Below are positions 1 through 64,000 of a stretch of DNA of 64,000 nt, in pieces (positions within the stretch are counted from its first letter, which is position 1; each line of letters opens with the position of its first letter). The stretch lies in NCBI RefSeq assembly GCF_009360615.1, contig NZ_SPEY01000007.1:1-64000 (forward strand), given 5' to 3'. The DNA is from Comamonas sp. Lineage in GTDB: Bacteria; Pseudomonadota; Gammaproteobacteria; Burkholderiales; Burkholderiaceae_C. The position numbers were made by a program, and so were the translations under genes. The notes beneath the pieces were generated by a model. It was not told where the DNA came from. It saw only the letters and a list, made by a program, of their open reading frames with translations, and ran no database searches.

Positions 1-358
1 ACACACGCGCCGCGGCACCGAAGTCCGTGGCATCGGCACCGCTGGAGATCACGATGGCATGCGTGGCTGGCGTCAGGCCCAGGGACTGGACCAGCGCCAC
101 CAGCTTGGCCTGATCGGGCAACTCACCGGGATTGGTGGCCGGGCCGCGCCATTTGCCGTAGGGGGCGTTGGCAGCCTGGGCGATGTGGCCGGCCTCGAAG
201 GCTTTGGGGTCGCGGATATCGATGAGGCGGACATCGGCCTGCTGCAGCAATGGCTGCAGCTGTTCGGGGTTGAGCAGGGGCTGGGCCGCGAGCGCCCAAC
301 TGCTGGTGCCCAGGCTCAAGCCCAGACCCAATGCATAGCTTGTCAGAGAGTTTTTCAT
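1..358 (-). CDS. Rhodanese-domain periplasmic protein (3' part outside window)
   Basis: The protein starts at the ATG whose complement is at 356-358 and runs off the left edge after about 119 residues. Residues 1-25 (MKNSLTSYALGLGLSLGTSS...) form a Sec-type signal peptide ending near ALAAQ. After it comes a rhodanese fold start: RLIDIRDPKAFEAGHIAQAANAPYG, the usual CDC25/rhodanese A-motif with D-x-R and the GHI turn. This suggests a periplasmic sulfurtransferase, but the active-site Cys loop lies outside the window, so catalytic competence cannot be judged. It is on the same strand as the molybdenum hydroxylase operon but separated by 215 bp, so it is probably independent. Confidence 0.75.
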   Translation of the reverse strand, partial: MKNSLTSYALGLGLSLGTSSWALAAQPLLNPEQLQPLLQQADVRLIDIRDPKAFEAGHIAQAANAPYGKWRGPATNPGELPDQAKLVALVQSLGLTPATHAIVISSGADATDFGAAARV

Positions 359-573
359 GGCAGGAGTCGGCAAAGCCGATTCGTCAGGGGCATGGCTATG
401 CCCAGGGCCTCTATTGTCCGGCCTTGCCGCGACAGGGCCAACCAAGAAAAACTTGTCTGTTTATTGCCTGGGGTCATGAATAGGCGAACAAACAGCGTGG
501 TTTCTGATAACTGTGGTTAAAAGTGGCTGATTCGCTTTGTGAGTAAGCGATTGCAGCTATCAAACTTGAGCAA

Positions 574-1110
574 TCATGCGCTCTGCCCGGCCGGAAACAG
601 CTCCTGCACCGCCCGCCGGATGCCGCCATAGCCCGTACAGCGACAAAGGTTTCCGCACATCTGGGCCTCGGCCTCGGCGGCGGTGGGACGGGGCTGCTGC
701 TGGTGCAGCCAGCTCATGCTCATGACCATGCCGGAGGTGCAATAGCCGCATTGCACGCCGCCGCAGCGCGCCAGCGCGTCGCGCACGGGTTCGCTGGCGC
801 TGTCCTGTGCCACGGACTCGATGGTGCGCACCGTCTGGCCCTGGATCTGATAGGCCATCAGCAGGCAGGCATTCACGGGCTCGCCGTTGAGCCAGACCAT
901 GCAGGCGCCACAGCGTCCCACTTCGCAGCCGGGCTTGGCCCCGGTGAGGTGCCAGTGCTCGCGCAGCAAGGTCAGCAGCCGGGTGTCGGGGCTGCAGCTG
1001 GCGATGACCGGCTGGCCGTTCAGATTCAGCTGCAGCACAAAAACCGAGGCCTCCTTTGCGCAGGCTGGGGGTGGCTTGCCGCCGTGCTCCGGGATGTGGG
1101 TCGTCGTCAT
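574..1110 (-). CDS. Molybdenum hydroxylase (xanthine dehydrogenase family) 2Fe-2S subunit
   Basis: This 178-residue protein has the two [2Fe-2S] clusters of the CoxS/XdhC-type small subunit. The N-terminal plant-ferredoxin cluster uses Cys62, Cys67, Cys70 and Cys82 (GCEVGRCGAC...C). The C-terminal cluster uses Cys121, Cys124, Cys156 and Cys158 (CGYC...CRC). It passes electrons from the molybdenum centre towards FAD. Its ATG overlaps the stop of the Mo-subunit gene (ATGA at 1107-1110), so the two are translationally coupled. It is the last gene of a minus-strand operon. The residues before about 24 are poorly conserved in the family, and a later start cannot be excluded. Substrate is not readable from this subunit. 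Confidence 0.9.
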   Translation of the reverse strand: MTTTHIPEHGGKPPPACAKEASVFVLQLNLNGQPVIASCSPDTRLLTLLREHWHLTGAKPGCEVGRCGACMVWLNGEPVNACLLMAYQIQGQTVRTIESVAQDSASEPVRDALARCGGVQCGYCTSGMVMSMSWLHQQQPRPTAAEAEAQMCGNLCRCTGYGGIRRAVQELFPAGQSA

Positions 1111-3389
1111 GGTGTGGAGGACTCCGCGCCCGCCTCCAGCAACGCGATCACGCGCTCCGGGGTCATGGGCAGTTGCGTGATGGGATGCTGCAGTGCGGCG
1201 GCCAAGGCATTGGCCACCGCGGGCAGGGCCAGGTTGACGCTGATCTCGCCGGCTCCGCGCGGGCCGATGGGATCGCCCTCGGGAAGGTTCTCGATCGCCA
1301 GCACCTGCATTTCAGGGGCATCGGCCAGCGTGGGGATCAGATAGCCGTCGAGATTGCGAGCCTGGTAGTGGCCGTCCAGGCAAGCCAGCTCCTCCAGCGT
1401 GCCCATGGCCAGGCCCATGAGGGCGCCGCCTTCCATCTGGCCCAGATAGCCCTGGGCCGATGCCACGGGGCCAAGGGCCGAGCACATCACCAGCCGCTGA
1501 ACCTGGACCATGCCGCTCCAGGTGTCGACGCGAACCTGGGCAATGGCGGCGCAGGCTCCGAAGACGAAGTGGGTGTCATGCGCGTTGTCCTCCGGGTCTT
1601 CGGCCTTGAGGTCGATGAAGATGCAGGGGAGGCGTTCGCCCGATGCCTTGGCCAGATCGGCGTAGCTCAGGCACAGGCCCGCAGCGCTTTCCAGGCCCCA
1701 TGCGCCGCAGCGCAGAGGGATATCGGGCAGCAGTCTTGCGGCGGCCAGGCGCAAGGCTTGCTGCCAGGGCCGGGCGGCCTGCTGCAAGGCACGCCATACC
1801 AGCGTGGTGGCGCGCGAGGCGGCCACCGGGCCCGAGTCGGGCGTGAGCCGCGTATCTCCGAGCACGGGCCGGATCGCGTCGGCAGCACAGCCCAGATGCC
1901 GAGCCCCCAGGCTCTGGATGGTCCCGACCAGGTTCTGTCCCAGCTCGGTGAAGCCGCAGCGCAGCTCGATCGCACCATCGGCGGCCAGGGCCAGCTCCAT
2001 GCGGCAGTCACTGGGGCCACCCTTGCCAAAGCCATCGCTGCGATGGATCAGCGTGAGGCCCACGCCGTGCAGATGACGGCCGTCCGCGCTGACCCAGCGA
2101 TGCGGCCCGCGCCACAGCGCCTGCTGGCGTGCGACATCGAGTGCGCGCCGGGCGCCGTCAAACGGCGCGACATGCTGGCCCAGCGGGCCGGGTGCCTCGG
2201 GAGCGGCGAGGTTGAGGGCGCGAAACGCATCGGGCGTCATGCCGACCAGCGCAGCCAGTCTGTCGATCTGCTGCTCAAGTGCAAATTGCACCTGCACGGC
2301 ACCGAAGCCGCGAAACGCACCGGCGATGCCGTTGTTCGTATAGGCCAGCCTGGCGCCGAGGTCCAGCGCCAGATACCGGTAGGGGCCGGGGGCATGTTCG
2401 AGCGCGGCATCCAGCACTTCGGGGCCATGCGTGGCGTAGGCCCCGGTGTCGGCCACTATCCGCACCTGGTGGTAGGTGAGCCGCCCTTGTGCATCGCAGC
2501 CGGTCTGCATTTCGATCTGCATGGGATGTCTCTTGACACCCAGATCCACCGATTGCGGACGTGTCAGGTGCAACCGCACGGGGCGCTGCGCCCTCCAGGC
2601 CAGCAGGGCCGCGATGGGTTGAATCGTCAGCTCGTCCTTGCCGCCGTAGGAGCCGCCCACGGGCGTGGCCACGGCGTGAACCCTGTCGTGTGGCAGGTCC
2701 AGCATGTCGGCGATGACCTGCTTTTCCCGCGCTGGGTTGTGGCCGCCGAAGAACAGGCGCAGGCCGCCCGCGCCATCGGGCTCGGCTACACCGCCTTCGG
2801 TCTCGAGAAAGGCATGCATCTGGCGTGGCGTGACATAGCTGTCCTGTACCCGGTGCACTGTGCTTGCCCGGGCTGCAGACATGTCTCCCTGGCGGTGGCT
2901 GGCGGCATGCAGCAGATTGCCGTCCTGATGGACTGGCTGCTCGGAGGCCGCTGTGTCGTCAAGGGCGGCGACCGGGTCGCAGACAGGGGGCAGGGGTTCG
3001 TAGTCAACCCGGATCAGCGCCAGAGCCTGCCGCGCCGTCTCCATGTCCACGGCCGCAACGGCGGCGACCGGGTCGCCCACATGGCGCACCTTGTCGATGC
3101 AGAGCACGGGCCGGTCCACCTTGCGCAATCCATAGTGCTTGATGCCGGGGATATCGGCATGGGTGACCACGGCATGGACGCCTGGCAGGGCTTGGGCGGC
3201 GCTGGTATCGATATGCAGAATGCGCGCATGGGGATGAGGGCTGCCGAGAATCGCTCCGCGCAATTGACCCGGCTGAATGCGGTCGCTCAGAAAGCCCGGG
3301 TTGCCGCCGAGCTTGGCCTTGGCATCGGGCCGGACCGGCAAAGTCTCCAGGCCGAGCTCGCGGATGTGATGAGGGGTGGGGAATTCCAT
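1107..3389 (-). CDS. Molybdenum hydroxylase (xanthine dehydrogenase family) Mo-cofactor-binding subunit
   Basis: At 760 residues this has the length of CoxL/XdhB-type large subunits. It opens with the a/b hammerhead domain (about 1-130) and continues with the molybdopterin-binding region. Family landmarks visible are GGSYGGKDE (family usual GGGFGGKE), GAFRGFGAVQ, and a C-terminal PRGAGE whose Glu corresponds to the catalytic glutamate of xanthine dehydrogenases. It should hydroxylate a heteroaromatic ring carbon or an aldehyde using water. The FAD subunit lies 6 bp upstream and the 2Fe-2S subunit overlaps downstream, giving a complete heterotrimer. The neighbouring deaminase and importer suggest an N-heterocyclic substrate such as a purine; that is inference. 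No MoCo-insertion factor (XdhC type) is nearby. Confidence 0.9.
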   Translation of the reverse strand: MEFPTPHHIRELGLETLPVRPDAKAKLGGNPGFLSDRIQPGQLRGAILGSPHPHARILHIDTSAAQALPGVHAVVTHADIPGIKHYGLRKVDRPVLCIDKVRHVGDPVAAVAAVDMETARQALALIRVDYEPLPPVCDPVAALDDTAASEQPVHQDGNLLHAASHRQGDMSAARASTVHRVQDSYVTPRQMHAFLETEGGVAEPDGAGGLRLFFGGHNPAREKQVIADMLDLPHDRVHAVATPVGGSYGGKDELTIQPIAALLAWRAQRPVRLHLTRPQSVDLGVKRHPMQIEMQTGCDAQGRLTYHQVRIVADTGAYATHGPEVLDAALEHAPGPYRYLALDLGARLAYTNNGIAGAFRGFGAVQVQFALEQQIDRLAALVGMTPDAFRALNLAAPEAPGPLGQHVAPFDGARRALDVARQQALWRGPHRWVSADGRHLHGVGLTLIHRSDGFGKGGPSDCRMELALAADGAIELRCGFTELGQNLVGTIQSLGARHLGCAADAIRPVLGDTRLTPDSGPVAASRATTLVWRALQQAARPWQQALRLAAARLLPDIPLRCGAWGLESAAGLCLSYADLAKASGERLPCIFIDLKAEDPEDNAHDTHFVFGACAAIAQVRVDTWSGMVQVQRLVMCSALGPVASAQGYLGQMEGGALMGLAMGTLEELACLDGHYQARNLDGYLIPTLADAPEMQVLAIENLPEGDPIGPRGAGEISVNLALPAVANALAAALQHPITQLPMTPERVIALLEAGAESSTP

Positions 3390-3395
3390 GATGGT

Positions 3396-4193
3396 TCAGG
3401 CCAGCAGCCCGCAATGTCCGGCAATCAGGCGGCTGGCAATCCGGGCCAGATCGGGAGGCAGGCTTTGCTCGCAGGTGGTACGTATATCGCCGAGGGAGGG
3501 CCGGATCTGCAACTCCTGCGCATAGCTCAGCAGCTTTTCCGTGGCTTGCAGGCGGTGCACGCCTATGCCAGGGGCCGCCGCAGCAATGCGGTCCAGGTTC
3601 AGGCGCTTTTGTGCATCGCTCCAGCGCAGGGCCATGCGCAGCCGCGCGGGGGAGAATGCCGCGCGATAGCCGACCTTCTCGAACACCAGTGGCCGGGGCT
3701 CCATCACATCGCTGCGCGGCAGCAGGAACGAGAGCATCAGAGGCCGGTCCATGAGCTTGAGCGTTTGCGCCAGCGACTGCAGGTTGCCGTCCGTCAACTC
3801 GACCTGCGCATCCATGGCCAGCAATACCGGGCAGCAGTCGCCTTCGCCCCAGCCTATATTGCCGCCCAGGGTTCCCAGGCGGCGTACTCCCATGGCCCCT
3901 AGCTGGTCCAGGGCCTGGACGAGCACGGGGGCGTGCTGCTGAACCCAGGGGTGACGGCGCACGGCCTCCAGCCGCATGCCTGCACCGATGTGCAGATATT
4001 GCGGGCCGAGGTGGATCTGCTGCATCTCGGGCCAGTGCATCACATTGATGAAATGCGTGGCCGACGGCGCCAGGCGAGGCTCTGCCCATGACTGCTGCAG
4101 CAGCGTGCCCCCGGCGATGAAGCAGGCGGCATCGCCGAGCTTGCGGGCCAGGGCCTGCGCGGCCTGGGGTGACGAGGGGTGGGTAAGCAGCAT
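3396..4193 (-). CDS. Molybdenum hydroxylase FAD-binding subunit
   Basis: A 265-residue CoxM-type flavoprotein subunit. The FAD pyrophosphate motifs are visible as CFIAGGTLL (about 24-32) and LGTLGGNIGWGEGDCC (about 107-122), followed by a CO-dehydrogenase flavoprotein C-terminal domain. It accepts electrons from the 2Fe-2S subunit and passes them to NAD+ or another acceptor. A clear Shine-Dalgarno (AGGAGG, about 6 nt before ATG) supports the start. The deaminase gene ends 24 bp upstream and the Mo subunit starts 6 bp downstream, so it sits in the middle of the operon. Confidence 0.88.
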   Translation of the reverse strand: MLLTHPSSPQAAQALARKLGDAACFIAGGTLLQQSWAEPRLAPSATHFINVMHWPEMQQIHLGPQYLHIGAGMRLEAVRRHPWVQQHAPVLVQALDQLGAMGVRRLGTLGGNIGWGEGDCCPVLLAMDAQVELTDGNLQSLAQTLKLMDRPLMLSFLLPRSDVMEPRPLVFEKVGYRAAFSPARLRMALRWSDAQKRLNLDRIAAAAPGIGVHRLQATEKLLSYAQELQIRPSLGDIRTTCEQSLPPDLARIASRLIAGHCGLLA

Positions 4194-4217
4194 GGCAGCC
4201 TCCTGCTGGCGTGATCC

Positions 4218-4730
4218 TCAGCGCTGCGCCCAGAAGGCTTGCTGCTGGGCGGCGATCTCGGCCTCCATCTCGGGTACGGGGCCGATCAGCTCCACGGCCT
4301 TCTGGCAATGGTCGAAGACATAACGCGACGAGACACTCATGGTCGGGTTCTCGCCATGACTGCCCGTGCATTCCAGCAGACGGTGCTCGGTCATGCCGAA
4401 CACGATGCGACCGATATTGGCCCAGTAGGCCGTACCGGCGCACATGCAGCAGGGCTCCACATTGGTGTAGAGCGTGCAGCTCCAGAGAAACTCGGCCGTG
4501 TAATTGGTGGCCGCCATGCGCGCTAAGGTCGATTCCGCGTGGTTGACGGTGTCGATATTGCACTGCTCCATGAGCACGGTCTCCTGGTCGGGGCCCACCA
4601 GTACCGCGCCGAAGGGGTGGTGGCCCATCTCGGTGGCGCGCTGGGCCACGGCCTGCGCGCGACGCAGATTGCGCTGGATTTGTTCGGCAGAGGGCGTCAG
4701 GCCCTGCGGGGGAAAGTTCTTGTCTGTCAT
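4218..4730 (-). CDS. Cytidine/guanine deaminase-family zinc deaminase
   Basis: A 170-residue CDA-fold protein with the zinc site His64-Ala-Glu66 (HAE) and Pro93-Cys94-Cys95-Met96-Cys97 (PCxxC). It should deaminate an exocyclic amino group on a heterocycle, as guanine, cytosine or tRNA-adenosine deaminases do. The segment after PCCMC (AGTAYWANIGRIVFG) is typical of the guanine deaminase/nucleoside deaminase branch. The start is set at 4730 because AAGGA lies 8 nt upstream. An upstream in-frame ATG at 4754 overlaps the permease stop (ATGA), so an eight-residue longer form is possible. Placement directly before the molybdenum hydroxylase genes suggests deamination and ring hydroxylation of the same imported compound. 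The exact substrate is unknown. Confidence 0.8.
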   Translation of the reverse strand: MTDKNFPPQGLTPSAEQIQRNLRRAQAVAQRATEMGHHPFGAVLVGPDQETVLMEQCNIDTVNHAESTLARMAATNYTAEFLWSCTLYTNVEPCCMCAGTAYWANIGRIVFGMTEHRLLECTGSHGENPTMSVSSRYVFDHCQKAVELIGPVPEMEAEIAAQQQAFWAQR

Positions 4731-4750
4731 GGTGGCGGTCCTTGTGTCGG

Positions 4751-5512
4751 TCATGCGGGAGTGCTCTGGCTCCAGGGAAAGAGGCGCTTGTGCAGCTGCT
4801 GCACCCCCCCATAGAGCAGCAGGCTGCACAGCACCAGCAGTGCCAGTGCGGCAAAGGCCACGGGTACCTTGAAGGAGGAGGTGGCAAACAGGATCAGATA
4901 GCCCAGGCCTTTTTCCGCCGCCACGAACTCGGCGACCACGGCGCCCACAATGGCCAGCGTGATGGAGACCTTGAGGGCCGAAAACACATAGGGCACGGCA
5001 AACGGCATGCGAATCTGCCAGTACTGGCGGCTGGTGGTGGCGCGCAGTGAGCGCGACAGCTCCACCAGCTCTGCCGGCACCGAAGCCAGGCCCAGGGCCG
5101 TGGAAACCACCAGCGGGAAAAAGGCAATCAGCGTGGTGATGACCACGCGGGGCAGCAGGCCTGCACCCAGCGTGACGACGATGATGGGAGCGACGGCCAC
5201 GATGGGGGTGGACTGGATCACCACCAGCCAGGGCATGATGATTTTCGAGAGCAACTGCGAGCGCGTGATGGCGATGGCCAGCGGAATGGCCAGAGCGATC
5301 GCCAGCGCATAGCCTATGAGCGCGACCTGCAAGGTGGCCGTGACATGCTCCAGCCAGCGCTGCAGCCCCATCTCGGCAGCAGCCAGCCAGATCTGGCTGG
5401 GAGCGGGAAAAATGTACTCGGGTATATGCGCCAGGCGGCAGGCGCACTCCCAGAACAGCAGGACGGCGAGGAAAACCAGCAGCGACGCATGGCGTTGTAT
5501 GAGGGCAGACAT
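4751..5512 (-). CDS. ABC transporter permease (SsuC/TauC family)
   Basis: A 253-residue inner-membrane permease with about six hydrophobic helices. It carries a BPD_transp_1 domain and the cytoplasmic EAA-like loop around ELSRSLRATTSRQYWQIRMP (about 153-172), which contacts the ATPase. The family imports taurine, aliphatic sulfonates, nitrate, pyrimidine precursors and similar small molecules. It sits between the ATPase gene (30 bp upstream) and the deaminase (21 bp downstream) and completes a one-permease, one-ATPase, one-receptor importer. Confidence 0.88.
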   Translation of the reverse strand: MSALIQRHASLLVFLAVLLFWECACRLAHIPEYIFPAPSQIWLAAAEMGLQRWLEHVTATLQVALIGYALAIALAIPLAIAITRSQLLSKIIMPWLVVIQSTPIVAVAPIIVVTLGAGLLPRVVITTLIAFFPLVVSTALGLASVPAELVELSRSLRATTSRQYWQIRMPFAVPYVFSALKVSITLAIVGAVVAEFVAAEKGLGYLILFATSSFKVPVAFAALALLVLCSLLLYGGVQQLHKRLFPWSQSTPA

Positions 5513-5542
5513 AGGGGGCCTCTTGGGGCTGCGGGAGGATCT

Positions 5543-6322
<780 letters not shown>

Positions 6323-6390
6323 GGCAGGCGATCAAGGAAAGAACAAGGGCGGGAGCGTGAGGGCGGCGCTGTGCCGCCCTCGCATGGGAT

Positions 6391-7389
6391 TTACTGGCTC
6401 AGAAAACGGCGATCCACCAGCGTTTCCGGGTCGACCTTCTTGAGGTCGTAGCTCATGGACTGGGCCACCCAGCCCCAGGTGGCAGCCAGCAGCCGGGGCT
6501 CGAATTTGCCAAGGCCGTCGCGTTGGCTGATCTCGTTCCTGAGCAGCGGGATGGAGGCTTCAAATTCGGCCTTGACCACGGCCGTGTCGGCCTCGGGCAC
6601 CTGGGCCTTCAGCGACTCGGCCGCCTTTTGCGGGTTCTGGATGGAGAACTCCAGCGACTTGCCCAGTGCTCGCACATAGCGCTTGAGCACGTCGGGGCGG
6701 TCCTTGATGGTCTTGTCGCTGGCCATGACGGACCAGCCATAGCCGTCGAGACCGAACTGCGTCCAGGGCAGGACCGACAGTTCCTTGCTGGCCTGCTTGA
6801 GCACGGAGCCGAAAGCCGGAGCCACGGTCACCCAGTTGATGGTCGCGTCCACGCGGCCCTGGGCCAGCATGGGTGCCAGCGTCGCCGGGTCCGACTTGAT
6901 GACCTTGATCTTGCTGGCGTCCACGCCGTTCTTCTGCAGCACGATGGGCCACAGGGCATTCGACGAGGAGAAGGTGGGCATGGCCACCGTCTTGCCTTCC
7001 ATGTCCTTGAGGCTCCTGATCTTGCTGTCGGCGCGCGTGAAAAGCGCATCGGGCTGTTTGGAATACAGCGACATCACGGCCTTGACGGGAATCCTGCCTT
7101 CGGCAGCGGCCATCATCAGCGCCGAGATGCCGCCAAAACCCACATCGGCAGAGCCAGAGGCCACCTTGGTCACGGCATCGGCCGAGCCTCGGCCGGGAAC
7201 GATCTTCACGTCCAAGCCTTCGTCCTTGAAAAAGCCTTGCTGCACGCCGGCATAGACAAAGGACTTGTCGCCCCCGGGCAGCCAGTCGAGCTGCACCGTG
7301 AGCTTGTCGGCTGCCTGGGCCGCTGCGCCACAGGCGACGAGCAGGGTGGCAAGAACGGGGCGTCTGAAGGAAGTCGGGGGGCGTGTCAT
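6391..7389 (-). CDS. ABC transporter substrate-binding protein (NMT1/THI5-like)
   Basis: A 332-residue periplasmic receptor. Residues 1-28 are a signal peptide with a basic N-terminus (MTRPPTSFRR) and cleavage after AQA. The mature part starts LTVQLDWLPGGDKSFVYAGVQQGFF, typical of the NMT1/THI5/SsuA family, which binds pyrimidine precursors, sulfonates, nitrate and related ligands. The start at 7389 is preferred over an ATG 18 nt upstream because AGGAG lies 6 nt before it. It supplies ligand to the permease and ATPase encoded immediately downstream. NMT1-like receptors often bind heterocycles, which fits the deaminase and hydroxylase of this operon, but the ligand is not determined. Confidence 0.88.
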   Translation of the reverse strand: MTRPPTSFRRPVLATLLVACGAAAQAADKLTVQLDWLPGGDKSFVYAGVQQGFFKDEGLDVKIVPGRGSADAVTKVASGSADVGFGGISALMMAAAEGRIPVKAVMSLYSKQPDALFTRADSKIRSLKDMEGKTVAMPTFSSSNALWPIVLQKNGVDASKIKVIKSDPATLAPMLAQGRVDATINWVTVAPAFGSVLKQASKELSVLPWTQFGLDGYGWSVMASDKTIKDRPDVLKRYVRALGKSLEFSIQNPQKAAESLKAQVPEADTAVVKAEFEASIPLLRNEISQRDGLGKFEPRLLAATWGWVAQSMSYDLKKVDPETLVDRRFLSQ

Positions 7390-7429
7390 GAATAACTCCT
7401 GAAGCATGTGAGGCTGGGACGACTGGTTG

Positions 7430-8230
7430 CTATGTATTGATGAGCGGCATGCGCAAGCTCATAAAGGGTTTCGATTGAGCTTCATCCAAGACCGGGAGCA
7501 AGGCATCGCTCAGCGCCTGCGGACAGGCCAGCTGGGGCACATGGCCGCAATCGAGGCTGACGCGCCTGGCGCCCGGCGTGAGCTGCTGCATGCGTTGCTG
7601 CACGGGAAGCGTCACCGAACGGTCCTGGCGACATTCCACATAGATACGTGGCACCCGGCCAAAACGGTCTGCAGTGAGCCGGTTCACCATGGTCCGCCCC
7701 GTCTCGGGCTGGACGCAGAGACGGCTGGCCGCCTTGAGCGCTGCGGTCGGAGGGCAGTCATGCAGGAACAAGGCCATGGCGGCTTCCAGCGGCACACTGC
7801 TGGCATTGCGCTGCTCGTTCCATGCCAGATGCGGGCCTATGCCCTGGTAGTCAAAGCCCGGATCGGCGGCGCGGCATTGCGCGATCACATCGCCATAGCT
7901 CATGCCGCTGGGCAGCATCATTCCGGCCAGGTAGACCAGGGCGCTGACCCGCTCGGGGGCGGCCTGGGCGACCTGAGACGCCGTCATGCCGCCACCGCTG
8001 TGACCGACCACCACGGCAGGGCCATCCAGCGATTCCAGCACGCGCAGCACATGGGCGGTGTAGCCGTCGAGATTGGCGCAGCTGTCGTCTTCGGCGGCGG
8101 CATCGTTGCCCGGCAGATTGACAGCAAGCACTTTCCAGCCTCGGGCCTGCAGCAGCGGCGTCCAGGCGGCAAATGCCCAGCTGCCCTGCCAGGCCCCGTG
8201 GATCAGCACCATATGGCGTGAGCGTGTCAT
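7430..8230 (-). CDS. Alpha/beta hydrolase
   Basis: A 266-residue alpha/beta hydrolase. The oxyanion region HGAWQGSW is at 11-18 and the nucleophile elbow Gly76-His77-Ser78-Gly79-Gly80. A C-terminal CGHVPQL provides the likely catalytic His. The pattern resembles the EstC/methyl-esterase-like AB_hydrolase branch. The start at 8230 is supported by GGAG about 6 nt upstream; the longer in-frame extension lacks a ribosome site. The oxygenase gene ends 11 bp upstream. In this operon it could open a ring lactam or hydrolyse an ester or amide formed by the oxidative steps; that is inference. Confidence 0.8.
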   Translation of the reverse strand: MTRSRHMVLIHGAWQGSWAFAAWTPLLQARGWKVLAVNLPGNDAAAEDDSCANLDGYTAHVLRVLESLDGPAVVVGHSGGGMTASQVAQAAPERVSALVYLAGMMLPSGMSYGDVIAQCRAADPGFDYQGIGPHLAWNEQRNASSVPLEAAMALFLHDCPPTAALKAASRLCVQPETGRTMVNRLTADRFGRVPRIYVECRQDRSVTLPVQQRMQQLTPGARRVSLDCGHVPQLACPQALSDALLPVLDEAQSKPFMSLRMPLINT

Positions 8231-8241
8231 GGCTGTCTCCG

Positions 8242-9195
8242 TCAACCGTAGGTGCGGCGATAGCACTCGATCTGGTGCTGCTCCACCGTGACGGGCGCAT
8301 ACCGGGGTTGCTCGCCTTCATCCAGGCAGGTGGGAATGCACTCCACCTTGTGCAACGGGTTGCCCGTGAAGAAGAAGGGGACGGAATAGCGCTCGCGCCC
8401 CGAGACATTGATGACCCGGTGCAAGGTGGAGACATAGCGGTCATTGGTCCAGCGCGCGAACAGATCGCCGATGTTGACGACAAAGGCACCGGGCACCGGG
8501 GGCGCGTCGATCCAGCGGCCGAGATCTTTGTCCCAGACCTGCAGGCCGCCGGCCTCGTCCTGCAGCAGCAAGGTCACGCCCCCGAAGTCCGTGTGCTCCC
8601 CGCAGCCTTTCTCGCCGGGTTCGGGGTTGGCAGGCTGGGGCGGGTAGTGTAGAAGGCGCAGCGTCGCGGCAGCGTCCTTGAGATAGCCGTCAAAGTGGCT
8701 GACGGGCACGCCCAGCGACAAGGCCAGGCCGTGCACGATGGTCGCGCCCAGGCCATGGGCGGCCTGGTAGTAGTTCTGCATCACGGCGCGGAAGTCGGGC
8801 AGGGTTTCGGGCCATTGGTTGGGGCCGGTATTGAAGCGGCCCGACAGCACGCGCGCATCGTCGGTCGCCACCTCGGCACCGACGTAAAAGCTTTCCTTGA
8901 GATCGGGGGGGGCACCGCTTTCCAGCGTCTGCGCACGCAATGGCTCGTAGCCGCGATTGCAGCGCGAGAGCTTCTTGTCCACGGCCAGCTTTTCCGCCAT
9001 GGGCAGGTCGAAAAAGCGCTGGCTGGCCGCAAACAGGCTGTTGATCAGCGCGGGGTCTATGCCATGGCCGGTGATATAGAAGAAGCCGCGCTGCTCGCAA
9101 GCCTGGCGCAATTGCTCGGCCACCATGTGCTGATCCACAGGGTCATGGCTGCGCAGGCCGCTGATGTCGATGATGGGGAGGGCAGAGGTGCTCAC
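8242..9195 (-). CDS. 2-oxoglutarate/Fe(II)-dependent oxygenase (isopenicillin N synthase-like)
   Basis: A 317-residue protein with the N-terminal DIOX_N region (LPIIDISGL, about 6-14) and a C-terminal 2OG-Fe(II) core. The iron ligands are His201, Asp203 (EHTDFGG) and His259 (STLHRVI), and Arg269-x-Ser271 (RYS) binds the 2OG carboxylate. All required residues are present. The family hydroxylates, demethylates or opens rings of small molecules. The start is a GTG at 9195; an ATG-led extension to 9336 has no family similarity. It is the first structural gene after the LysR regulator (192 bp gap). Its substrate is probably the compound handled by the rest of this operon. Confidence 0.85.
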   Translation of the reverse strand: MSTSALPIIDISGLRSHDPVDQHMVAEQLRQACEQRGFFYITGHGIDPALINSLFAASQRFFDLPMAEKLAVDKKLSRCNRGYEPLRAQTLESGAPPDLKESFYVGAEVATDDARVLSGRFNTGPNQWPETLPDFRAVMQNYYQAAHGLGATIVHGLALSLGVPVSHFDGYLKDAAATLRLLHYPPQPANPEPGEKGCGEHTDFGGVTLLLQDEAGGLQVWDKDLGRWIDAPPVPGAFVVNIGDLFARWTNDRYVSTLHRVINVSGRERYSVPFFFTGNPLHKVECIPTCLDEGEQPRYAPVTVEQHQIECYRRTYG

Positions 9196-9387
9196 AAATC
9201 GCTTCCGGAAACTGAAGAACTGGACCCAGTTTAGAAAGCGCAGCCCGTGCTGGATAGCGCAGCTTTTGCTGCGGGGTGATCTAAAAATGTGAGCGACAAT
9301 CGTTGATAGGAAAAGCACTGCACGGCATTGGTGCATTCGCAGAAGGCGATGCGCACAATGCCGGTGCGGACACAGGCAGGTGGGGGC

Positions 9388-10365
9388 TCAGCCCCGGGGC
9401 AAGTCCGCCTGAGCGGCAGTCTGCGTCCTTGCCACCCATTCGCGCAGGGCGACGCTTTCCTCATCCTCGCGGGTTTCGATGGCGTCGGCCACAATGCGGT
9501 TGAAGGCGTCGAGCGCCGATGGCAGCGTGCGCCCTGCACGCACATAGACGCCGAGTTCGGAGTACAGCGTGGTGGGGGTGTCCAGCGGCACATGGACCAG
9601 CCGGCCTTCGCGCAGTTCGCGCTCCAGCCCCAGGCGGCTCTGGAAAAAAATGCCCACGCCGCGTTCGGCAAGGCTTTTGGCCAGCTCGATGGACGAGGTT
9701 TCCAGCAATACCTGCAATGCACGTTTGTGGTGCGCCAGCAGGGGCTGCAGCAGCTCGTGCATGGAGAGTTCGGGCGTTGGCAGAATCAGCGGAAAGGCCG
9801 CGCATTGTGCAAAGTCCACGCGCTCCAGCAGGGCGATCGGGTGCTTGGGCGGCACGATGGCGCCCAGCGCAAAGCGGCCCATGGTGCATTGGCGCAGATT
9901 GTCGTGGCGCCTGACCGAAAAGCCTATGCCCACGTCCGCATCACCCTGAATCACGGCCTGTGCCGCCTGCTGGGAGCCGCAGGTGCGCACATGGATCTGG
10001 ATCGTCGGGTAGCGCCGGTGCATCTGCGTGAGCACGGCCGGCATCAGGTCGGCGTTCAGGCCTTCCACGGCGGCCACGCTGACCGAGCCGCGACGCACGC
10101 CGCGCAGCAGCTCCAGTTCGGTGCTGAGGCGGTGCTCGTCCTGCAGCACCGTGATCACATGGCGCGAAAACACTTCGCCAGCAGCCGTGAGCCGCAGGCC
10201 CGAGCTCAGGCGCTCGAACAGCGGGCTGCCGATTTCGTCCTCAAGCTGCAGCAACTGGCGGTTGACTGCCGACGAAGCCACATGAAGATGGCGTGCGGCT
10301 TCCCGTATGGAGCCGCAACGGCGAATCATGTCGAAATAGCGAATGGAGCGGGCGTGAATATGCAT
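9388..10365 (-). CDS. LysR-family transcriptional regulator
   Basis: A 325-residue regulator with an N-terminal winged helix (about 4-65: YFDMIRRCGSIREAARHLHVASSAVNRQLLQLE) and a type-2 periplasmic-binding-fold effector domain (about 90-300). It lies upstream of, and on the same strand as, the oxygenase-to-hydroxylase operon, with a 192-bp gap that probably holds its binding site. It is the obvious candidate activator of that operon. Divergent LysR arrangement is usual; the tandem one here is less common. Confidence 0.88.
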   Translation of the reverse strand: MHIHARSIRYFDMIRRCGSIREAARHLHVASSAVNRQLLQLEDEIGSPLFERLSSGLRLTAAGEVFSRHVITVLQDEHRLSTELELLRGVRRGSVSVAAVEGLNADLMPAVLTQMHRRYPTIQIHVRTCGSQQAAQAVIQGDADVGIGFSVRRHDNLRQCTMGRFALGAIVPPKHPIALLERVDFAQCAAFPLILPTPELSMHELLQPLLAHHKRALQVLLETSSIELAKSLAERGVGIFFQSRLGLERELREGRLVHVPLDTPTTLYSELGVYVRAGRTLPSALDAFNRIVADAIETREDEESVALREWVARTQTAAQADLPRG

Positions 10366-10410
10366 GCTGCCAGAGGCAGCATATGCCGTGCCAGTTCGCT
10401 GGATGGCCGC

Positions 10411-11508
10411 CTACAGCGGCGCGCCGGCCGCCTTGGCGTGCTGGGCGCGGGCCTTGAGCTCGACATCGTCCTCGCGCCCGGTGGGCCAGCCTTGCATATG
10501 CCGTTGGGCAATATCGCTGAGCGCGGTGATCCAGGGCGCACTGTCGTTGAGGCAGTCTATGTATTCGAACTGCTGGCCGCCCGCATGCAGAAAGGCTTCA
10601 CGCGCCTCCTGCTTGATTTCCTCCAGCGTCTCCAGGCAGTCGCTGGTGAAGCCGGGGCAGACCACATCGACACGCCGGACGCCGGCCTGGGCCATGGCAA
10701 TCAGGGAGGGTTCGGTATAGGGCTCCAGCCACTTGGCCTTGCCAAAGCGCGACTGGAAGGTCACCAGATACTGCTCGTTGCCGAGCTTGAGCCGCTCGGC
10801 CAGCAGGCGTGCCGTCTTGTGTGATTCGCAGTGATAGGGGTCGCCCAGATGCAGGGTGCGCTCGGGCACACCATGAAAGCTCATGACCAGCTTGTCCCCG
10901 CGACCATGGGCGCGCCAGTGGGCTTCGATGCGCTGTGCCAGCGCTTCAATATATCCGGCATCGTCGTGGTAGCGGTTGACGAAACGCAGCTCGGGAATAT
11001 GGCGCTGGGTTCTGGCCCAGTCATAGACGGCGTCGAATACGCTGGCCGTGGTCGTGCCCGAGTACTGGGGGTAGAGCGGCAGGATCAGGATGCGCGTCAC
11101 GCCGTCTTTCTTGAGGGCATCCAGCTGGGCCGCAATGGACGGCGTGCCGTAGCGCATGGCCGGCAGCACCAGCACATTGTGACCGCGTTCGCCCAGCCAT
11201 CCGCGCAGCAAGGCGGCCTGGCGCGTGGTCCAGTGCAGCAGCGGGGAGCCGTCCTTTTCATGCCAGACGGTGGCGTATTTGGCGGCCGACTTGGCAGGGC
11301 GGGTCCGCAGGATGATGCCGTGCAGAATCGGCCACCAGGCGAGCCTGGGAATCTCCACCACGCGATCATCGCCAAGAAACTCCGCCAGATACGGGCGCAC
11401 GGCCGCAGCCGTGGGGGCGGCTGGTGTGCCCAGGTTGCACAGCAGGATGCCGGTGCGTGCGGATTGATCGTGGCGGAAGCGGGGTTCGGGCGCAAAGCGT
11501 GATGGCAT
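10411..11508 (-). CDS. hemH: Ferrochelatase
   Basis: A 365-residue ferrochelatase, which inserts Fe2+ into protoporphyrin IX to make protoheme at the cytoplasmic face of the membrane. The family signature is seen as LVMSFHGVPERTLHLGDPY, containing the metal-binding His. A second conserved region is CPGFTSDCLETLEEI, and the N-terminal GILLCNLGTP is also typical. Length is normal for proteobacterial HemH. It is divergently arranged with the HAD phosphatase gene, 72 bp apart, and 45 bp upstream of the LysR gene. Confidence 0.95.
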   Translation of the reverse strand: MPSRFAPEPRFRHDQSARTGILLCNLGTPAAPTAAAVRPYLAEFLGDDRVVEIPRLAWWPILHGIILRTRPAKSAAKYATVWHEKDGSPLLHWTTRQAALLRGWLGERGHNVLVLPAMRYGTPSIAAQLDALKKDGVTRILILPLYPQYSGTTTASVFDAVYDWARTQRHIPELRFVNRYHDDAGYIEALAQRIEAHWRAHGRGDKLVMSFHGVPERTLHLGDPYHCESHKTARLLAERLKLGNEQYLVTFQSRFGKAKWLEPYTEPSLIAMAQAGVRRVDVVCPGFTSDCLETLEEIKQEAREAFLHAGGQQFEYIDCLNDSAPWITALSDIAQRHMQGWPTGREDDVELKARAQHAKAAGAPL

Positions 11509-11580
11509 GGTGCAATTGTGTCAGCTAATCGGATAGGCGCATCCGTTCTGCGGCATTGGGCGGAGCGCTATTCTTCGGGC

Positions 11581-12330
11581 ATGCCATCCCAAGACACCAC
11601 AGACATTGCCATTGAAACCCTGAAGCGCCTGCGCCATAGCGGCCAGATTCGCGCCATCAGCCTGGATCTGGACGACACGCTCTGGCCCATCTGGCCCACG
11701 ATCGCCAAGGCAGAGGCCGTTTTGCTGCAGTGGCTAGCCAAACATGCTCCCGCGACGGCAGAGCATCTGGGCGATACGGACAAGGTGCGCGCCTTGCGCC
11801 ATGAAATCGTGACATTGCGCCCGGATCTGAAAGCCGACCTCAGCGGTTTGCGCCGCGAGTCCATCCGGCTGGCGTTGACCCGCGCCGGCGACGATCCTGC
11901 CCTGGCCGAACCGGCCTTTGACGAGTTCTTTGCCGCTCGCCAGCGGGTCGAACTGTTTGACGACGCCTTGCCGGCGCTGCAGTTTCTCTCGCAGCGCTGG
12001 CCGGTGGTGGCCCTGTCCAATGGCAATGCGAATGTGCATGTGGTGGGTATCGGCGAGCATTTTCGCGCCTCGCTGTCTGCCAGCACAGCCGGCATGGCCA
12101 AACCCGATACGCGGTTTTTCCAGGCCGCAGCGGATGCGGCCGGCGTGGCCCCCGAGCATGTGCTGCACATCGGCGACGATGCGCAGCTGGATGCCCGGGG
12201 CGCCATGGATGCGGGTATGCACGCAGTCTGGCTCAACCGCGGGCAGGTAGCATGGCCTTGCGTGGGTCCTGAACCCCACGTCACAGTCGCCAGCCTTTGG
12301 CAGTTGTGTCAGGGGCTGGCAGATCGTTGA
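11581..12330 (+). CDS. HAD-family hydrolase
   Basis: A 249-residue haloacid dehalogenase-like phosphatase. It has motif I DLDDTLWP with both catalytic Asp residues (about 27-34), motif II LSNGN, motif III Lys in AKPDTRFF, and motif IV HIGDDAQLD. A helical cap lies between motifs I and II (subclass C1). Likely a small-molecule phosphatase similar to YjjG/YigB; the substrate cannot be told. The ATG at 11581 is chosen because an upstream GTG extension at 11518 would overlap the divergent hemH promoter region. Confidence 0.85.
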   Translation: MPSQDTTDIAIETLKRLRHSGQIRAISLDLDDTLWPIWPTIAKAEAVLLQWLAKHAPATAEHLGDTDKVRALRHEIVTLRPDLKADLSGLRRESIRLALTRAGDDPALAEPAFDEFFAARQRVELFDDALPALQFLSQRWPVVALSNGNANVHVVGIGEHFRASLSASTAGMAKPDTRFFQAAADAAGVAPEHVLHIGDDAQLDARGAMDAGMHAVWLNRGQVAWPCVGPEPHVTVASLWQLCQGLADR

Positions 12331-12375
12331 CCGGGACGAGCGGGAGCTTTGCGGGTCAGCGAACAAGGACCGCCT

Positions 12376-13224
12376 ATGCCTACCTGTCTGTCTGCCTGCC
12401 TTCTCACGCCACCTCCGCTGGCACCTGTGCGAACCATTGCCTGGAGCCGGCCTCTGGTGTGGCTGTCCAGAGCCTTGCAGGACATTTCTAAGGCTCCGTT
12501 AATCAGTCTGGCTCATGGTCTGGCCTTGATCCTGATCGGTGCAGCAATCCTGACCCTGGGGCACAATCGCTTCTGGTTGATGGCAGGAGCCTTGTCGGGC
12601 TTTCTGGTGGTGGGGCCTCTGGTGGCCACCAGCCTCTATGCCATCAGCCGGGCCATCGAGCGCGGTGAGGTGGCAGACTGGGGTCTGATCCGCCGCACCT
12701 GGACGCAATGGCAGAGCTGCCATGCCACGGGCCGGGGAGGGTACTGGTGCATGGTTCGGTTTGGTGCCTTGCTGGCGCTGGCGGCCACGGGCTGGGTGCT
12801 GATTTCTGCGTCGCTGATCACCGTGATGTCGCCCGTGCGTGTGCAAACCCTGCAGGATTTCATGGTGCATGTCGTGCTGGCCAGAGATGGTCAGCTGTTT
12901 GTGCAATGGATGGCTTTGGGCAGCTTTCTGGCTGCTCCGATTTTTGCGTCCAGTGTGGTGGCCATGCCGCTGATGCTGGACAGGCGAGTGACCGTGCGTC
13001 AGGCCGTGTTGACCAGTTGGTCCGTGGTGCTGGCCAACCCGGGCCCTATGGCCTTGTGGGCGGCGCTGATTGTGATGTTGACTTTGCTGGGCCTTGGCAG
13101 CTATCTGCTGGGGCTGTTGGTTGTGATGCCCCTGCTGGGCCATGCCAGCTGGCATGCCTATCGCGACCTGGTGGATGCCTCTGCATTCCCCGCCAGGGAG
13201 GACGCGACGGGGCCTGTCGTCTGA
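12376..13224 (+). CDS. DUF2189 multi-pass membrane protein
   Basis: A 282-residue inner-membrane protein with about six hydrophobic stretches (for example GLALILIGAAILTLG, GFLVVGPLVATSLYAIS, ALLALAATGWVLISAS, LIVMLTLLGLGSYLLGLLVVMPLLGHASWHAYRDLV). The terminal GHASWHAYRDLV is typical of DUF2189 proteins, which are common in betaproteobacteria. No function is known. AAGGA 6 nt before the ATG supports the start. A small membrane protein gene follows after 47 bp. Confidence 0.8.
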   Translation: MPTCLSACLLTPPPLAPVRTIAWSRPLVWLSRALQDISKAPLISLAHGLALILIGAAILTLGHNRFWLMAGALSGFLVVGPLVATSLYAISRAIERGEVADWGLIRRTWTQWQSCHATGRGGYWCMVRFGALLALAATGWVLISASLITVMSPVRVQTLQDFMVHVVLARDGQLFVQWMALGSFLAAPIFASSVVAMPLMLDRRVTVRQAVLTSWSVVLANPGPMALWAALIVMLTLLGLGSYLLGLLVVMPLLGHASWHAYRDLVDASAFPAREDATGPVV

Positions 13225-13271
13225 GTGTTTGGCGGCCAGGGCCTGGCAAAGGCTGTAAGGACCTGGTTGTC

Positions 13272-13487
13272 GTGATATTCGGTTATACGGAAGAGCAGAT
13301 TGCCCACTTTTTCCTGACCTGGGGCGTGGGCGCCTTCATCTTGTTCATGGTGTTCATCATCCTGCAGCTGGCGCGTCAGTCCAAGGCAGGCAAGTTCGGC
13401 ACCTTTGTGATTTTTCTGGGTCTGGGCGTGGGCTTTGTCGGCTATCTCGCCAAAATCATCATCCAGTGGTGGATAGAGAGCCACTGA
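13272..13487 (+). CDS. DUF2788 small membrane protein
   Basis: A 71-residue protein starting with GTG at 13272, with TAAGGA about 10 nt upstream. It contains two hydrophobic helices (FILFMVFIILQLA and FVIFLGLGVGFVGYLAKIII) joined by a short basic loop, and ends WWIESH. The size and two-helix layout match DUF2788, a family of short betaproteobacterial inner-membrane proteins of unknown role. It may be co-transcribed with the DUF2189 gene. Confidence 0.75.
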   Translation: MIFGYTEEQIAHFFLTWGVGAFILFMVFIILQLARQSKAGKFGTFVIFLGLGVGFVGYLAKIIIQWWIESH

Positions 13488-13608
13488 GCCGCGCCACGCG
13501 CTGTGCCATAGGGCGCTGACCGGCCCAGGAGATCGCGCAAGGCCGGCCCCGCAATGAGGATTTCTCACCCCTTCCGAAAAGAAGGGGGAAGGCGAGATGC
13601 CTCGGGGT

Positions 13609-14631
13609 TCAACCCGGTTTCACCTGTGCGCGCTTGAGCACTTTTTGCCAGCGGTTCTGTTCCGCGGCGATGAACTGTGCAAACTGCTCTGGGGTGCTTC
13701 CAATGGGCTCGGCCGCATCGCCCTGCAGGCGCTTGAGCGCATCAGGTGCCTTGACGGCCTTGGCGCATTCTGCGGCCAGCTTGTCCACATGGGCGCGAGG
13801 CAGGCTGGAAGGGGCCAGCATGCCGTACCACTGGGTCATCTCGAAGCCTGCAAAGCCCTGCTCGGCCACCGTCGGGACGTCAGGCAGTTGCGGCAGTCGC
13901 TTGGTCGAGCCGGTGGCGATGCAGCGCACCTTGCCGGCCTTGATGAAGGGCAGCAGTGCAGCGGCACCGACCGAGGCCGCGTCAAGACGGCCCGAGAGCA
14001 GGTCGGTCATCATCGGACCGGTGCCGCGATACGGTACATGGAGCATGAAGATGTCGGCCGTCATCTTCAGATATTCGAACGCCAGGTGACCTGCGCTGCC
14101 ATTGCCTGCGGAGCCATAGCTGAGTTTGCCGGGGTTTTTCTTGGCGTAGGCCACCAGATCCGCGATGTTCCTGACGGGCAGATCGGGATGCACCACATAG
14201 AGGCTGGGAACCTTGGCCAGCAGGCTCACAGGCACAAAGTCCTTTTTCGGGTCCCAGGACAGCTTGTCGAAAATATAGGGGTTCACGGCCAGTGTTCCGA
14301 TATGGCCGAGGATGACCGTGCTCTGGTCATCGGCGCGAGCCACTTCCTGCATGGCGATGTTGCCCGCAGCGCCGGGCTTGTTGTCCACGAATACGTTCTG
14401 GCCGATGGTCTTGGACAGTTCGGCCGCAGTGGAGCGGGCCACGATTTCAGAGCTTCCGCCCGGTGCGAACGGTACGACAAAGCGGATCGGACGGCTGGGC
14501 CAGCTGTCATCGGCAGCGCGGGCCAGGCCGGGCAGCAGGCTGCTGCAGGCCAGGGCTCCGGCGCCGGTCAGCAGATGGCGGCGCGAAATGCTCAGAACTT
14601 CGCGCGTGGAATGGTCGAACGTGGATGCCAT
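13609..14631 (-). CDS. Bug-family tripartite tricarboxylate transporter receptor
   Basis: A 340-residue periplasmic receptor of the Bug family. The N-terminus carries a Tat-like SRRHLL followed by a hydrophobic stretch and ALARA cleavage, then WPSRPIRFVVPFAPGGSSEIVAR. That is the conserved Bug opening, with the two-beta-strand carboxylate clamp. The start is set at 14631 (GGAG 5 nt upstream). Bug receptors bind carboxylates or other small polar ligands. No TctA/TctB membrane partners are nearby, as is usual for Bug orphans in this family of bacteria. The ligand is unknown. Confidence 0.88.
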   Translation of the reverse strand: MASTFDHSTREVLSISRRHLLTGAGALACSSLLPGLARAADDSWPSRPIRFVVPFAPGGSSEIVARSTAAELSKTIGQNVFVDNKPGAAGNIAMQEVARADDQSTVILGHIGTLAVNPYIFDKLSWDPKKDFVPVSLLAKVPSLYVVHPDLPVRNIADLVAYAKKNPGKLSYGSAGNGSAGHLAFEYLKMTADIFMLHVPYRGTGPMMTDLLSGRLDAASVGAAALLPFIKAGKVRCIATGSTKRLPQLPDVPTVAEQGFAGFEMTQWYGMLAPSSLPRAHVDKLAAECAKAVKAPDALKRLQGDAAEPIGSTPEQFAQFIAAEQNRWQKVLKRAQVKPG

Positions 14632-14780
14632 GGTGTCTCCGTTGCTTTGGGCTCTATTCGGCTGAGGGCTTGCCTCTCCAGCCATGGTTGCAACTATGGC
14701 TGTCAAATCGCTGTCAAACCTGTTGCAGCAGGACTGTCCAGGCATCAGGATTGTCCTGATAGGGTTTGCGCTAGAGTTGC

Positions 14781-16127
14781 TCATCCCAGGGCCATCCGGG
14801 CCAGGTCTTCGGCAGCCGTGGCTCCGCAGCGCACCGCACCTTCCAGCGTCGCCGGGTAGGGGCCGCTTACATAGTCGCCGCAAGCCCAGAGGCCATGGCC
14901 GAGTTCCATGCCGGGGCGCCTCACGCCGGGTCTGCAGGCAAATGTGGCACGCTTTTCCACCACGGTCAGCACTGCCTGAATGTCCTCCCAGCCCAGTTGT
15001 TGACGGGCTTGCTCCAGCACCTGCTTCTCCAGGGCCAGGCGATCCGTGCGGCAGTCGCTGATGACAAAGGCCATCAGTCCTTGCTGGGCAGCTTCTGCGG
15101 GTCGCAAGTGCCCGCGGTCAAACACGAACTGGGCCGGAGCCTGCGTTGCGGGCTGCAGTGCCAGCCAGGGCAGCTCGGCGGCAAGGCGATGGCGGGTGCG
15201 GGCATAGACGGTGCCAATGGCCGTGTGCTCCAGGGCCAGTGCGCTCTGTGCCCAGTGCTGGTAACGCACGCCGTCGCGCGCGGGCAGGCGCGGATCTTCG
15301 GCCGCCAGCAGGGCCAGGCGAGCGGCTTCCTGCGGCGGGCAGGCCAGCAGTACGGCATCAAAGCGCAATTGCTCAAGCACCGGTGCAAGGGCGGGGTTGG
15401 CGCTGCGCAGCAGCCATTGCGGTCCCTGGGGACTCAGTTCCTGGATGCGGCTGGCCCTGTGCACGGCATGGCCGCGGCCCTGAAGCCATTGCGCAGCCGG
15501 GATGGGAAACAGATCGCCCAGGCCGCTGCGCGGCACCAGAAAGTGCGAGCCGCCCGTGCCGGCAAACAGCGCGTCATGCAGCACCCGCAAGAAGATGCTG
15601 CCACTTGCCTGCACGGCCGGAAGATTGAGGGCTGATACACACAGCGGCTCGATGAACTCGTCGAGCAGGCGCCCAGGCAGACCACTGCAGATATCGGCAA
15701 CGGTTGCCGTCTCCGCGCAGCGAAAGCCCTGCACCCGCCAGCGCAGCGCGCGGCCCAGAAGGGCGGCACGTTCACGCAGTGACCAGCCGCTCGCTGCGGC
15801 AATGCCGATCAAGGCGTCCAGTGGTGCCGGCAGGTTGGGAAAGGACAAGCCGCTGCCCTGGGCGTAACGCATGGCAAGTGGTCTGCGCAGCAAGGCATGC
15901 TCGGGCGCAGCGCCCACTGCGCGCATGAGTCGCAGGCACTCGGCATAGGCACCAATCAGGATATGCTGGCCGTTGTCGGCCAGGGTTGCGCCCGGCAGTT
16001 CCAGATTGCGGGCCCGACCGCCCAGTTGGCGGCCGGCTTCGAAAACCGTGGGCTGATGGCCGTTGAGAGAGAGCTGTACCGCGGCGGCCATGCCGGCCCA
16101 TCCGCCACCGATGATGGCAACGTGCAT
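14781..16127 (-). CDS. hpnE: Hydroxysqualene dehydroxylase
   Basis: A 448-residue flavoprotein with the N-terminal FAD dinucleotide motif AIIGGGWAGMAAAVQL (about 4-19) and GGRAR. The C-terminal FAD contact is WACGDYVSGPYPATLEGAVRCG. This matches HpnE, which reduces hydroxysqualene to squalene. It is the last gene of the hpnC-hpnD-hpnE set and lies 9 bp after hpnD. Together the three make squalene from farnesyl diphosphate for hopanoid synthesis. No squalene-hopene cyclase gene is in the window. Confidence 0.92.
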   Translation of the reverse strand: MHVAIIGGGWAGMAAAVQLSLNGHQPTVFEAGRQLGGRARNLELPGATLADNGQHILIGAYAECLRLMRAVGAAPEHALLRRPLAMRYAQGSGLSFPNLPAPLDALIGIAAASGWSLRERAALLGRALRWRVQGFRCAETATVADICSGLPGRLLDEFIEPLCVSALNLPAVQASGSIFLRVLHDALFAGTGGSHFLVPRSGLGDLFPIPAAQWLQGRGHAVHRASRIQELSPQGPQWLLRSANPALAPVLEQLRFDAVLLACPPQEAARLALLAAEDPRLPARDGVRYQHWAQSALALEHTAIGTVYARTRHRLAAELPWLALQPATQAPAQFVFDRGHLRPAEAAQQGLMAFVISDCRTDRLALEKQVLEQARQQLGWEDIQAVLTVVEKRATFACRPGVRRPGMELGHGLWACGDYVSGPYPATLEGAVRCGATAAEDLARMALG

Positions 16128-16136
16128 GGTGTGCGC

Positions 16137-16976
16137 TTACATGCGCCCCAGCGCCTGCATCTTCCAGACCAGCCAGAACTTGCGCAGCGGCGTGAGGCTG
16201 ATGCGCTGGTGCAGTACCTGGAAGTTTTCGGACTCGATTTCGCGCAGCAGGGTGCGATAGATGCTGGCCATCATCAGACCGGGTTTTTGCGCGTGACGAT
16301 CCGCGTCGGGCAGCAGGCCGAGTGCCTTGTCATACAGGCTGTGGGCGCGTTCGGCCTGAAATCGCATCAGCGCCGTGAAACGCTCCGAATACTCGCGCTT
16401 GTTGATCTCGTGGGCCTTGACGTCGAACTGCTGCAGTTCGCTGATGGGCAGGTAGATGCGCCCGCGCATGGCATCCTCGCCTACGTCGCGGATGATATTG
16501 GTCAGCTGCAGGGCCTGGCCCAGCGTGTGGGCGTATTCGGTGGTGCGCTCGTCGGTCTGGCCGAAGATGCGGGCGGCGACTTCGCCGACCACGCCGGCGA
16601 CCAGATGGCAGTAGCGCTGCAGGCCGGCAAAGTCCAGATAGCGGGTCTGATCCAGATCCATCTGGCAGCCTTCGATGACGGCCTGCAGATGGCGCTCTTC
16701 GATGCCATAGGTCTTGGCGTGGGGCATCAGTGCCTGCATCACAGGATGGGCGGACTGGCTGGTGAAGGCCCTGTGCACCTCGGTCTTCCACCAGGCCAGC
16801 TTGGTGGCGGCCACGCCGGGGTCCGTGACCTCGTCGACCACGTCATCCACTTCGCGGCAGAAGGCATAGAAAGCCGTGATGGCGGCGCGGCGCTCCTTGG
16901 GCAGGAAGAGAAAGGCGTAATAGAAGCTGCTGCCTGAAGAGGCGGCTTTGTCTTGGACGTACTGATCCGGATTCAT
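16137..16976 (-). CDS. hpnD: Presqualene diphosphate synthase
   Basis: A 279-residue trans-isoprenyl diphosphate synthase of the squalene/phytoene synthase family. The first Asp-rich motif REVDDVVDE is at 41-49 and the second in the region NIIRDVGEDAMRGRIYLP. Short size and the neighbouring hpnC/hpnE identify it as HpnD, which condenses two farnesyl diphosphates to presqualene diphosphate. The hpnC gene ends 132 bp upstream and hpnE starts 9 bp downstream. Confidence 0.92.
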   Translation of the reverse strand: MNPDQYVQDKAASSGSSFYYAFLFLPKERRAAITAFYAFCREVDDVVDEVTDPGVAATKLAWWKTEVHRAFTSQSAHPVMQALMPHAKTYGIEERHLQAVIEGCQMDLDQTRYLDFAGLQRYCHLVAGVVGEVAARIFGQTDERTTEYAHTLGQALQLTNIIRDVGEDAMRGRIYLPISELQQFDVKAHEINKREYSERFTALMRFQAERAHSLYDKALGLLPDADRHAQKPGLMMASIYRTLLREIESENFQVLHQRISLTPLRKFWLVWKMQALGRM

Positions 16977-17108
16977 AGGGGGAGCATTGTCCCATGACCC
17001 GGACCGTTGGCCGATACAACCGTGGAATGTGCAGCGTGCGACTGACCGGTTCTCACAATCAACAGCGTCCTGCGAGGTGACGAAGAGGCTCTGGGCTGTC
17101 TGCTTCGA

Positions 17109-17999
17109 TCACATGCGCATGGCCTGCCAGAGCATGGCGGCCATGTCGCGCTTGCCCAGCTTGATGCGCTGATAGAGGTTGCGCCCCTGCATGGCGTCCA
17201 GCCTGTCCAGAATGCGCAGGCCACCTTGCACGACCAGGCGCAGCTCCCAGCCTGCGCGTCCGGGCAACTGATGCACCAGAGGGGCGCCATGGTGCATGAG
17301 GCTGCGGGCCTGGCGGTTGAGCTCGCCGAGCAGGGACTGCAGCTCGGGCGTCAATGCCGCTGCGTCCGGCCGGATGGCGATTCGCGCAATCCCGTGGCGG
17401 GCCAGGTCTGCATCGGGCAGGTAGTGGCGCTGGCGCGGCAAGTCCTGGCTCAGGTCCTGCCAGAAGTTGATCAGCTGCAGCGCTGTGCAGATGGCATCGC
17501 TCTGGATCAGCGCCCTGGCATTGCCCACGCCGTAGAGATGCAGCAGCAGGCGACCGACCGGGTTGGCCGAGCGGCGGCAATAGTCCAGCAGTTGGGCCAT
17601 GTCGGCGTAGCGGGCCTGGGCGGCCGTCATGCGCACATCCTGTTCGAAGGCGCTGAGCAGGTCGGCCAGCAAGGGCTTGGGCAGACCGTGGGCCTGAACC
17701 TGGACTGCCAGCGGGCCAAAGACATGCGGCCAGGCGGTACGCATCAGCATGGCGGCTTCGCCGGCGCTGCCCAGTTGCTGCAGGTCGGCGGCATATTGCT
17801 GCAGTAGCGCCAGGCGCTGCCCGGCGCTGTGATCGCCCTCATCGGCCAGGTCGTCGGCGGTGCGGGCAAAGTGGTAGATGGCGGCGATGGGGGCACGCAG
17901 CCTCGGCGGACACAGCCAGGAGGCGACGGGAAAGTTTTCGTAATGGTTGATGCTGGCCGGGGCGCTGGCGGCGCGGCTGGCTGGGGGCAGATGGTTCAC
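17109..17999 (-). CDS. hpnC: Hydroxysqualene synthase (squalene synthase HpnC)
   Basis: A squalene/phytoene synthase-family protein. The conserved core opens at INHYENFPVASWLCPPRLR and includes the Asp motif FARTADDLADEGD and a second QLINFWQDLSQD. HpnC converts presqualene diphosphate to hydroxysqualene. The start is uncertain. A GTG at 17999 gives 296 residues; alternatives are ATG 18044 and GTG 18077, none with a strong ribosome site. The efflux adaptor gene is divergent, sharing the roughly 150 bp upstream. Confidence 0.88.
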   Translation of the reverse strand: MNHLPPASRAASAPASINHYENFPVASWLCPPRLRAPIAAIYHFARTADDLADEGDHSAGQRLALLQQYAADLQQLGSAGEAAMLMRTAWPHVFGPLAVQVQAHGLPKPLLADLLSAFEQDVRMTAAQARYADMAQLLDYCRRSANPVGRLLLHLYGVGNARALIQSDAICTALQLINFWQDLSQDLPRQRHYLPDADLARHGIARIAIRPDAAALTPELQSLLGELNRQARSLMHHGAPLVHQLPGRAGWELRLVVQGGLRILDRLDAMQGRNLYQRIKLGKRDMAAMLWQAMRM

Positions 18000-18150
18000 G
18001 CCCGTATTGTGGACCGACCGGAGCGGTTGACGGGGGCGGTCCATAAAAAGGCGGCGCAAAAGCGCACGTGCGTGCACAATCTGCGCTGACTTTGGTGCAC
18101 CAGCCTATCCGGCAGATGCGCTTTTCCTGTTTTTACAAGTCCAGAACACC

Positions 18151-19419
18151 ATGGCTGTTTCGTCTTCTCGTCGTTTTGCAATGTTGTCTTTGCCGTGCCG
18201 GCCTGCAGTGCCCCTGATCGGGCTGTCCATCGTGGCGGCAGCGGCCATGTTGTCGGCCTGCTCGAAAAAGGATGCTGCGCCTGAGCCGGTACGTGCGGTC
18301 AAGCTGGTGACCGTGGGTGAGGGACAGATCGAATCTGCCCAGGAATATTCGGGCGATGTGCGGGCCCGTGTGGAGTCTCGTCTCGGCTTTCGCGTGGCGG
18401 GCAAGATCACCAGGCGTGAGGTGGAGCTGGGTCAGCGTGTGAAGGCCGGACAGGTGCTTGCGCGACTGGATGCGCGCGACTATCAGCTCGGTGCCGATGC
18501 CGCGCGAGCCCAGGTGGCCTCGGCCACCACGCAGCGCGATCTGGCGCAGGCCAATGCCCAGCGTTTTCGTGCCTTGCGTGCCCAGAACTTCATCAGTGCC
18601 GCAGAGATGGAGCGCTACGAGGCCAATCTGAAGGCGGCCCAGGCCTCCCTCGATCAGGCCCGAGCCCAGCTCTCGAGCCAGTCCAACCAGGAAAACTACA
18701 CCCAGTTGCTGGCCGATGCCGATGGCGTGGTCACCGCCGTGGAGGCCGAGCCCGGCCAGGTGGTTGCGGCCGGCACACCCGTGGTGCGGATCGCCCAGGA
18801 CGGCGCTCGCGATGCGGTGTTCAGCGTGCCGGAAGACCGGCGCAGCGCCTTCAGGCCGGGCCAGGGCGTGAAGGTGCGTCCCTGGTCGGACGAGTCGCGC
18901 GTGATCGACGCCCTGGTGCGCGAGGTGGCGGCCAGTGCGGACCCGGCCACGCGCACCTATGTGGTCAAGGCGTCACTGCAAGGTGCCGACCTGCCCGCAT
19001 TGGGTGCCACCGTGCGTGCCGTGCCAGAGGGCATGGGCGTGAGCCGCGACGCCGTCGGAAGTCAGGTCATCAAGCTGCCGACCACGGCCCTGCGCCAGGA
19101 GGGGGGGCGCGGCCAGGGCACGGCCGTCTGGCTGTACGACGCGGCCAGCAGCTCGGTGAAGCTGCAACCCGTGCAGATCGCCAGCGCCGACGGCAACGAG
19201 GCGGTGATTGCCTCGGGGCTGCAGCCCGGCATGCAAGTGGTGGCCACGGGCGTCCATGTGCTGACCCCAGGCCAGAAGGTGACGGTGTACCGCGATAAAT
19301 ATGCCCGGCCGCTGCAGGGCTCTGTATCCGTTCAGGCTCCAGCAATGGCGGATAAAGCGCAGAACGCTCCCGTGTCCGGAGCGTCTCAGTCTGCGGCAGC
19401 TGCGGAGGCTGGAAAATGA
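18151..19419 (+). CDS. RND efflux periplasmic adaptor (membrane fusion lipoprotein)
   Basis: A 422-residue membrane fusion protein. The N-terminal hydrophobic segment ends in the lipobox LSAC (about Cys33), so it is probably a lipoprotein. It then has a barrel-sandwich lipoyl domain (ESRLGFRVAGKITRREVELGQRVKAGQVLARLD), an alpha-helical hairpin rich in Ala/Gln (about 110-180) and beta-barrel domains. It bridges the inner-membrane pump to an outer-membrane channel. Its stop overlaps the start of the RND permease gene (ATGA at 19416-19419). No outer-membrane factor gene is adjacent. Confidence 0.92.
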   Translation: MAVSSSRRFAMLSLPCRPAVPLIGLSIVAAAAMLSACSKKDAAPEPVRAVKLVTVGEGQIESAQEYSGDVRARVESRLGFRVAGKITRREVELGQRVKAGQVLARLDARDYQLGADAARAQVASATTQRDLAQANAQRFRALRAQNFISAAEMERYEANLKAAQASLDQARAQLSSQSNQENYTQLLADADGVVTAVEAEPGQVVAAGTPVVRIAQDGARDAVFSVPEDRRSAFRPGQGVKVRPWSDESRVIDALVREVAASADPATRTYVVKASLQGADLPALGATVRAVPEGMGVSRDAVGSQVIKLPTTALRQEGGRGQGTAVWLYDAASSSVKLQPVQIASADGNEAVIASGLQPGMQVVATGVHVLTPGQKVTVYRDKYARPLQGSVSVQAPAMADKAQNAPVSGASQSAAAAEAGK

Positions 19420-22400
19420 GCGGCGCCGGACATAAAAAAGCCGGTGGTGCGCATTTCAATCTTTCCCGCTGGGCGCTCGACCATGTGGCGCTGACCCGGT
19501 ATTTCATCGTCGTCCTGATGTTGCTGGGCTTTGCGGCCTTTTTCCAGCTGGGGCAGGACGAGGATCCGCCATTCACCTTTCGTGCCATGGTCATTCGCAC
19601 CTACTGGCCCGGCGCGACGGCCGAGCAGGTGGCGCAGCAGGTGACGGACAAGATCGAGCGCACGCTGCAGGAAGTGCCCTATGCCGACAAGATCAGCAGC
19701 TACTCCAAGCCCGGCGAGTCGCAGGTCATCTTCCAGGTCAAGGACTACTCGCCCCCCAAGGAAGTGCCGCAGCTCTGGTACACGGTGCGCAAGAAGGTGG
19801 GCGATATGCGCTACACCCTGCCGCAGGGCGTGCAGGGGCCGTTCTTCAACGACGATTTTGGCGATGTCTATGGCGTGATCTATGCGCTGCAGGCCAAGGG
19901 CTTCAGCTACGCAGAGCTCAAGACCCTGGCCGACGATGTGCGTCAGCAGCTGCTGCAGGTGCCCGATGTGGCCAAGGTCGAGCAGTTCGGCGTGCAGGAC
20001 GAGAAGGTCTATGTGGAGCTGTCGCACAAGGCCACGCAGATGGGGCTGAATCTCAAGCAGGTGCTCGACCAGCTCAACCAGCAAAATGCCGTGGCATCGG
20101 CCGGTACCTTGCAGACGCCAGCCGAAACCATCGTGCTGCGGGTGCAGGGCCAGTTCAACGATCTGGAGCAGCTGCGTGCCATGCCCATCATCGGCCAGGG
20201 CGGGGCGCAGTTCAGGCTGGGCGATATCGCCGAGGTGTACCGCGGCTATGCCGACCCGGCGAATGTCATGGTGCGTTTTCAGGGGGAGCCTACAGTGGCC
20301 CTGGGGGTGTCCATGGTCAAGGGGGGCGACATCATTGCCCTGGGCAAGGCCTTGACCGAGACCACGGATCGCATCGCCAAAAGCCTGCCTGTGGGCGTGA
20401 CGCTGAGCAATATGCAGAACCAGCCCAAGGCCGTGGCCGACTCGGTCAACGAGTTTCTGCAAGTGCTGATCGAAGCCGTGGTGGTGGTGCTGGCTGTGAG
20501 CTTTCTGAGTCTGGGCCTGCACAAGCGCCCGGGACAGCAGCCGCTTTGGAAGCGCTGGTATATCGACCCGCGTCCTGGCCTGGTGGTGGGCATCACCATT
20601 CCGCTGGTGCTTGCCGCGACCTTCCTGGCCATGTGGTACTGGAATATCGGTCTGCACAAGGTGTCGCTGGGCTCGCTCATCATTGCGCTGGGCCTGCTGG
20701 TGGACGATGCCATCATTGCCGTGGAGATGATGGTGCGCAAGATGGAGGAAGGCTACGACAAGTACCGTGCCGCCACCTTTGCCTATGAAATCACCTCCAA
20801 GCCCATGCTGACCGGAACGCTGATCACGGCAGCGGGCTTTCTGCCCATCGGCATGGCCAAGTCCATGACGGGCGAGTACACCTTCGCCATCTTCGCGGTG
20901 ACGGTGATTGCACTGGTGCTCAGCTGGTTTGCCTCCGTCTACTTCGTGCCTTACCTGGGTCTGCTTCTGCTCAAGAAGCCGCCGCATGCGGCCAAGCTGC
21001 CGCCCGAGGTGGCGTCCGGAGAAGTGTCGGCCGAAGAGGCGGGAATCAACACCGATGCTGGCGAGCACGAGCTGTTCGACACCCCGTTCTACAACCGTTT
21101 TCGCCGCACGGTGAACTGGTGCGTGCAGCACCGCTGGCTGACGATCGGGGCGACTGTGCTGGTTTTCGTGCTGGGTCTGGCCGGCATGGGCAAGGTGCAG
21201 CAGCAGTTCTTCCCTGACTCCAGTCGCCCCGAAGTGCTGGTCGACATATGGTTTCCCGAGGGCACTTCCTTGCAGGCCAACAAGGACGTGACACTGCGTG
21301 TGGAAAAGCGCTTTCTGCAGCTCGACGGTGTGGAGTCCGTCAGTGAATGGATCGGCTCCGGAGCGCCACGCTTTTATTTGCCGCTGGACCAGGTTTTTCC
21401 GCAGAACAACGTCTCCCAGTTCATTCTGGTGGCCAAGGACCTGAAGGCCCGCGAGGAAATCCGCAAGCAGCTCCCTGCGCTGATGGCCGAGGAGTTCCCC
21501 GAGGTGCGGGCGCGCTCCAAGCTGTTGCCCAACGGGCCGCCCGTGCAATATCCGGTTCAGTTCCGAGTCATGGGCTCGGACCCTGCCAAGCTGCGCACTT
21601 ACGCCGATGAAGTCAAGGCGATTCTGCAGTCCAATGCCGACATGCGCGGCGTGAACGACAACTGGAACGAGTCCGTCAAGGTCATACGCCTTCAGGTCGA
21701 TCAGGACAAGGCGCGTGCCCTGGGGGTGACCAGCCAGTCGATCGCCGAAGCTACCGGCATGAACTTCAGCGGCACGACCGTGGGGCAGTTCCGTGAAGGT
21801 GACAAGCTGATCGATATCGTGATGCGTCCGCCCCAGCGGGATCGCGATGCCATCACCGATATCGCGGGGGTCTATGTCACCACGGCCAACGGGCAGTCCA
21901 TTCCGCTTACGCAGATTGCCAAGCCTGTCATGGTCTGGGAGCCTGGCGTGATGTGGCGTGAAAAGCGCAACTTCGCGATTACCGTTCAAGGCGATGTGCG
22001 TGAAGGTCTGCAGGGGGCCACGCTGACCAGCGCGCTGTTGCCGCAACTGCGCAAGATGGAGAGTGGCTGGCATGCGGCAGGTGATACCGGCTATCGCATC
22101 GAGGTGGCCGGTGCCGTGGAGGAAAGCTCCAAGGGCTCCGGCGCCATCGTGGCGGGCGTGCCGGTATTGCTGTTTCTGACCTTCACGTTGCTCATGCTGC
22201 AGCTGCGCAGCGTCAGTCGTTCGCTGCTGGTGTTCATCACCGGTCCCCTGGGCATCCCCGGTGTGGCGGCGGCCCTGCTGCTGCTGAATCGCCCCTTTGG
22301 CTTTGTGGCGCTGCTGGGGGTCGTGGCCTTGATGGGCATGATTCAGCGCAATTCGGTGATTCTGATCGATCAGATCGAAAGCGGGCGAGCCCGGGGGCTG

Positions 22401-22625
22401 CCGGCCTGGGACGCGATCGTGGAGGCCGCCGTGCATCGCCTGCGTCCTATCGTGCTGACAGCAGCGGCGGCCGTGCTGGCCATGATTCCGCTGTCGCGCA
22501 GCGTGTTCTGGGGGCCCATGGCCGTGGCCATCATGGGGGGGCTGATCGTGGCGACCGTGCTGACGCTGCTGGCGCTGCCCGCCATGTATGCTGCGGCATT
22601 CCGCATCCGAAAGGGCACGGCCTGA
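19416..22625 (+). CDS. RND-family efflux permease (HAE1/AcrB-like)
   Basis: A 1069-residue proton-driven efflux pump with the standard tandem layout: TM1 near 28-45, a large periplasmic loop, TM helices 2-6 (about 345-530), TM7 near 570-590, a second periplasmic loop, and TM8-12 (about 905-1065). The helix-4 proton-relay region is GSLIIALGLLVDDAIIAVEMM with its two Asp residues, conserved in AcrB-type pumps. It forms an efflux unit with the upstream adaptor. The substrate is unknown. It is followed after about 85 bp by the tRNA-Leu gene. Confidence 0.93.
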   Translation: MSGAGHKKAGGAHFNLSRWALDHVALTRYFIVVLMLLGFAAFFQLGQDEDPPFTFRAMVIRTYWPGATAEQVAQQVTDKIERTLQEVPYADKISSYSKPGESQVIFQVKDYSPPKEVPQLWYTVRKKVGDMRYTLPQGVQGPFFNDDFGDVYGVIYALQAKGFSYAELKTLADDVRQQLLQVPDVAKVEQFGVQDEKVYVELSHKATQMGLNLKQVLDQLNQQNAVASAGTLQTPAETIVLRVQGQFNDLEQLRAMPIIGQGGAQFRLGDIAEVYRGYADPANVMVRFQGEPTVALGVSMVKGGDIIALGKALTETTDRIAKSLPVGVTLSNMQNQPKAVADSVNEFLQVLIEAVVVVLAVSFLSLGLHKRPGQQPLWKRWYIDPRPGLVVGITIPLVLAATFLAMWYWNIGLHKVSLGSLIIALGLLVDDAIIAVEMMVRKMEEGYDKYRAATFAYEITSKPMLTGTLITAAGFLPIGMAKSMTGEYTFAIFAVTVIALVLSWFASVYFVPYLGLLLLKKPPHAAKLPPEVASGEVSAEEAGINTDAGEHELFDTPFYNRFRRTVNWCVQHRWLTIGATVLVFVLGLAGMGKVQQQFFPDSSRPEVLVDIWFPEGTSLQANKDVTLRVEKRFLQLDGVESVSEWIGSGAPRFYLPLDQVFPQNNVSQFILVAKDLKAREEIRKQLPALMAEEFPEVRARSKLLPNGPPVQYPVQFRVMGSDPAKLRTYADEVKAILQSNADMRGVNDNWNESVKVIRLQVDQDKARALGVTSQSIAEATGMNFSGTTVGQFREGDKLIDIVMRPPQRDRDAITDIAGVYVTTANGQSIPLTQIAKPVMVWEPGVMWREKRNFAITVQGDVREGLQGATLTSALLPQLRKMESGWHAAGDTGYRIEVAGAVEESSKGSGAIVAGVPVLLFLTFTLLMLQLRSVSRSLLVFITGPLGIPGVAAALLLLNRPFGFVALLGVVALMGMIQRNSVILIDQIESGRARGLPAWDAIVEAAVHRLRPIVLTAAAAVLAMIPLSRSVFWGPMAVAIMGGLIVATVLTLLALPAMYAAAFRIRKGTA

Positions 22626-22710
22626 GTCTGCATTGTGCGAAAAAGTGCCGGTTTTGCGGCTAGAATCTGCGCCTTGACCTCGGCAAGCGTATATTTGCGC
22701 ATTGCTGACC

Positions 22711-22797
22711 GCGCGGGTGGCGAAATTGGTAGACGCACCAGGTTTAGGTCCTGACGGTGGCAACACCGTGCCGGTTCGAGTCCGGCTCCGCGCACCA
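22711..22797 (+). tRNA. tRNA-Leu (anticodon UAG)
   Basis: A class II tRNA of 87 nt with encoded CCA. The acceptor stem GCGCGGG pairs with TCCGCGC, the T arm is GCCGG-TTCGAGT-CCGGC, and there is a long variable arm (ACGGTGGCAACACCGT). The anticodon loop TTTAGGT places UAG at 22745-22747, reading CUA and other CUN leucine codons. Confidence 0.97.
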
Positions 22798-22821
22798 GAT
22801 ACAGGCACTCTCTGCTGCCCA

Positions 22822-22856
22822 AGCCCGTAACCCCAAGCCGTTACGGGCTTTTTCTT
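22822..22856 (+). terminator. Rho-independent terminator after tRNA-Leu
   Basis: A perfect 11-bp stem (AAGCCCGTAAC / GTTACGGGCTT) with an 8-nt loop is followed directly by TTTTTCTTTTC. It ends the tRNA-Leu transcript. Confidence 0.88.
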
Positions 22857-22941
22857 TTCCCGGCCCCTGCTGTGCAGCTGCGGTGTCAGCTTTTAAGGCA
22901 AACCCCTGTAGGGCGATGGCGGAGCCTGCGCGGCGCCTCGT

Positions 22942-22947
22942 TATAAT
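22942..22947 (+). promoter_or_regulatory. Candidate -10 box of the tig promoter; gap 22798-23141
   Basis: The 344-bp gap between tRNA-Leu and tig holds the tRNA terminator and a perfect TATAAT at 22942, about 195 nt before the tig start. No convincing -35 hexamer is seen 16-18 bp upstream, so this is only a candidate. I see no gene in the rest of the gap. Confidence 0.3.
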
Positions 22948-23141
22948 GGTCGGCTTCGCCTGTTCCTGAATTGAACAAATGCCCGGCGCCAGACGCGGGT
23001 GCCAATGACCGGGGCAGGCTCTGGAAATTTGTGGTGCCGCATGTCCCAGGCGATCCCGGGCGTGCGCGCACTGTGACTTTGCGCAACACGGTGCGGGTTG
23101 TTAGTCAATCTGCACGGTCCTCATCCCTCTTAGGAAAAATC

Positions 23142-24452
23142 ATGGCCGTTAACGTTGAAACTCTTGAAAAGCTCGAGCGCAAGATCACGCTGAGCGTGCC
23201 CCTGTCGGCAATCCAGTCCGAAGTGGATGCCCGCCTGAAGAAGGTGGCGCGCACGGTGAAGATGGACGGCTTCCGTCCTGGCAAGGTGCCCATGAGCGTT
23301 GTGGCTCAGCGTTACGGCTACTCCGTGCAATACGAAGTGCTGAACGACAAGGTGGGCGAGGCTTTTGCCGCTGCTGTCAACGAAGCCGACCTACGCGTTG
23401 CCGGTCAGCCCAAGATCACCGAAAAGGAAGGTGCCCCCGAAGGCGAAGCGCAATTCGAGGCCGTGTTCGAAGTCATGCCCGAAGTCAAGATCGGCGATCT
23501 GACGGCTGCGGAGGTGGAAAAGCTGTCCACCAGCGTGGACGAAGCCGCCATCGACAAGACCGTGGACATTCTGCGCAAGCAGCGTCGCACCTTCACCGAG
23601 CGCGCAGCCGGTGAAGCTGCCGTGGACGGCGACCGCGTGACCGTGGACTTCGAAGGCAAGATCGACGGCGAGACTTTCTCGGGCGGCAAGGCAGAAGACT
23701 TCCAGTTCCTGGTCGGCGAAGGCCAGATGCTCAAGGAGTTCGAAGACGCGACCCGTGGCATGAAGGCCGGCGAGTCCAAGACTTTCCCCCTGGCTTTCCC
23801 CGCTGACTATCACGGCGCGGACGTGGCCGGCAAGACAGCCGATTTCCTGGTGACCGTCAAGAAGGTGGAAGCTCCCAACCTGCCCGAAGTGAACGAAGAG
23901 TTCGTGAAGACTCTGGGCGTGGAAGGCGGCTCCGTTGAAGCCCTGCGCGACGACATCAAGAAGAACCTGGAGCGTGAAGTGAAGTTCCGCGTTCAGGGCC
24001 GCAACAAGCAGGCGGTGATGGACGCTCTGGTGTCCGTGGCCGAGCTGGATCTGCCCAAGGCTTCCGTGCAGGCTGAAGTGGGCCGTCTCCTGGAAGGCGC
24101 GCGCGCCGAACTGGAACAGCGCGGCATCAAGGATGCAGCCAAGGCTGAAATCCCTGAAGACATCTTCCTGCCCCAGGCCGAGCGCCGCGTGCGTCTGGGC
24201 CTGGTGGTGGCCGAGCTGGTCAAGACCAACAACCTGCAGGCCACTGCCGAACAGATCAAGGCGCACGTGGAGGAGCTGGCCTCCAGCTACGAGAAGCCCG
24301 AAGACGTGGTGCGCTGGTACTTTGGCGACCGCAACCGTCTGGCCGAAGTGGAAGCCGTTGTGATCGAAAACAACGTGACCGAGTTCGTTCTGGGCAAGGC
24401 CAAGGTCACCGACAAGGCCGTTTCCTTCGACGAGCTGATGGGCCAGGCCTGA
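23142..24452 (+). CDS. tig: Trigger factor (ribosome-associated chaperone and peptidyl-prolyl isomerase)
   Basis: A 436-residue trigger factor. The N-terminal ribosome-binding domain contains the signature loop GFRPGKVP (43-50). The FKBP-type isomerase domain is central (about 160-245: [19 protein letters not shown]...[19 protein letters not shown]), and the C-terminal arm domain is helical. It docks at the ribosome exit tunnel and folds nascent chains. The start at 23142 has AGGA 6 nt upstream; an in-frame extension to 22971 is unconserved. It leads the classic tig-clpP-clpX-lon gene order. Confidence 0.97.
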
Positions 24453-24507
24453 GAGCCGGATCTTCTATCGGTGCTTGCCCTAGGTGAGTTCCGATAACTT
24501 GAATTGC

Positions 24508-24545
24508 GGGGCTTGTGCTTTTGCGCGCAAGCCCCATTTTCTTTT
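24508..24545 (+). terminator. Terminator hairpin after tig
   Basis: An 8-bp stem GGGGCTTG / CAAGCCCC (24508-24515 with 24528-24535) is followed by ATTTTCTTTTC. It probably ends or attenuates the tig transcript. It overlaps the candidate heat-shock promoter of clpP. Confidence 0.75.
24512..24539 (+). promoter_or_regulatory. Candidate sigma-32 promoter of clpP
   Basis: CTTGTGC, a 13-nt spacer and CCCCATTT match the heat-shock consensus CTTGAAA-N13-CCCCATNT at 4 of 7 and 8 of 8 positions. The predicted transcription start, near 24546, gives a leader of about 40 nt to the clpP ATG. Enterobacterial clpP is a known sigma-32 target. The -10 element is built from the descending arm of the tig terminator. 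Confidence 0.5.
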
Positions 24546-24585
24546 CAGAATGCGGCTACAGTAGGCGCATAGCACTGGAGAAAAC

Positions 24586-25194
24586 ATGAGCGCATTGGAT
24601 ACATTGGGTTTGGGCATGGTGCCCATGGTCATTGAACAGTCGGGTCGCGGTGAGCGCTCCTACGACATTTATTCGCGTCTGCTCAAGGAGCGCGTGATTT
24701 TCCTGGTGGGCGAGGTCAACGATCAGACTGCCAACCTGGTGGTCGCCCAGTTGTTGTTCCTGGAAAGCGAAAATCCTGACAAGGATATTTCCTTCTACAT
24801 CAACTCTCCCGGCGGCAGCGTGACGGCCGGCATGGCGATTTTCGACACCATGAACTTCATCAAGCCCGACGTCTCGACACTGTGCACCGGCATGGCAGCG
24901 AGCATGGGCGCTTTCCTGCTCTCGGCTGGAGCCAAGGGCAAGCGCTATGCGCTGCCCAATGCCCAGGTGATGATTCACCAGCCGCTGGGCGGTGCCCGTG
25001 GTCAGGCGACCGAAATTGAAATCCATGCCCGCGAAATCATCAAGACCCGCGAACGCCTGAACAAGATTCTGGCCGAGCGCACCGGCCAGCCCCTGGAAAA
25101 GATCCAGAACGACACCGAGCGTGACTATTTCCTTTCCGCCGACGAGGCTAAGGACTATGGCCTGGTTGACCAGGTCATCAGCAAGCGTTCGTGA
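24586..25194 (+). CDS. clpP: ATP-dependent Clp protease proteolytic subunit
   Basis: A 202-residue ClpP serine protease with the catalytic triad Ser106 (GMAASMGAF), His131 (MIHQPLGG) and Asp in NDTERDYF (about 176). The oxyanion Gly-rich strand [11 protein letters not shown] is present. It forms the tetradecameric chamber that degrades substrates fed by ClpX or ClpA. A GGAG sits 5 nt before the ATG. It is upstream of clpX with a 176-bp gap that contains a hairpin. Confidence 0.97.
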
Positions 25195-25286
25195 AATGCA
25201 TAGCACCCAGGCCCCTGTCTGATTGGGTTCGAGGGTGCAGGCAATGAAATTCCTGGGAGGTGCTGACCGGCTCCCGGGACCTGCTC

Positions 25287-25326
25287 GGCGGCGTTTGTCC
25301 CTGAAGGGCTGCGCCGCCTTGTCTTT
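25287..25326 (+). terminator. Candidate hairpin terminator/attenuator between clpP and clpX
   Basis: A stem GGCGGCG / CGCCGCC (25287-25293 with 25312-25318) is followed by TTGTCTTT. The T-run is interrupted, so termination may be partial, which would set the clpP to clpX ratio. Confidence 0.45.
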
Positions 25327-25370
25327 GGTTATCATTAATTTTCGTTTTTTCGTAACGAGGCACAGCCCCC

Positions 25371-26633
25371 ATGGCCGATAAAAAAGGCTCTTCCACCGAA
25401 AAGAATTTGTATTGCACCTTCTGCGGCAAAAGCCAGCACGAGGTCAAAAAGCTGATCGCCGGCCCGTCCGTGTTCATCTGCGACGAGTGCATCGACTTGT
25501 GCAATGAGATCATTCGCGACGAACAGCCTGCCGCCGATGCCAAGGAAGGCCGGGGCGATCTGCCTACGCCTGCCGAAATCAAGGCCAATCTCGACAACTA
25601 CGTGATTGGCCAGGAACAGGCCAAGCGCACGCTGGCCGTGGCGGTCTACAACCACTACAAGCGACTGAACCACAAGGACAAGGCCGGCAAGGACGATGTG
25701 GAGCTCAGCAAGAGCAACATCTTGCTGATCGGCCCCACGGGTTCGGGCAAGACCTTGCTGGCGCAGACGCTGGCGCGTCAGCTCAATGTGCCCTTCGTGA
25801 TGGCCGACGCCACCACCCTGACCGAAGCTGGCTATGTGGGCGAAGACGTCGAGAACATCATTCAGAAGCTGCTCCAAAGCTGCGAGTACGATGTCGAGCG
25901 CGCTCAGCGAGGCATTGTCTATATCGACGAAATCGACAAGATCTCCCGCAAGTCGGACAACCCCAGCATCACGCGTGATGTCTCAGGCGAGGGCGTGCAG
26001 CAGGCGCTGCTCAAGCTGATCGAAGGCACGATGGCCAGCATTCCGCCGCAGGGAGGGCGCAAGCACCCCAATCAGGACTTTCTGCAGATCGACACCACGA
26101 ATATCCTGTTCATCTGCAGCGGCGCGTTCGCGGGACTGGAGAAGGTCATTGAAAACCGCACCGAGGCTTCGGGTATCGGCTTTGGCGCGACCGTCAAGAG
26201 CAAGAAGCAGCGTTCCATCTCGGAGATGTTCCTCGAGATCGAGCCTGAAGATCTGATCAAGTTCGGCATCATTCCTGAACTGGTCGGCCGTATGCCTGTG
26301 GTGACGGCCCTGGCCGAACTCAGCGAAGAGGCGCTGGTGCAGATCCTGACCGAGCCCAAGAATGCACTGGTCAAGCAGTACAGCAAGCTGCTGGCCATGG
26401 AAGGCGTGGAGCTGGAAATCCGCCCGGCTGCGCTGAAGGCGATTGCTCGCAAGGCGCTGGCCCGAAAGACCGGTGCCCGTGGACTGCGCTCCATTGTCGA
26501 GCAGGCGCTGATCACCACCATGTTCGAATTGCCAACCGCAGAGAACGTGGAAAAAGTGGTGGTGGAAGAGGCCACCATCGAAGACGGCAAGGAGCCGCTG
26601 CTGGTTTACCGCGAAGCGGCCAAAAAGGCCTGA
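25371..26633 (+). CDS. clpX: ATP-dependent Clp protease ATP-binding subunit
   Basis: A 420-residue AAA+ unfoldase. The N-terminal zinc-binding domain uses Cys15, Cys18, Cys37 and Cys40. Walker A GPTGSGKT is at 121-128, the GYVGED pore loop near 154-159, and Walker [11 protein letters not shown] at 181-190. The sensor and C-terminal small domain end VYREAAKKA. It selects and unfolds substrates for ClpP. Length is normal. Confidence 0.97.
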
Positions 26634-26698
26634 TACTGTGATTGCATGCAAGGTGCTTCTTCAAGGGGCGCCTTGCTGCTTGAGACGGAAAGGCAATG

Positions 26699-26733
26699 CC
26701 CCTGCGGTGGCAAAAACAATTTGCACGCAGGGG
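26699..26733 (+). other. Long hairpin in the clpX-lon gap
   Basis: CCCCTGCG (26699-26706) pairs with CGCAGGGG (26726-26733), and an inner GCAAA/TTTGC stem extends it. There is no T-run after it, so it may be a weak terminator, an RNA-stability element or part of the lon promoter region. CTTGAGA at 26679, 13 nt before CCCCTGCG, also resembles a sigma-32 promoter. Confidence 0.45.
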
Positions 26734-26761
26734 TTGAAATACACCGGTAGGCGGACCATCT
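26733..26761 (+). promoter_or_regulatory. Candidate sigma-32 promoter of lon
   Basis: GTTGAAA, a 14-nt spacer and GACCATCT resemble CTTGAAA-N13/14-CCCCATNT at 6 of 7 and 6 of 8 positions. It lies 24 bp before the lon ATG, so the mRNA leader would be short. lon is a heat-shock gene in other proteobacteria. Confidence 0.4.
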
Positions 26762-26785
26762 TCCGCTGATAAACCGAGGATACCT

Positions 26786-29200
26786 ATGTCTGGACAAACC
26801 CCTTTGCCTTCCACCGAGCTGGATCTGCCACTGCTGCCCCTGCGGGATGTGGTGGTGTTTCCGCACATGGTGATTCCGCTGTTTGTGGGGCGCGCCAAGA
26901 GCATCAAGGCTCTGGAGCTGGCCATGGAAGGCGATCGCCGCATCATGCTGGTGGCGCAGAAGACGGCCTCCAAGGACGAGCCTGCAGCGGAGGACATGTT
27001 TGATGTGGGCTGCGTGTCCACCATCCTGCAGATGCTCAAGCTGCCCGACGGCACCGTGAAGGTGCTGGTCGAGGGCCAGCAGCGCGCTCTGGTCAAGCAG
27101 GTCACCGACGAAGAGTCTCATTTCACCGCGTCCGTGACGCCTGTGGAAGCTGATGACAACGCCCATGAGCAAAGCGAGATCGAAGCGCTGCGCCGCGCGG
27201 TGACCCAGCAGTTCGATCAGTATGTCAAGCTCAACAAGAAGATTCCCCAGGAGATCCTGACCTCGATCGCCAGCATTGACGATGCCGGCCGTCTGACGGA
27301 CACCATCGCAGCGCACCTGCCTCTGAAGCTGGAGAGCAAGCAGGCCGTGCTGGATCTGGTGGACATCAAGGAGCGCCTGGAAAATTTGTTCGAACAGCTC
27401 GAGCGCGAGGTAGACATCCTCAATGTCGACAAGCGCATCCGAGGCCGCGTCAAGCGCCAGATGGAGAAGAATCAGCGCGACTTCTATCTGAATGAGCAGG
27501 TCAAGGCCATCCAGAAGGAGCTGGGTGAGGGCGAGGATGGTGCCGACATTGAGGAGATCGAGAAAAAGATCAAGCTCGCCAAGATGCCTGCCGAGGCCCG
27601 CAAGAAGGCCGAGGCCGAGCTCAAGAAGCTCAAGCTGATGTCGCCCATGTCGGCAGAAGCGTCGGTGGTGCGCAACTATATCGAAGTGCTGACCGGCCTG
27701 CCCTGGAGCAAGAAGACCAAGATCAAGCACAACCTGGCGAATGCCGAAGAAGTGCTCAACGAAGATCACTTCGGCCTGGAAAAGGTCAAGGACCGCATCC
27801 TTGAATATCTTGCCGTGCAGCAGCGTGTGGACAAGGTCAAGGCGCCCATTCTGTGCCTGGTCGGACCTCCCGGCGTGGGCAAGACCTCGCTGGGGCAGTC
27901 CATCGCCAAGGCCACGGGTCGCAAGTACGTGCGCATGGCGCTGGGCGGCATGCGTGACGAGGCGGAGATCCGTGGCCACCGCCGTACCTATATCGGTGCC
28001 ATGCCCGGCAAGGTGCTGCAGAGCCTGGAAAAGGTCGGTACGCGCAATCCGCTGTTCCTGCTGGATGAAATCGACAAGCTGGGCATGGATTTCCGCGGCG
28101 ATCCTTCGAGCGCGCTGCTTGAAGTGCTCGATCCTGAGCAGAACAGCAAGTTTGGTGACCACTATGTGGAGGTCGACTTCGATCTGTCCGACGTCATGTT
28201 CGTGGCGACATCCAACTCCATGAACATTCCCTCGGCCCTGCTGGACCGCATGGAAGTGATTCGTCTGTCTGGCTATACCGAAGACGAAAAGACCAATATC
28301 GCCATGCGCTACCTGCTGCCCAAGCAACTCACCAACAACGGTGTGAAGGAAGGCGAGCTGGAGGTGACCGAAGCCGCGATCCGCGACATCGTGCGCTACT
28401 ACACCCGTGAAGCGGGCGTGCGCTCGCTGGAGCGCGAGCTGTCCAAGATCTGCCGCAAGGTGGTCAAGGGTTTGCAGCTCGGCAAGCTCCAGCCCAAGGT
28501 GGAGGTGAATGCCGACAACCTGAACGACTACCTGGGGGTGCGCAAATTCAGCTATGGACGCGCAGAGCATGCCAATCAGGTGGGGCAGGTGGTGGGTCTG
28601 GCCTGGACCGAAGTCGGCGGGGATCTCCTGACCATTGAAGCCGCCACCATGCCCGGCAAGGGTGTCATCACCCGCACAGGCTCGCTGGGCGATGTGATGA
28701 AGGAGTCGGTGGAGGCCGCCCGTACCGTGGTGCGCAGCCGCGCTCGCCTGCTTGGCATCAAGGATGAAGCCTTCGAGAAAAAGGACATCCACGTGCATGT
28801 GCCCGACGGTGCCACACCCAAGGACGGTCCCAGCGCCGGTGCGGCCATGACGACGGCTTTTGTCTCGGCGCTCACGGGCATCCCCGTGCGTGCCGATGTG
28901 GCCATGACTGGCGAAATCACCTTGCGTGGCGAAGTCACGGCGATTGGCGGTCTCAAGGAAAAGCTGCTGGCGGCTCTGCGTGGCGGTATCAAGACCGTGC
29001 TCATTCCCGAAGAAAACGTCAAGGACTTGCAGGACATTCCCGATAACGTGAAGAGCGGTCTGGAAATCGTCCCCGTGAAGTGGATCGACCAGGTTCTCAA
29101 GGTGGCCCTGGAGCGTGTGCCCGACCCTTTGTCTGAGGAAACGGTAGCCGCCGTGGCGGCCACCGATGCCAAGCCGGTCGAAGCTGCCATCAAGCATTGA
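26786..29200 (+). CDS. lon: ATP-dependent protease Lon
   Basis: An 804-residue LonA protease. The N-terminal substrate-binding LAN domain covers about 10-205, a coiled region follows (about 206-300), then the AAA+ domain with Walker A GPPGVGKT (360-367), and the C-terminal serine protease. Its Ser683 (DGPSAGAAM) and Lys726 (GGLKEK) form the catalytic dyad. It degrades misfolded and regulatory proteins. Gene order tig-clpP-clpX-lon is conserved in many proteobacteria. Downstream lie tRNA genes. Confidence 0.97.
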
Positions 29201-29309
29201 TGCCTGTTTTGTGAAAATTGTGGCGTTTTTTCTGAGAGGGCTCAGAACTGCGCTACAATTCATCCATCGCAGCAAACGACGTTGTACAATGTTGGGCTTC
29301 GGTGGTTAT

Positions 29310-29385
29310 GCGGGAATAGCTCAGTTGGTAGAGCGATACCTTGCCAAGGTATAGGTCGACGGTTCGAACCCGTTTTCCCGCTCCA
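29310..29385 (+). tRNA. tRNA-Gly (anticodon GCC), copy 1
   Basis: A 76-nt tRNA with encoded CCA. The acceptor stem GCGGGAA pairs with TTCCCGC, the anticodon loop centres on GCC (ACCTTGCCAAGGT), and the T arm contains GGTTCGAAC. A TACAAT at 29285-29290 could be a promoter -10 box just upstream. Confidence 0.97.
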
Positions 29386-29442
29386 GGTTTTCAGAGCCTG
29401 TAGCAATACAGGTTCGCATCGGAAAGCGAAAGCTTTCTGAAT

Positions 29443-29518
29443 GCGGGAATAGCTCAGTTGGTAGAGCGATACCTTGCCAAGGTATAGGTCGACGGTTCGA
29501 ACCCGTTTTCCCGCTCCA
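29443..29518 (+). tRNA. tRNA-Gly (anticodon GCC), copy 2
   Basis: Base-for-base identical to the first tRNA-Gly, 57 bp further on. Both copies are followed by the same short AGGTTTT tail, indicating a recent tandem duplication or gene conversion. It is probably processed from one transcript with tRNA-Cys. Confidence 0.97.
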
Positions 29519-29534
29519 GGTTTTTTGTGATAGC

Positions 29535-29608
29535 GGCGCGATAGCAAAGCGGTTATGCCCCGGATTGCAAATCCGGTTAGACCAGTTCGACTCTGGTTCG
29601 CGCCTCCA
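29535..29608 (+). tRNA. tRNA-Cys (anticodon GCA)
   Basis: A 74-nt tRNA with encoded CCA. The acceptor stem GGCGCGA pairs with TCGCGCC, the anticodon stem-loop CGGATTGCAAATCCG places GCA in the loop, and the T arm is CCAGTTCGACTCTGG. It is the last member of the Gly-Gly-Cys cluster. Confidence 0.96.
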
Positions 29609-29620
29609 GACTTGTGGCAT

Positions 29621-29655
29621 AAGCCCTGCAGATGAAAGTCTGCAGGGCTTTTTGT
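29621..29655 (+). terminator. Terminator of the tRNA Gly-Gly-Cys operon
   Basis: A perfect 12-bp stem (AAGCCCTGCAGA / TCTGCAGGGCTT) with loop TGAAAG is followed by TTTGTCTTG. It is a strong Rho-independent terminator. Confidence 0.88.
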
Positions 29656-29766
29656 CTTGTGCGCCGGGCATCAAGGTGACGAGCATGTGTCATGCACCGC
29701 CGCAGGTCTTGGCTGCGGCTGCCGCATCTGCGGCGAACTTCGCAACGTCGGCGGCTGAAGTTCTCT

Positions 29767-31480
29767 TCATCTCGCCCTGAAAAGCCCGGGACAATGTCCT
29801 GGGCATATCGGAGAAGGCGGGAGCGATGACTGCGCTCGGACGGGCTCGGCCAGCTTGATCCTCTGGCGCAATGTCTTGGCAGCCTCCACCATTTGCCGCA
29901 GGGCAGGAATCACCTCGGCCCACTGACGTGTCTTGAGGCCGCAGTCGGGGTCGCCCCAGAGGCGTTCGGCAGGAATGCGCTGCTTGCTGCATGAGCTGCA
30001 CGATGTCTGCCCTGTCGGGGATGCTGCTGGAGTGGATGTCATAGCCGCCCGGGCCGATTTCGTTGGGATATTCGAAGTGTTCGAAGGTCTTCGGCAACTT
30101 CAAGTCCGAGCGCGCAGTCTCCGGGGTGATCACGTCGGTGTCCATGTCTGCAATCGCAGCGATGATGTCGTTGAACTTCGAATAGCACATATGGGTGTGA
30201 ATCCGGGTTCCATCGGCAACGCGTTGGCGCTGATCCGGAATGCCTCCATGGCCCAGAACAGGTATTTCCTCCATCGGGATTTGCGCAGCGGCAGGCCTTC
30301 GCGCAGCGCGGCTTCGTCAATCTGGATCACGCGCAGGCCGGCTCTTTTCAGATCCCGAACCTCTGCACGAATCTCCAGTGCCAGCGGATGGCAGGATGTG
30401 GAGCGCGGCTGGTCGTCACGCACGAATGACCAGCTCGGGATGGTGAGTCAACATGCCCTTCACGGGCTTGCACGTCAAGGACTGGTCGGACAGTATCCAT
30501 TCTGTCGTCATTGCCCTGGTGTGTGGGATGTCGCCGAACAGGATGGGCGGCTTGAGGCAGCGTGAGCCATAGGACTGGACCCTGCCGAACTGACTGAAGG
30601 CATAGCCGTCGAGCTGCTCGTCGAAATATTCGACCATGTCGTTGCGTTCGGCCAGCACGTCCAGCACCAGAGCCTTCAGCTGTCGGGCTTGCAGGGCGCA
30701 CGCCGTAGTTGCTGCGGCGCTTGCCCAGCCCTGCGCTGATCTGCTTGACGGCAGCCTGCACCAACGTGTTGTGGACGCAGGGCGAGTTGCGGCGAGCGGC
30801 CACAACGGCGGCGTTGTCGTCCCGTTCGGCGTTGATGCAGTCCGTCCGTGACGCAAAGCCTTGTCCAGCCCGCGCAGCTCATCCAGTTTCTGCAGCGCGC
30901 AGGCCGGCCAGGACTTGATGTCGGCATCCGGGGATTGTTCACAGTTCAGAGTCACGGGCACATGCTGAAGGGAGCACGATAGCTCCCTCCACAGACGCTC
31001 GGCCAGCGGTACCATCCGGTCCAGCACGGCAGACAGGTCGGTTTCCAGATATTGCGGCCGTTGATCACGCCCAGGCACAACACCTTGTGCGCGGGCCGCA
31101 GACCCGGCAGCTGCTGCGCATCGTCCTAGCCGTTGACGGCATCGATGTGCAGACCGGCGACTGGCAGGCTCGCTGCCAGATACCTGTTCTCGGCCAACTG
31201 GCCGAAATACGTCGCCAGCAGCAGCTTGATCCCGCAGCTCTTGAGGTGGTGGTATGCGGTGTTGAAGGCATGTTGCCAGTCGGCATCAAGCTCGGTGCCC
31301 AGGATGGGCTCGTCCGTCTGCACCCATTCCACGCCCCGGGCTGCCAGCGCATCCAGCAGTTCGGCAAGGGGATTGCCAATCAGCTGGGGGCGCGCAAGGC
31401 AGAGCTGCATACCGACTGTCTGCAGGCCTTTATGGCGCTGGCACGAGCGCCGGGCCTGGCTCTGCCGGCTACCGCCCCCC
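29767..31480 (-). pseudogene. metE: Decayed metE (cobalamin-independent methionine synthase)
   Basis: Minus-strand fragments in different frames line up with MetE in order. [20 protein letters not shown]...[13 protein letters not shown]...LPVAGLHID is near 31350-31130. [16 protein letters not shown]...[14 protein letters not shown] is near 31050-30900. [22 protein letters not shown]...[16 protein letters not shown] is near 30640-30530. [20 protein letters not shown] is near 30340. [21 protein letters not shown]...[12 protein letters not shown] is near 30200-30100. [26 protein letters not shown] is near 29980-29910. At least four frame changes separate these, the segment holding TTIGSFPQT and the GMLTGPVTI motif are deleted, and roughly the first 180 residues are missing. 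The gene cannot encode a working enzyme; methionine synthesis presumably uses MetH elsewhere. Confidence 0.9.
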
Positions 31481-31541
31481 ACGCGGAAAGGCTCTTGAAG
31501 GAGGGCGGTGATCGATCGCTGAACAAGCGATGGCGGCAGAT

Positions 31542-32759
31542 TCACATGTTGATCACGGTAACGCCCGTGGGCGATACCCGGTCGGCTTGCCGGCCGGCCT
31601 GCACGCCCCACAGCCACATGGCGCCGCCCGCGAGGAGCGTCAGCACAAACGATTGCTGTGCCCCCCAGTGGTCGATCAGCCAGCCTGCGGCGGCGGCACC
31701 CAGGGCCACACCACTGGCGAGGCCCGTCAGCAGCCAGGTCATGCCTTCGGTCAGGCGGTTGGCTGCGACCTGCTGCTCCACCAGGCCCATGGCCACCGTG
31801 ATCGTCGGGCCAAAGGTAATGCCTGCCAGCAGCACGGCCAGCGTCAGGGCGGTCAGGTTGCTGGCCAGCAGCAGGGGCAGTGCGGAGATGGCGACCGATG
31901 CACCGACCCAGACGATCTGGCGGCTGAGGGGCATCTGCAGGCGCAGCGTGCCGAACAGCAAGCCCATGGCGCAGGAGCCCAGTGCATAGAAGGACAGCAC
32001 CACACTGGCCATGCCGGGCTGGCCCTGAGCCGTGGCGAACGCCACGCTGGCGACATCGATCACGCCCACGATGACGCCTTGCGCCAGCATGAACAGCGCC
32101 AGCGTGCGCACCACAGGCTGACGCAGCATCGACGAAACCCGGCCTTTTTCCGTGCTGGCAGGCGGGATCACGGGTGGTTCGGTGCGACGTTGCACCACGA
32201 ACAGGCCGACACCGATGACCAGGAACAGCGCCGCCGCCAGCGGCCCGGCCTCGGGGAACAACAACATGCTCAGGCCCACCGACAGCGGCGGCCCGACGAT
32301 GAAGGCCAGGTCGTCGAGCACGCCTTCGAGCGCAAACGCGGTCTGCAACTGGAGCGTGCCGCCGTAGATTGCCGTCCAGCGCGCGCGGACCATGGCGGGC
32401 ATGCTGGGCAGGCTGCCCACGGCAGCAGCCAGCAGCAGCAGCAACCAGTCCGGCCCCTGCCAGTGGGCACAGGCCAGCAGCGCCAGCATGGACAGCGCAC
32501 TGCTGGCGGCAGCGAACGGCAGCACCTTGAACTGGCCGTAGCGGTCAACCAGCGCAGAGATGCGCGGGGCCAGCACGGCAATCGAGAGCGCAAAACAGGC
32601 CGACACCATGCCTGCCAGCGTGTAGGCGCCCCGCTGCTGGGACAACATGGTGATCAGGCCGATCCCCGTCATCGACAGTGGCAGTCGCGCCAGCAGACCG
32701 GCCAGCACAAAGCCCTTACTGCCCGGCGCGGCGAACAGCTGTCGGTAAGCATTCAACAT
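31542..32759 (-). CDS. Major facilitator superfamily transporter
   Basis: A 405-residue, twelve-helix MFS protein. It opens [20 protein letters not shown] and has an inter-half basic loop near [21 protein letters not shown] (about 190-215), as in sugar- or drug-efflux MFS members. The cytoplasmic 2-3 loop [19 protein letters not shown] fits the MFS motif A region. AAGGG lies 6 nt before the ATG. It is divergent from a TetR gene with two operator copies between them, so it is probably an efflux pump repressed by that regulator. Substrate unknown. Its 3' end abuts the metE remnant. Confidence 0.88.
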
Positions 32760-32784
32760 GGAAACCCTTGCTCAGATTTATTTA

Positions 32785-32799
32785 CATACACTGTGTATG
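32785..32799. promoter_or_regulatory. TetR operator copy 1
   Basis: CATACACTGTGTATG, an inverted repeat CATAC-N5-GTATG, 25 bp before the MFS start. A second copy with the same half-sites lies 58 bp away beside the TetR gene. Confidence 0.7.
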
Positions 32800-32842
32800 C
32801 GAGTGACATTCTAGGAGTCTGGGGTCTGGCGCGTATGATTGG

Positions 32843-32857
32843 CATACGCTTTGTATG
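32843..32857. promoter_or_regulatory. TetR operator copy 2
   Basis: CATACGCTTTGTATG, the same CATAC-N5-GTATG inverted repeat, 22 bp before the TetR start. The pair suggests repression of both divergent genes. Confidence 0.7.
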
Positions 32858-32879
32858 TGAATATTGCCTGGAGTTTGCA

Positions 32880-33476
32880 GTGACCCATGTTCGCCAGAGT
32901 CGTGCCCGCATGATCGAAGCCACACGGGCCAAGCTGATCGGTGCAGCGCGCAGCGCTTTTGCCGAGCGTGGCTACGCCCAGGCCTCCATGGACGATCTGA
33001 CCGCGCAGGCGGGCCTGACGCGTGGCGCGCTCTACCATCACTTTGGCGGCAAGCCCGGCCTGCTGGCGGCCGTGGTGGCGCAGATGGACGAGGAGATGGA
33101 CCAGCGGCTGGAGCGTGTCCTGAAGGCCCATGCCGATCCCTGGGAGGGTTTTCTCGCCTATTGCCGGGCTTATCTGAGCATGGCGCAGGAGGCCGAGATC
33201 CGCCGCATCGTGCTGCAGGATGCGCGCTCTGTGCTCACCGGTACAGACCAGGGTCAGCAGCACCAGCGATGCATAGCATTTATTGCCACCTTCTTGCAGG
33301 AGCTCATCGACCGGGGCGTCATCGTGAATGCCAGTGCGCCGGCCCTGGCCAGGCTGCTCAACGGCTGCCTGATCGAAGCAGCCTTCTGGATTGCGGAGGA
33401 GGGAGCGCCGCCCCAGCGGCTGGACGAGGCCTTGCAGGCGCTGGATCTGATGCTGCAGGGATGGAAGGCGGCCTGA
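32880..33476 (+). CDS. TetR-family transcriptional repressor
   Basis: A 198-residue regulator starting with GTG at 32880 (GGAG 6 nt upstream). The N-terminal helix-turn-helix is LIGAARSAFAERGYAQASMDDLTAQAGLTRGALYHHFGGKPGLLAAVV (about 16-63). The C-terminal ligand domain is TetR_C-like (about 80-198). It very likely represses the divergent MFS gene and itself through the two CATAC-N5-GTATG sites. The inducer is unknown. Confidence 0.92.
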   Translation: MTHVRQSRARMIEATRAKLIGAARSAFAERGYAQASMDDLTAQAGLTRGALYHHFGGKPGLLAAVVAQMDEEMDQRLERVLKAHADPWEGFLAYCRAYLSMAQEAEIRRIVLQDARSVLTGTDQGQQHQRCIAFIATFLQELIDRGVIVNASAPALARLLNGCLIEAAFWIAEEGAPPQRLDEALQALDLMLQGWKAA

Positions 33477-34160
33477 GCCGGCAACAGGGTGAGACTCCAA
33501 GCTGAGGCCGGCCATGCGCTGCTTCGTGGGCGGGGGCTTTGACGACCATCTGAAGGATGGCTGAAGGTCTGGGGCTGGCTTGAAGGGCGTCGAACCGGTG
33601 CTGCATCCGCTGCAGTCTGGACACGGCTTGCCAGGCAGGGCGCGCTCCTTGCAAGGCGAGTGCCATCCAGGGCAATCCTGGTGGGTCAGCAGCAATGCGT
33701 TCTTTGTCCAGGCATCTTCCGGAACCAGGCGCTTCCGGCGCGGGATTGCTTGGCCGGCCATTGAAACTGCGCACGGCAATTGCACAGGAGATTCAGGGAA
33801 CTGCGTCCTGCTATCCATCGATCAGGAAAACCGGCGGAAAACCGGTCACGCGCGGCCTCCAGATTCTCGATCGCCTGCGTGGCAGAAGACAGCTGAAACA
33901 GGTCGCATGCCTCTAACGCGATCATGGTCATCGGAATGCGCTGGCGGCCCGCGAGAGAGCGCAGTCAGGCACTCCATAGGGCCACTTGCTTCGCGCCGGT
34001 AGTGAGCGCGGCTTGACGCGATCCCCCTGCTGGTTTCGGCCCCGCTTGACGGCAGGCAGCGGCCTTGGTCGGGCCGGCCCATCGCGTGCTGGCCTGGCTT
34101 GTGGGAGATCCGGTCCGCGCCCTTCGGACCATGGTGCGTCCGCTTTGCTGGAAGCTCTCA
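33477..34160. other. Long stretch without a supportable gene
   Basis: No reading frame here resembles a known family, and the open frames on both strands are short or compositionally odd. A minus-strand piece near 33931-33780 (MTMIALEACDLFQLSSATQAIENLEAARDRF) looks protein-like. It is broken against flanking frames, so this may be the remains of a lost gene. I see no repeat or insertion-sequence ends. Confidence 0.4.
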
Positions 34161-34203
34161 GAAAAATACGGCGTGCAGGGCGTGAGGGCAAGCGCTGCAC
34201 GCC
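34161..34203 (-). terminator. Terminator of the lyase/Bug operon
   Basis: On the minus strand a 9-bp stem GGCGTGCAG / CTGCACGCC is followed by GTATTTTTCTG, 29 bp after the lyase stop codon. It closes the sigma-54-controlled operon. Confidence 0.75.
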
Positions 34204-34231
34204 CTCCAGATGTCAGGACTGCACCGGAGCG

Positions 34232-35092
34232 TTATTGGTACTTCCGCTCCAGCCCGTCCCAGAAATCCTTGTTCACCAGGCGCTGGCGCTCGAGAAACGG
34301 AGCGACGATGGCGGGGTCTTCGTCCACCTTGTGGTCGTCGCGCAGCAGCGTCAGGCACTTCTGCATGCCGGCCACGGCCCCTTGCAGTGCGGCATTGGCA
34401 TAGAGCACAAAGCCATAGCCCAGCCCGCCCAGCTCGTCGGCGTTGAAGATCGGCGTCTTGCCGCCGATGACCATGTTCATGAGCTGGGGCGCTTGCAGGC
34501 GTTGCGGCAGGGCGCGTACTTCTTCGGCCTGGGTGACGGCTTCGACAAACAGGATGTCGGCACCGGCTTCCTGGAATTGATGGGCGCGTTCGATGGCCGC
34601 TTCGAAGCCGTGGACGGCGGCGGCATCGGTGCGGGCCATGATGAGCGTGCCGCTGTCGCGGCGCGCATCGACTGCGGCCCTGATCTTGCCCAGCATTTCG
34701 CCGGTTTCGATCACGGCCTTGCCGTTGAAATGGCCGCAGCGCTTGGGGCTGACCTGGTCTTCGAGCTGGATGCAGTCGGCACCGGCGCGCTCCAGTGTGC
34801 GCACGGCATGGTAGGTGTTGACGGCATTGCCGAAGCCGGTGTCGGCATCGACCAGCAGCGGAACCTCCACGGCGTCTCGGATACGCGCGGTGTGGTCGGC
34901 GATGTCGCTGAGACCCATAAAGCCCTGGTCGGGCATGCCGAACCACATATTGGTCACGCCGGCACCGGTCACATAGATGGCTTCAAAGCCCAGGTCGGCA
35001 ATCAGCCGCGCGGACATGGCGTTGAAGGCTCCGGGCACGATGACGCCACGGCGGGCATCGGCGAGGGCCTTGAGTTGTTGCTTGGGATTCAT
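34232..35092 (-). CDS. Isocitrate lyase/PEP mutase-superfamily C-C lyase
   Basis: A 286-residue TIM-barrel protein. Family landmarks are VPGAFNAMSARLIADLGFEAIYVTGAG, the metal-binding LLVDADTGFGN, QLEDQVSPKRCGH with the KRCGH catalytic Cys loop (the Cys marks lyases rather than mutases or hydrolases), and MARTDA. It should cleave a 2-alkylmalate or 2-methylisocitrate-like acid to pyruvate or glyoxylate plus a second acid. Sequence around KRCGHF and NMVIGGKTPIF is unlike the PrpB methylisocitrate lyases, which have KRCGHR, and closer in style to dimethylmalate lyase-type enzymes. AGGA lies 7 nt before the ATG. It is the last gene of the Bug-Bug-lyase operon. Confidence 0.82.
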   Translation of the reverse strand: MNPKQQLKALADARRGVIVPGAFNAMSARLIADLGFEAIYVTGAGVTNMWFGMPDQGFMGLSDIADHTARIRDAVEVPLLVDADTGFGNAVNTYHAVRTLERAGADCIQLEDQVSPKRCGHFNGKAVIETGEMLGKIRAAVDARRDSGTLIMARTDAAAVHGFEAAIERAHQFQEAGADILFVEAVTQAEEVRALPQRLQAPQLMNMVIGGKTPIFNADELGGLGYGFVLYANAALQGAVAGMQKCLTLLRDDHKVDEDPAIVAPFLERQRLVNKDFWDGLERKYQ

Positions 35093-35220
35093 GAGATTTC
35101 CTGATGAAAAAGACTCTGATGCATGTCTGCCGGACGCCTCCGGCGGTCTGCCTTGACGAGGCAGGGCGCAGCCGGTCTGCAGCCGCCGCGCGAACAGGGC
35201 TGACCAGCGGCTCAGGGCGA

Positions 35221-36213
35221 TCAGTCCAGCGAAATATTCGCGTTCTTGATCACAGGCCCCCACTTGGCGCGCTCGGCTTCCAGGTATTTGCCATAGGCCT
35301 GGGGCGTGCCGCCCATGATCTGACCGCCGCTGCTTTCGATCATCTGGCGCAGAGACTTGTCGTTCTTGAGCGCCTCGTTGACGGCCTGATTGAGCCGGGT
35401 CACCACGGCGTCGGGCGTGCCGGCCGGCGCAATCATGCCCAGCCAGTTGTAGGACTCAAAGCCCTTGACCCCGGCTTCGTCCAGCGTGGGTACCTCGGGC
35501 AGCACGGACAGGCGGGTCTTGCTGGAAACGGCCAGGGCATTGATCTTCCTGGCCTTGATCGAAGGCAGTGCCGAGTATCCCATCTCGAACATCATGGCCA
35601 GATGGCCGCCCATGAGGTCGGACGCTGCCAGCGAGCCGCCCTTGTAGGGTACGTGGGTCAGCTGGGTCTGGGTCTGGTAGGCCAGCAGCTCGCCCGACAG
35701 ATGGTGAGCCCCGCCCACGCCCGAGGATCCATAGGTCAGATCGCCGGGTTGGGCCTTGGCATGGGCCAGCAGTTGCTGGACGCTCTTGAAGGGCTGGTTG
35801 GGAGCGGTGGTCAGAAACAGGGGGGCCTGCTCGATGAGGATGATGGGCTTGAACGCCGTCCTGGCGTCATAAGGCATCTTCTTCATCAGCATGGGGTTGG
35901 TGACCAGGGGGCCGGGCGAGCCGAAGCCGAAGGTGTGGCCGTCGTTGGCCTTGGCGATGGCATCCGTGCCCGTCACGCCACCGGCACCGCCGCGGTTGTC
36001 GATGATCACAGGCTGGCCCAGCACCTTGCCCAGCGAGTCGGCAATCAGGCGTGCGCGGGTATCGGCATAGCCGCCTGCCGCATAGGGCACGATGAGCTTG
36101 ACGGTGCGGGTGGGCCAGGCTTCGGACCCCTGGGCCAGCGCGGCAGAGGAGCCGCCCAGCAAGGCGGCTGCGCAGGCAGTGGCGCGCAGCAAGGCGTTTC
36201 TACGGGAAATCAT
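35221..36213 (-). CDS. Bug-family periplasmic receptor
   Basis: A 330-residue Bug receptor. Signal peptide MISRRNALLRATACAAALLGGSSAALAQ, then WPTRTVKLIVPYAAGGYADTRAR and IDNRGGAGGVTGTDAIA, the two conserved Bug ligand-clamp segments. It would bind a carboxylate in the periplasm. It is the second of two tandem Bug genes ahead of the lyase, 74 bp after the first gene. Confidence 0.88.
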   Translation of the reverse strand: MISRRNALLRATACAAALLGGSSAALAQGSEAWPTRTVKLIVPYAAGGYADTRARLIADSLGKVLGQPVIIDNRGGAGGVTGTDAIAKANDGHTFGFGSPGPLVTNPMLMKKMPYDARTAFKPIILIEQAPLFLTTAPNQPFKSVQQLLAHAKAQPGDLTYGSSGVGGAHHLSGELLAYQTQTQLTHVPYKGGSLAASDLMGGHLAMMFEMGYSALPSIKARKINALAVSSKTRLSVLPEVPTLDEAGVKGFESYNWLGMIAPAGTPDAVVTRLNQAVNEALKNDKSLRQMIESSGGQIMGGTPQAYGKYLEAERAKWGPVIKNANISLD

Positions 36214-36287
36214 GAATCAGCTCTCAGTACTGTTTTCGGTTTCAGCGCACATGGTCAATGCGCTGGCTGCTAGGTTATTCAATCTGC

Positions 36288-37262
36288 CTACTTTTCCTGC
36301 ATATGCGCTGCCTTGACGATCTCGCCCAGGCGCCTGCGCTCGGCATCGGCAAACTTCACGAATTCCGCGCGTGTGCCGCCGACCGGCTCGATGCCCAGTC
36401 CCTTGAGCTTCTCGACGGTGGCAGGCTCCTTCATGGCCTTGTCCACGGCGGCTGCCAGCTTGTCCAGAATGGCGGGTGGCGTGCCCTTGGGTGCATGAAT
36501 GCCGGCCCAGTGTGCGATCTGCAGATCGGCAAAGCCTTGCTCCACAGCAGTGGAGAGCTGGGGGTAGGCCGAGATGCGCTGTGTCCAGGTCGTGGCCAGA
36601 GGCTTGAACTTGCCCTCGTGAATGATGTGCGGCAGCGCGATGATGCTGGCTTCCGAGGTGCCTTCGACCTGGCCGCCCAGCACGGCCGTGGTGCTCTCCG
36701 AGCCGCTCTTGTAGGGCACGGGCTGCAGCCTGGCACCGTATTTCACATTCAGCATCTCGGCCACGAAGTGCGGCGTGCTGCCCGTGCCGGCGGTGGCAAA
36801 GTTGAAGCCTGCGCCCTTCTTCGAGGCTTCGACGAAGTCGCGCAGATTGTTGTAGGGCGCGTTCTTGGGCACCACGATCACCGAAGGTGCCAGACCGATC
36901 ATCACCACGGGCTGCAGGGCATCATCCTTGAAAGGCATGGTCTTCTTGATCATGCTGTTGGAGATGACGCCGGCTGCGCTGACCAGCAGCGTATAGCCAT
37001 CGGGCTGGGCCTTGGCCACGATATCGGCGCCCACGGTGCCGCCCGCGCCTGGACGGTTGTCGATCACCACGGGCTGACCGAGGATCTTGGAGGCGCCTTC
37101 GGCGGCCGATCGGGCCATCAAGTCATTGGCTCCGCCAGCCGAGAACGGCACCACGAGGCGAATGGGGCGCGCAGGCCAGTCGGCAGCCTGGGCCAGTCCT
37201 GCGGGGGCCATAACGGACAAAGCCAAGGCCTGTAGAACAAGATTGCGGCGGTTCAAAAACAT
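36288..37262 (-). CDS. Bug-family periplasmic receptor, first gene of sigma-54-controlled operon
   Basis: A 324-residue Bug receptor with signal peptide MFLNRRNLVLQALALSVMAPAGLAQA. It then has WPARPIRLVVPFSAGGANDLMAR and VIDNRPGAGGTVGADIVAKA. The start at 37262 has AGGAG 6 nt upstream. It heads an operon with a second Bug receptor and a C-C lyase. Its promoter is a strong -24/-12 element at 37306-37321, and the divergent gene encodes the likely activator. Confidence 0.9.
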   Translation of the reverse strand: MFLNRRNLVLQALALSVMAPAGLAQAADWPARPIRLVVPFSAGGANDLMARSAAEGASKILGQPVVIDNRPGAGGTVGADIVAKAQPDGYTLLVSAAGVISNSMIKKTMPFKDDALQPVVMIGLAPSVIVVPKNAPYNNLRDFVEASKKGAGFNFATAGTGSTPHFVAEMLNVKYGARLQPVPYKSGSESTTAVLGGQVEGTSEASIIALPHIIHEGKFKPLATTWTQRISAYPQLSTAVEQGFADLQIAHWAGIHAPKGTPPAILDKLAAAVDKAMKEPATVEKLKGLGIEPVGGTRAEFVKFADAERRRLGEIVKAAHMQEK

Positions 37263-37305
37263 CGGTATCTCCTGGATCCCCATTCATCGGGGTATGGCCT
37301 GTGAG

Positions 37306-37321
37306 CGCAAGCAGCGTGCCA
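37306..37321 (-). promoter_or_regulatory. Sigma-54 (-24/-12) promoter
   Basis: On the minus strand TGGCACGCTGCTTGCG matches TGGCACG-N4-TTGCW at all but the last position. GG and GC are separated by exactly 10 bp. The expected transcription start is near 37295, about 33 nt before the Bug receptor start. Confidence 0.85.
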
Positions 37322-37419
37322 GCAGGTCCAGGGGTAAACCCTTGGTGACTCAAGTGATTGAAATCATTGGGTTTCGGGGGGTGTTGCGCCACAGGTGGCA
37401 GGGCTTGTGTATTGAGTGG

Positions 37420-37455
37420 ATTTCATTGATGAAATAATTTCTTTCATGAATGAAA
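37420..37455. promoter_or_regulatory. Paired palindromes, likely activator binding sites
   Basis: Two inverted repeats, ATTTCAT-TG-ATGAAAT (37420-37435) and TTTCAT-GA-ATGAAA (37442-37455), have centres 21 bp apart, two helical turns. They lie about 132 and 153 bp upstream of the predicted sigma-54 start, a typical enhancer distance. The second overlaps the activator's own ATG, which suggests autoregulation. A weaker TGATT-GA-AATCA lies at 37355. Confidence 0.7.
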
Positions 37456-39455
37456 CATCACTGTTGCAGGGCTCTGGCGTCAAGCCTGTGCCGGCAGCCG
37501 GCCGGCAGCATCTTCCCCATATCGTGACCGTAGGCCGCTACCGTGTGGGGCGGGTGCTGGAGAGGCTGGCACAGCCCTGGTCGGGCGAGGCCAGGTTCTC
37601 GCATATCTCGGCCTCCTTCGACGATGCGGTGACCCAGGTGCAGGCGCTCAATCTGCGCCAGCCGATCGACGCCCTGGTCGGTGCAGGGGCCAGTGGTGCC
37701 TGGATTCGCGAGCGCGTGGACATGCCGCTGGCCATGGTCGAAGTGCGCGGCCTGGATCTGCTGCAGGCGCTGCGCCAGGCCAAGCTGCAGACCTCGGAGC
37801 AAGCCCCGCGCGTGGGCCTGGTCAACTTCGAGGTACCGTCGCCCGTGGTGGCCCAGTTCGACAGCCTGTTCGGCCTGGGTCTGGTGCAGTTCGCCTACCA
37901 GGGGCCGCATGATGCCCCGGCCTGCGTGCAAAAGCTCAAGGCTGCGGGCGTGGGGGCTGTGGTGGCGCCAGGTCTGGTGGCGGACCTGGCAGAGCAGGCG
38001 GGCATGGCCAGCGTGCTGCTGTATTCCGATATTTCGGTGCGTCAGGCGCTCAGCGACGCCATGCTGCTGGCCCGCCATCGACGCGCAGAGCGCGACCGGC
38101 ATCAACTCCTGGAGACCGTGCTGCATCAGTTGCAGGACGGGGTGGCGGCCGTGGACGAGCGCGGCCGCATCTGTGCGCTGAACCCGCGCATGGCGTCCCT
38201 GCTCGGGGCTCCGCTGGAAGCCTTGCATGGCCGCCTGCTGGACGAGGTGGCCCCGGCTCTGGGGTTGGTCCAGGCATTGGCCGGTGAGGAGGGCGGCGAA
38301 GAGGTGGTGCAACTGGCCTTGCGTACCCTGGTGGTGAGGCGTGCGCCGATTGTGGAGAACGGGCGGGTGACCGGCGCCTTGCTGGTCTGCCGCGATCCCG
38401 CCGTCATCCAGCGCGCCGATCGAAGCCTGCGTGCCAGCCAGCGGCAAAGAGCCTCGGCCGTGCGCTGGCGCATCGATGACTATCTGGGCCGCAGCGCTGC
38501 GGCCCAGCGCGTGCGTCAGCTGGCCAGGCAGTACGCGAACAGCGATGCCACGGTGCTCATCCTCGGCGAAAGCGGGACCGGCAAGGAGTTGGTGGCGCAG
38601 GGCATCCACGGTGCGGGGCGGCGTGCGGAGCAGCCTTTTCTGGCCGTCAACTGCGCAGCGCTCAGCGAAAGCCTGCTGGAGAGCGAGCTATTCGGTTACG
38701 AAGAAGGGGCTTTCACCGGGGCCAGGCGCGGAGGCAAGACCGGGCTGATCGAGGCCGCACATACCGGGACCCTGTTTCTCGATGAAATTGGCGACATGCC
38801 GCTTGCGCTGCAGTCGCGGCTGCTGCGCGTGCTGCAGGAGCGCGAGGTGCTGCGCGTAGGGTCCACCACCCCCATTCCTGTGGATGTCCGCGTGATTGCC
38901 GCCACCCATGCGGATCTGGCGGATCTGGTGGATCGCGGTCATTTCCGGCGCGATCTCTATTACCGGTTGGCAGTGCTGCGCCTGGACACGCCTTCGCTGC
39001 GAATGCGTGGTGCCGACGACATTGCGGAACTGGGCCGCTCCATGCTGGCTCAGCGCCTGAGCGCTGCAAACCGGCTGCCCCGCACACTGCATGACAGGGA
39101 GGAGCATCAGCTCGATGCGTTGCTTGCCAGAGCTGCGGGGCATGACTGGCCCGGCAATGTGCGTGAGCTGGACAATTGGGTGGAGCGTCTGCTGGCCTGC
39201 AGCGACTATCTGGCCCCGGACCGGGGAGGCCTTCTGGACATGGCGCGCCTGCTTGAAGTCTTCCCGGAGTGCGCCGACGGGCTGGCCTTGGACGAGCCGG
39301 CTGCGGCCCGCAGAGTGCAGCTCAGAGACACGCGCAGACTGGCCGAGCAGAAGCGGCTGCGCGAGGTGCTGGAGTCGGTCAACGGCGATCAGCGGCAGGC
39401 CTGCGAGATTCTCGGCATCAGCCGGGCCACGCTGTGGCGCCGCATGAAGGCCTAG
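37446..39455 (+). CDS. PrpR-like sigma-54-dependent transcriptional activator
   Basis: A 669-residue enhancer-binding protein. The N-terminal PrpR_N-type sensor (about 25-200) binds a small acid in relatives. A PAS domain (about 215-325) follows, then a complete AAA+ domain with Walker A GESGTGKE (374-381), the sigma-54 contact loop GAFTGA (421-426) and Walker [12 protein letters not shown]. The C-terminal Fis-type helix-turn-helix is [24 protein letters not shown] at 37416 would give a form ten residues longer. The divergent Bug-Bug-lyase operon has a perfect -24/-12 promoter, so it is the likely target. PrpR of enteric bacteria senses 2-methylcitrate; the ligand here is unknown. Confidence 0.88.
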
Positions 39456-39648
39456 CCTCAGCGCTGCGCGGTCACGCGTGGTATTTCAGCCAATGGCTGG
39501 GTCGCGTGGCCTGAAATCTGGCATCCGGCGCAACAATCTCCTGCAAGCCTCGGGCCTTGAGGGTCTGGAGGACCGGAGGCGGCAAGGTCGGGGATTGACC
39601 ACAGGGCAGGCCGGGGTTCATCGATGGGGATCGGGAGATAGACGGCTT

Positions 39649-40596
39649 ATGTCCGATGTGAGCGAGCTGGAGAGCGAGAGCACGGTCTATAGAACCTTGC
39701 TGGAGTCCACCAGGGCCATTCCCTGGAAGATTGACTGGGCGACCATGAAGTTCGCCTATATCGGCCCGCAGATCGAGAGTCTGCTCGGCTGGAGTCGCGA
39801 CAGCTGGGTCAGCGTCGAAGACTGGGCCATGCGCATGCACCCCGAGGACCGCGAATATGTGGTGAATTTCTGCGTGAGCCAGTCCCAGGCGGGCGTGGAC
39901 CATGAGGCAGATTATCGCGCCCTGACCAAGGACAACGGCTACGTCTGGATTCGCGATGTGGTCCATGTCGTGCGCAATGCGCAAGGCGAGGCTGAAGCGT
40001 TGATCGGCTTCATGTTCGACATCAGCGAGCGCAAGAAGACCGAGGAAAGACTGCTGAGCCTGCAAAAGGAGCTGGAAGTGCTCTCCTTCAGGGACGGTCT
40101 GACCAGCATTGCCAACCGGCGCTGCTTCGATACCAGTTTCGGGCGGGAATGGGAGCGCGCGCGCAGCGAGGGCAAGCCGCTGTCCATGTTGCTGTTCGAC
40201 GTTGACTTCTTCAAGCAGTACAACGATTTGTACGGCCATATCCAGGGCGACAAATGCCTGGTCGATATTGCCCAGACCCTGAGTCTGGCGCTGGACGGGC
40301 AGCGTGATCTGGTGGCGCGTTATGGGGGCGAGGAGTTCGTGGTGCTGCTGCCCGAAGCCGATGCCGAAACCGCGCAGAAAGTGGCCGAGCGCTGCCAGCG
40401 GCTGATCCAGAAGCAGTCCATCGTGCATGCGCTGTCGCCCCATGGCCGGAGGGTGACCGTGAGCATTGGCGCGGGCACGGTGTTGCCGGCAGAGCATATT
40501 CGACCTGCCGGCTTCATCGAGGCGGTGGACCGGCAGCTGTATGCGGCCAAGAACAAAGGCCGCCACCGGATAGAAAGCGTGACCTTGATCGACTGA
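39649..40596 (+). CDS. PAS-domain diguanylate cyclase
   Basis: A 315-residue protein with an N-terminal PAS/PAC sensor (about 10-128, ending GFMFDISERKKTEE) and a C-terminal GGDEF domain with active-site GGEEF at 226-230. DVDFFKQYNDLYGH supplies the metal-binding Asp. It should make cyclic di-GMP from GTP. The inhibitory I-site RxxD is absent (GQRD at that position), so product inhibition is probably weak. No membrane segment is seen; it is cytosolic. It has no clear link to the neighbouring methylcitrate genes. Confidence 0.9.
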   Translation: MSDVSELESESTVYRTLLESTRAIPWKIDWATMKFAYIGPQIESLLGWSRDSWVSVEDWAMRMHPEDREYVVNFCVSQSQAGVDHEADYRALTKDNGYVWIRDVVHVVRNAQGEAEALIGFMFDISERKKTEERLLSLQKELEVLSFRDGLTSIANRRCFDTSFGREWERARSEGKPLSMLLFDVDFFKQYNDLYGHIQGDKCLVDIAQTLSLALDGQRDLVARYGGEEFVVLLPEADAETAQKVAERCQRLIQKQSIVHALSPHGRRVTVSIGAGTVLPAEHIRPAGFIEAVDRQLYAAKNKGRHRIESVTLID

Positions 40597-40646
40597 GCCT
40601 TGCCGCTGCCTGCACGCCGCAGGCGGGCGGCAGGGCAACACCCGGT

Positions 40647-41840
40647 TCAGGCCTGCAGCACCTCGGCCGGCACCCGTACCCAGCCTTCCATCAGAATGCG
40701 GGCACTGCGGCTCATCAAGGCCTTGGTGACCTGCCATTGGCCATGCTCGCTCCTGGCTTCTGCCCCCACACGCAGGCTGCCGCTGGGATGGCCAAAGCGC
40801 ACGGACTGGCGCTCGCCCCCGCCCGCCGCGAGGTTGACCAGCGTGCCCGGAATGGCGGCAGCCGTGCCGATGGCGACGGCTGCTGTGCCCATCATGGCGT
40901 GGTGCAGCTTGCCCATGGACAGCGCCCGCACCACGAGATCGATGTCCTCGGCGGCAATGGCTTTGCCGCTCGATGCGATATAGCTTTGCGCAGACGCCAC
41001 AAAGCCGATCTTGGGCGTGTGCTGGCGTGTGGCGGCTTCACCCAGATCCTTGATCAGGCCCATCCTGAGTGCACCGTGGGCGCGGATGGCCTCGAACCTG
41101 GCCAGTGCGGGGCCGTCGCCGTTGATGGCCTCCTGCAGTTCGCAGCCGGTGTACCCCAGCTCTGCAGCATCGAGAAAGACGGTCGGAATGCCGGCGTTGA
41201 TGAGGGTCGCGGAAAAGCGGCCGACGCCGGGCACATCCAGTTCGTCGCAAACATTGCCGGTGGGGAACATGGCGCCGCCATCCTCGCCTTCATCGGCAGG
41301 ATCCAGGAACTCCAGGGCCACTTCGGCAGCGGCAAAGGTCACGCCGTCAAGTTCGAAGTCCCCGGTTTCCTGCACCTGGCCGTCGCGGATCTGCACATGG
41401 CTGATGATGGTCTTGCCGATGTTGGCTTGCCAGATGCGAATGGTGGCCACGCCGTCGTGCGGAATCCGGTCGGCGGCAATCAGACCCATGTGAATGGCGC
41501 AGGGGCCGACGGCAGCGCTCAGGTTGCCGCAGTTGCCGCTCCAGTCCACCAAAGGCTGATCGATGGAGACCTGGCCGAACAGATAGTCGACATCGTGATC
41601 GGCGCTGGCGCTCTGGCTGAGGATCACGCCTTTGCTGGTGGAGGATGAGGCATTGCCCATGCCGTCAATCTGTTTGCCATAGGGGTCTGGGCTGCCCAGT
41701 GTGCGCAGAAAGATGGCGTCCCGAACGGGGCCGGGCTGCCGGGCCGCTGGGGGCAGATCCTGCAGGTTGAAGAACACCCCTTTGCTGGTGCCTCCGCGCA
41801 TATAGGTGGCGGGAATGCGGATTTGCGATGTGAAAGACAT
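40647..41840 (-). CDS. prpF: AcnD-accessory protein PrpF (aconitate isomerase-like)
   Basis: A 397-residue PrpF-family protein (diaminopimelate-epimerase-like fold). It opens with the hallmark PATYMRGGTSKGVFF, and has DWSGNCGNLSAAVGP with a conserved Cys and AGGGERQSVRFGHPSG. PrpF isomerises the AcnD product so that methylaconitate can be hydrated, and is required with AcnD for 2-methylcitrate dehydration. It is the last gene of prpC-gntR-acnD-prpF; 193 bp separate it from acnD. Confidence 0.93.
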   Translation of the reverse strand: MSFTSQIRIPATYMRGGTSKGVFFNLQDLPPAARQPGPVRDAIFLRTLGSPDPYGKQIDGMGNASSSTSKGVILSQSASADHDVDYLFGQVSIDQPLVDWSGNCGNLSAAVGPCAIHMGLIAADRIPHDGVATIRIWQANIGKTIISHVQIRDGQVQETGDFELDGVTFAAAEVALEFLDPADEGEDGGAMFPTGNVCDELDVPGVGRFSATLINAGIPTVFLDAAELGYTGCELQEAINGDGPALARFEAIRAHGALRMGLIKDLGEAATRQHTPKIGFVASAQSYIASSGKAIAAEDIDLVVRALSMGKLHHAMMGTAAVAIGTAAAIPGTLVNLAAGGGERQSVRFGHPSGSLRVGAEARSEHGQWQVTKALMSRSARILMEGWVRVPAEVLQA

Positions 41841-42033
41841 GGAATGGCTGACAAACAGGAGGGGGCAAAGCTCAAGCCAGGGCTTGCACCTTGACCCCGT
41901 GAAACAGGCCTGGCGGAGCGCAGCGCGAAGCAGCCTCTTGTCCGGACCCCAGGCGCTGATCCGGGCCGGATGCGGGCGATGAACTGCCGGGGCAGGTCAC
42001 AACCCGCAGGCATGCCTGGCCCATAGCTGCTCG

Positions 42034-44661
42034 CTAGCGCACCAGTTCCGCCGCTGACGCGGGGGCGGCTGCGGTGCCTTGCTCCAGGAAGTCCAGGGCA
42101 AAGCGCTGCAGCACGCCGCCGGCCTCGTAAATCGAGACCTCTTCCGCGGTATCGAGACGGCACAGAACCGCTATCTCGATGCGGACACCCGTCGTGCGGT
42201 GGATCAGAAGTGTAAGCGTGGCCCGGGGTTGACGCCGGCCGATGACATCGAAGCTCTCGGTGCCATCCAGCGCCAGTGTATGGCGGCTTGTGCCGGACGG
42301 GAATTGCAGCGGCAGCACCCCCATGCCGATCAGATTGGTGCGGTGGATGCGTTCGAAGCCCTCGGCCACGATGGCTTCCACACCGGCCAGGCGCACGCCC
42401 TTGGCAGCCCAGTCACGGCTAGAGCCCTGACCGTAATCGTCTCCGGCAATGATGATCAGCGGCTGCTTGCGCTGCATATAGGTTTCGATGGCTTCCCACA
42501 TGCGCATGACCCGGCCCTCGGGCTCGACACGGGCCAGAGAGCCCTGGCGCACCTTGCCCTGCTCGTCCAGCACCATTTCGTTGAAGAGCTTGGGGTTGGC
42601 AAAGGTGGCGCGCTGTGCGGTCAGGTGGTCGCCGCGGTGCGTGGCGTAGGAGTTGAAGTCCTCCTCCGGCAGGCCCATCTGGTGCAGATATTCGCCGGCA
42701 GCCGAGTCCATCAGGATGGCGTTGGACGGCGAGAGGTGATCGGTGGTGATGTTGTCGGGCAGTATGGCCAGAGGGCGCATGCCGCGCAGCGTGCGCTTGG
42801 CGGCCAGCGCGCCCTCCCAGTAGGGCGGGCGGCGGATGTAGGTGCTTTGCGGGCGCCAGTCATAGAGTGCATCGACCTTTTCGCCCTGGTCTGAGCGGAT
42901 GGCAAACATGGGCTCGTAGACCGCGCGGAACTGCTCGGGTTGGACGGCAGCCGCATCCACGGCATCGATTTCCTCGTCGCTGGGCCAGATGTCCCTGAGA
43001 CGGATCTCCCGGCCCTGGAAGATGCCCAGCACATCGTTCTCGATATCGAAGCGGATGGTACCCGCAATCGCATAGGCCACGACCAGGGGCGGCGAAGCCA
43101 GGAAAGCCTGTCTGGCGTGGGGGTGGATGCGGCCGTCGAAGTTGCGGTTGCCCGAGAGAACGGCCGTGGTGCAGAGGTCACGTTCCACGATTTCCTGCTG
43201 GATGGCGGGGTCGAGAGCGCCGCTCATGCCGTTGCAGGTGGTGCAGGCAAAGGCCACCACGCCGAAGCCCAGTGCCTGCAGGTCTTGCAGCAGGCCCGCC
43301 TGCTGCAGATAGAGCGGCACGGTCCTTGAGCCGGGGGCGAGAGAGGTCTTGACCCAGGGCTTGCGCACCAGGCCCAGATTGCGTGCGTTGCGCGCCAGCA
43401 GACCGGCTGCGATCACATTGCGCGGGTTGCTGGTATTGGTGCAACTGGTAATGGCGGCAATGATGACCGCTCCATCGGGCATCTGGCCCTCGGTCTGCGT
43501 CCATTCACCGGCAATGCCTTGGGCTGTCAGTTCGCGGGTTGCCAGATGGGCGTGCGGATGGGAGGGGCCAGCCATGCTGCGCACGACGGCGGACAGGTCA
43601 AAGCCCAGCGTACGTTCGTATTCGGCATGCTCCAGGCTGTCCGCCCACAGGCCGGCCTGTCTGGCATAGGTTTCCACCAGCTGCACCTGGGCGGGCTCGC
43701 GCCCCGTCAGGCGCAGATAGGCGATCGTCTGCTCGTCAATCGCGAACATGGCGGCCGTGGCACCATATTCCGGCGCCATGTTCGAGATGGTGGCGCGGTC
43801 GCCGATGGAGAGGCTGCGCGCGCCTTCGCCATGGAACTCCAGATAGCAGCCCACCACTTTCTGCCGGCGCAGGAATTGGGTCAGGGCCAGCACGATGTCG
43901 GTGGCGGTGATGCCGGGTTGCCGCCTGCCCGTGAGCTGCACGCCCACGATCTCGGGCAGGCGCATCCATGAGGCGCGGCCCAGCATCACGTTCTCGGCTT
44001 CCAGTCCGCCCACGCCCACGGCGATCACTCCCAGTGCATCGACATGTGGCGTGTGGCTGTCGGTGCCCACCAGAGTGTCCGGATAGGCTTCGCCATCGAC
44101 AGCATGGATCACAGGGCTCAGGCGCTCCAGATTGATCTGATGCATGATCCCGTTGCCTGGCGGAATCACTTCCACATTCTTGAAGGCCTGCTGGCACCAT
44201 GCGATGAAATGAAAGCGGTCCTCATTGCGCCGGTCTTCGATGGCGCGGTTTTTCTCTAAGGCCTGGGGATCGTGACCGCCGCACTCCACGGCCAGCGAAT
44301 GGTCCACGATCAGTTGCACGGGCACTACGGGATTGACGGCGGCGGGGTCGCCGCCTTGCCTGGCAATCGCATCGCGCAGGCCGGCCAGATCCACGAGAGC
44401 AGTCTGGCCCAGGATGTCATGACAGACCACGCGGGCCGGAAACCAGGGGAAGTCGCGCTCGCGCTTGCGGTCGATGATCTGCACGAGGCATTCGTCCAGA
44501 ATGGCCGGGTTGCAACGGCGCACCAGGTTTTCGGCATGGACGCGGCTGGTATAGGGCAGTGTGTTCCAGCTGCCGGGGCGTATGGCCTCGACTGCAGATC
44601 GGGCGTCGAAGTAATGCAGCGCCGTTCCGGGCAAGGGTTGACGGTAGGGATGGTGGGTCAT
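42034..44661 (-). CDS. acnD: Fe/S-dependent 2-methylisocitrate dehydratase AcnD
   Basis: An 875-residue aconitase-superfamily enzyme. The [4Fe-4S] ligands are seen in SCTNTSNPRN and ACTTCNGMSGALDP, and the C-terminal swivel domain has GDDYGQGSSRDWAAKG. The N-terminus YRQPLPGTALHYFDARSAVEAI is characteristic of AcnD, not of AcnA. It dehydrates 2-methylcitrate in organisms that lack PrpD, working with PrpF. Start 44661 is by homology; longer ATG starts at 44685 and 44718 exist. Part of the prp operon. Confidence 0.94.
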   Translation of the reverse strand: MTHHPYRQPLPGTALHYFDARSAVEAIRPGSWNTLPYTSRVHAENLVRRCNPAILDECLVQIIDRKRERDFPWFPARVVCHDILGQTALVDLAGLRDAIARQGGDPAAVNPVVPVQLIVDHSLAVECGGHDPQALEKNRAIEDRRNEDRFHFIAWCQQAFKNVEVIPPGNGIMHQINLERLSPVIHAVDGEAYPDTLVGTDSHTPHVDALGVIAVGVGGLEAENVMLGRASWMRLPEIVGVQLTGRRQPGITATDIVLALTQFLRRQKVVGCYLEFHGEGARSLSIGDRATISNMAPEYGATAAMFAIDEQTIAYLRLTGREPAQVQLVETYARQAGLWADSLEHAEYERTLGFDLSAVVRSMAGPSHPHAHLATRELTAQGIAGEWTQTEGQMPDGAVIIAAITSCTNTSNPRNVIAAGLLARNARNLGLVRKPWVKTSLAPGSRTVPLYLQQAGLLQDLQALGFGVVAFACTTCNGMSGALDPAIQQEIVERDLCTTAVLSGNRNFDGRIHPHARQAFLASPPLVVAYAIAGTIRFDIENDVLGIFQGREIRLRDIWPSDEEIDAVDAAAVQPEQFRAVYEPMFAIRSDQGEKVDALYDWRPQSTYIRRPPYWEGALAAKRTLRGMRPLAILPDNITTDHLSPSNAILMDSAAGEYLHQMGLPEEDFNSYATHRGDHLTAQRATFANPKLFNEMVLDEQGKVRQGSLARVEPEGRVMRMWEAIETYMQRKQPLIIIAGDDYGQGSSRDWAAKGVRLAGVEAIVAEGFERIHRTNLIGMGVLPLQFPSGTSRHTLALDGTESFDVIGRRQPRATLTLLIHRTTGVRIEIAVLCRLDTAEEVSIYEAGGVLQRFALDFLEQGTAAAPASAAELVR

Positions 44662-44726
44662 GGTCTCGGGGGCCTCTCGGGGCATCAAGGGGGCGGGTCG
44701 GAGCTGAGGCGGCAGCACTGCGGGGA

Positions 44727-45170
44727 CTAGGGCTTCACTGGAGCAATGCCGGCTGTCCCCGACGCGGACATGAAAGCCTGGCTGGCCCGTTGCGAGCCCA
44801 GCGCCAGCTGCAGCCGCGCCAGGGACACGCGCAACAATTGTTCGCCCAGTTGCGTGCAGGCGGCAGGCGTCTGCCGTTGCTGCACCAGATGCCCGACCAG
44901 CAAGCGGCTTAGCAGGCAGGCCTCTGCCAGCTGGGCGGCACTGAGGCGGGTGACGCTCAACCCGCGCCGGGGCAGGGCCGTGAGCAGGCCTTCATGGCAT
45001 AGCAGCTTCATGGCCTCGCGCACGGGAGTGCGGCTCACGCCGAACTCCCTCGCCAGTGCGCCGTCGTTGAGGTCCGAGCCGGGCGGCAAACGGTGGCTCA
45101 GAATGCGCTCGCGCAGCTTGTCGGCGATGGCAATGCACAAGGAATGGACTTGAATGGGCTGGGCAGGCAT
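44727..45170 (-). CDS. Short GntR-family regulator inside the prp operon
   Basis: A 147-residue protein with the GntR winged helix: IADKLRERILSHRLPPGSDLNDGALAREFGVSRTPVREAMKLLCHEGLLTALPRRGLSVTRL (about 14-75). It has only about 70 residues after it, compared with the roughly 150 of a FadR/FCD effector domain. It may be a shortened FCD regulator or a truncated one. It lies 13 bp after prpC and 65 bp before acnD, on the same strand, so it probably controls the operon that carries it. Confidence 0.78.
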   Translation of the reverse strand: MPAQPIQVHSLCIAIADKLRERILSHRLPPGSDLNDGALAREFGVSRTPVREAMKLLCHEGLLTALPRRGLSVTRLSAAQLAEACLLSRLLVGHLVQQRQTPAACTQLGEQLLRVSLARLQLALGSQRASQAFMSASGTAGIAPVKP

Positions 45171-45183
45171 GGTGCGCAAAGGC

Positions 45184-46389
45184 TTACTCGCGGGCTTCGA
45201 TGGGAACGAACTGGAGGTCGTCCGGGCCCACATAGTTGGCGCTGGGGCGGATGATCCTGTTGTCCTGTCGCTGTTCGATGATGTGGGCTGCCCAGCCGCT
45301 GGTGCGCGCAATCACGAAGAGCGGCGTGAACATGGCAGTGGGCACGCCCATCATGTGGTAGCTGACGGCACTGAACCAGTCGAGGTTGGGGAACATGGCT
45401 TTCACCTCCCACATCACCGACTCCAGGCGCGCGGCAATGTCGTACAGCTTGGTGCTTCCGGCTTCCTCCGACAGTTTTCTGGCGACGCGCTTGATGACGG
45501 CATTGCGGGGGTCGCTCACGGTGTAGACCGGGTGGCCAAAGCCCGTCACGACCTCCCTGGCATCCACGCGGCGGCGAATGTCGGCCTCGGCTTCGGCCGG
45601 GCTGTCATAGCGCTTCTGGATCTCGAATGCCGCCTCGTTGGCGCCGCCATGCTTGGGGCCGCGAAGTGCGCCAACCGCAGCGGTAATGGCCGAATACATA
45701 TCGCTGCCCGTGCCGGCCACCACGCGGGCCGTGAAGGTGGATGCGTTGAATTCATGTTCGGCATACAGATTGAGCGAAGTATGCATGGCATGCACCCAGC
45801 TTTGGGAGGGGGGGGCGCCATGGAGCAGATGCAGAAAGTGCCCACCGATGGAGTCCTCGCTGGTTTCGACTTCGATGCGGCGGCCCGCGTTGCTGAAGTG
45901 ATACCAGTACAGCAGCATGGAGCCCAGGCTGGCCATCAGGCGGTCGGCAATATCGCGTGCGCCCGCAAGGCTGTGGTCGTCCTTTTCCGGCAGCGCGCAG
46001 CCCAGGGCCGAGACACCGGTGCGCATCACGTCCATGGGGTGGCTGGCGGCGGGCAGTTGCTCCAGCGCCGTCTTCACGCTGCCGGGCAGGCTGCGCAGAG
46101 CCTTGAGCCTGGCTTTGTAGGCCTTGAGTTCGGCCTGCGTGGGCAGCTTGCCGTGGACCAGCAGATGGGCGATCTCTTCAAACTCGCAGACCTCGGCAAT
46201 GTCCAGGATGTCGTAGCCCCGGTAGTGCAGGTCGTTGCCGGTCCTGCCCACGGTGCAAAGCGCGGTATTGCCTGCCGTGATGCCAGACAGGGCAACCGAT
46301 TTCTTGGCTGTGAAACCGGCCGAGGTGCTTGTCGGAATCTGCTGGCTGGCACGGCTTGCGGTGGCCGATGCCGTGGTTGCGGTGTGCAT
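45184..46389 (-). CDS. prpC: 2-methylcitrate synthase
   Basis: A 401-residue citrate-synthase-family enzyme. It has the conserved [38 protein letters not shown], catalytic His regions in [13 protein letters not shown] and [14 protein letters not shown], and the Asp-containing [12 protein letters not shown]. The pattern [13 protein letters not shown] and gene context favour PrpC (propionyl-CoA plus oxaloacetate to 2-methylcitrate) over GltA. AGGAG lies 6 nt before the ATG. First gene of the operon, divergent from the ScfR-like regulator. Confidence 0.93.
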
Positions 46390-46480
46390 GGGTGTCTCCT
46401 TGAAGTGGTGGTTTCGGACGCTGCATGGTCTGCGATACTTCGCAATCTACGCATTTGTTTTGTTGGCGTACATAGCTGAA

Positions 46481-46520
46481 TTGGCGAACATATGTGAAGA
46501 AAAATCCATATGTTTGCGAA
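46481..46520. promoter_or_regulatory. Large inverted repeat in the prpC/regulator gap
   Basis: TTGGCGAACATATG (46481-46494) pairs with CATATGTTTGCGAA (46507-46520) with 12 of 14 matches and a 12-nt spacer. A second TTTGCGAA follows at 46522-46529, and an inverted copy TTCGCAA lies at 46439-46445. These TTTGCGAA-type elements are likely binding sites of the adjacent ScfR/RamB-like regulator, controlling prpC and itself. Confidence 0.6.
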
Positions 46521-46559
46521 TTTTGCGAATTTCCAGGGCGACATTTAAGGAGCAAGCCA

Positions 46560-48035
46560 ATGGCCAAGACCTTCATGGGCGTACGCCTGCGCAGCCTGCG
46601 CGCCGAACGTGGGCTGACGCAGGCTGCGCTTGCACAGGCACTGGAGTTGTCACCCAGTTACCTGAACCAGATCGAGCAGGATCAGCGTCCGCTCACGGTG
46701 TCCGTGCTGCTCAGGATTCACAAGGTTCTGGGCGTCGATATCCAGCAGTTCTCAGAGGATGAGGAAGCTCGCCTGCTGGCGCAGCTGCGCGATGCGGTGG
46801 CAGCCATGCCTCTGACCGCAGGTGCGGTGCCGCTGCCCGAGCTGCGCGAGGTTGCGGCCAGGCTGCCACAGATTGCACAGACACTGCTGGCCATGCACCG
46901 GCGCCACCTGGCCGATGCCCAGCGGCTGGAAGCCTTGAGCGCCCATCTGGGTGACAGCCGTGCCGGTCAGGATGCAGGTGGCGCCGTCAAGGGCAAGCAG
47001 GCATTGAGCGGCTTGCTGACCGAGCCCTCGCGCCAGATGCCGTTCGAGACCGTACGGGACTTCTTTTTTGCCCACCGCAATTATTTCGATGGGCTCGATC
47101 GGGCGGCCGAATCACTGGCTCGGCAGGCCGCGGAGCAAGGTGCTCATCTGCAGGACTGGCTGCAAGACCGGCTGCTGGCGCGGCATGGGGTACAGGTCCT
47201 GCGCGCCCCTGCGCGAAGCGCCGAGACGGCCGGCAGCCATAGGCGCTACGATGCGGCCACACGCACCCTGCATGTGGCAGCGCAGCTCAGTCCCATGCAG
47301 CAGGCATTCCAGCTGGCCACGCAGCTGGCGCTGCTGGAGTTTGATGTGCTGATCGCCACGGAGCTGCGCGGCGCGCCCTGGCAGGACGAGGCCACGCGGC
47401 GGCTGGCGCGGCTGGGACTGGCCAACTATGTGGCAGGGGCGTTCCTGCTGCCATATGGCGAGTTCCTGCATGCTGCCGAGGGCCTGCGCTACGATATCGA
47501 CCTGCTGGCCAGGCGTTTCGGCGTGGGCTTCGAGACCGTCTGCCATCGCCTCTCCACCCTGCAGCGCGCCGATGCACCGGGGGTGCCGTTCTTCCTGATT
47601 CGTGTGGACCGGGCAGGCAATATCAGCAAGCGCCAGTCGGCCACGCATTTCCACTTCTCCAAGACCGGCGGCACCTGCCCGTTGTGGGGCGTGTACGAGG
47701 CCTTTGCCCAGCCGGGACGCATCGTGCCCCAGCTCGCCAGCATGCCCGACGGGCGGATCTACCTGTGGGTGGCCCGCACCATCAGCCATGGGGGCCCGGG
47801 GTGGGGAGCGCCGGGCAAGACCTTTTCCATCGGCCTGGGCTGTGACTTGCAGCATGCAGCACGGCTGGTGTATTCCCAAGGCATGGATTTGCGCAATACC
47901 GCCGCTGCGACTCCCATCGGCATGGGCTGCAAGGTCTGTGAGCGCGGCGCTTGCCCGCAACGCGCCTTTCCCTATGTGGCTGCCCCTCTCAAGGTCAATG
48001 AAAACGAGAGCGGTTTCGTGCCCTATGGCGGTTAG
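46560..48035 (+). CDS. ScfR/RamB-like short-chain fatty acyl regulator
   Basis: A 491-residue regulator with an N-terminal XRE helix-turn-helix (about 8-62: LRSLRAERGLTQAALAQALELSPSYLNQIEQDQRPLTVSVLLRI). A central IrrE/ImmA-like domain (about 210-330) has lost the HExxH metal site. The DUF2083/ScfR C-terminal domain has three clustered Cys (GMGCKVCERGACP). Relatives include RamB, which controls acetate and propionate genes. AAGGAG is 7 nt before the ATG at 46560. It is divergent from prpC with a large inverted repeat in between, so it is probably the propionate-responsive controller. Confidence 0.88.
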   Translation: MAKTFMGVRLRSLRAERGLTQAALAQALELSPSYLNQIEQDQRPLTVSVLLRIHKVLGVDIQQFSEDEEARLLAQLRDAVAAMPLTAGAVPLPELREVAARLPQIAQTLLAMHRRHLADAQRLEALSAHLGDSRAGQDAGGAVKGKQALSGLLTEPSRQMPFETVRDFFFAHRNYFDGLDRAAESLARQAAEQGAHLQDWLQDRLLARHGVQVLRAPARSAETAGSHRRYDAATRTLHVAAQLSPMQQAFQLATQLALLEFDVLIATELRGAPWQDEATRRLARLGLANYVAGAFLLPYGEFLHAAEGLRYDIDLLARRFGVGFETVCHRLSTLQRADAPGVPFFLIRVDRAGNISKRQSATHFHFSKTGGTCPLWGVYEAFAQPGRIVPQLASMPDGRIYLWVARTISHGGPGWGAPGKTFSIGLGCDLQHAARLVYSQGMDLRNTAAATPIGMGCKVCERGACPQRAFPYVAAPLKVNENESGFVPYGG

Positions 48036-48175
48036 AGGCATGCCTGCGAAGCCTGGCCGAGGCCGCTGCGGCGAGATGGATGGAGCCCGCTGATCCAACG
48101 CCACAGAAACTCGGTGGAGCGCCATGCCGTCTGGCGCTGAAGCTGTTGATGCAGTCGCGATGCGCGCCAATTTGC

Positions 48176-48194
48176 TTAGTCTTGTTGGACGATG
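48176..48194 (+). promoter_or_regulatory. Shared upstream box, copy 1 (first steroid-type operon)
   Basis: TTAGTCT-TGT-TGGACGATG, 65 nt before the start codon of the first SDR gene. The same box occurs before tesB at 51723 at almost the same distance. Confidence 0.55.
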
Positions 48195-48259
48195 GGCGCA
48201 GGCAGATTTCTTTTTACGCTGTCTTCACGTTTTGATTGCACATCAACCAGGAGACAACA

Positions 48260-48991
48260 ATGCGTTTAGCAGGAAAAGTGGCCGTGGTCACGGGAGCAGG
48301 CCAGGGCATGGGGCGTGCGATTGCACAGCGCTTTGCCGATGAGGGGGCGACCGTGGTGGCCGTGGACCTGAACGGTGAAGCTGCCAGACAGACTTTGGAA
48401 GGCAAGGATGGCCAGCACCTGGCCCGTTCCGTCAACGTGGCTGACAGCGCAGCGGTCGACACGCTGTTTGTCGAGATCCGCGAAAGGCTGGGCGCTGTCG
48501 ACGTGCTGGTGAACAATGCCGGCGTGGGTTCGGTAGACCAGTTTGCCGATATTCCCGACGCAACCTGGGAGCGCGTGATCGGCGTGAACCTGAACGGCGC
48601 GTTCTACTGCGCCCGTGCGGCGGTCAGGCACATGCAGCAAGGCAAGGGCGGAGCCATCGTCAACATCTCCAGCACCTCGGCAGTCAGCGGTGACGGTCCC
48701 GCGCATTACTGTGCTTCCAAGGCGGCTCTGATGGGGTTGACCCGTGGCATGGCCAAGGAGCTGGCCTCCAGGAAGATCCGTGTGAACACCCTGGTTCCTG
48801 GCCCCACCAACACGCCCATGATGCAGGGCATTCCCCAGGAATGGGCCGACACCATCATTGCCGGCGTGCCCATGGGCCGAATGGCCGAGCCGGAAGACAT
48901 CGCCAAGGTGGCGGTGTTTCTGGCCAGCGACGACAGCGGCTTTGTCACGGGGCAGAACCTGGCGGTCAACGGCGGCAGCGCCTTCTTGTAA
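48260..48991 (+). CDS. Short-chain dehydrogenase/reductase (SDR)
   Basis: A 243-residue classical SDR. The NAD(P) motif is VTGAGQGMGRAIAQ (TGxxxGxG, about 10-18), then NNAG, catalytic Ser in NISSTSAVSG, Tyr-x3-Lys in HYCASKAAL, and C-terminal GQNLAVNGGSAF. The acidic residue after beta-2 (VAVDLNG) suggests NAD. It probably oxidises a hydroxyl on a cyclic or steroid substrate. AGGAG is 6 nt before the ATG. It heads a four-gene operon (SDR, SDR, NTF2-like, ene-reductase) with gaps of 9-16 bp. An upstream in-frame ATG at 48236 lacks a ribosome site. Confidence 0.88.
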   Translation: MRLAGKVAVVTGAGQGMGRAIAQRFADEGATVVAVDLNGEAARQTLEGKDGQHLARSVNVADSAAVDTLFVEIRERLGAVDVLVNNAGVGSVDQFADIPDATWERVIGVNLNGAFYCARAAVRHMQQGKGGAIVNISSTSAVSGDGPAHYCASKAALMGLTRGMAKELASRKIRVNTLVPGPTNTPMMQGIPQEWADTIIAGVPMGRMAEPEDIAKVAVFLASDDSGFVTGQNLAVNGGSAFL

Positions 48992-49003
48992 GGAGAGACA
49001 GGC

Positions 49004-49771
49004 ATGAGCAAGCGTCTGCAGGGCAAGATTGCATTTGTGTCGGGTGGCGGCTCCGGTATCGGTGCGGCGACGGCCGAGCGTTTCGCGCAGGAGGGGGCGA
49101 CGGTGGTGATCTGCGGTCGCCGCAAGGAGCCTCTCGATGAGGTCGTGGCCAGGATCCTGGCGGGTGGCGGCAGGGCCGAGGCCATCGTGGCCGACGTAGG
49201 CAACGAAGCCCAGTTTGTCGGGGCGCTGGAACAGACGGCCCAAAAGCATGGCAGCCTGGACATTCTGGTCAACAACGCCATGGCCTATACCTGGGGCGGT
49301 ATCGACGGCATGACCACGGCGGACTGGCATGCCAACTTCACCACGTCGGTGGACGGCACGTTCTGGGGCACCCGCACGGCACTGAAGCTGATGGGCGCCA
49401 AGGGCGGCTCCATCGTCAATATCAGCTCCATCTGCGGCACGCTGGGCACGCCTTACATGTCGGGCTACTCGGCGGCCAAGGCCGCCATCATCAACTTCTC
49501 GCGTGCTGCGGCCGCCGAAGGCGCGCCCTCAGGCATCCGTGTGAACGTGGTGATTCCCGCCGTGGTGGAAACCCCCTCCACGGCCGGCATGCTGGCCGAC
49601 GATGCCTCACGCAAGAACACCGAAAAGCTCATTCCCATGGGGCGTGTGGGCCAGTCCGGCGAGCTGGCCAATGCCGTGCTGTTCCTGGCCAGCGACGAAG
49701 CCAGCTATGTGACGGGGGCCGCCCTGCCCGTGGATGGCGGTCGTTCCGCCGTACTGGTGACTGCGCTGTGA
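49004..49771 (+). CDS. Short-chain dehydrogenase/reductase (SDR)
   Basis: A 255-residue classical SDR. Cofactor motif SGGGSGIGAATAERF, with ICGRRKE after beta-2 (basic residues suggest NADP). It has NNAMAY in place of NNAG, Ser in NISSICGTLG and Tyr-x3-Lys in YSAAKAA. It ends ALPVDGGRSA. It may reduce or oxidise the same substrate as the first SDR. Follows it after 12 bp. Confidence 0.88.
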   Translation: MSKRLQGKIAFVSGGGSGIGAATAERFAQEGATVVICGRRKEPLDEVVARILAGGGRAEAIVADVGNEAQFVGALEQTAQKHGSLDILVNNAMAYTWGGIDGMTTADWHANFTTSVDGTFWGTRTALKLMGAKGGSIVNISSICGTLGTPYMSGYSAAKAAIINFSRAAAAEGAPSGIRVNVVIPAVVETPSTAGMLADDASRKNTEKLIPMGRVGQSGELANAVLFLASDEASYVTGAALPVDGGRSAVLVTAL

Positions 49772-49787
49772 GAAAGAGTCTGAAGAG

Positions 49788-50435
49788 ATGACTGAATCCG
49801 TGAATCAGTGGCCGCAAACGCTTGAAGAGCGCATCGACAGGCTGGAGTCGCTGGATGCGATCCGGCAGCTGGCCGGCAAGTACTCCCTGTCGCTGGACAT
49901 GCGTGACATGGATGCCCATGTGAACCTGTTTGCTCCCGATATCAGGGTGGGCAAGGACAAAGTGGGCCGCGCGCATTTCATGGCCTGGCAGGACAGCACG
50001 CTGCGGGACCAGTTCACCGGGACCTCGCACCACCTGGGTCAGCACATCATCGAGTTCGTGGACCGGGATCACGCCACCGGCGTGGTCTATTCCAAGAACG
50101 AGCATGAGTGCGGTGCCGAGTGGGTGATCATGCAGATGCTGTACTGGGACGACTATGAGCGCATCGACGGTCAGTGGTACTTCCGCCGCCGTCTGCCCTG
50201 CTACTGGTATGCCACGGATCTGAACAAGCCGCCGATTGGCGACATGAAGATGCGCTGGCCTGGCCGGGAGCCCTACCATGGCGCTTTCCATGATCTGTTT
50301 CCCAGCTGGAGGGAGTTCTGGGCCCGGCGTCCCGACAAGGATGCACTGCCTCAGGTGGCGCCACCCGCGCCACTGGAGCAATTCCTCACAACCATGCGCC
50401 GTGGCACACCGGCACCGCGCATGCGCGTGCGCTAA
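49788..50435 (+). CDS. NTF2-like (SnoaL/ketosteroid-isomerase fold) protein
   Basis: A 215-residue protein whose middle (about 20-150) has the alpha+beta NTF2-like fold pattern: ERIDRLESLDAIRQLAGKYSLSLDMRDMDAHVNLFAPDIRV, HHLGQHIIEF, YERIDGQWYFRRR. Such proteins act as isomerases, dehydratases or ligand binders. Scytalone-dehydratase-like His and Asp residues are present, but the reaction cannot be named. It is co-operonic with SDRs and an ene-reductase, so it probably isomerises or dehydrates a cyclic ketone. The C-terminal 60 residues are Pro- and Arg-rich. Confidence 0.75.
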   Translation: MTESVNQWPQTLEERIDRLESLDAIRQLAGKYSLSLDMRDMDAHVNLFAPDIRVGKDKVGRAHFMAWQDSTLRDQFTGTSHHLGQHIIEFVDRDHATGVVYSKNEHECGAEWVIMQMLYWDDYERIDGQWYFRRRLPCYWYATDLNKPPIGDMKMRWPGREPYHGAFHDLFPSWREFWARRPDKDALPQVAPPAPLEQFLTTMRRGTPAPRMRVR

Positions 50436-50444
50436 GGAGCCGGC

Positions 50445-51527
50445 ATGAGTCAAACGCTTTTCACGCCCGTCCATCTGGGCAGGATTGCTCTTCGCAATCG
50501 CGTGGTCATGGCTCCCATGACCCGCAACCGGGCCGATGCCGACGGCACGCCCACGGACATCATGGCCGAGCATTACGGGCAGCGCGGTGATGCCGGCCTG
50601 ATCGTGGCCGAAGGGGCCTGGCCCGAGGTCACGGGTCAGGCCTACTGCCGCCAGCCCGGCATCGAGACGGCCGGTCATGTGCGCGCCTGGCGCCGTGTGA
50701 CGGATGCCGTACATGCCCGAGGCGGCTCCATCGTGCTGCAGATCATGCATTCCGGGCGCATCGGCAGCCGCCATATCAAACCTGCTGGCGTGCCCACGGT
50801 GTCGGCATCTGCCATTCAGGCGCAGGGCAAGATCTGGACCGATGCTGCAGGCATGCAGGATTTCGACCCGCCCCAGGCATTGACCACCGAAGAAGTGCGG
50901 AAGACGATCGCCGGGCATGCCGCCGCTGCCAGACGCGCGATGGATGCCGGCTTTGACGGTGTCGAGTTGCACGGCACCAGCGGCTATCTGAGTCTGCAGT
51001 TCCTGCACTCCAGTACCAATCGGCGCACCGACGAGTATGGTGGCAACGCCCGCAGCCGCTCGCGTTTTGCCGTGGAGTGCCTGGGCGCCATGGGGGAGGC
51101 CATCGGCATTGACCGTGTGGGGCTGCGCCTGAACCCCGGCAACACATTCAATGACACGGCCGACGAAAACTCGGCGGAAACGCATGCCGAGCTGATGCGG
51201 CAGGCCGCCACGCTGGGTATTGCCTATCTGCATGTGATGCGTGCGGTCTTCGATCCTTCCATTGATGCCTTCAGGCTGGCACGAGAGAACTTTGGCGAGA
51301 ACCTGATTCTCAACGACGGATTTGATGCGCAAAGCGCCGAAGCAGCGCTTCAGGCCGGCGAGGGCCGGGCGGTGTCGTTTGCGCGGCATTTCATTGCCAA
51401 CCCGGATCTCGTGAAGCGCTTGCGCCTGGGTCTGCCTCTGTCGAAGTTTGACCGCAACACGCTCTACACCCCCGGTGCTCGGGGCTACAACGACTATGCA
51501 TCCTCGGATGAGGTGCAGGCCGTCTGA
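50445..51527 (+). CDS. Old Yellow Enzyme-family ene-reductase
   Basis: A 360-residue FMN TIM-barrel oxidoreductase. It opens LFTPVHLGRIALRNRVVMAPMTRNRA and has LQIMHSGRIGS, HGTSGYLSLQFLHSSTNRRTDEYGG and FARHFIANPDLVKRL. It should reduce an activated C=C (enone) with NAD(P)H. In most members the barrel motif reads HGANGYL; here it is HGTSGYL, so the usual Asn is Ser, which might change substrate fit. Last gene of the SDR operon, followed by a strong terminator. Confidence 0.9.
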   Translation: MSQTLFTPVHLGRIALRNRVVMAPMTRNRADADGTPTDIMAEHYGQRGDAGLIVAEGAWPEVTGQAYCRQPGIETAGHVRAWRRVTDAVHARGGSIVLQIMHSGRIGSRHIKPAGVPTVSASAIQAQGKIWTDAAGMQDFDPPQALTTEEVRKTIAGHAAAARRAMDAGFDGVELHGTSGYLSLQFLHSSTNRRTDEYGGNARSRSRFAVECLGAMGEAIGIDRVGLRLNPGNTFNDTADENSAETHAELMRQAATLGIAYLHVMRAVFDPSIDAFRLARENFGENLILNDGFDAQSAEAALQAGEGRAVSFARHFIANPDLVKRLRLGLPLSKFDRNTLYTPGARGYNDYASSDEVQAV

Positions 51528-51555
51528 TCGGTCCCAAACGGAGTTCATCGTGTTG

Positions 51556-51586
51556 GCCGCATTCCCTCGGGGATGCGGCTTTTTTT
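51556..51586 (+). terminator. Terminator of the SDR/ene-reductase operon
   Basis: GCCGCAT (51556-51562) pairs with ATGCGGC (51573-51579) and is followed by TTTTTTTGC. It separates the first operon from the tesB operon. Confidence 0.87.
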
Positions 51587-51722
51587 GCGGGTTTTCACGG
51601 CTGTCGCCAGAGTGTCGGAGCCGCCCGTGCCAAAGGCGTGAGCTCCTCTAGTCCGTTCTGTTCAATCTATTGCAGGTCATGGAGTGAATGCTATGAAATT
51701 TGGGTGAGTCAGCCGCGAATCG

Positions 51723-51741
51723 TTAGTCTCAATGGACGATG
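51723..51741 (+). promoter_or_regulatory. Shared upstream box, copy 2 (tesB operon)
   Basis: TTAGTCT-CAA-TGGACGATG, 68 nt before the tesB start. All 16 positions outside the central triplet match copy 1 at 48176. A candidate promoter just upstream is TTGCAG-N16-TATGAA (51670-51697). Confidence 0.55.
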
Positions 51742-51809
51742 TTTGCCAAGACTGTCCTCTCCAGAATCCTCTGCATCACGACAGGATTTGGGTTGGAGGC
51801 CCCGACATC

Positions 51810-52712
51810 ATGATGGAAATACGTGGACTTGCGTACGTTGTCGCCGAGAGCTCTGATTTGGATCGCTGGGTCCGCTACGCACGTGATGTGCTTGGCATGA
51901 TGCCCAGCATCACGGCCGACGGCGATCTGCTGATCAAGATGGACGAGCGCCAGTTTCGCTTCCAGGTGCAGCCCGGCAGCAACGACAGGTACAGCGCCTC
52001 GGGCTGGGAAGTGGCGGGCAAGGATGCGTTCGAGCAGGCGCTCAAGGCGCTGGCGGCCGCCGACGTGCGCTATGAGATGGGCAGCCCCGAGCTATGCGCC
52101 AAACGCCATGTGCAGCAGCTGGTTGTGGTGACCGATCCGTCCGGCAACCGGCACGAGATCGTCTGGGGCTTCAAGTCCGACTTCGGCCATTTCGCGTCGC
52201 CGCAGGGGGTGGCGCGCTTCGTCACCGGTGACTATGGCCTCGGACATACCGTGCTGCCTGCTCCCGACTTCGACAGGACCGTGGCCTTTGTGCGCGATGT
52301 GCTGGGCTTTGGTCTTTCGGACATCTACAACTTCAAGCCTGCAGGCGATGCCGGTCCCACGGTCCGCATCCATTTCTTCCACTGCGCCAACGGCCGTCAC
52401 CACAGCCTGGCACTGGCCGAGTTCCCTTCCGCGTCAGGCTGCGTTCACGTGATGGTGGAAGTGGACAACATGCCTGACGTGGGCCGCGCCATGGACCGCA
52501 TGCAAAAGAGCCAGGTCAAGCTCTCCGCCACCCTGGGCCAGCACACCAACGACAAGATGATCTCGTTCTACATGAAGACGCCCTCCAACTTCGACTTGGA
52601 GTTCGGCTATGGCGGCGCCATCATCGACTGGGATCACCACATCACGCATGAGTTCACGACCGTAAGCCTCTGGGGGCACGACTTCAGCGTGGGCCGCCCC
52701 GAAAACAACTGA
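51810..52712 (+). CDS. tesB: Extradiol ring-cleavage dioxygenase, TesB/HsaC-like
   Basis: A 300-residue type I extradiol dioxygenase with two VOC domains. Iron ligands by family alignment are His146 (GLGHTVL), His213 (CVHVMVEV) and Glu264 (FDLEFGYGG). Supporting residues are His198, His245 and Tyr254. The end, TTVSLWGHDFSVG, is characteristic of HsaC/TesB, which cleave the aromatic A ring of 3,4-dihydroxy-9,10-secoandrostatriene-dione. Start 51810 follows GGAGG by about 10 nt; an upstream ATG at 51732 lies inside the conserved box and is less likely. It begins the operon with ipdAB. It could be a paralogue with a different catechol substrate. Confidence 0.85.
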   Translation: MMEIRGLAYVVAESSDLDRWVRYARDVLGMMPSITADGDLLIKMDERQFRFQVQPGSNDRYSASGWEVAGKDAFEQALKALAAADVRYEMGSPELCAKRHVQQLVVVTDPSGNRHEIVWGFKSDFGHFASPQGVARFVTGDYGLGHTVLPAPDFDRTVAFVRDVLGFGLSDIYNFKPAGDAGPTVRIHFFHCANGRHHSLALAEFPSASGCVHVMVEVDNMPDVGRAMDRMQKSQVKLSATLGQHTNDKMISFYMKTPSNFDLEFGYGGAIIDWDHHITHEFTTVSLWGHDFSVGRPENN

Positions 52713-52728
52713 TAGGAGGCTTGGAGAC

Positions 52729-53607
52729 ATGGCCAATAAATTGATGACAGCGAAGGACGTTGTGGCATCCATCAAGGATGGCATGACGATTGGTATCGGT
52801 GGCTGGGGTCCCAGGCGCAAGCCCATGGCCCTGGTGCGCGAGCTGTTGCGCAGCCCCGTCAAGGATCTGACCGTGGTGGCCTATGGCGGCGCCGATGTGG
52901 GCATGCTGTGCGCGGCCGGCAAGGTCAGCAAGCTGATCTTCGCCTTCGTGTCGCTGGACTTCATTCCGCTGGAGCCCTATTTCCGCAAGGCGCGCCAGAG
53001 CGGCGAGATCGAAGTCATGGAAATTGACGAGGGTCATATGGTGCTGGGCCTGAAGGCGGCCGGCATGCGCATTCCCTATATCCCGACCCGGGTCGGCCTG
53101 GGTACCGATGTGCTCAAGCACAACCGCTCCATCCGCCTGATCGAGTCGCCTTACGACGGCAAGGAATGGGTGGCGATGCCCGCCATCGATCTCGATGTGG
53201 CCCTGCTGCATGTGGATCGCGCGGACTCCCGCGGCGTCTGCCAGATTGCCGGCCCCGACATCTATATGGACGACCTGTTTGCGCGCGCCGCGACCAACAC
53301 CTTTGTGAGCTGCGACGAACTGGTCGAGAGCAGCAGCTTCGAGTCGGAGCAAGCCGCGCGACTGGTGTTCTGGGAGCGTTCCGAAACCACGGGCGTGGTG
53401 CACCTGCCAGGTGGTGCCCACCCATCGTCCTGCGCGCCCCTGTATGGCTTCGATGTCAAGCACTTCAAGGAATACGTGGCCAGCAGCAAGGAAGAGGGCG
53501 GCTGGGACAGCTACCAGCAGAAATACGTGCAGTGCACGGAGCAGGAATATCTGGAAAAAGTGGGTGGCATGGACGCGATCAAGCGCCTGCCCCTGCCTGT
53601 GTTCTGA
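52729..53607 (+). CDS. ipdA: CoA-transferase-like ring hydrolase, alpha subunit (IpdA/ScdL1)
   Basis: A 292-residue family I CoA-transferase subunit. It opens KLMTAKDVVASIKDGMTIGIGGWGPRRKPMALVREL and has VMEIDEGHMVLGLKAAGMRIPYIPTRVGLGTDVL, matching IpdA. The IpdAB pair hydrolytically opens the last steroid ring (ring C) during C/D-ring catabolism rather than transferring CoA. The beta subunit gene is 12 bp downstream. Placement just after an extradiol dioxygenase matches the order reported for C. testosteroni. Confidence 0.88.
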   Translation: MANKLMTAKDVVASIKDGMTIGIGGWGPRRKPMALVRELLRSPVKDLTVVAYGGADVGMLCAAGKVSKLIFAFVSLDFIPLEPYFRKARQSGEIEVMEIDEGHMVLGLKAAGMRIPYIPTRVGLGTDVLKHNRSIRLIESPYDGKEWVAMPAIDLDVALLHVDRADSRGVCQIAGPDIYMDDLFARAATNTFVSCDELVESSSFESEQAARLVFWERSETTGVVHLPGGAHPSSCAPLYGFDVKHFKEYVASSKEEGGWDSYQQKYVQCTEQEYLEKVGGMDAIKRLPLPVF

Positions 53608-53619
53608 GGAGGCCAAGAG

Positions 53620-54390
53620 ATGAGTGAAATTGCATTGGTAGATCGCGTCATCTGCGCTGCGGCACGTGCCTGGGAAAACGACGGCGAGGTGCTGGCCACC
53701 GGCATCGGGCTGGTGCCACGACTGGCGGCCTCGCTGTGCATGCGATCCCTCAACACCGATCTGATCATGACGGACTCCGAGGCCTGGGTGGTCAGCGAGC
53801 CGGTGCCTGTGGGCCCTCGCGGTGACTACAAGATCAGGCGAGAGAACTGGATGGGCTTCTCGCGCATCTTCGACAACGTTTGGGGGGGCAAGCGCCATGC
53901 CATGGTGGGGCCCGTGCAGGTGGACCGCTTCGGGCAGGGCAATATCTCCATGGTGGGTGGCGACTACGCCCGTCCCAAGTCCATGATGCTGGGCGTGCGC
54001 GGCTTTCCCGGCAACTCCATCAATCATGCCAATTCCTTCTTCGTGCCCAATCACAGCACCAAGGTTTTTGTGTCGGGCGAGGTCGATGCCGTGGGCAGCG
54101 TGGGCTACAACAGCGCGCGCCTGGCCAAGGGCTGGACGCTGGAGGAGACCACGGACATCCGCTTCATCTTCACCAATCTGTGCGTGATGGACTTTGGCGG
54201 TCCCGGCCATCAGGTGCGCCTGGTGTCGCTGCACCCCGGGGTGACGGCGGCACAGGTCAGGGAAGCCACCGGCTTTGAGATACACGTTCCCGAGAATGTG
54301 GGCGTGACACCCGACCCCACGCCCGAGCAGCTGGCCTTGCTGGCCCAGCTCGATCCGCACAATCTGCGCGCCATGGCCATGGGAGCCTGA
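53620..54390 (+). CDS. ipdB: CoA-transferase-like ring hydrolase, beta subunit (IpdB/ScdL2)
   Basis: A 256-residue CoA-transferase beta subunit: IALVDRVICAAARAWENDGEVLATGIGLVPRLAASL at the start, and RLVSLHPGVTAAQVREATGFEIHVPENVGVTPDPTPEQL, the usual beta-subunit C-terminal motif. It forms the heterotetramer with the upstream subunit. The next gene starts one base after its stop. Confidence 0.88.
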   Translation: MSEIALVDRVICAAARAWENDGEVLATGIGLVPRLAASLCMRSLNTDLIMTDSEAWVVSEPVPVGPRGDYKIRRENWMGFSRIFDNVWGGKRHAMVGPVQVDRFGQGNISMVGGDYARPKSMMLGVRGFPGNSINHANSFFVPNHSTKVFVSGEVDAVGSVGYNSARLAKGWTLEETTDIRFIFTNLCVMDFGGPGHQVRLVSLHPGVTAAQVREATGFEIHVPENVGVTPDPTPEQLALLAQLDPHNLRAMAMGA

Positions 54391-54391
54391 T

Positions 54392-55294
54392 ATGCAGCAT
54401 GCATCCAGCGAATTTGTGACGCGCGAGGACAACGCCGTCTATGAAACCGGCGAGCCTGTGCTCTATGGCGTGGACAACGGTGTTGCCACGGTCACCATGA
54501 ATCGGCCCGCGTTCCACAACGTGCAGAACTCGCAGATGACCTATGCGCTGGATGCCGCCTTGCGCAAGGCGACCGACGACGACAGCGTCAAGGTCATCGT
54601 GCTGCGCGGCGAGGGCCGGCACTTCAGCGCAGGTCACGACATCGGCACGCCCGGCCGCGACATCAACAAGCCGTTCGACCGCGTTCACCTGTGGTGGGAT
54701 CACACCAACAAACCGGGGGGCGAGCAGCTGTTTGCCCGCGAGCAAGAGGTCTATCTGGGCATGTGCCGGCGCTGGCGCGAGATCCCCAAACCCATGATTG
54801 CCATGGTGCAGGGCGCATGCGTGGCGGGCGGCCTGATGCTGGCCTGGGTCTGCGATCTGATCGTGGCCAGCGACGATGCCTTCTTCCAGGACCCCGTGGT
54901 GCGCATGGGCATTCCCGGCGTGGAGTACTTCGCCCATGCCCACGAGTTGCATCCGCGCATTGCCAAGGAATTCCTGCTTCTGGGCGAGCGCATGCCGGCA
55001 GAGCGCGCCTACCAGATGGGCATGGTCAACCGCGTGGTGCCGCGTGCCGAGCTTGAGGACCAGGTCTATGCCATGGCCCAGCGCATGGCGGCCCAGCCGC
55101 GTCTGGGCATGGCGCTGACCAAGATGGTCGTCAACAAGGCCGAGGAACTGCAGGGCCTTCGCTCCACCATGGACATGGCTTTTGGCTACCACCACTTTGC
55201 CCACGCGCACAGCCAGGCGATGGGCATGGGGCAACTGGGCGGCCAGGACGCCAGGTCCATGGCAAAGGCCAACAAAGAAGCGTCAAAGGCATGA
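54392..55294 (+). CDS. echA20: Enoyl-CoA hydratase-family ring hydrolase (EchA20/ScdN-like)
   Basis: A 300-residue crotonase. Oxyanion motifs are EGRHFSAGHDIG and GACVAGGLMLAWVCDLIVAS, with an active site DPVVRMGIPGVEYFAHAHEL. The last resembles the EchA20 group that opens steroid ring D. The N-terminal extension (about 25 residues) before the crotonase fold is longer than in simple hydratases. It overlaps ipdC by 4 bp. Assigned by resemblance and by the ipdAB-echA20-ipdC order; the exact reaction is inferred. Confidence 0.82.
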   Translation: MQHASSEFVTREDNAVYETGEPVLYGVDNGVATVTMNRPAFHNVQNSQMTYALDAALRKATDDDSVKVIVLRGEGRHFSAGHDIGTPGRDINKPFDRVHLWWDHTNKPGGEQLFAREQEVYLGMCRRWREIPKPMIAMVQGACVAGGLMLAWVCDLIVASDDAFFQDPVVRMGIPGVEYFAHAHELHPRIAKEFLLLGERMPAERAYQMGMVNRVVPRAELEDQVYAMAQRMAAQPRLGMALTKMVVNKAEELQGLRSTMDMAFGYHHFAHAHSQAMGMGQLGGQDARSMAKANKEASKA

Positions 55295-56379
55295 GCAATA
55301 TGAACGACATGGGCAGTCTGCGCACTCCTCTTTGCGACCTGCTGGGATGCCGCTACCCCGTGATCCAGACGGCCATGGGCTATGTGGCCGGCGCCGATCT
55401 GGTGATAGGGACCACCAATGCCGGCGGCTTCGGATTCCTGGCAGGGGCCACCATTGCAGCCGACAGAATCGAGGCCGAAATCCTTCGCGTCAAGCGCGAG
55501 ACCGACGACCAGCCTTTCGGACTGAACTTTCACATGTTCCAGCCCAATGCCCAGCAACTGCTGGATCTGGCCGTGAAGTACCGTCTGCGTGCAGTCAGCT
55601 ACGGCCGTGGCCCGGACAAGAAGGTAATAGGCCGCCTGCGCGAGGCCGGCATCGTCTGCATGCCCACCGTGGGAGCCCTGAAGCACGCTCAAAAGGCCAT
55701 CGAGATGGGGGCCAACGCCATCACCGTGCAGGGCGGTGAAGGGGGCGGCCATACCGGCAGCGTGCCCACGACGGTGCTGCTGCCCCAGGTGGTGGATGCG
55801 GTCCAGGTTCCGGTGGTTGCCGCTGGCGGCTTCTATGACGGCCGCGGTCTGCTGGCCGCACTGGCCTACGGCGCATCGGGCATTGCCATGGGCACGCGCT
55901 TTCTGATGACCAGTGACTCCAAGGTCCCGCAGGCCACGCTGCAGCGCTATCTGGCCGCCAGGGATGCGGAAAAGATCGCCATCTCGCATCTGGTCGATGG
56001 CATGCCGCAACGCATGATTCCCAACGAATACCTGGCCATGCTGGAAAAGGCCAGTCCCATGAAACGCTTGCGCATTGCCCTGAGCCTGGCGCTGCAGTGG
56101 AAGGCCGAGACCGGCATGACCACGGGCCAGGCCCTGAGCATCTTCATGAAGGCCCTGCGCGAGGACTCTTCTTCGGTGGCCCAGACCGTGATGGCCGCCA
56201 ACGCACCCATGCTGCTGCAGCGCTCCATGGTGGATGGAAACCCGGCCGATGGCGTGATGTCAGCCGGTCAGGTGGCCGCGCTGATCGGCAGGCTCGACAG
56301 CTGCGAGGACATGATAGGCGGCATTGTCCGCCAGGCCATGGAGCGTCGCAACGCACTGAACGCATTGACTCCCGCATAA
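55291..56379 (+). CDS. ipdC: Flavin oxidoreductase of the nitronate monooxygenase family (IpdC-like)
   Basis: A 362-residue FMN TIM-barrel protein (2-nitropropane dioxygenase/NMO fold). It has RYPVIQTAMGYVAGADLVIGTTNAGGFGFL, VQGGEGGGHTGS, VVAAGGFYDGRGLLAALAYGASGIAMGTRFL. IpdC in actinobacteria catalyses a double-bond-forming step on the hexahydroindane CoA intermediate. Adjacent ipdAB and echA20 support the assignment. True nitronate oxidation is unlikely here. Confidence 0.85.
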   Translation: MSNMNDMGSLRTPLCDLLGCRYPVIQTAMGYVAGADLVIGTTNAGGFGFLAGATIAADRIEAEILRVKRETDDQPFGLNFHMFQPNAQQLLDLAVKYRLRAVSYGRGPDKKVIGRLREAGIVCMPTVGALKHAQKAIEMGANAITVQGGEGGGHTGSVPTTVLLPQVVDAVQVPVVAAGGFYDGRGLLAALAYGASGIAMGTRFLMTSDSKVPQATLQRYLAARDAEKIAISHLVDGMPQRMIPNEYLAMLEKASPMKRLRIALSLALQWKAETGMTTGQALSIFMKALREDSSSVAQTVMAANAPMLLQRSMVDGNPADGVMSAGQVAALIGRLDSCEDMIGGIVRQAMERRNALNALTPA

Positions 56380-56401
56380 CAACAAGCCAACGAGACCGGA
56401 T

Positions 56402-57160
56402 ATGTCCACTCAACAATTTCATTCCCATATTCATGACAACGGCGTGGCAGAGCTGGTGATCGACCGCGCTCCGGTGAATGCCCTGAATGCCGCCGGCTGG
56501 AATGGTCTGGCCCGGGAAATCCAGGCGCTGGGCGACAGGCCCGAGGTGCGCGTGATCGTCATTCGCGCCGAGAACCGGGGCTTCTGTGCCGGTGTGGACA
56601 TCAAGGAGCTGGCCGAGAACGACAAGCTCATCCTCGACGTGAACGCCGGCAACTACGCGACCTTCAAGGCCGTGCATCTGAACCGGGTGCCCGTGATCAC
56701 CGCCGTGCACGGCTTTGTGCTGGGCGGCGGCATCGGTATCTGCGGCGCATCCGACATCGTGATCGCGGCCGAAGACGCCACCTTCGGCCTGCCCGAAGTG
56801 GACCGCGGCGCCATGGGCGGGGCCGCCCATCTGCAGCGCATGTTCGGCGTGCAGAAAACCCGCTACCTGTTCTTCACGGGCGAGATGATCGCTGCGGCAG
56901 AGGCCCTGCGCCTGGGGGCCATCGAGCGTGTGGTTCCCCGCGAGCAACTGCGCGACACCGCCATGGACATCGCCAACCGGATTGCCGCCAAGAGCCCCGC
57001 CATGATCCGCATCGCCAAGGAGGCGCTGACCGGCATCGAGGACGGCAATCTCGAAGACAAGTACCGCTGGGAGCAGGGTTTCACCCTGCAAGCCTATATG
57101 AGCCCCGACTCCGCCGAGACGCGCAGCGCCTTCGTGGAAAAGCGCGAAGCCAAGTTCTGA
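56402..57160 (+). CDS. Enoyl-CoA hydratase/isomerase-family protein
   Basis: A 252-residue crotonase with oxyanion motifs RGFCAGVDIKEL and HGFVLGGGIGICGASDI. Of the two catalytic glutamates of crotonase, only the second is plain (GLPEVDRGAMGG). At the first position (GGGIGIC) Gly replaces Glu. This is typical of crotonases that act as isomerases or hydrolases or need only one Glu. It probably handles a ring-derived enoyl-CoA. Gaps to the neighbours are 22 and 28 bp. Confidence 0.82.
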   Translation: MSTQQFHSHIHDNGVAELVIDRAPVNALNAAGWNGLAREIQALGDRPEVRVIVIRAENRGFCAGVDIKELAENDKLILDVNAGNYATFKAVHLNRVPVITAVHGFVLGGGIGICGASDIVIAAEDATFGLPEVDRGAMGGAAHLQRMFGVQKTRYLFFTGEMIAAAEALRLGAIERVVPREQLRDTAMDIANRIAAKSPAMIRIAKEALTGIEDGNLEDKYRWEQGFTLQAYMSPDSAETRSAFVEKREAKF

Positions 57161-57188
57161 GCACCGATAGCGCGAAGAGGAGACGACC

Positions 57189-58343
57189 ATGGATTTGACA
57201 TACACCCCAGCGCAGAAGGCCTTCCGTGCCCAGGTGCGCGAGTGGCTCAGGGACAACGTGCCCAGGCAGCGTCTGCAAAGCTATGACACCCGCGAGGGCT
57301 TCGAGCAGCACCGCCAATGGGAAGCCCGGCTGGCAGACGCAGGCTACAGCGCCGTGACCTGGCCCAAGGAGCTGGGCGGCAGCGGCTGCGACCTGACCGA
57401 GTGGCTGATCTTCGAGGAAGAGTACTGGGCGGTCGATGCGCCAGCCCGCGTGAACCAGAACGGCATCCTGCTGCTGGGTTCCACCCTGATGGAGTTCGGG
57501 ACGCCCGAGCAGAAGGCCCGCTTTCTGCCCCGCATGGCGCGATGCGACGATATGTGGGCCCAGGGATGGTCCGAACCCAATGCCGGCTCCGACATGGCGG
57601 CCATCAGCAGCCGTGCCATCCGCAAGGGCGACAAGTTCATTCTGAACGGCCAGAAAATCTGGTCCACCCGTGCCATCTTCGCCGACTGGGTGTTCGGCCT
57701 GTTTCGCAGCGACCCGACGTCGAGCCGCCACCACGGTCTGAGCTACATCCTGGTGCCCCTGAACACGCCCGGCATCACCGTGCGCCCGATCCGTGCCATC
57801 AACGGTCGTGAGCACTTTGCCGAGATCTTTTTCGATGAGGTGGAGGTCCCTGCGGAAAACCTGCTGGGCGCCGAAGGCAAGGGCTGGCACGTGGCAATGG
57901 CGACGGCAGGCTTCGAGCGAGGACTGCTGCTTCGCTCTCCCGCCCGCTATCAGCGCAGCGCACAGAAGCTGGTGGATCTGTATCTGCGCAACCAGGTCGA
58001 TGCCGACCGCGATCACTCCATTCGCGATGCCGTTCTGCGCGCCTGGCAGGGGGCTGAGGCCTATACCCTGTCCTCCTATCACACGGTGGGGCGCTTGAAC
58101 AAGGGGGCTCAGATCGGCGCCGAGGCCAGCACCAACAAGATTGTCTGGTCCGAACTGGACATCATGATTCACGAGACTGCGATGCGCATTCTGGGCGCGC
58201 GGGCAGAGCTCATCGATGACGCCGAGGCCAACGAATGGCTGGAAGGGTTCCTGTTCTCGCAGGCCGGCCCCATCTACGCGGGCAGCAACGAGATCCAGCG
58301 CAACATCATCGCCCAGCGCATGCTGGGCCTGCCCAAATCCTGA
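57189..58343 (+). CDS. Acyl-CoA dehydrogenase, subunit of a heteromeric FadE pair
   Basis: A 384-residue flavoprotein with the acyl-CoA dehydrogenase N, middle and C domains: GWSEPNAGSDMAAI (FAD/substrate loop), NGQKIWSTRA, and C-terminal AGPIYAGSNEIQRNIIAQRMLGLPK. The candidate catalytic base region is TAGFERGLL. It is followed by a smaller, more divergent partner (17 bp gap). This pairing matches the alpha2beta2 acyl-CoA dehydrogenases of steroid side-chain and ring catabolism such as FadE30-type. It would introduce a double bond into a ring-derived acyl-CoA. Confidence 0.85.
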   Translation: MDLTYTPAQKAFRAQVREWLRDNVPRQRLQSYDTREGFEQHRQWEARLADAGYSAVTWPKELGGSGCDLTEWLIFEEEYWAVDAPARVNQNGILLLGSTLMEFGTPEQKARFLPRMARCDDMWAQGWSEPNAGSDMAAISSRAIRKGDKFILNGQKIWSTRAIFADWVFGLFRSDPTSSRHHGLSYILVPLNTPGITVRPIRAINGREHFAEIFFDEVEVPAENLLGAEGKGWHVAMATAGFERGLLLRSPARYQRSAQKLVDLYLRNQVDADRDHSIRDAVLRAWQGAEAYTLSSYHTVGRLNKGAQIGAEASTNKIVWSELDIMIHETAMRILGARAELIDDAEANEWLEGFLFSQAGPIYAGSNEIQRNIIAQRMLGLPKS

Positions 58344-58360
58344 CCGGCAGGGAGACAATC

Positions 58361-59500
58361 ATGGACTTCACCTTTACCGAAGATCAAATCGCATTCCGCG
58401 ACTCGATCAGCCGTTTTCTGATGACCGAAGCAGCTCCTGAGCTGCTGAGGGATATCTGGGAAACCCCGAGCGGCCGCAGCCCCGAGCTGTGGGCCAGGAT
58501 TGCCGAGCAGGGCCTGATGGGTCTGTCGGCACCCGAGGCCGATGGCGGCATGGGGCTGGCCGATGTGGACTGGGCACTGCTGCTGCAGGAGGTGGGCTAT
58601 TACGCCTTGCCCGATTCCCTGAGCGATACCGCCTACGTAGCCGTGGGCATGCTGGACGCCTTGCCTCAAGGGCATGAAAGCCGTGTCTGGCTCTCCAGGA
58701 TCGCCGCAGGCAGCTGTCGCGTGGCCGTGGGCCATCCCGTCAATCCCCAGGTGGCGGACGCCGCGCTGGCCGACGTGTTGCTGCTGCCGCATGCCACGGC
58801 CACCGGTCTGGAGCTGCATCTGGTCCAGCCCGCACAGTGCGAGATCACGACACTGCGCAGTATTGACTCCTCGCGCCGCCTTGCTCAGGTGTGCTGGACT
58901 CCGTCCGAAGCCAGCCGCCTGCTCGACGGCACGCAGGGCCAGAAGGTCTGGGACACGGCGGGTGAGCGCGGCGCGCTCGCTGCTGCTGCGCAGATGCTGG
59001 GCCTGGCCCAGCGCATGCTGGACCTGTCCGTGGACTATGTGGCGCAGCGCAAGCAGTTCGACAAGGTCATCGGAAGCTTCCAGGCCGTGCAGCACCACCT
59101 CTCCGACATCGTCACCAGGATCGAATTTGCCAAGCCCGTGCTCTACCGCGCCTTCTATGCGCTGCAGCATGGAGAGTCGGATCTGGCCGTGCGCATCTCG
59201 CACGCCAAGCTCCAGTGCAGCGAAGCGAGCTGGTTTGCAGCGCGCCACAGCCTGCAGGTGCATGGGGCCATGGGCTACACCTGGGAAGTCGATCTGCAGA
59301 TGTTCATGAAGCGGGCCTGGGTGCTGGATGCCGCCTGGGGCGACAAGGCCTGCCACGCGGCCCGTCTGACCCAGGGCCTGCTGCGCAGCCCCGATGCTCC
59401 CGTGGGACCCGGCTCGACCTTTGACCGGGACATCGATTCACGCGGCTCCTGCTCTGCGCAGGATGCCGTCAGGAACATGGATGAGGAGGTGGCTGCATGA
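58361..59500 (+). CDS. Acyl-CoA dehydrogenase, second subunit
   Basis: A 379-residue, more divergent acyl-CoA dehydrogenase. It has YVAQRKQFDKVIGSFQAVQHHLSDI and SLQVHGAMGYTWEVDLQMFMKRAW, typical of the beta partner in heterotetramers. The FAD/substrate loops of the middle domain are poorly conserved (no clear xEPxAGSD), so it likely needs the upstream subunit. Start 58361 has GGGAG 6 nt upstream. It overlaps the thiolase gene by 4 bp. The C-terminal 40 residues after QGLLRSP are an extension beyond the fold. Confidence 0.85.
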   Translation: MDFTFTEDQIAFRDSISRFLMTEAAPELLRDIWETPSGRSPELWARIAEQGLMGLSAPEADGGMGLADVDWALLLQEVGYYALPDSLSDTAYVAVGMLDALPQGHESRVWLSRIAAGSCRVAVGHPVNPQVADAALADVLLLPHATATGLELHLVQPAQCEITTLRSIDSSRRLAQVCWTPSEASRLLDGTQGQKVWDTAGERGALAAAAQMLGLAQRMLDLSVDYVAQRKQFDKVIGSFQAVQHHLSDIVTRIEFAKPVLYRAFYALQHGESDLAVRISHAKLQCSEASWFAARHSLQVHGAMGYTWEVDLQMFMKRAWVLDAAWGDKACHAARLTQGLLRSPDAPVGPGSTFDRDIDSRGSCSAQDAVRNMDEEVAA

Positions 59501-60651
59501 GCGCCCAGGCCTATATCGTTGATGCACTGCGCTCGCCCACCGGCAAGCGCAAGGGTTCTCTTGCCGCTGTGCACGGCGCCGACCTCGGCGCCCATGTGAT
59601 CAAGGCACTGGTCGAGCGCAACGACATTCCCGCAGCCGATTATGACGACGTGATCTTTGGCTGCGTGGACACCATCGGCTCCCTGGCCGGTGACATCGCC
59701 CGCACTTCCTGGCTGGCGGCCGGCATGCCCCTGAATGTGCCCGGCACCACGATCGACCGCCAGTGCGGCTCGTCCCAGCAGGCCATTCATTTTGCAGCCC
59801 AGGCCGTGATGAGCGGCACGCAGGATGTGGTGCTGGCCGGAGGCGTGCAGACCATGAGCGCGATTCCGATCTCCTCGGCCATGCTGGCCGGACAGCCCCT
59901 GGGATTCAGCACGCCGTTTGCCGAGAGCAAGGGCTGGCAGTCCCGCTTCGGCAACGCACCTGTCAACCAGTTCTATGCCGCCCAGCGCATTGCCGACCAC
60001 TGGGGCCTGAGCCGCGGCGACATGGAAGTGTTTGCCAAGGAAAGCCATGACCGGGCCCTGAAGGCGATTGCCGAAGGCCGCTTCGACCGTGAAATCGTGC
60101 CATTCGGCGATTTCGGGATGGACGAAACGGCACGCCTTTCGACCCTGGAGAAGATGGCCTCCCTGGAGCCTGTGGACCCGTCCTACCCCGCCATCACCGC
60201 AGCCGTCTCAAGCTCGACCTGCGATGCGGCGGCCGCCGTTCTGGTGGTGTCCGAGGCTGCGCTCAAGCGCTACCACCTCACGCCCCGCGCCCGCATTCAC
60301 CACATGAGCGTGCGTGCCGATGACCCCATCTGGCACCTGACCGCGCCGATTCCAGCCACGGAATATGCGCTCAGGAAGGCGGGCATGACCATGTCCGACA
60401 TCGACCTGGTCGAGATCAACGAGGCTTTCGCTTCCGTGGTCATGGCCTGGCTCAAGGAAACCGGATACGACCACGCTCGGACCAATGTCAATGGCGGCGC
60501 GATTGCGCTGGGCCATCCGCTGGGGGCTTCGGGAGCCCGGCTGATGACCACGCTGCTGCACGAGCTGGAGCGCACCGGCGGTCGCTTCGGCCTGCAGACG
60601 ATGTGCGAAGGCGGTGGTCAGGCCAACGTCACCATCATCGAACGACTCTGA
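59497..60651 (+). CDS. Thiolase (acetyl-CoA acyltransferase, FadA6-like)
   Basis: A 384-residue thiolase with nucleophile Cys90 (RQCGSSQQA), the His motif NGGAIALGHPLGASGAR (His340) and the second Cys370 (TMCEGGG). It cleaves a 3-ketoacyl-CoA thiolytically. It ends the compact operon from tesB; a 210-bp gap follows. FadA6 does the last thiolysis in C/D-ring breakdown. Confidence 0.9.
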   Translation: MSAQAYIVDALRSPTGKRKGSLAAVHGADLGAHVIKALVERNDIPAADYDDVIFGCVDTIGSLAGDIARTSWLAAGMPLNVPGTTIDRQCGSSQQAIHFAAQAVMSGTQDVVLAGGVQTMSAIPISSAMLAGQPLGFSTPFAESKGWQSRFGNAPVNQFYAAQRIADHWGLSRGDMEVFAKESHDRALKAIAEGRFDREIVPFGDFGMDETARLSTLEKMASLEPVDPSYPAITAAVSSSTCDAAAAVLVVSEAALKRYHLTPRARIHHMSVRADDPIWHLTAPIPATEYALRKAGMTMSDIDLVEINEAFASVVMAWLKETGYDHARTNVNGGAIALGHPLGASGARLMTTLLHELERTGGRFGLQTMCEGGGQANVTIIERL

Positions 60652-60861
60652 CGGCCTTCATGAAGGCGCGGCATCCCTGCATCGAGCCGGATTTCAGGCG
60701 TGAGCGCTCGGGCAAGTCGTCCAGAAAGCCAGCGCAGACAGCAGCGCCATGCAGGACGATCCGACAGCTGGAGCCAGCGCGGTTCTGGGGGCATCGCGTG
60801 CCGGTGCAGTCCATACCCGCAATCCGAATCCCGAATCCCGAACAACCAAAGGATGGAGACC

Positions 60862-62424
60862 ATGCAAACATTGAATCAAGGTGTGGATCGTCGCGGCTTT
60901 CTTCAGGGGGCAGGTGCCGTGGCCGCCGCCGCGACCCTGCCCTCCGTCGCCGCGCAGAAGAAGAACGCAGCAGCCGTGCCCGACGGCTATGCCTGGGCCG
61001 AGCAGATCCGCCGCGGCGATATCACGCCGCTGGAAGCGCTGGAGGCCGCGATTGCACGCACCGAGGCCCTGCCCAAGCTGAACGCCGTGGTCATCAAGGA
61101 TTACGAGCTGGCGCATGAGCAGGCCAGGCAGATGTCGGCGCTGGGCAGCGCGGCACGCGCCGAAGTTACGGCCAGGGCGCCCATGTGGGGTGTTCCCTTC
61201 TTGCTCAAGGACCTGAACCAGTATTTGAAGGGTACGGTCACCACCAACGGCTGCCGCTTCTTCAAGGGGGCGGTGGCGGAGTTCGACAGCACCCTGGTGG
61301 CACGCTACAAGGCGGCCGGTCTCAACATCTTCGGCAAGACGGCTTCGCCCGAGTTCGGCCAGACGCCCACGACCGAATCCTTGCTGTACGGCCAGTCGCC
61401 GAACCCCTGGAACGCGGCCCACACCACGGGAGGCTCCTCGGGAGGTGCGGCATCGGCGGTGGCAGCGGGCATTGTGCCTGTGGCCCATGCCAGCGACGGC
61501 GGGGGCTCCATCCGCATTCCCGCCTCGCACTGCGGCCTGTTCGGTCTCAAGCCCAGCCGCGGGCGGCTGCCCGCCGGCCCGGCCAGCATGGAGGGCTGGA
61601 TGGGACTGTCCATGAACCATGTCATCAGCCGGAGCGTGCGCGACAGTGCTCACCTGCTCGACCTGACGCAGGGACGCGAGCCCGGCTCGCGCACCATTCC
61701 TCCGCGCGATGTGGAAGGCAGCTATCTGGACGCTCTCAGGCAGGCGCCACACAAGCTCAGGATCGCCGTCTGGTCGAGGAACTACTTTGGCATTCCCGTG
61801 CATGCGGACTGCCAGGCAGCCGTGGACAAGGCCATCCAGGCCTGCCTGGCGCTGGGTCATGAAATCGTCGAGGACATGCCCGAGCTGCCGGTGGCCGAGG
61901 TGTTCTCGGGTCTGGGCGTGGTGACCTCGGTGGGCATGATGGCCAGCATCCGCGCCCGCGAAAAGGAACTGGGTCGCTCCGTGCGCCAGGATGAGCTTGA
62001 GAAGATGGACTGGCTGTACCTGGAAAAGGCCCGCTCCTATACCGCCGAGCAGATGCTGATGGCGCGCACCCACTTCGACACGGCCGGTCAGATTCTGGAC
62101 CGATTCTTTCTCAAGTACGACCTGATCCTGACTCCGGTGATGGCGGTTCCGCCTCCGTTGCTGGGCGTGCTGACGCTGGATCAGCCCTATGACTCGTTCG
62201 CGCGCGAAGCCGTCAAGGCATCGCCCTACACCGCACTTTTCAACATGACGGGCCAGCCCGCCATGTCCGTGCCCATGCACTGGACGGCGGATCAGTTGCC
62301 GATCGGCGCGCACTTTGCGGCACCTTTCGGGCGCGAGGGCCGCCTGCTGGCACTGGCCGCGCAGTTGGAGCAAGCCGTGCCCTGGGCCCATCGTCGGCCC
62401 GATCTGTCGGTTTTCAAAGCGTGA
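60862..62424 (+). CDS. Tat-exported amidase-signature-family amidase
   Basis: A 520-residue amidase. The N-terminus has a twin-Arg signal DRRGFLQGAG with a hydrophobic Ala-rich stretch, so it is predicted to be exported folded to the periplasm. The Ser-cisSer-Lys triad is Lys116 (FLLKDLN), Ser192 (TGGSSGG) and Ser216 (SDGGGSIRIP). It hydrolyses an amide bond of an unknown substrate. It lies inside the steroid-type cluster, so a conjugate such as an amide-linked bile acid is conceivable. The start at 60862 has AAAGGA 8 nt upstream. The 210-bp gap before it carries a short CCGAATC repeat. Confidence 0.85.
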   Translation: MQTLNQGVDRRGFLQGAGAVAAAATLPSVAAQKKNAAAVPDGYAWAEQIRRGDITPLEALEAAIARTEALPKLNAVVIKDYELAHEQARQMSALGSAARAEVTARAPMWGVPFLLKDLNQYLKGTVTTNGCRFFKGAVAEFDSTLVARYKAAGLNIFGKTASPEFGQTPTTESLLYGQSPNPWNAAHTTGGSSGGAASAVAAGIVPVAHASDGGGSIRIPASHCGLFGLKPSRGRLPAGPASMEGWMGLSMNHVISRSVRDSAHLLDLTQGREPGSRTIPPRDVEGSYLDALRQAPHKLRIAVWSRNYFGIPVHADCQAAVDKAIQACLALGHEIVEDMPELPVAEVFSGLGVVTSVGMMASIRAREKELGRSVRQDELEKMDWLYLEKARSYTAEQMLMARTHFDTAGQILDRFFLKYDLILTPVMAVPPPLLGVLTLDQPYDSFAREAVKASPYTALFNMTGQPAMSVPMHWTADQLPIGAHFAAPFGREGRLLALAAQLEQAVPWAHRRPDLSVFKA

Positions 62425-62483
62425 TTTCAAGAGCGCAGACTGGCTGCGTGCCTGCTCTGCACCGCAAGCAAAAGGGGAAACAA

Positions 62484-63359
62484 ATGGGTATTTGCAACCA
62501 GAGAACCGTCGTCATCACGGGTGCAGGCGGTGGCCTGGGGCGCGCCTATGCGCTGGCCTTCGCACAGGAAGGTGCAAATGTGGTGGTCAACGACATTCGC
62601 GCCGAAGCTGCCCAGGCCGTGGCCGACGAAGTCAGGGCTGCCGGGGGACAGGCGCTCGCCAACACCGGTGACATCACTAGCGTGGCCGGTGCGCAATCGA
62701 TTCTGGAGGCCACGCTGGCCGCCTTTGGCGATGTGCAGGTCATTGTCAACAATGCCGGCGTACTGCGCGACCGCATGTTTCTGAGTCTTTCCGAAGAAGA
62801 CTGGGACATGGTCATGCGCGTGCATCTGCGCGGCCATTTCTGCATGGCCAAGGTCTTCGGCAGCTATTGGCGCGACCAGAAGAAGGCAGGCAAGCCCGTG
62901 GATGCGCGCATCATCAACACCAGCTCCGGTGCCGGTCTGCAAGGCTCCATCGGTCAGAGCAACTATGCCGCAGCGAAGGCCGGCATTGCCGGTCTGACCC
63001 TGGTGCAGGCGGCCGAGCTGGCGCGCTACGGTATCACCGCCAACTGCCTGGCACCGGCGGCGCGCACTTCCATGACCGAAGGCGCAATGCCCGATATGGT
63101 CAAGAAGCCCGAAACCGGCTTCGATGTCTGGGACCCCATGAACGTGGCCTCCATCGTCGTATGGCTCGGCAGCGCAGAGTCCGCCCATGTGACGGGGCGC
63201 TGCTTCGAGGCCAAGGGTGGCGAGCTGTCCGTGGCCGACGGCTGGTTCACCGGCAAGGTCCACGACAAGCGGGCACGCTGGGAGCCTGCCGAGCTGTCTG
63301 CTGTCGTCGATCGACTGATTGCCGAGGGCCGGACTCCCCAGAAGGTTTACGGGACCTGA
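62484..63359 (+). CDS. SDR of the Hsd4A/multifunctional-protein-2 type
   Basis: A 291-residue SDR. Cofactor motif VVITGAGGGLGRAYALAFAQEGANVVVNDIRAE, with Asp after beta-2, suggests NAD. It has NNAGVLRDRMF, Ser in NTSSGAGLQGS and Tyr-x3-Lys in NYAAAKAGIAG. The motifs GLGRAYALAFA, VLRDRMF and HLRGHFCMAKV are those of 17beta-hydroxysteroid/(3R)-hydroxyacyl-CoA dehydrogenases (Hsd4A and MFE-2 dehydrogenase domain). It may oxidise a 3-hydroxyacyl-CoA of a steroid side chain. The start has AAGGGG upstream. It follows the amidase by 59 bp. Confidence 0.87.
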   Translation: MGICNQRTVVITGAGGGLGRAYALAFAQEGANVVVNDIRAEAAQAVADEVRAAGGQALANTGDITSVAGAQSILEATLAAFGDVQVIVNNAGVLRDRMFLSLSEEDWDMVMRVHLRGHFCMAKVFGSYWRDQKKAGKPVDARIINTSSGAGLQGSIGQSNYAAAKAGIAGLTLVQAAELARYGITANCLAPAARTSMTEGAMPDMVKKPETGFDVWDPMNVASIVVWLGSAESAHVTGRCFEAKGGELSVADGWFTGKVHDKRARWEPAELSAVVDRLIAEGRTPQKVYGT

Positions 63360-63428
63360 ACGCCGCCAGCGGCCGGGTCTTGGAGTCCGGCCTTCCTACT
63401 TGATGAAGAACTCAGGACGCGAGCCATC

Positions 63429-64000
63429 ATGGATTTAAGTCTGAACGAAGAACAAAAGATGATTGCCGAAAGCGCCGCGGTCTTTCTGCAGGAAAAAAGC
63501 AGCACGGCCCGGGTGCGCAAGGTCTGCGAAACCGAAGGCGGCCTGGACCGCTCCCTTTGGCAGGAAGTGCTGGACATGGGGTGGTGCAGCGTGGCCCTGC
63601 CCGAAGCGGCAGGCGGCATGGGCCTGGGGTGGCGTGAACTGGTGTTGCTGCAGGAGCAGATGGGCTATCACCTGGCCTGCATACCTTTCTTCGACGCCGT
63701 CGTTGCGGTGACGCCGTTGTGGCAGGCGCTGAGCCAGACCGCAAGCGGGCTGGGCGTGGTCGAGCGCCTGGCGGTCTCGGGGCGGATCTGCGTGCTGGGC
63801 ATGACGGTGCAGGGTGAGCTGCCCGCCGCAGCGACCGTGAGGCTCGAAGGCGACGTGCTGGTGCTCAATGGTCAGTGGCGCCAGGTCGGCTCCGGCGCTC
63901 ATGCCGATGTGTTTCTGCTTCCGGCCACGCTGCCTTGCGGATCTCTGGGGCTGCTGGAGGTGAATGCCGGGGCCGAAGGCCTGAGCGTGCAGGCGCTGGC
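63429..64000 (+). CDS. Acyl-CoA dehydrogenase (3' part outside window)
   Basis: The first 190 residues of an acyl-CoA dehydrogenase: MDLSLNEEQKMIAESAAVFLQEKSSTARVRKVCE (helical N domain) and LPEAAGGMGLGWRELVLLQEQMGYHLACIPF. The middle domain begins with weak FAD motifs, so it resembles the divergent (beta) subunits of heteromeric steroid acyl-CoA dehydrogenases. A partner probably lies beyond the right edge. It follows the SDR by 69 bp. Confidence 0.8.
   Translation, partial: MDLSLNEEQKMIAESAAVFLQEKSSTARVRKVCETEGGLDRSLWQEVLDMGWCSVALPEAAGGMGLGWRELVLLQEQMGYHLACIPFFDAVVAVTPLWQALSQTASGLGVVERLAVSGRICVLGMTVQGELPAAATVRLEGDVLVLNGQWRQVGSGAHADVFLLPATLPCGSLGLLEVNAGAEGLSVQAL

Follow-up and report, generated by a model that had tools for sequence, protein, structure and literature searches.

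A candidate three-site operator array between prpC and a PrpR/MccR-like ScfR regulator gene in Comamonas sp.

Genes and regulator at the methylcitrate locus

The window, i.e., the whole stretch of Comamonas sp. DNA analysed (64,000 nucleotides), carries three methylcitrate-cycle genes on the minus strand: prpC, encoding 2-methylcitrate synthase (45184–46389; NF009006, 709 bits, cut-off 550), acnD (42034–44718; TIGR02333, 1708 bits, cut-off 1420), and prpF (40647–41840; TIGR02334, 723 bits, cut-off 441). They are adjoined, as in the MccR/PrpR class, by a plus-strand gene encoding an ScfR regulator of 491 amino acids (46560–48035; PF09856, PF06114, and HTH matches). The divergent gap between prpC and the regulator gene (46390–46559; 170 bp) is A+T-rich relative to its surroundings, with a G+C content of 0.43 in 46400–46549. 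A longer in-frame start of the regulator is possible at a GTG (46494); the proteins of relatives align from the ATG at 46560.

By its sequence, the regulator is a PrpR/MccR-like ScfR protein, with the XRE-type HTH, IrrE-like domain, and ScfR C-terminal domain of that class. The solved structures of Mycobacterium tuberculosis PrpR were matched over residues 57–490 (E 9.7e-116), with 179 of the 328 aligned positions identical, counted from residue 160 on; the HTH is missing from the solved chains and so lies outside this comparison. The four Fe-S cysteines of the class are present (C373, C457, C460, and C465), and were invariant in all 161 aligned relatives (one further locus was left out). The equivalents of PrpR Phe155, Phe240, His319, Arg338, Lys347, and Lys410 are identical in the regulator; Lys217 is replaced by His, which counts against the interpretation favoured below. 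Phe155, which has been proposed to select the acyl group in M. tuberculosis and is a His in RamB (PMC6765138), corresponds to F162, again as in the MccR/PrpR class. This position is Phe in most relatives with prpC first (34 out of 44) or a thioesterase gene first (60 out of 71), His in 8 of the 13 paralogues facing a methylmalonate-semialdehyde dehydrogenase (MmsA) gene, and Tyr in 5 of the 6 facing a mutase gene. RamB, put forward in the original prediction as the precedent, proved to be the more distant one: M. tuberculosis PrpR, whose operator is also this 17-bp tandem, matches more closely, and the regulator, with its Phe instead of His, scored 576 bits against the RamB model NF038139, below the cut-off of 700, so that an identity as RamB was rejected. 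A single ScfR gene was found in the assembly (93% complete).

Two other regulator-like genes lie nearby. A sigma-54-type PrpR is encoded about 7 kb from the gap (37416–39455, plus strand; TIGR02329, 543 bits, cut-off 499). A sigma-54-like site with one mismatch (37306–37321, minus strand) points at the neighbouring TctC-type gene, located beside this PrpR gene (36288–37283, minus strand). Sigma-54-like sites are not enriched in the window as a whole (14, versus a chance mean of 18.6). The two unrelated propionate regulators, sigma-54 PrpR and ScfR, may divide the work at this locus. Between prpC and acnD, a GntR-like open reading frame (44727–45311, minus strand) matched only the DNA-binding family PF00392 in Pfam. 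As listed, it overlaps the end of prpC, and in several relatives acnD directly follows prpC, leaving no room for it; it is perhaps a remnant.

Three sites in the gap and their conservation

The gap holds three TTTGCRAA-type sites, which span about 90 bp. Site R (46513–46529, plus strand), a probable operator, is an exact tandem of period 9, TTTGCGAA-T-TTTGCGAA, with copies at 46513–46520 and 46522–46529; the second of these had been pointed out as an extra motif in the original prediction. This is the TTTGCRAA-n-TTTGCRAA form of MccR/PrpR operators, and 46513–46529 is the only exact match to TTTGCRAANTTTGCRAA in the 5.26-Mb assembly. Site M (46483–46498, plus strand) is a looser tandem, GGCGAACATATGTGAA, with two mismatches to the consensus GGCGAAnnnTTGCGAA, and is likewise a probable operator. 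Site L (46439–46453, minus strand; TTCGCAATCTACGCA) is an inverted tandem without mismatches, and a probable operator over the putative prpC start; it includes the TTCGCAA already noticed at 46439, which occupies 46439–46445.

The bare words are not beyond chance. TTTGCGAA was found twice in the window, versus a mean of 1.2 in shuffled sequences (33 out of 100 shuffles reached two), and TTGCGAA five times, versus 7.7 expected. Their arrangement is beyond chance: an 8/8 tandem of period 9 was reached in 7 out of 2000 dinucleotide shuffles of the 170-bp gap. A scan of both strands of the assembly for a wider regulon, with the 17-mer and up to 3 mismatches, gave 101 matches, versus 64 for the reversed control.

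ScfR loci were taken from three sources: 250 genomes of the family, of which 115 gave a match of some kind, often a short one to the HTH (58 of the 59 long matches entered the counts; a partial match in genome G186 was left out); 398 genomes of the phylum, 98 with a match, which contributed 24 new loci (L069–L092); and the best 80 of 281 named records. The 162 loci are not independent, since they include some records twice (e.g., L002 and L094), and the 80 named loci were therefore used for the main count. Sites were accepted with up to 2 mismatches for L and up to 3 each for M and R. Among the best 80 of the 281 named loci, L was present in 77, M in 73, R in 78, and all three in 72, compared with 5, 52, 17, and 0, respectively, in 800 shuffled regions. 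The start-to-start spacings L–M/M–R in the 72 full arrays were 44/30 bases in 58, 44/29 in 11, 43/30 in 2, and 44/31 in 1. All three sites were found in 41 of the 58 family loci, and 31 of those 41 had the 44/30 spacing. Where the array is present, its internal spacing is fixed, while R starts roughly 18 to 88 bases before the regulator gene. Comparison of the prpC–scfR gap in relatives, proposed along with the original prediction, supports its central idea: most of them have the TTTGCRAA boxes again, at the same distances. One record with a full array and a 74% identical ScfR protein among the Comamonadaceae matches is titled Pantoea sp. 18069 (L101); this title may be mistaken, or the record a mixture.

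A column profile of 77 of the best 80 named loci was anchored on L, and the conservation of L in it is therefore partly by choice. It exhibited conserved islands at L (TTCGCAATnTACGCA), M (GGCGAAnnnTTGCGAA), and R (TTTGCRAAnTTTGCRAA), as well as a CTGAA between L and M. This CTGAA (TTCAG on the minus strand; profile columns 37–41) marks a candidate −35 of prpC (46476–46481, minus strand), located 17 bases from a candidate −10 (46453–46458, minus strand; columns 14–19). TATTTT is the consensus of the latter in relatives, where it overlaps the edge of L in most cases; it is poorer in the window, in which no consensus promoter was found. From its sequence, the CTGAA/TATTTT pair would be a weak, activator-dependent prpC promoter. 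M would then lie immediately behind the −35 and R some three helical turns beyond M, and L would cover the start.

The occurrence of the L–R distance of 72–75 bases speaks against a general rule. Of the thioesterase-first loci 69 of 71 have it, as do 44 of 45 prpC-first and 6 of 6 mutase-facing loci (where it is 73–74 bases), 3 of 5 acnD-first loci, and 4 of 22 others. It was kept in only 2 of 13 MmsA-facing loci, which counts against the favoured interpretation. A distance of 73–74 bases is common to the ScfR paralogues facing mutase-like genes (L042 and L045–L048) and MmsA-like genes (L049 and L050). The mutase and MmsA neighbours were named from the look of their translations, with no family model, and the thioesterase from a Pfam 4HBT match in a single case.

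In many relatives (L134, L110, L139, L195, and others) the operon begins with this 4HBT (hotdog) thioesterase gene, which is not found at the first place of the operon in the window. In 57 of the 66 thioesterase-first loci with L, the distance from L to this gene's start codon is two bases, so that the leader, if the start is as supposed, is very short; this suggests an almost leaderless message. A coding constraint on L, which can be read as LRKLRS before the thioesterase start codon, was rejected, because its variable base is at the second codon position and the third positions are invariant (in rows chosen by L).

Users of the sites

Exact copies of the sites mostly accompany ScfR genes. 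In the 250 family genomes, L was found 36 times (reversed-pattern control, 3), with 32 copies within 200 nt upstream of an ScfR gene, and R 21 times (control, 2), with 17 copies so placed. Of the other copies of L, two lie before prpC (L195 and L196) and two had no prp gene found adjacent (L194, as well as L193, which lies 77 bases from the end of a contig); those of R comprise one before prpC (L198) and three elsewhere. In genome G215 (L195), L, M, and R at 44/30 precede a thioesterase–prpC operon with no ScfR gene in the 8 kb examined; its ScfR gene lies elsewhere in the genome, itself behind an array (L021). In genome G096 (L198), a prpC–acnD operon with no ScfR gene in the 6.5 kb examined is preceded by the array at 45/30, in which M and R are perfect and L is weak (3 mismatches), and the one long ScfR match found in this genome faces an MmsA gene (L054). 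These arrays before prpC without an adjacent ScfR gene argue that the array is tied to the prp promoter and does not serve autoregulation alone. Four loci with the array (L021, L101, L158, and L161) gave no prp gene in a search of 1500 nt upstream. The suggestion that a TTTGC/GCAAA code is shared with actinobacteria is well supported by comparison: the boxes reappear with constant spacing in the majority of close relatives, and they also stand before prpC in the two loci without an adjacent regulator.

Taken together with the regulator's identity, the sequences make it very likely that L, M, and R form an operator array of the PrpR/MccR-like ScfR protein, which would control prpC. The two mismatches of M and the poor −10 in the window are weak points of this reading. 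Its strongest rival, which we regard as possible but clearly less probable, is that the regulator binds M and R only, whereas L belongs to the core promoter or the start region or is bound by a different protein. L is far less variable than M and R, if in profile rows chosen by L, and the candidate −10 overlaps its edge. Moreover, a prpC–acnD operon in genome G232 (L196) keeps L (4021–4035) with M and R absent, in a genome where no long ScfR match was found, so that L may persist after loss of the regulator or have another function. However, L is itself an inverted copy of the tandem with a 9-base period, and in the mutase-facing paralogues, which keep its distance to R in every case, its second half is nearer to the standard box.

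It is very improbable that the sites serve the sigma-54 PrpR or the GntR-like reading frame instead, even though both are encoded nearby. L and R track ScfR genes across genomes, and no sigma-54-like (−24/−12) match with up to 2 mismatches was found upstream of prpC in 46390–46559. PrpQ is a propionate regulator of the GntR type; here, no sensor domain accompanies the PF00392 match of 44727–45311 in Pfam, the only match being to a DNA-binding family. Both candidates were rejected on these grounds.

The extended inverted repeat pointed out in the original prediction exists in the window: the 14-nt arm pair with 12 matches is the core of 16-nt arms (46479–46494 and 46507–46522) with 14 of 16 positions (88%) complementary, a level reached in none of 300 dinucleotide shuffles of the gap. 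It is unusual in this sequence, yet not common to relatives. In 60 of the best 80 of 281 named loci (20 were excluded for an M–R spacing other than 30 or too weak a site), the same register paired at a mean of 7.8 out of 16 positions (maximum 12), and its inner CATATG part, through which it links the M box to the R box and which is mostly absent from relatives, at 1.95 out of 6. The repeat was thus rejected as the conserved unit. That it functions itself, as a single palindromic operator or an RNA hairpin, is the least probable reading of all, as TTTGCRAA-type boxes are near-palindromes on their own, no terminator-like site was found, and 46300–46700 gave no Rfam match up to E 1, on which basis an RNA element or terminator was also rejected.

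Proposed switch and relation to known ScfR systems

With L, M, and R taken as operators of the ScfR protein, control would depend on propionyl-CoA. In the absence of this signal, prpC would be kept off by a regulator tetramer occupying L, which would cover the start region, as well as M or R. Propionyl-CoA would fill the CoA pocket, and the regulator would then act from M, behind the weak −35, and from R, recruit RNA polymerase, and switch prpC on. R probably, or at least possibly, also serves autoregulation of the regulator's own gene. The closed state over L and the active state on M and R are modelled on proposals for RamB and PrpR: the M. tuberculosis PrpR tetramer has been proposed to change shape with propionyl-CoA (PMC6765138), and Paracoccus denitrificans RamB to switch from a tetrameric repressor to a dimeric activator on binding acyl-CoA (PMC10370305). 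The exact division of labour among the three sites is tentative, and we give it somewhat less than an even chance.

Neither the tandem code nor the regulator family is new. A DNase I footprint of M. tuberculosis PrpR covers 25 bp with TTTGCAAA and TTTGCgAA one base apart (PMC3420887, PMC6765138). Site R shares this sequence and spacing, i.e., two 8-bp boxes in 17 bp, and the two systems also have in common the protein family, the pocket residues, and the divergent arrangement of regulator and methylcitrate genes (prpR–prpD in M. tuberculosis). According to the available text of these sources, the mycobacterial locus has one 17-bp element, whereas here three sites, one of them inverted, stand at fixed spacing over about 90 bp, and the downstream genes are prpC, acnD, and prpF. 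P. denitrificans RamB is likewise an ScfR protein with two near-identical boxes and control by an Fe-S cluster and a CoA ester; unlike the present array, its boxes are described as 18 bp apart and its target is the glyoxylate operon (PMC10370305). MccR is named as an ScfR class in the same paper, MccR-type ScfRs have already been predicted in alphaproteobacteria, and deletion of mccR in Rhodobacter capsulatus is described as leaving growth on propionate with CO2 unaffected, which counts against the favoured interpretation. The fixed three-site layout, partly common to paralogues facing other propionyl-CoA genes, appears to be new: no description of it was recognised in the open-licence literature, covered mostly by title and the start of the abstract, and an earlier one is possible.

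Propionyl-CoA assimilation in Rhodobacter sphaeroides reportedly involves a further protein, PccR, which Carter and Alber are said to have described, along with classes of ScfR, in 2015. Its TTTGCAAA boxes and its role in propionyl-CoA metabolism resemble the present system, whereas its boxes are said to be four bases apart and to have pccB as their target.

In the field, it is unsettled how ScfR tetramers that carry an Fe-S cluster and an acyl-CoA convert their binding at operators into repression or activation. A wider idea, which we advance with considerable doubt, is that the layout with an inverted L covering the start, M abutting the −35, and R behind, with starts 44 and 30 bases apart, would be a wiring rule for ScfR regulators in these proteobacteria. 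The tetramer would bridge L and R to repress and shift to M and R with acyl-CoA, and the geometry would be kept by paralogues at methylmalonyl-CoA mutase and some methylmalonate-semialdehyde dehydrogenase genes. Across dozens of environmental bacterial species, the operator geometry varies by hardly a base, which leads to direct predictions: a repressing site, an activating site, and a half-turn insertion that would break the switch. It also ties the DNA code of mycobacterial PrpR to betaproteobacteria.
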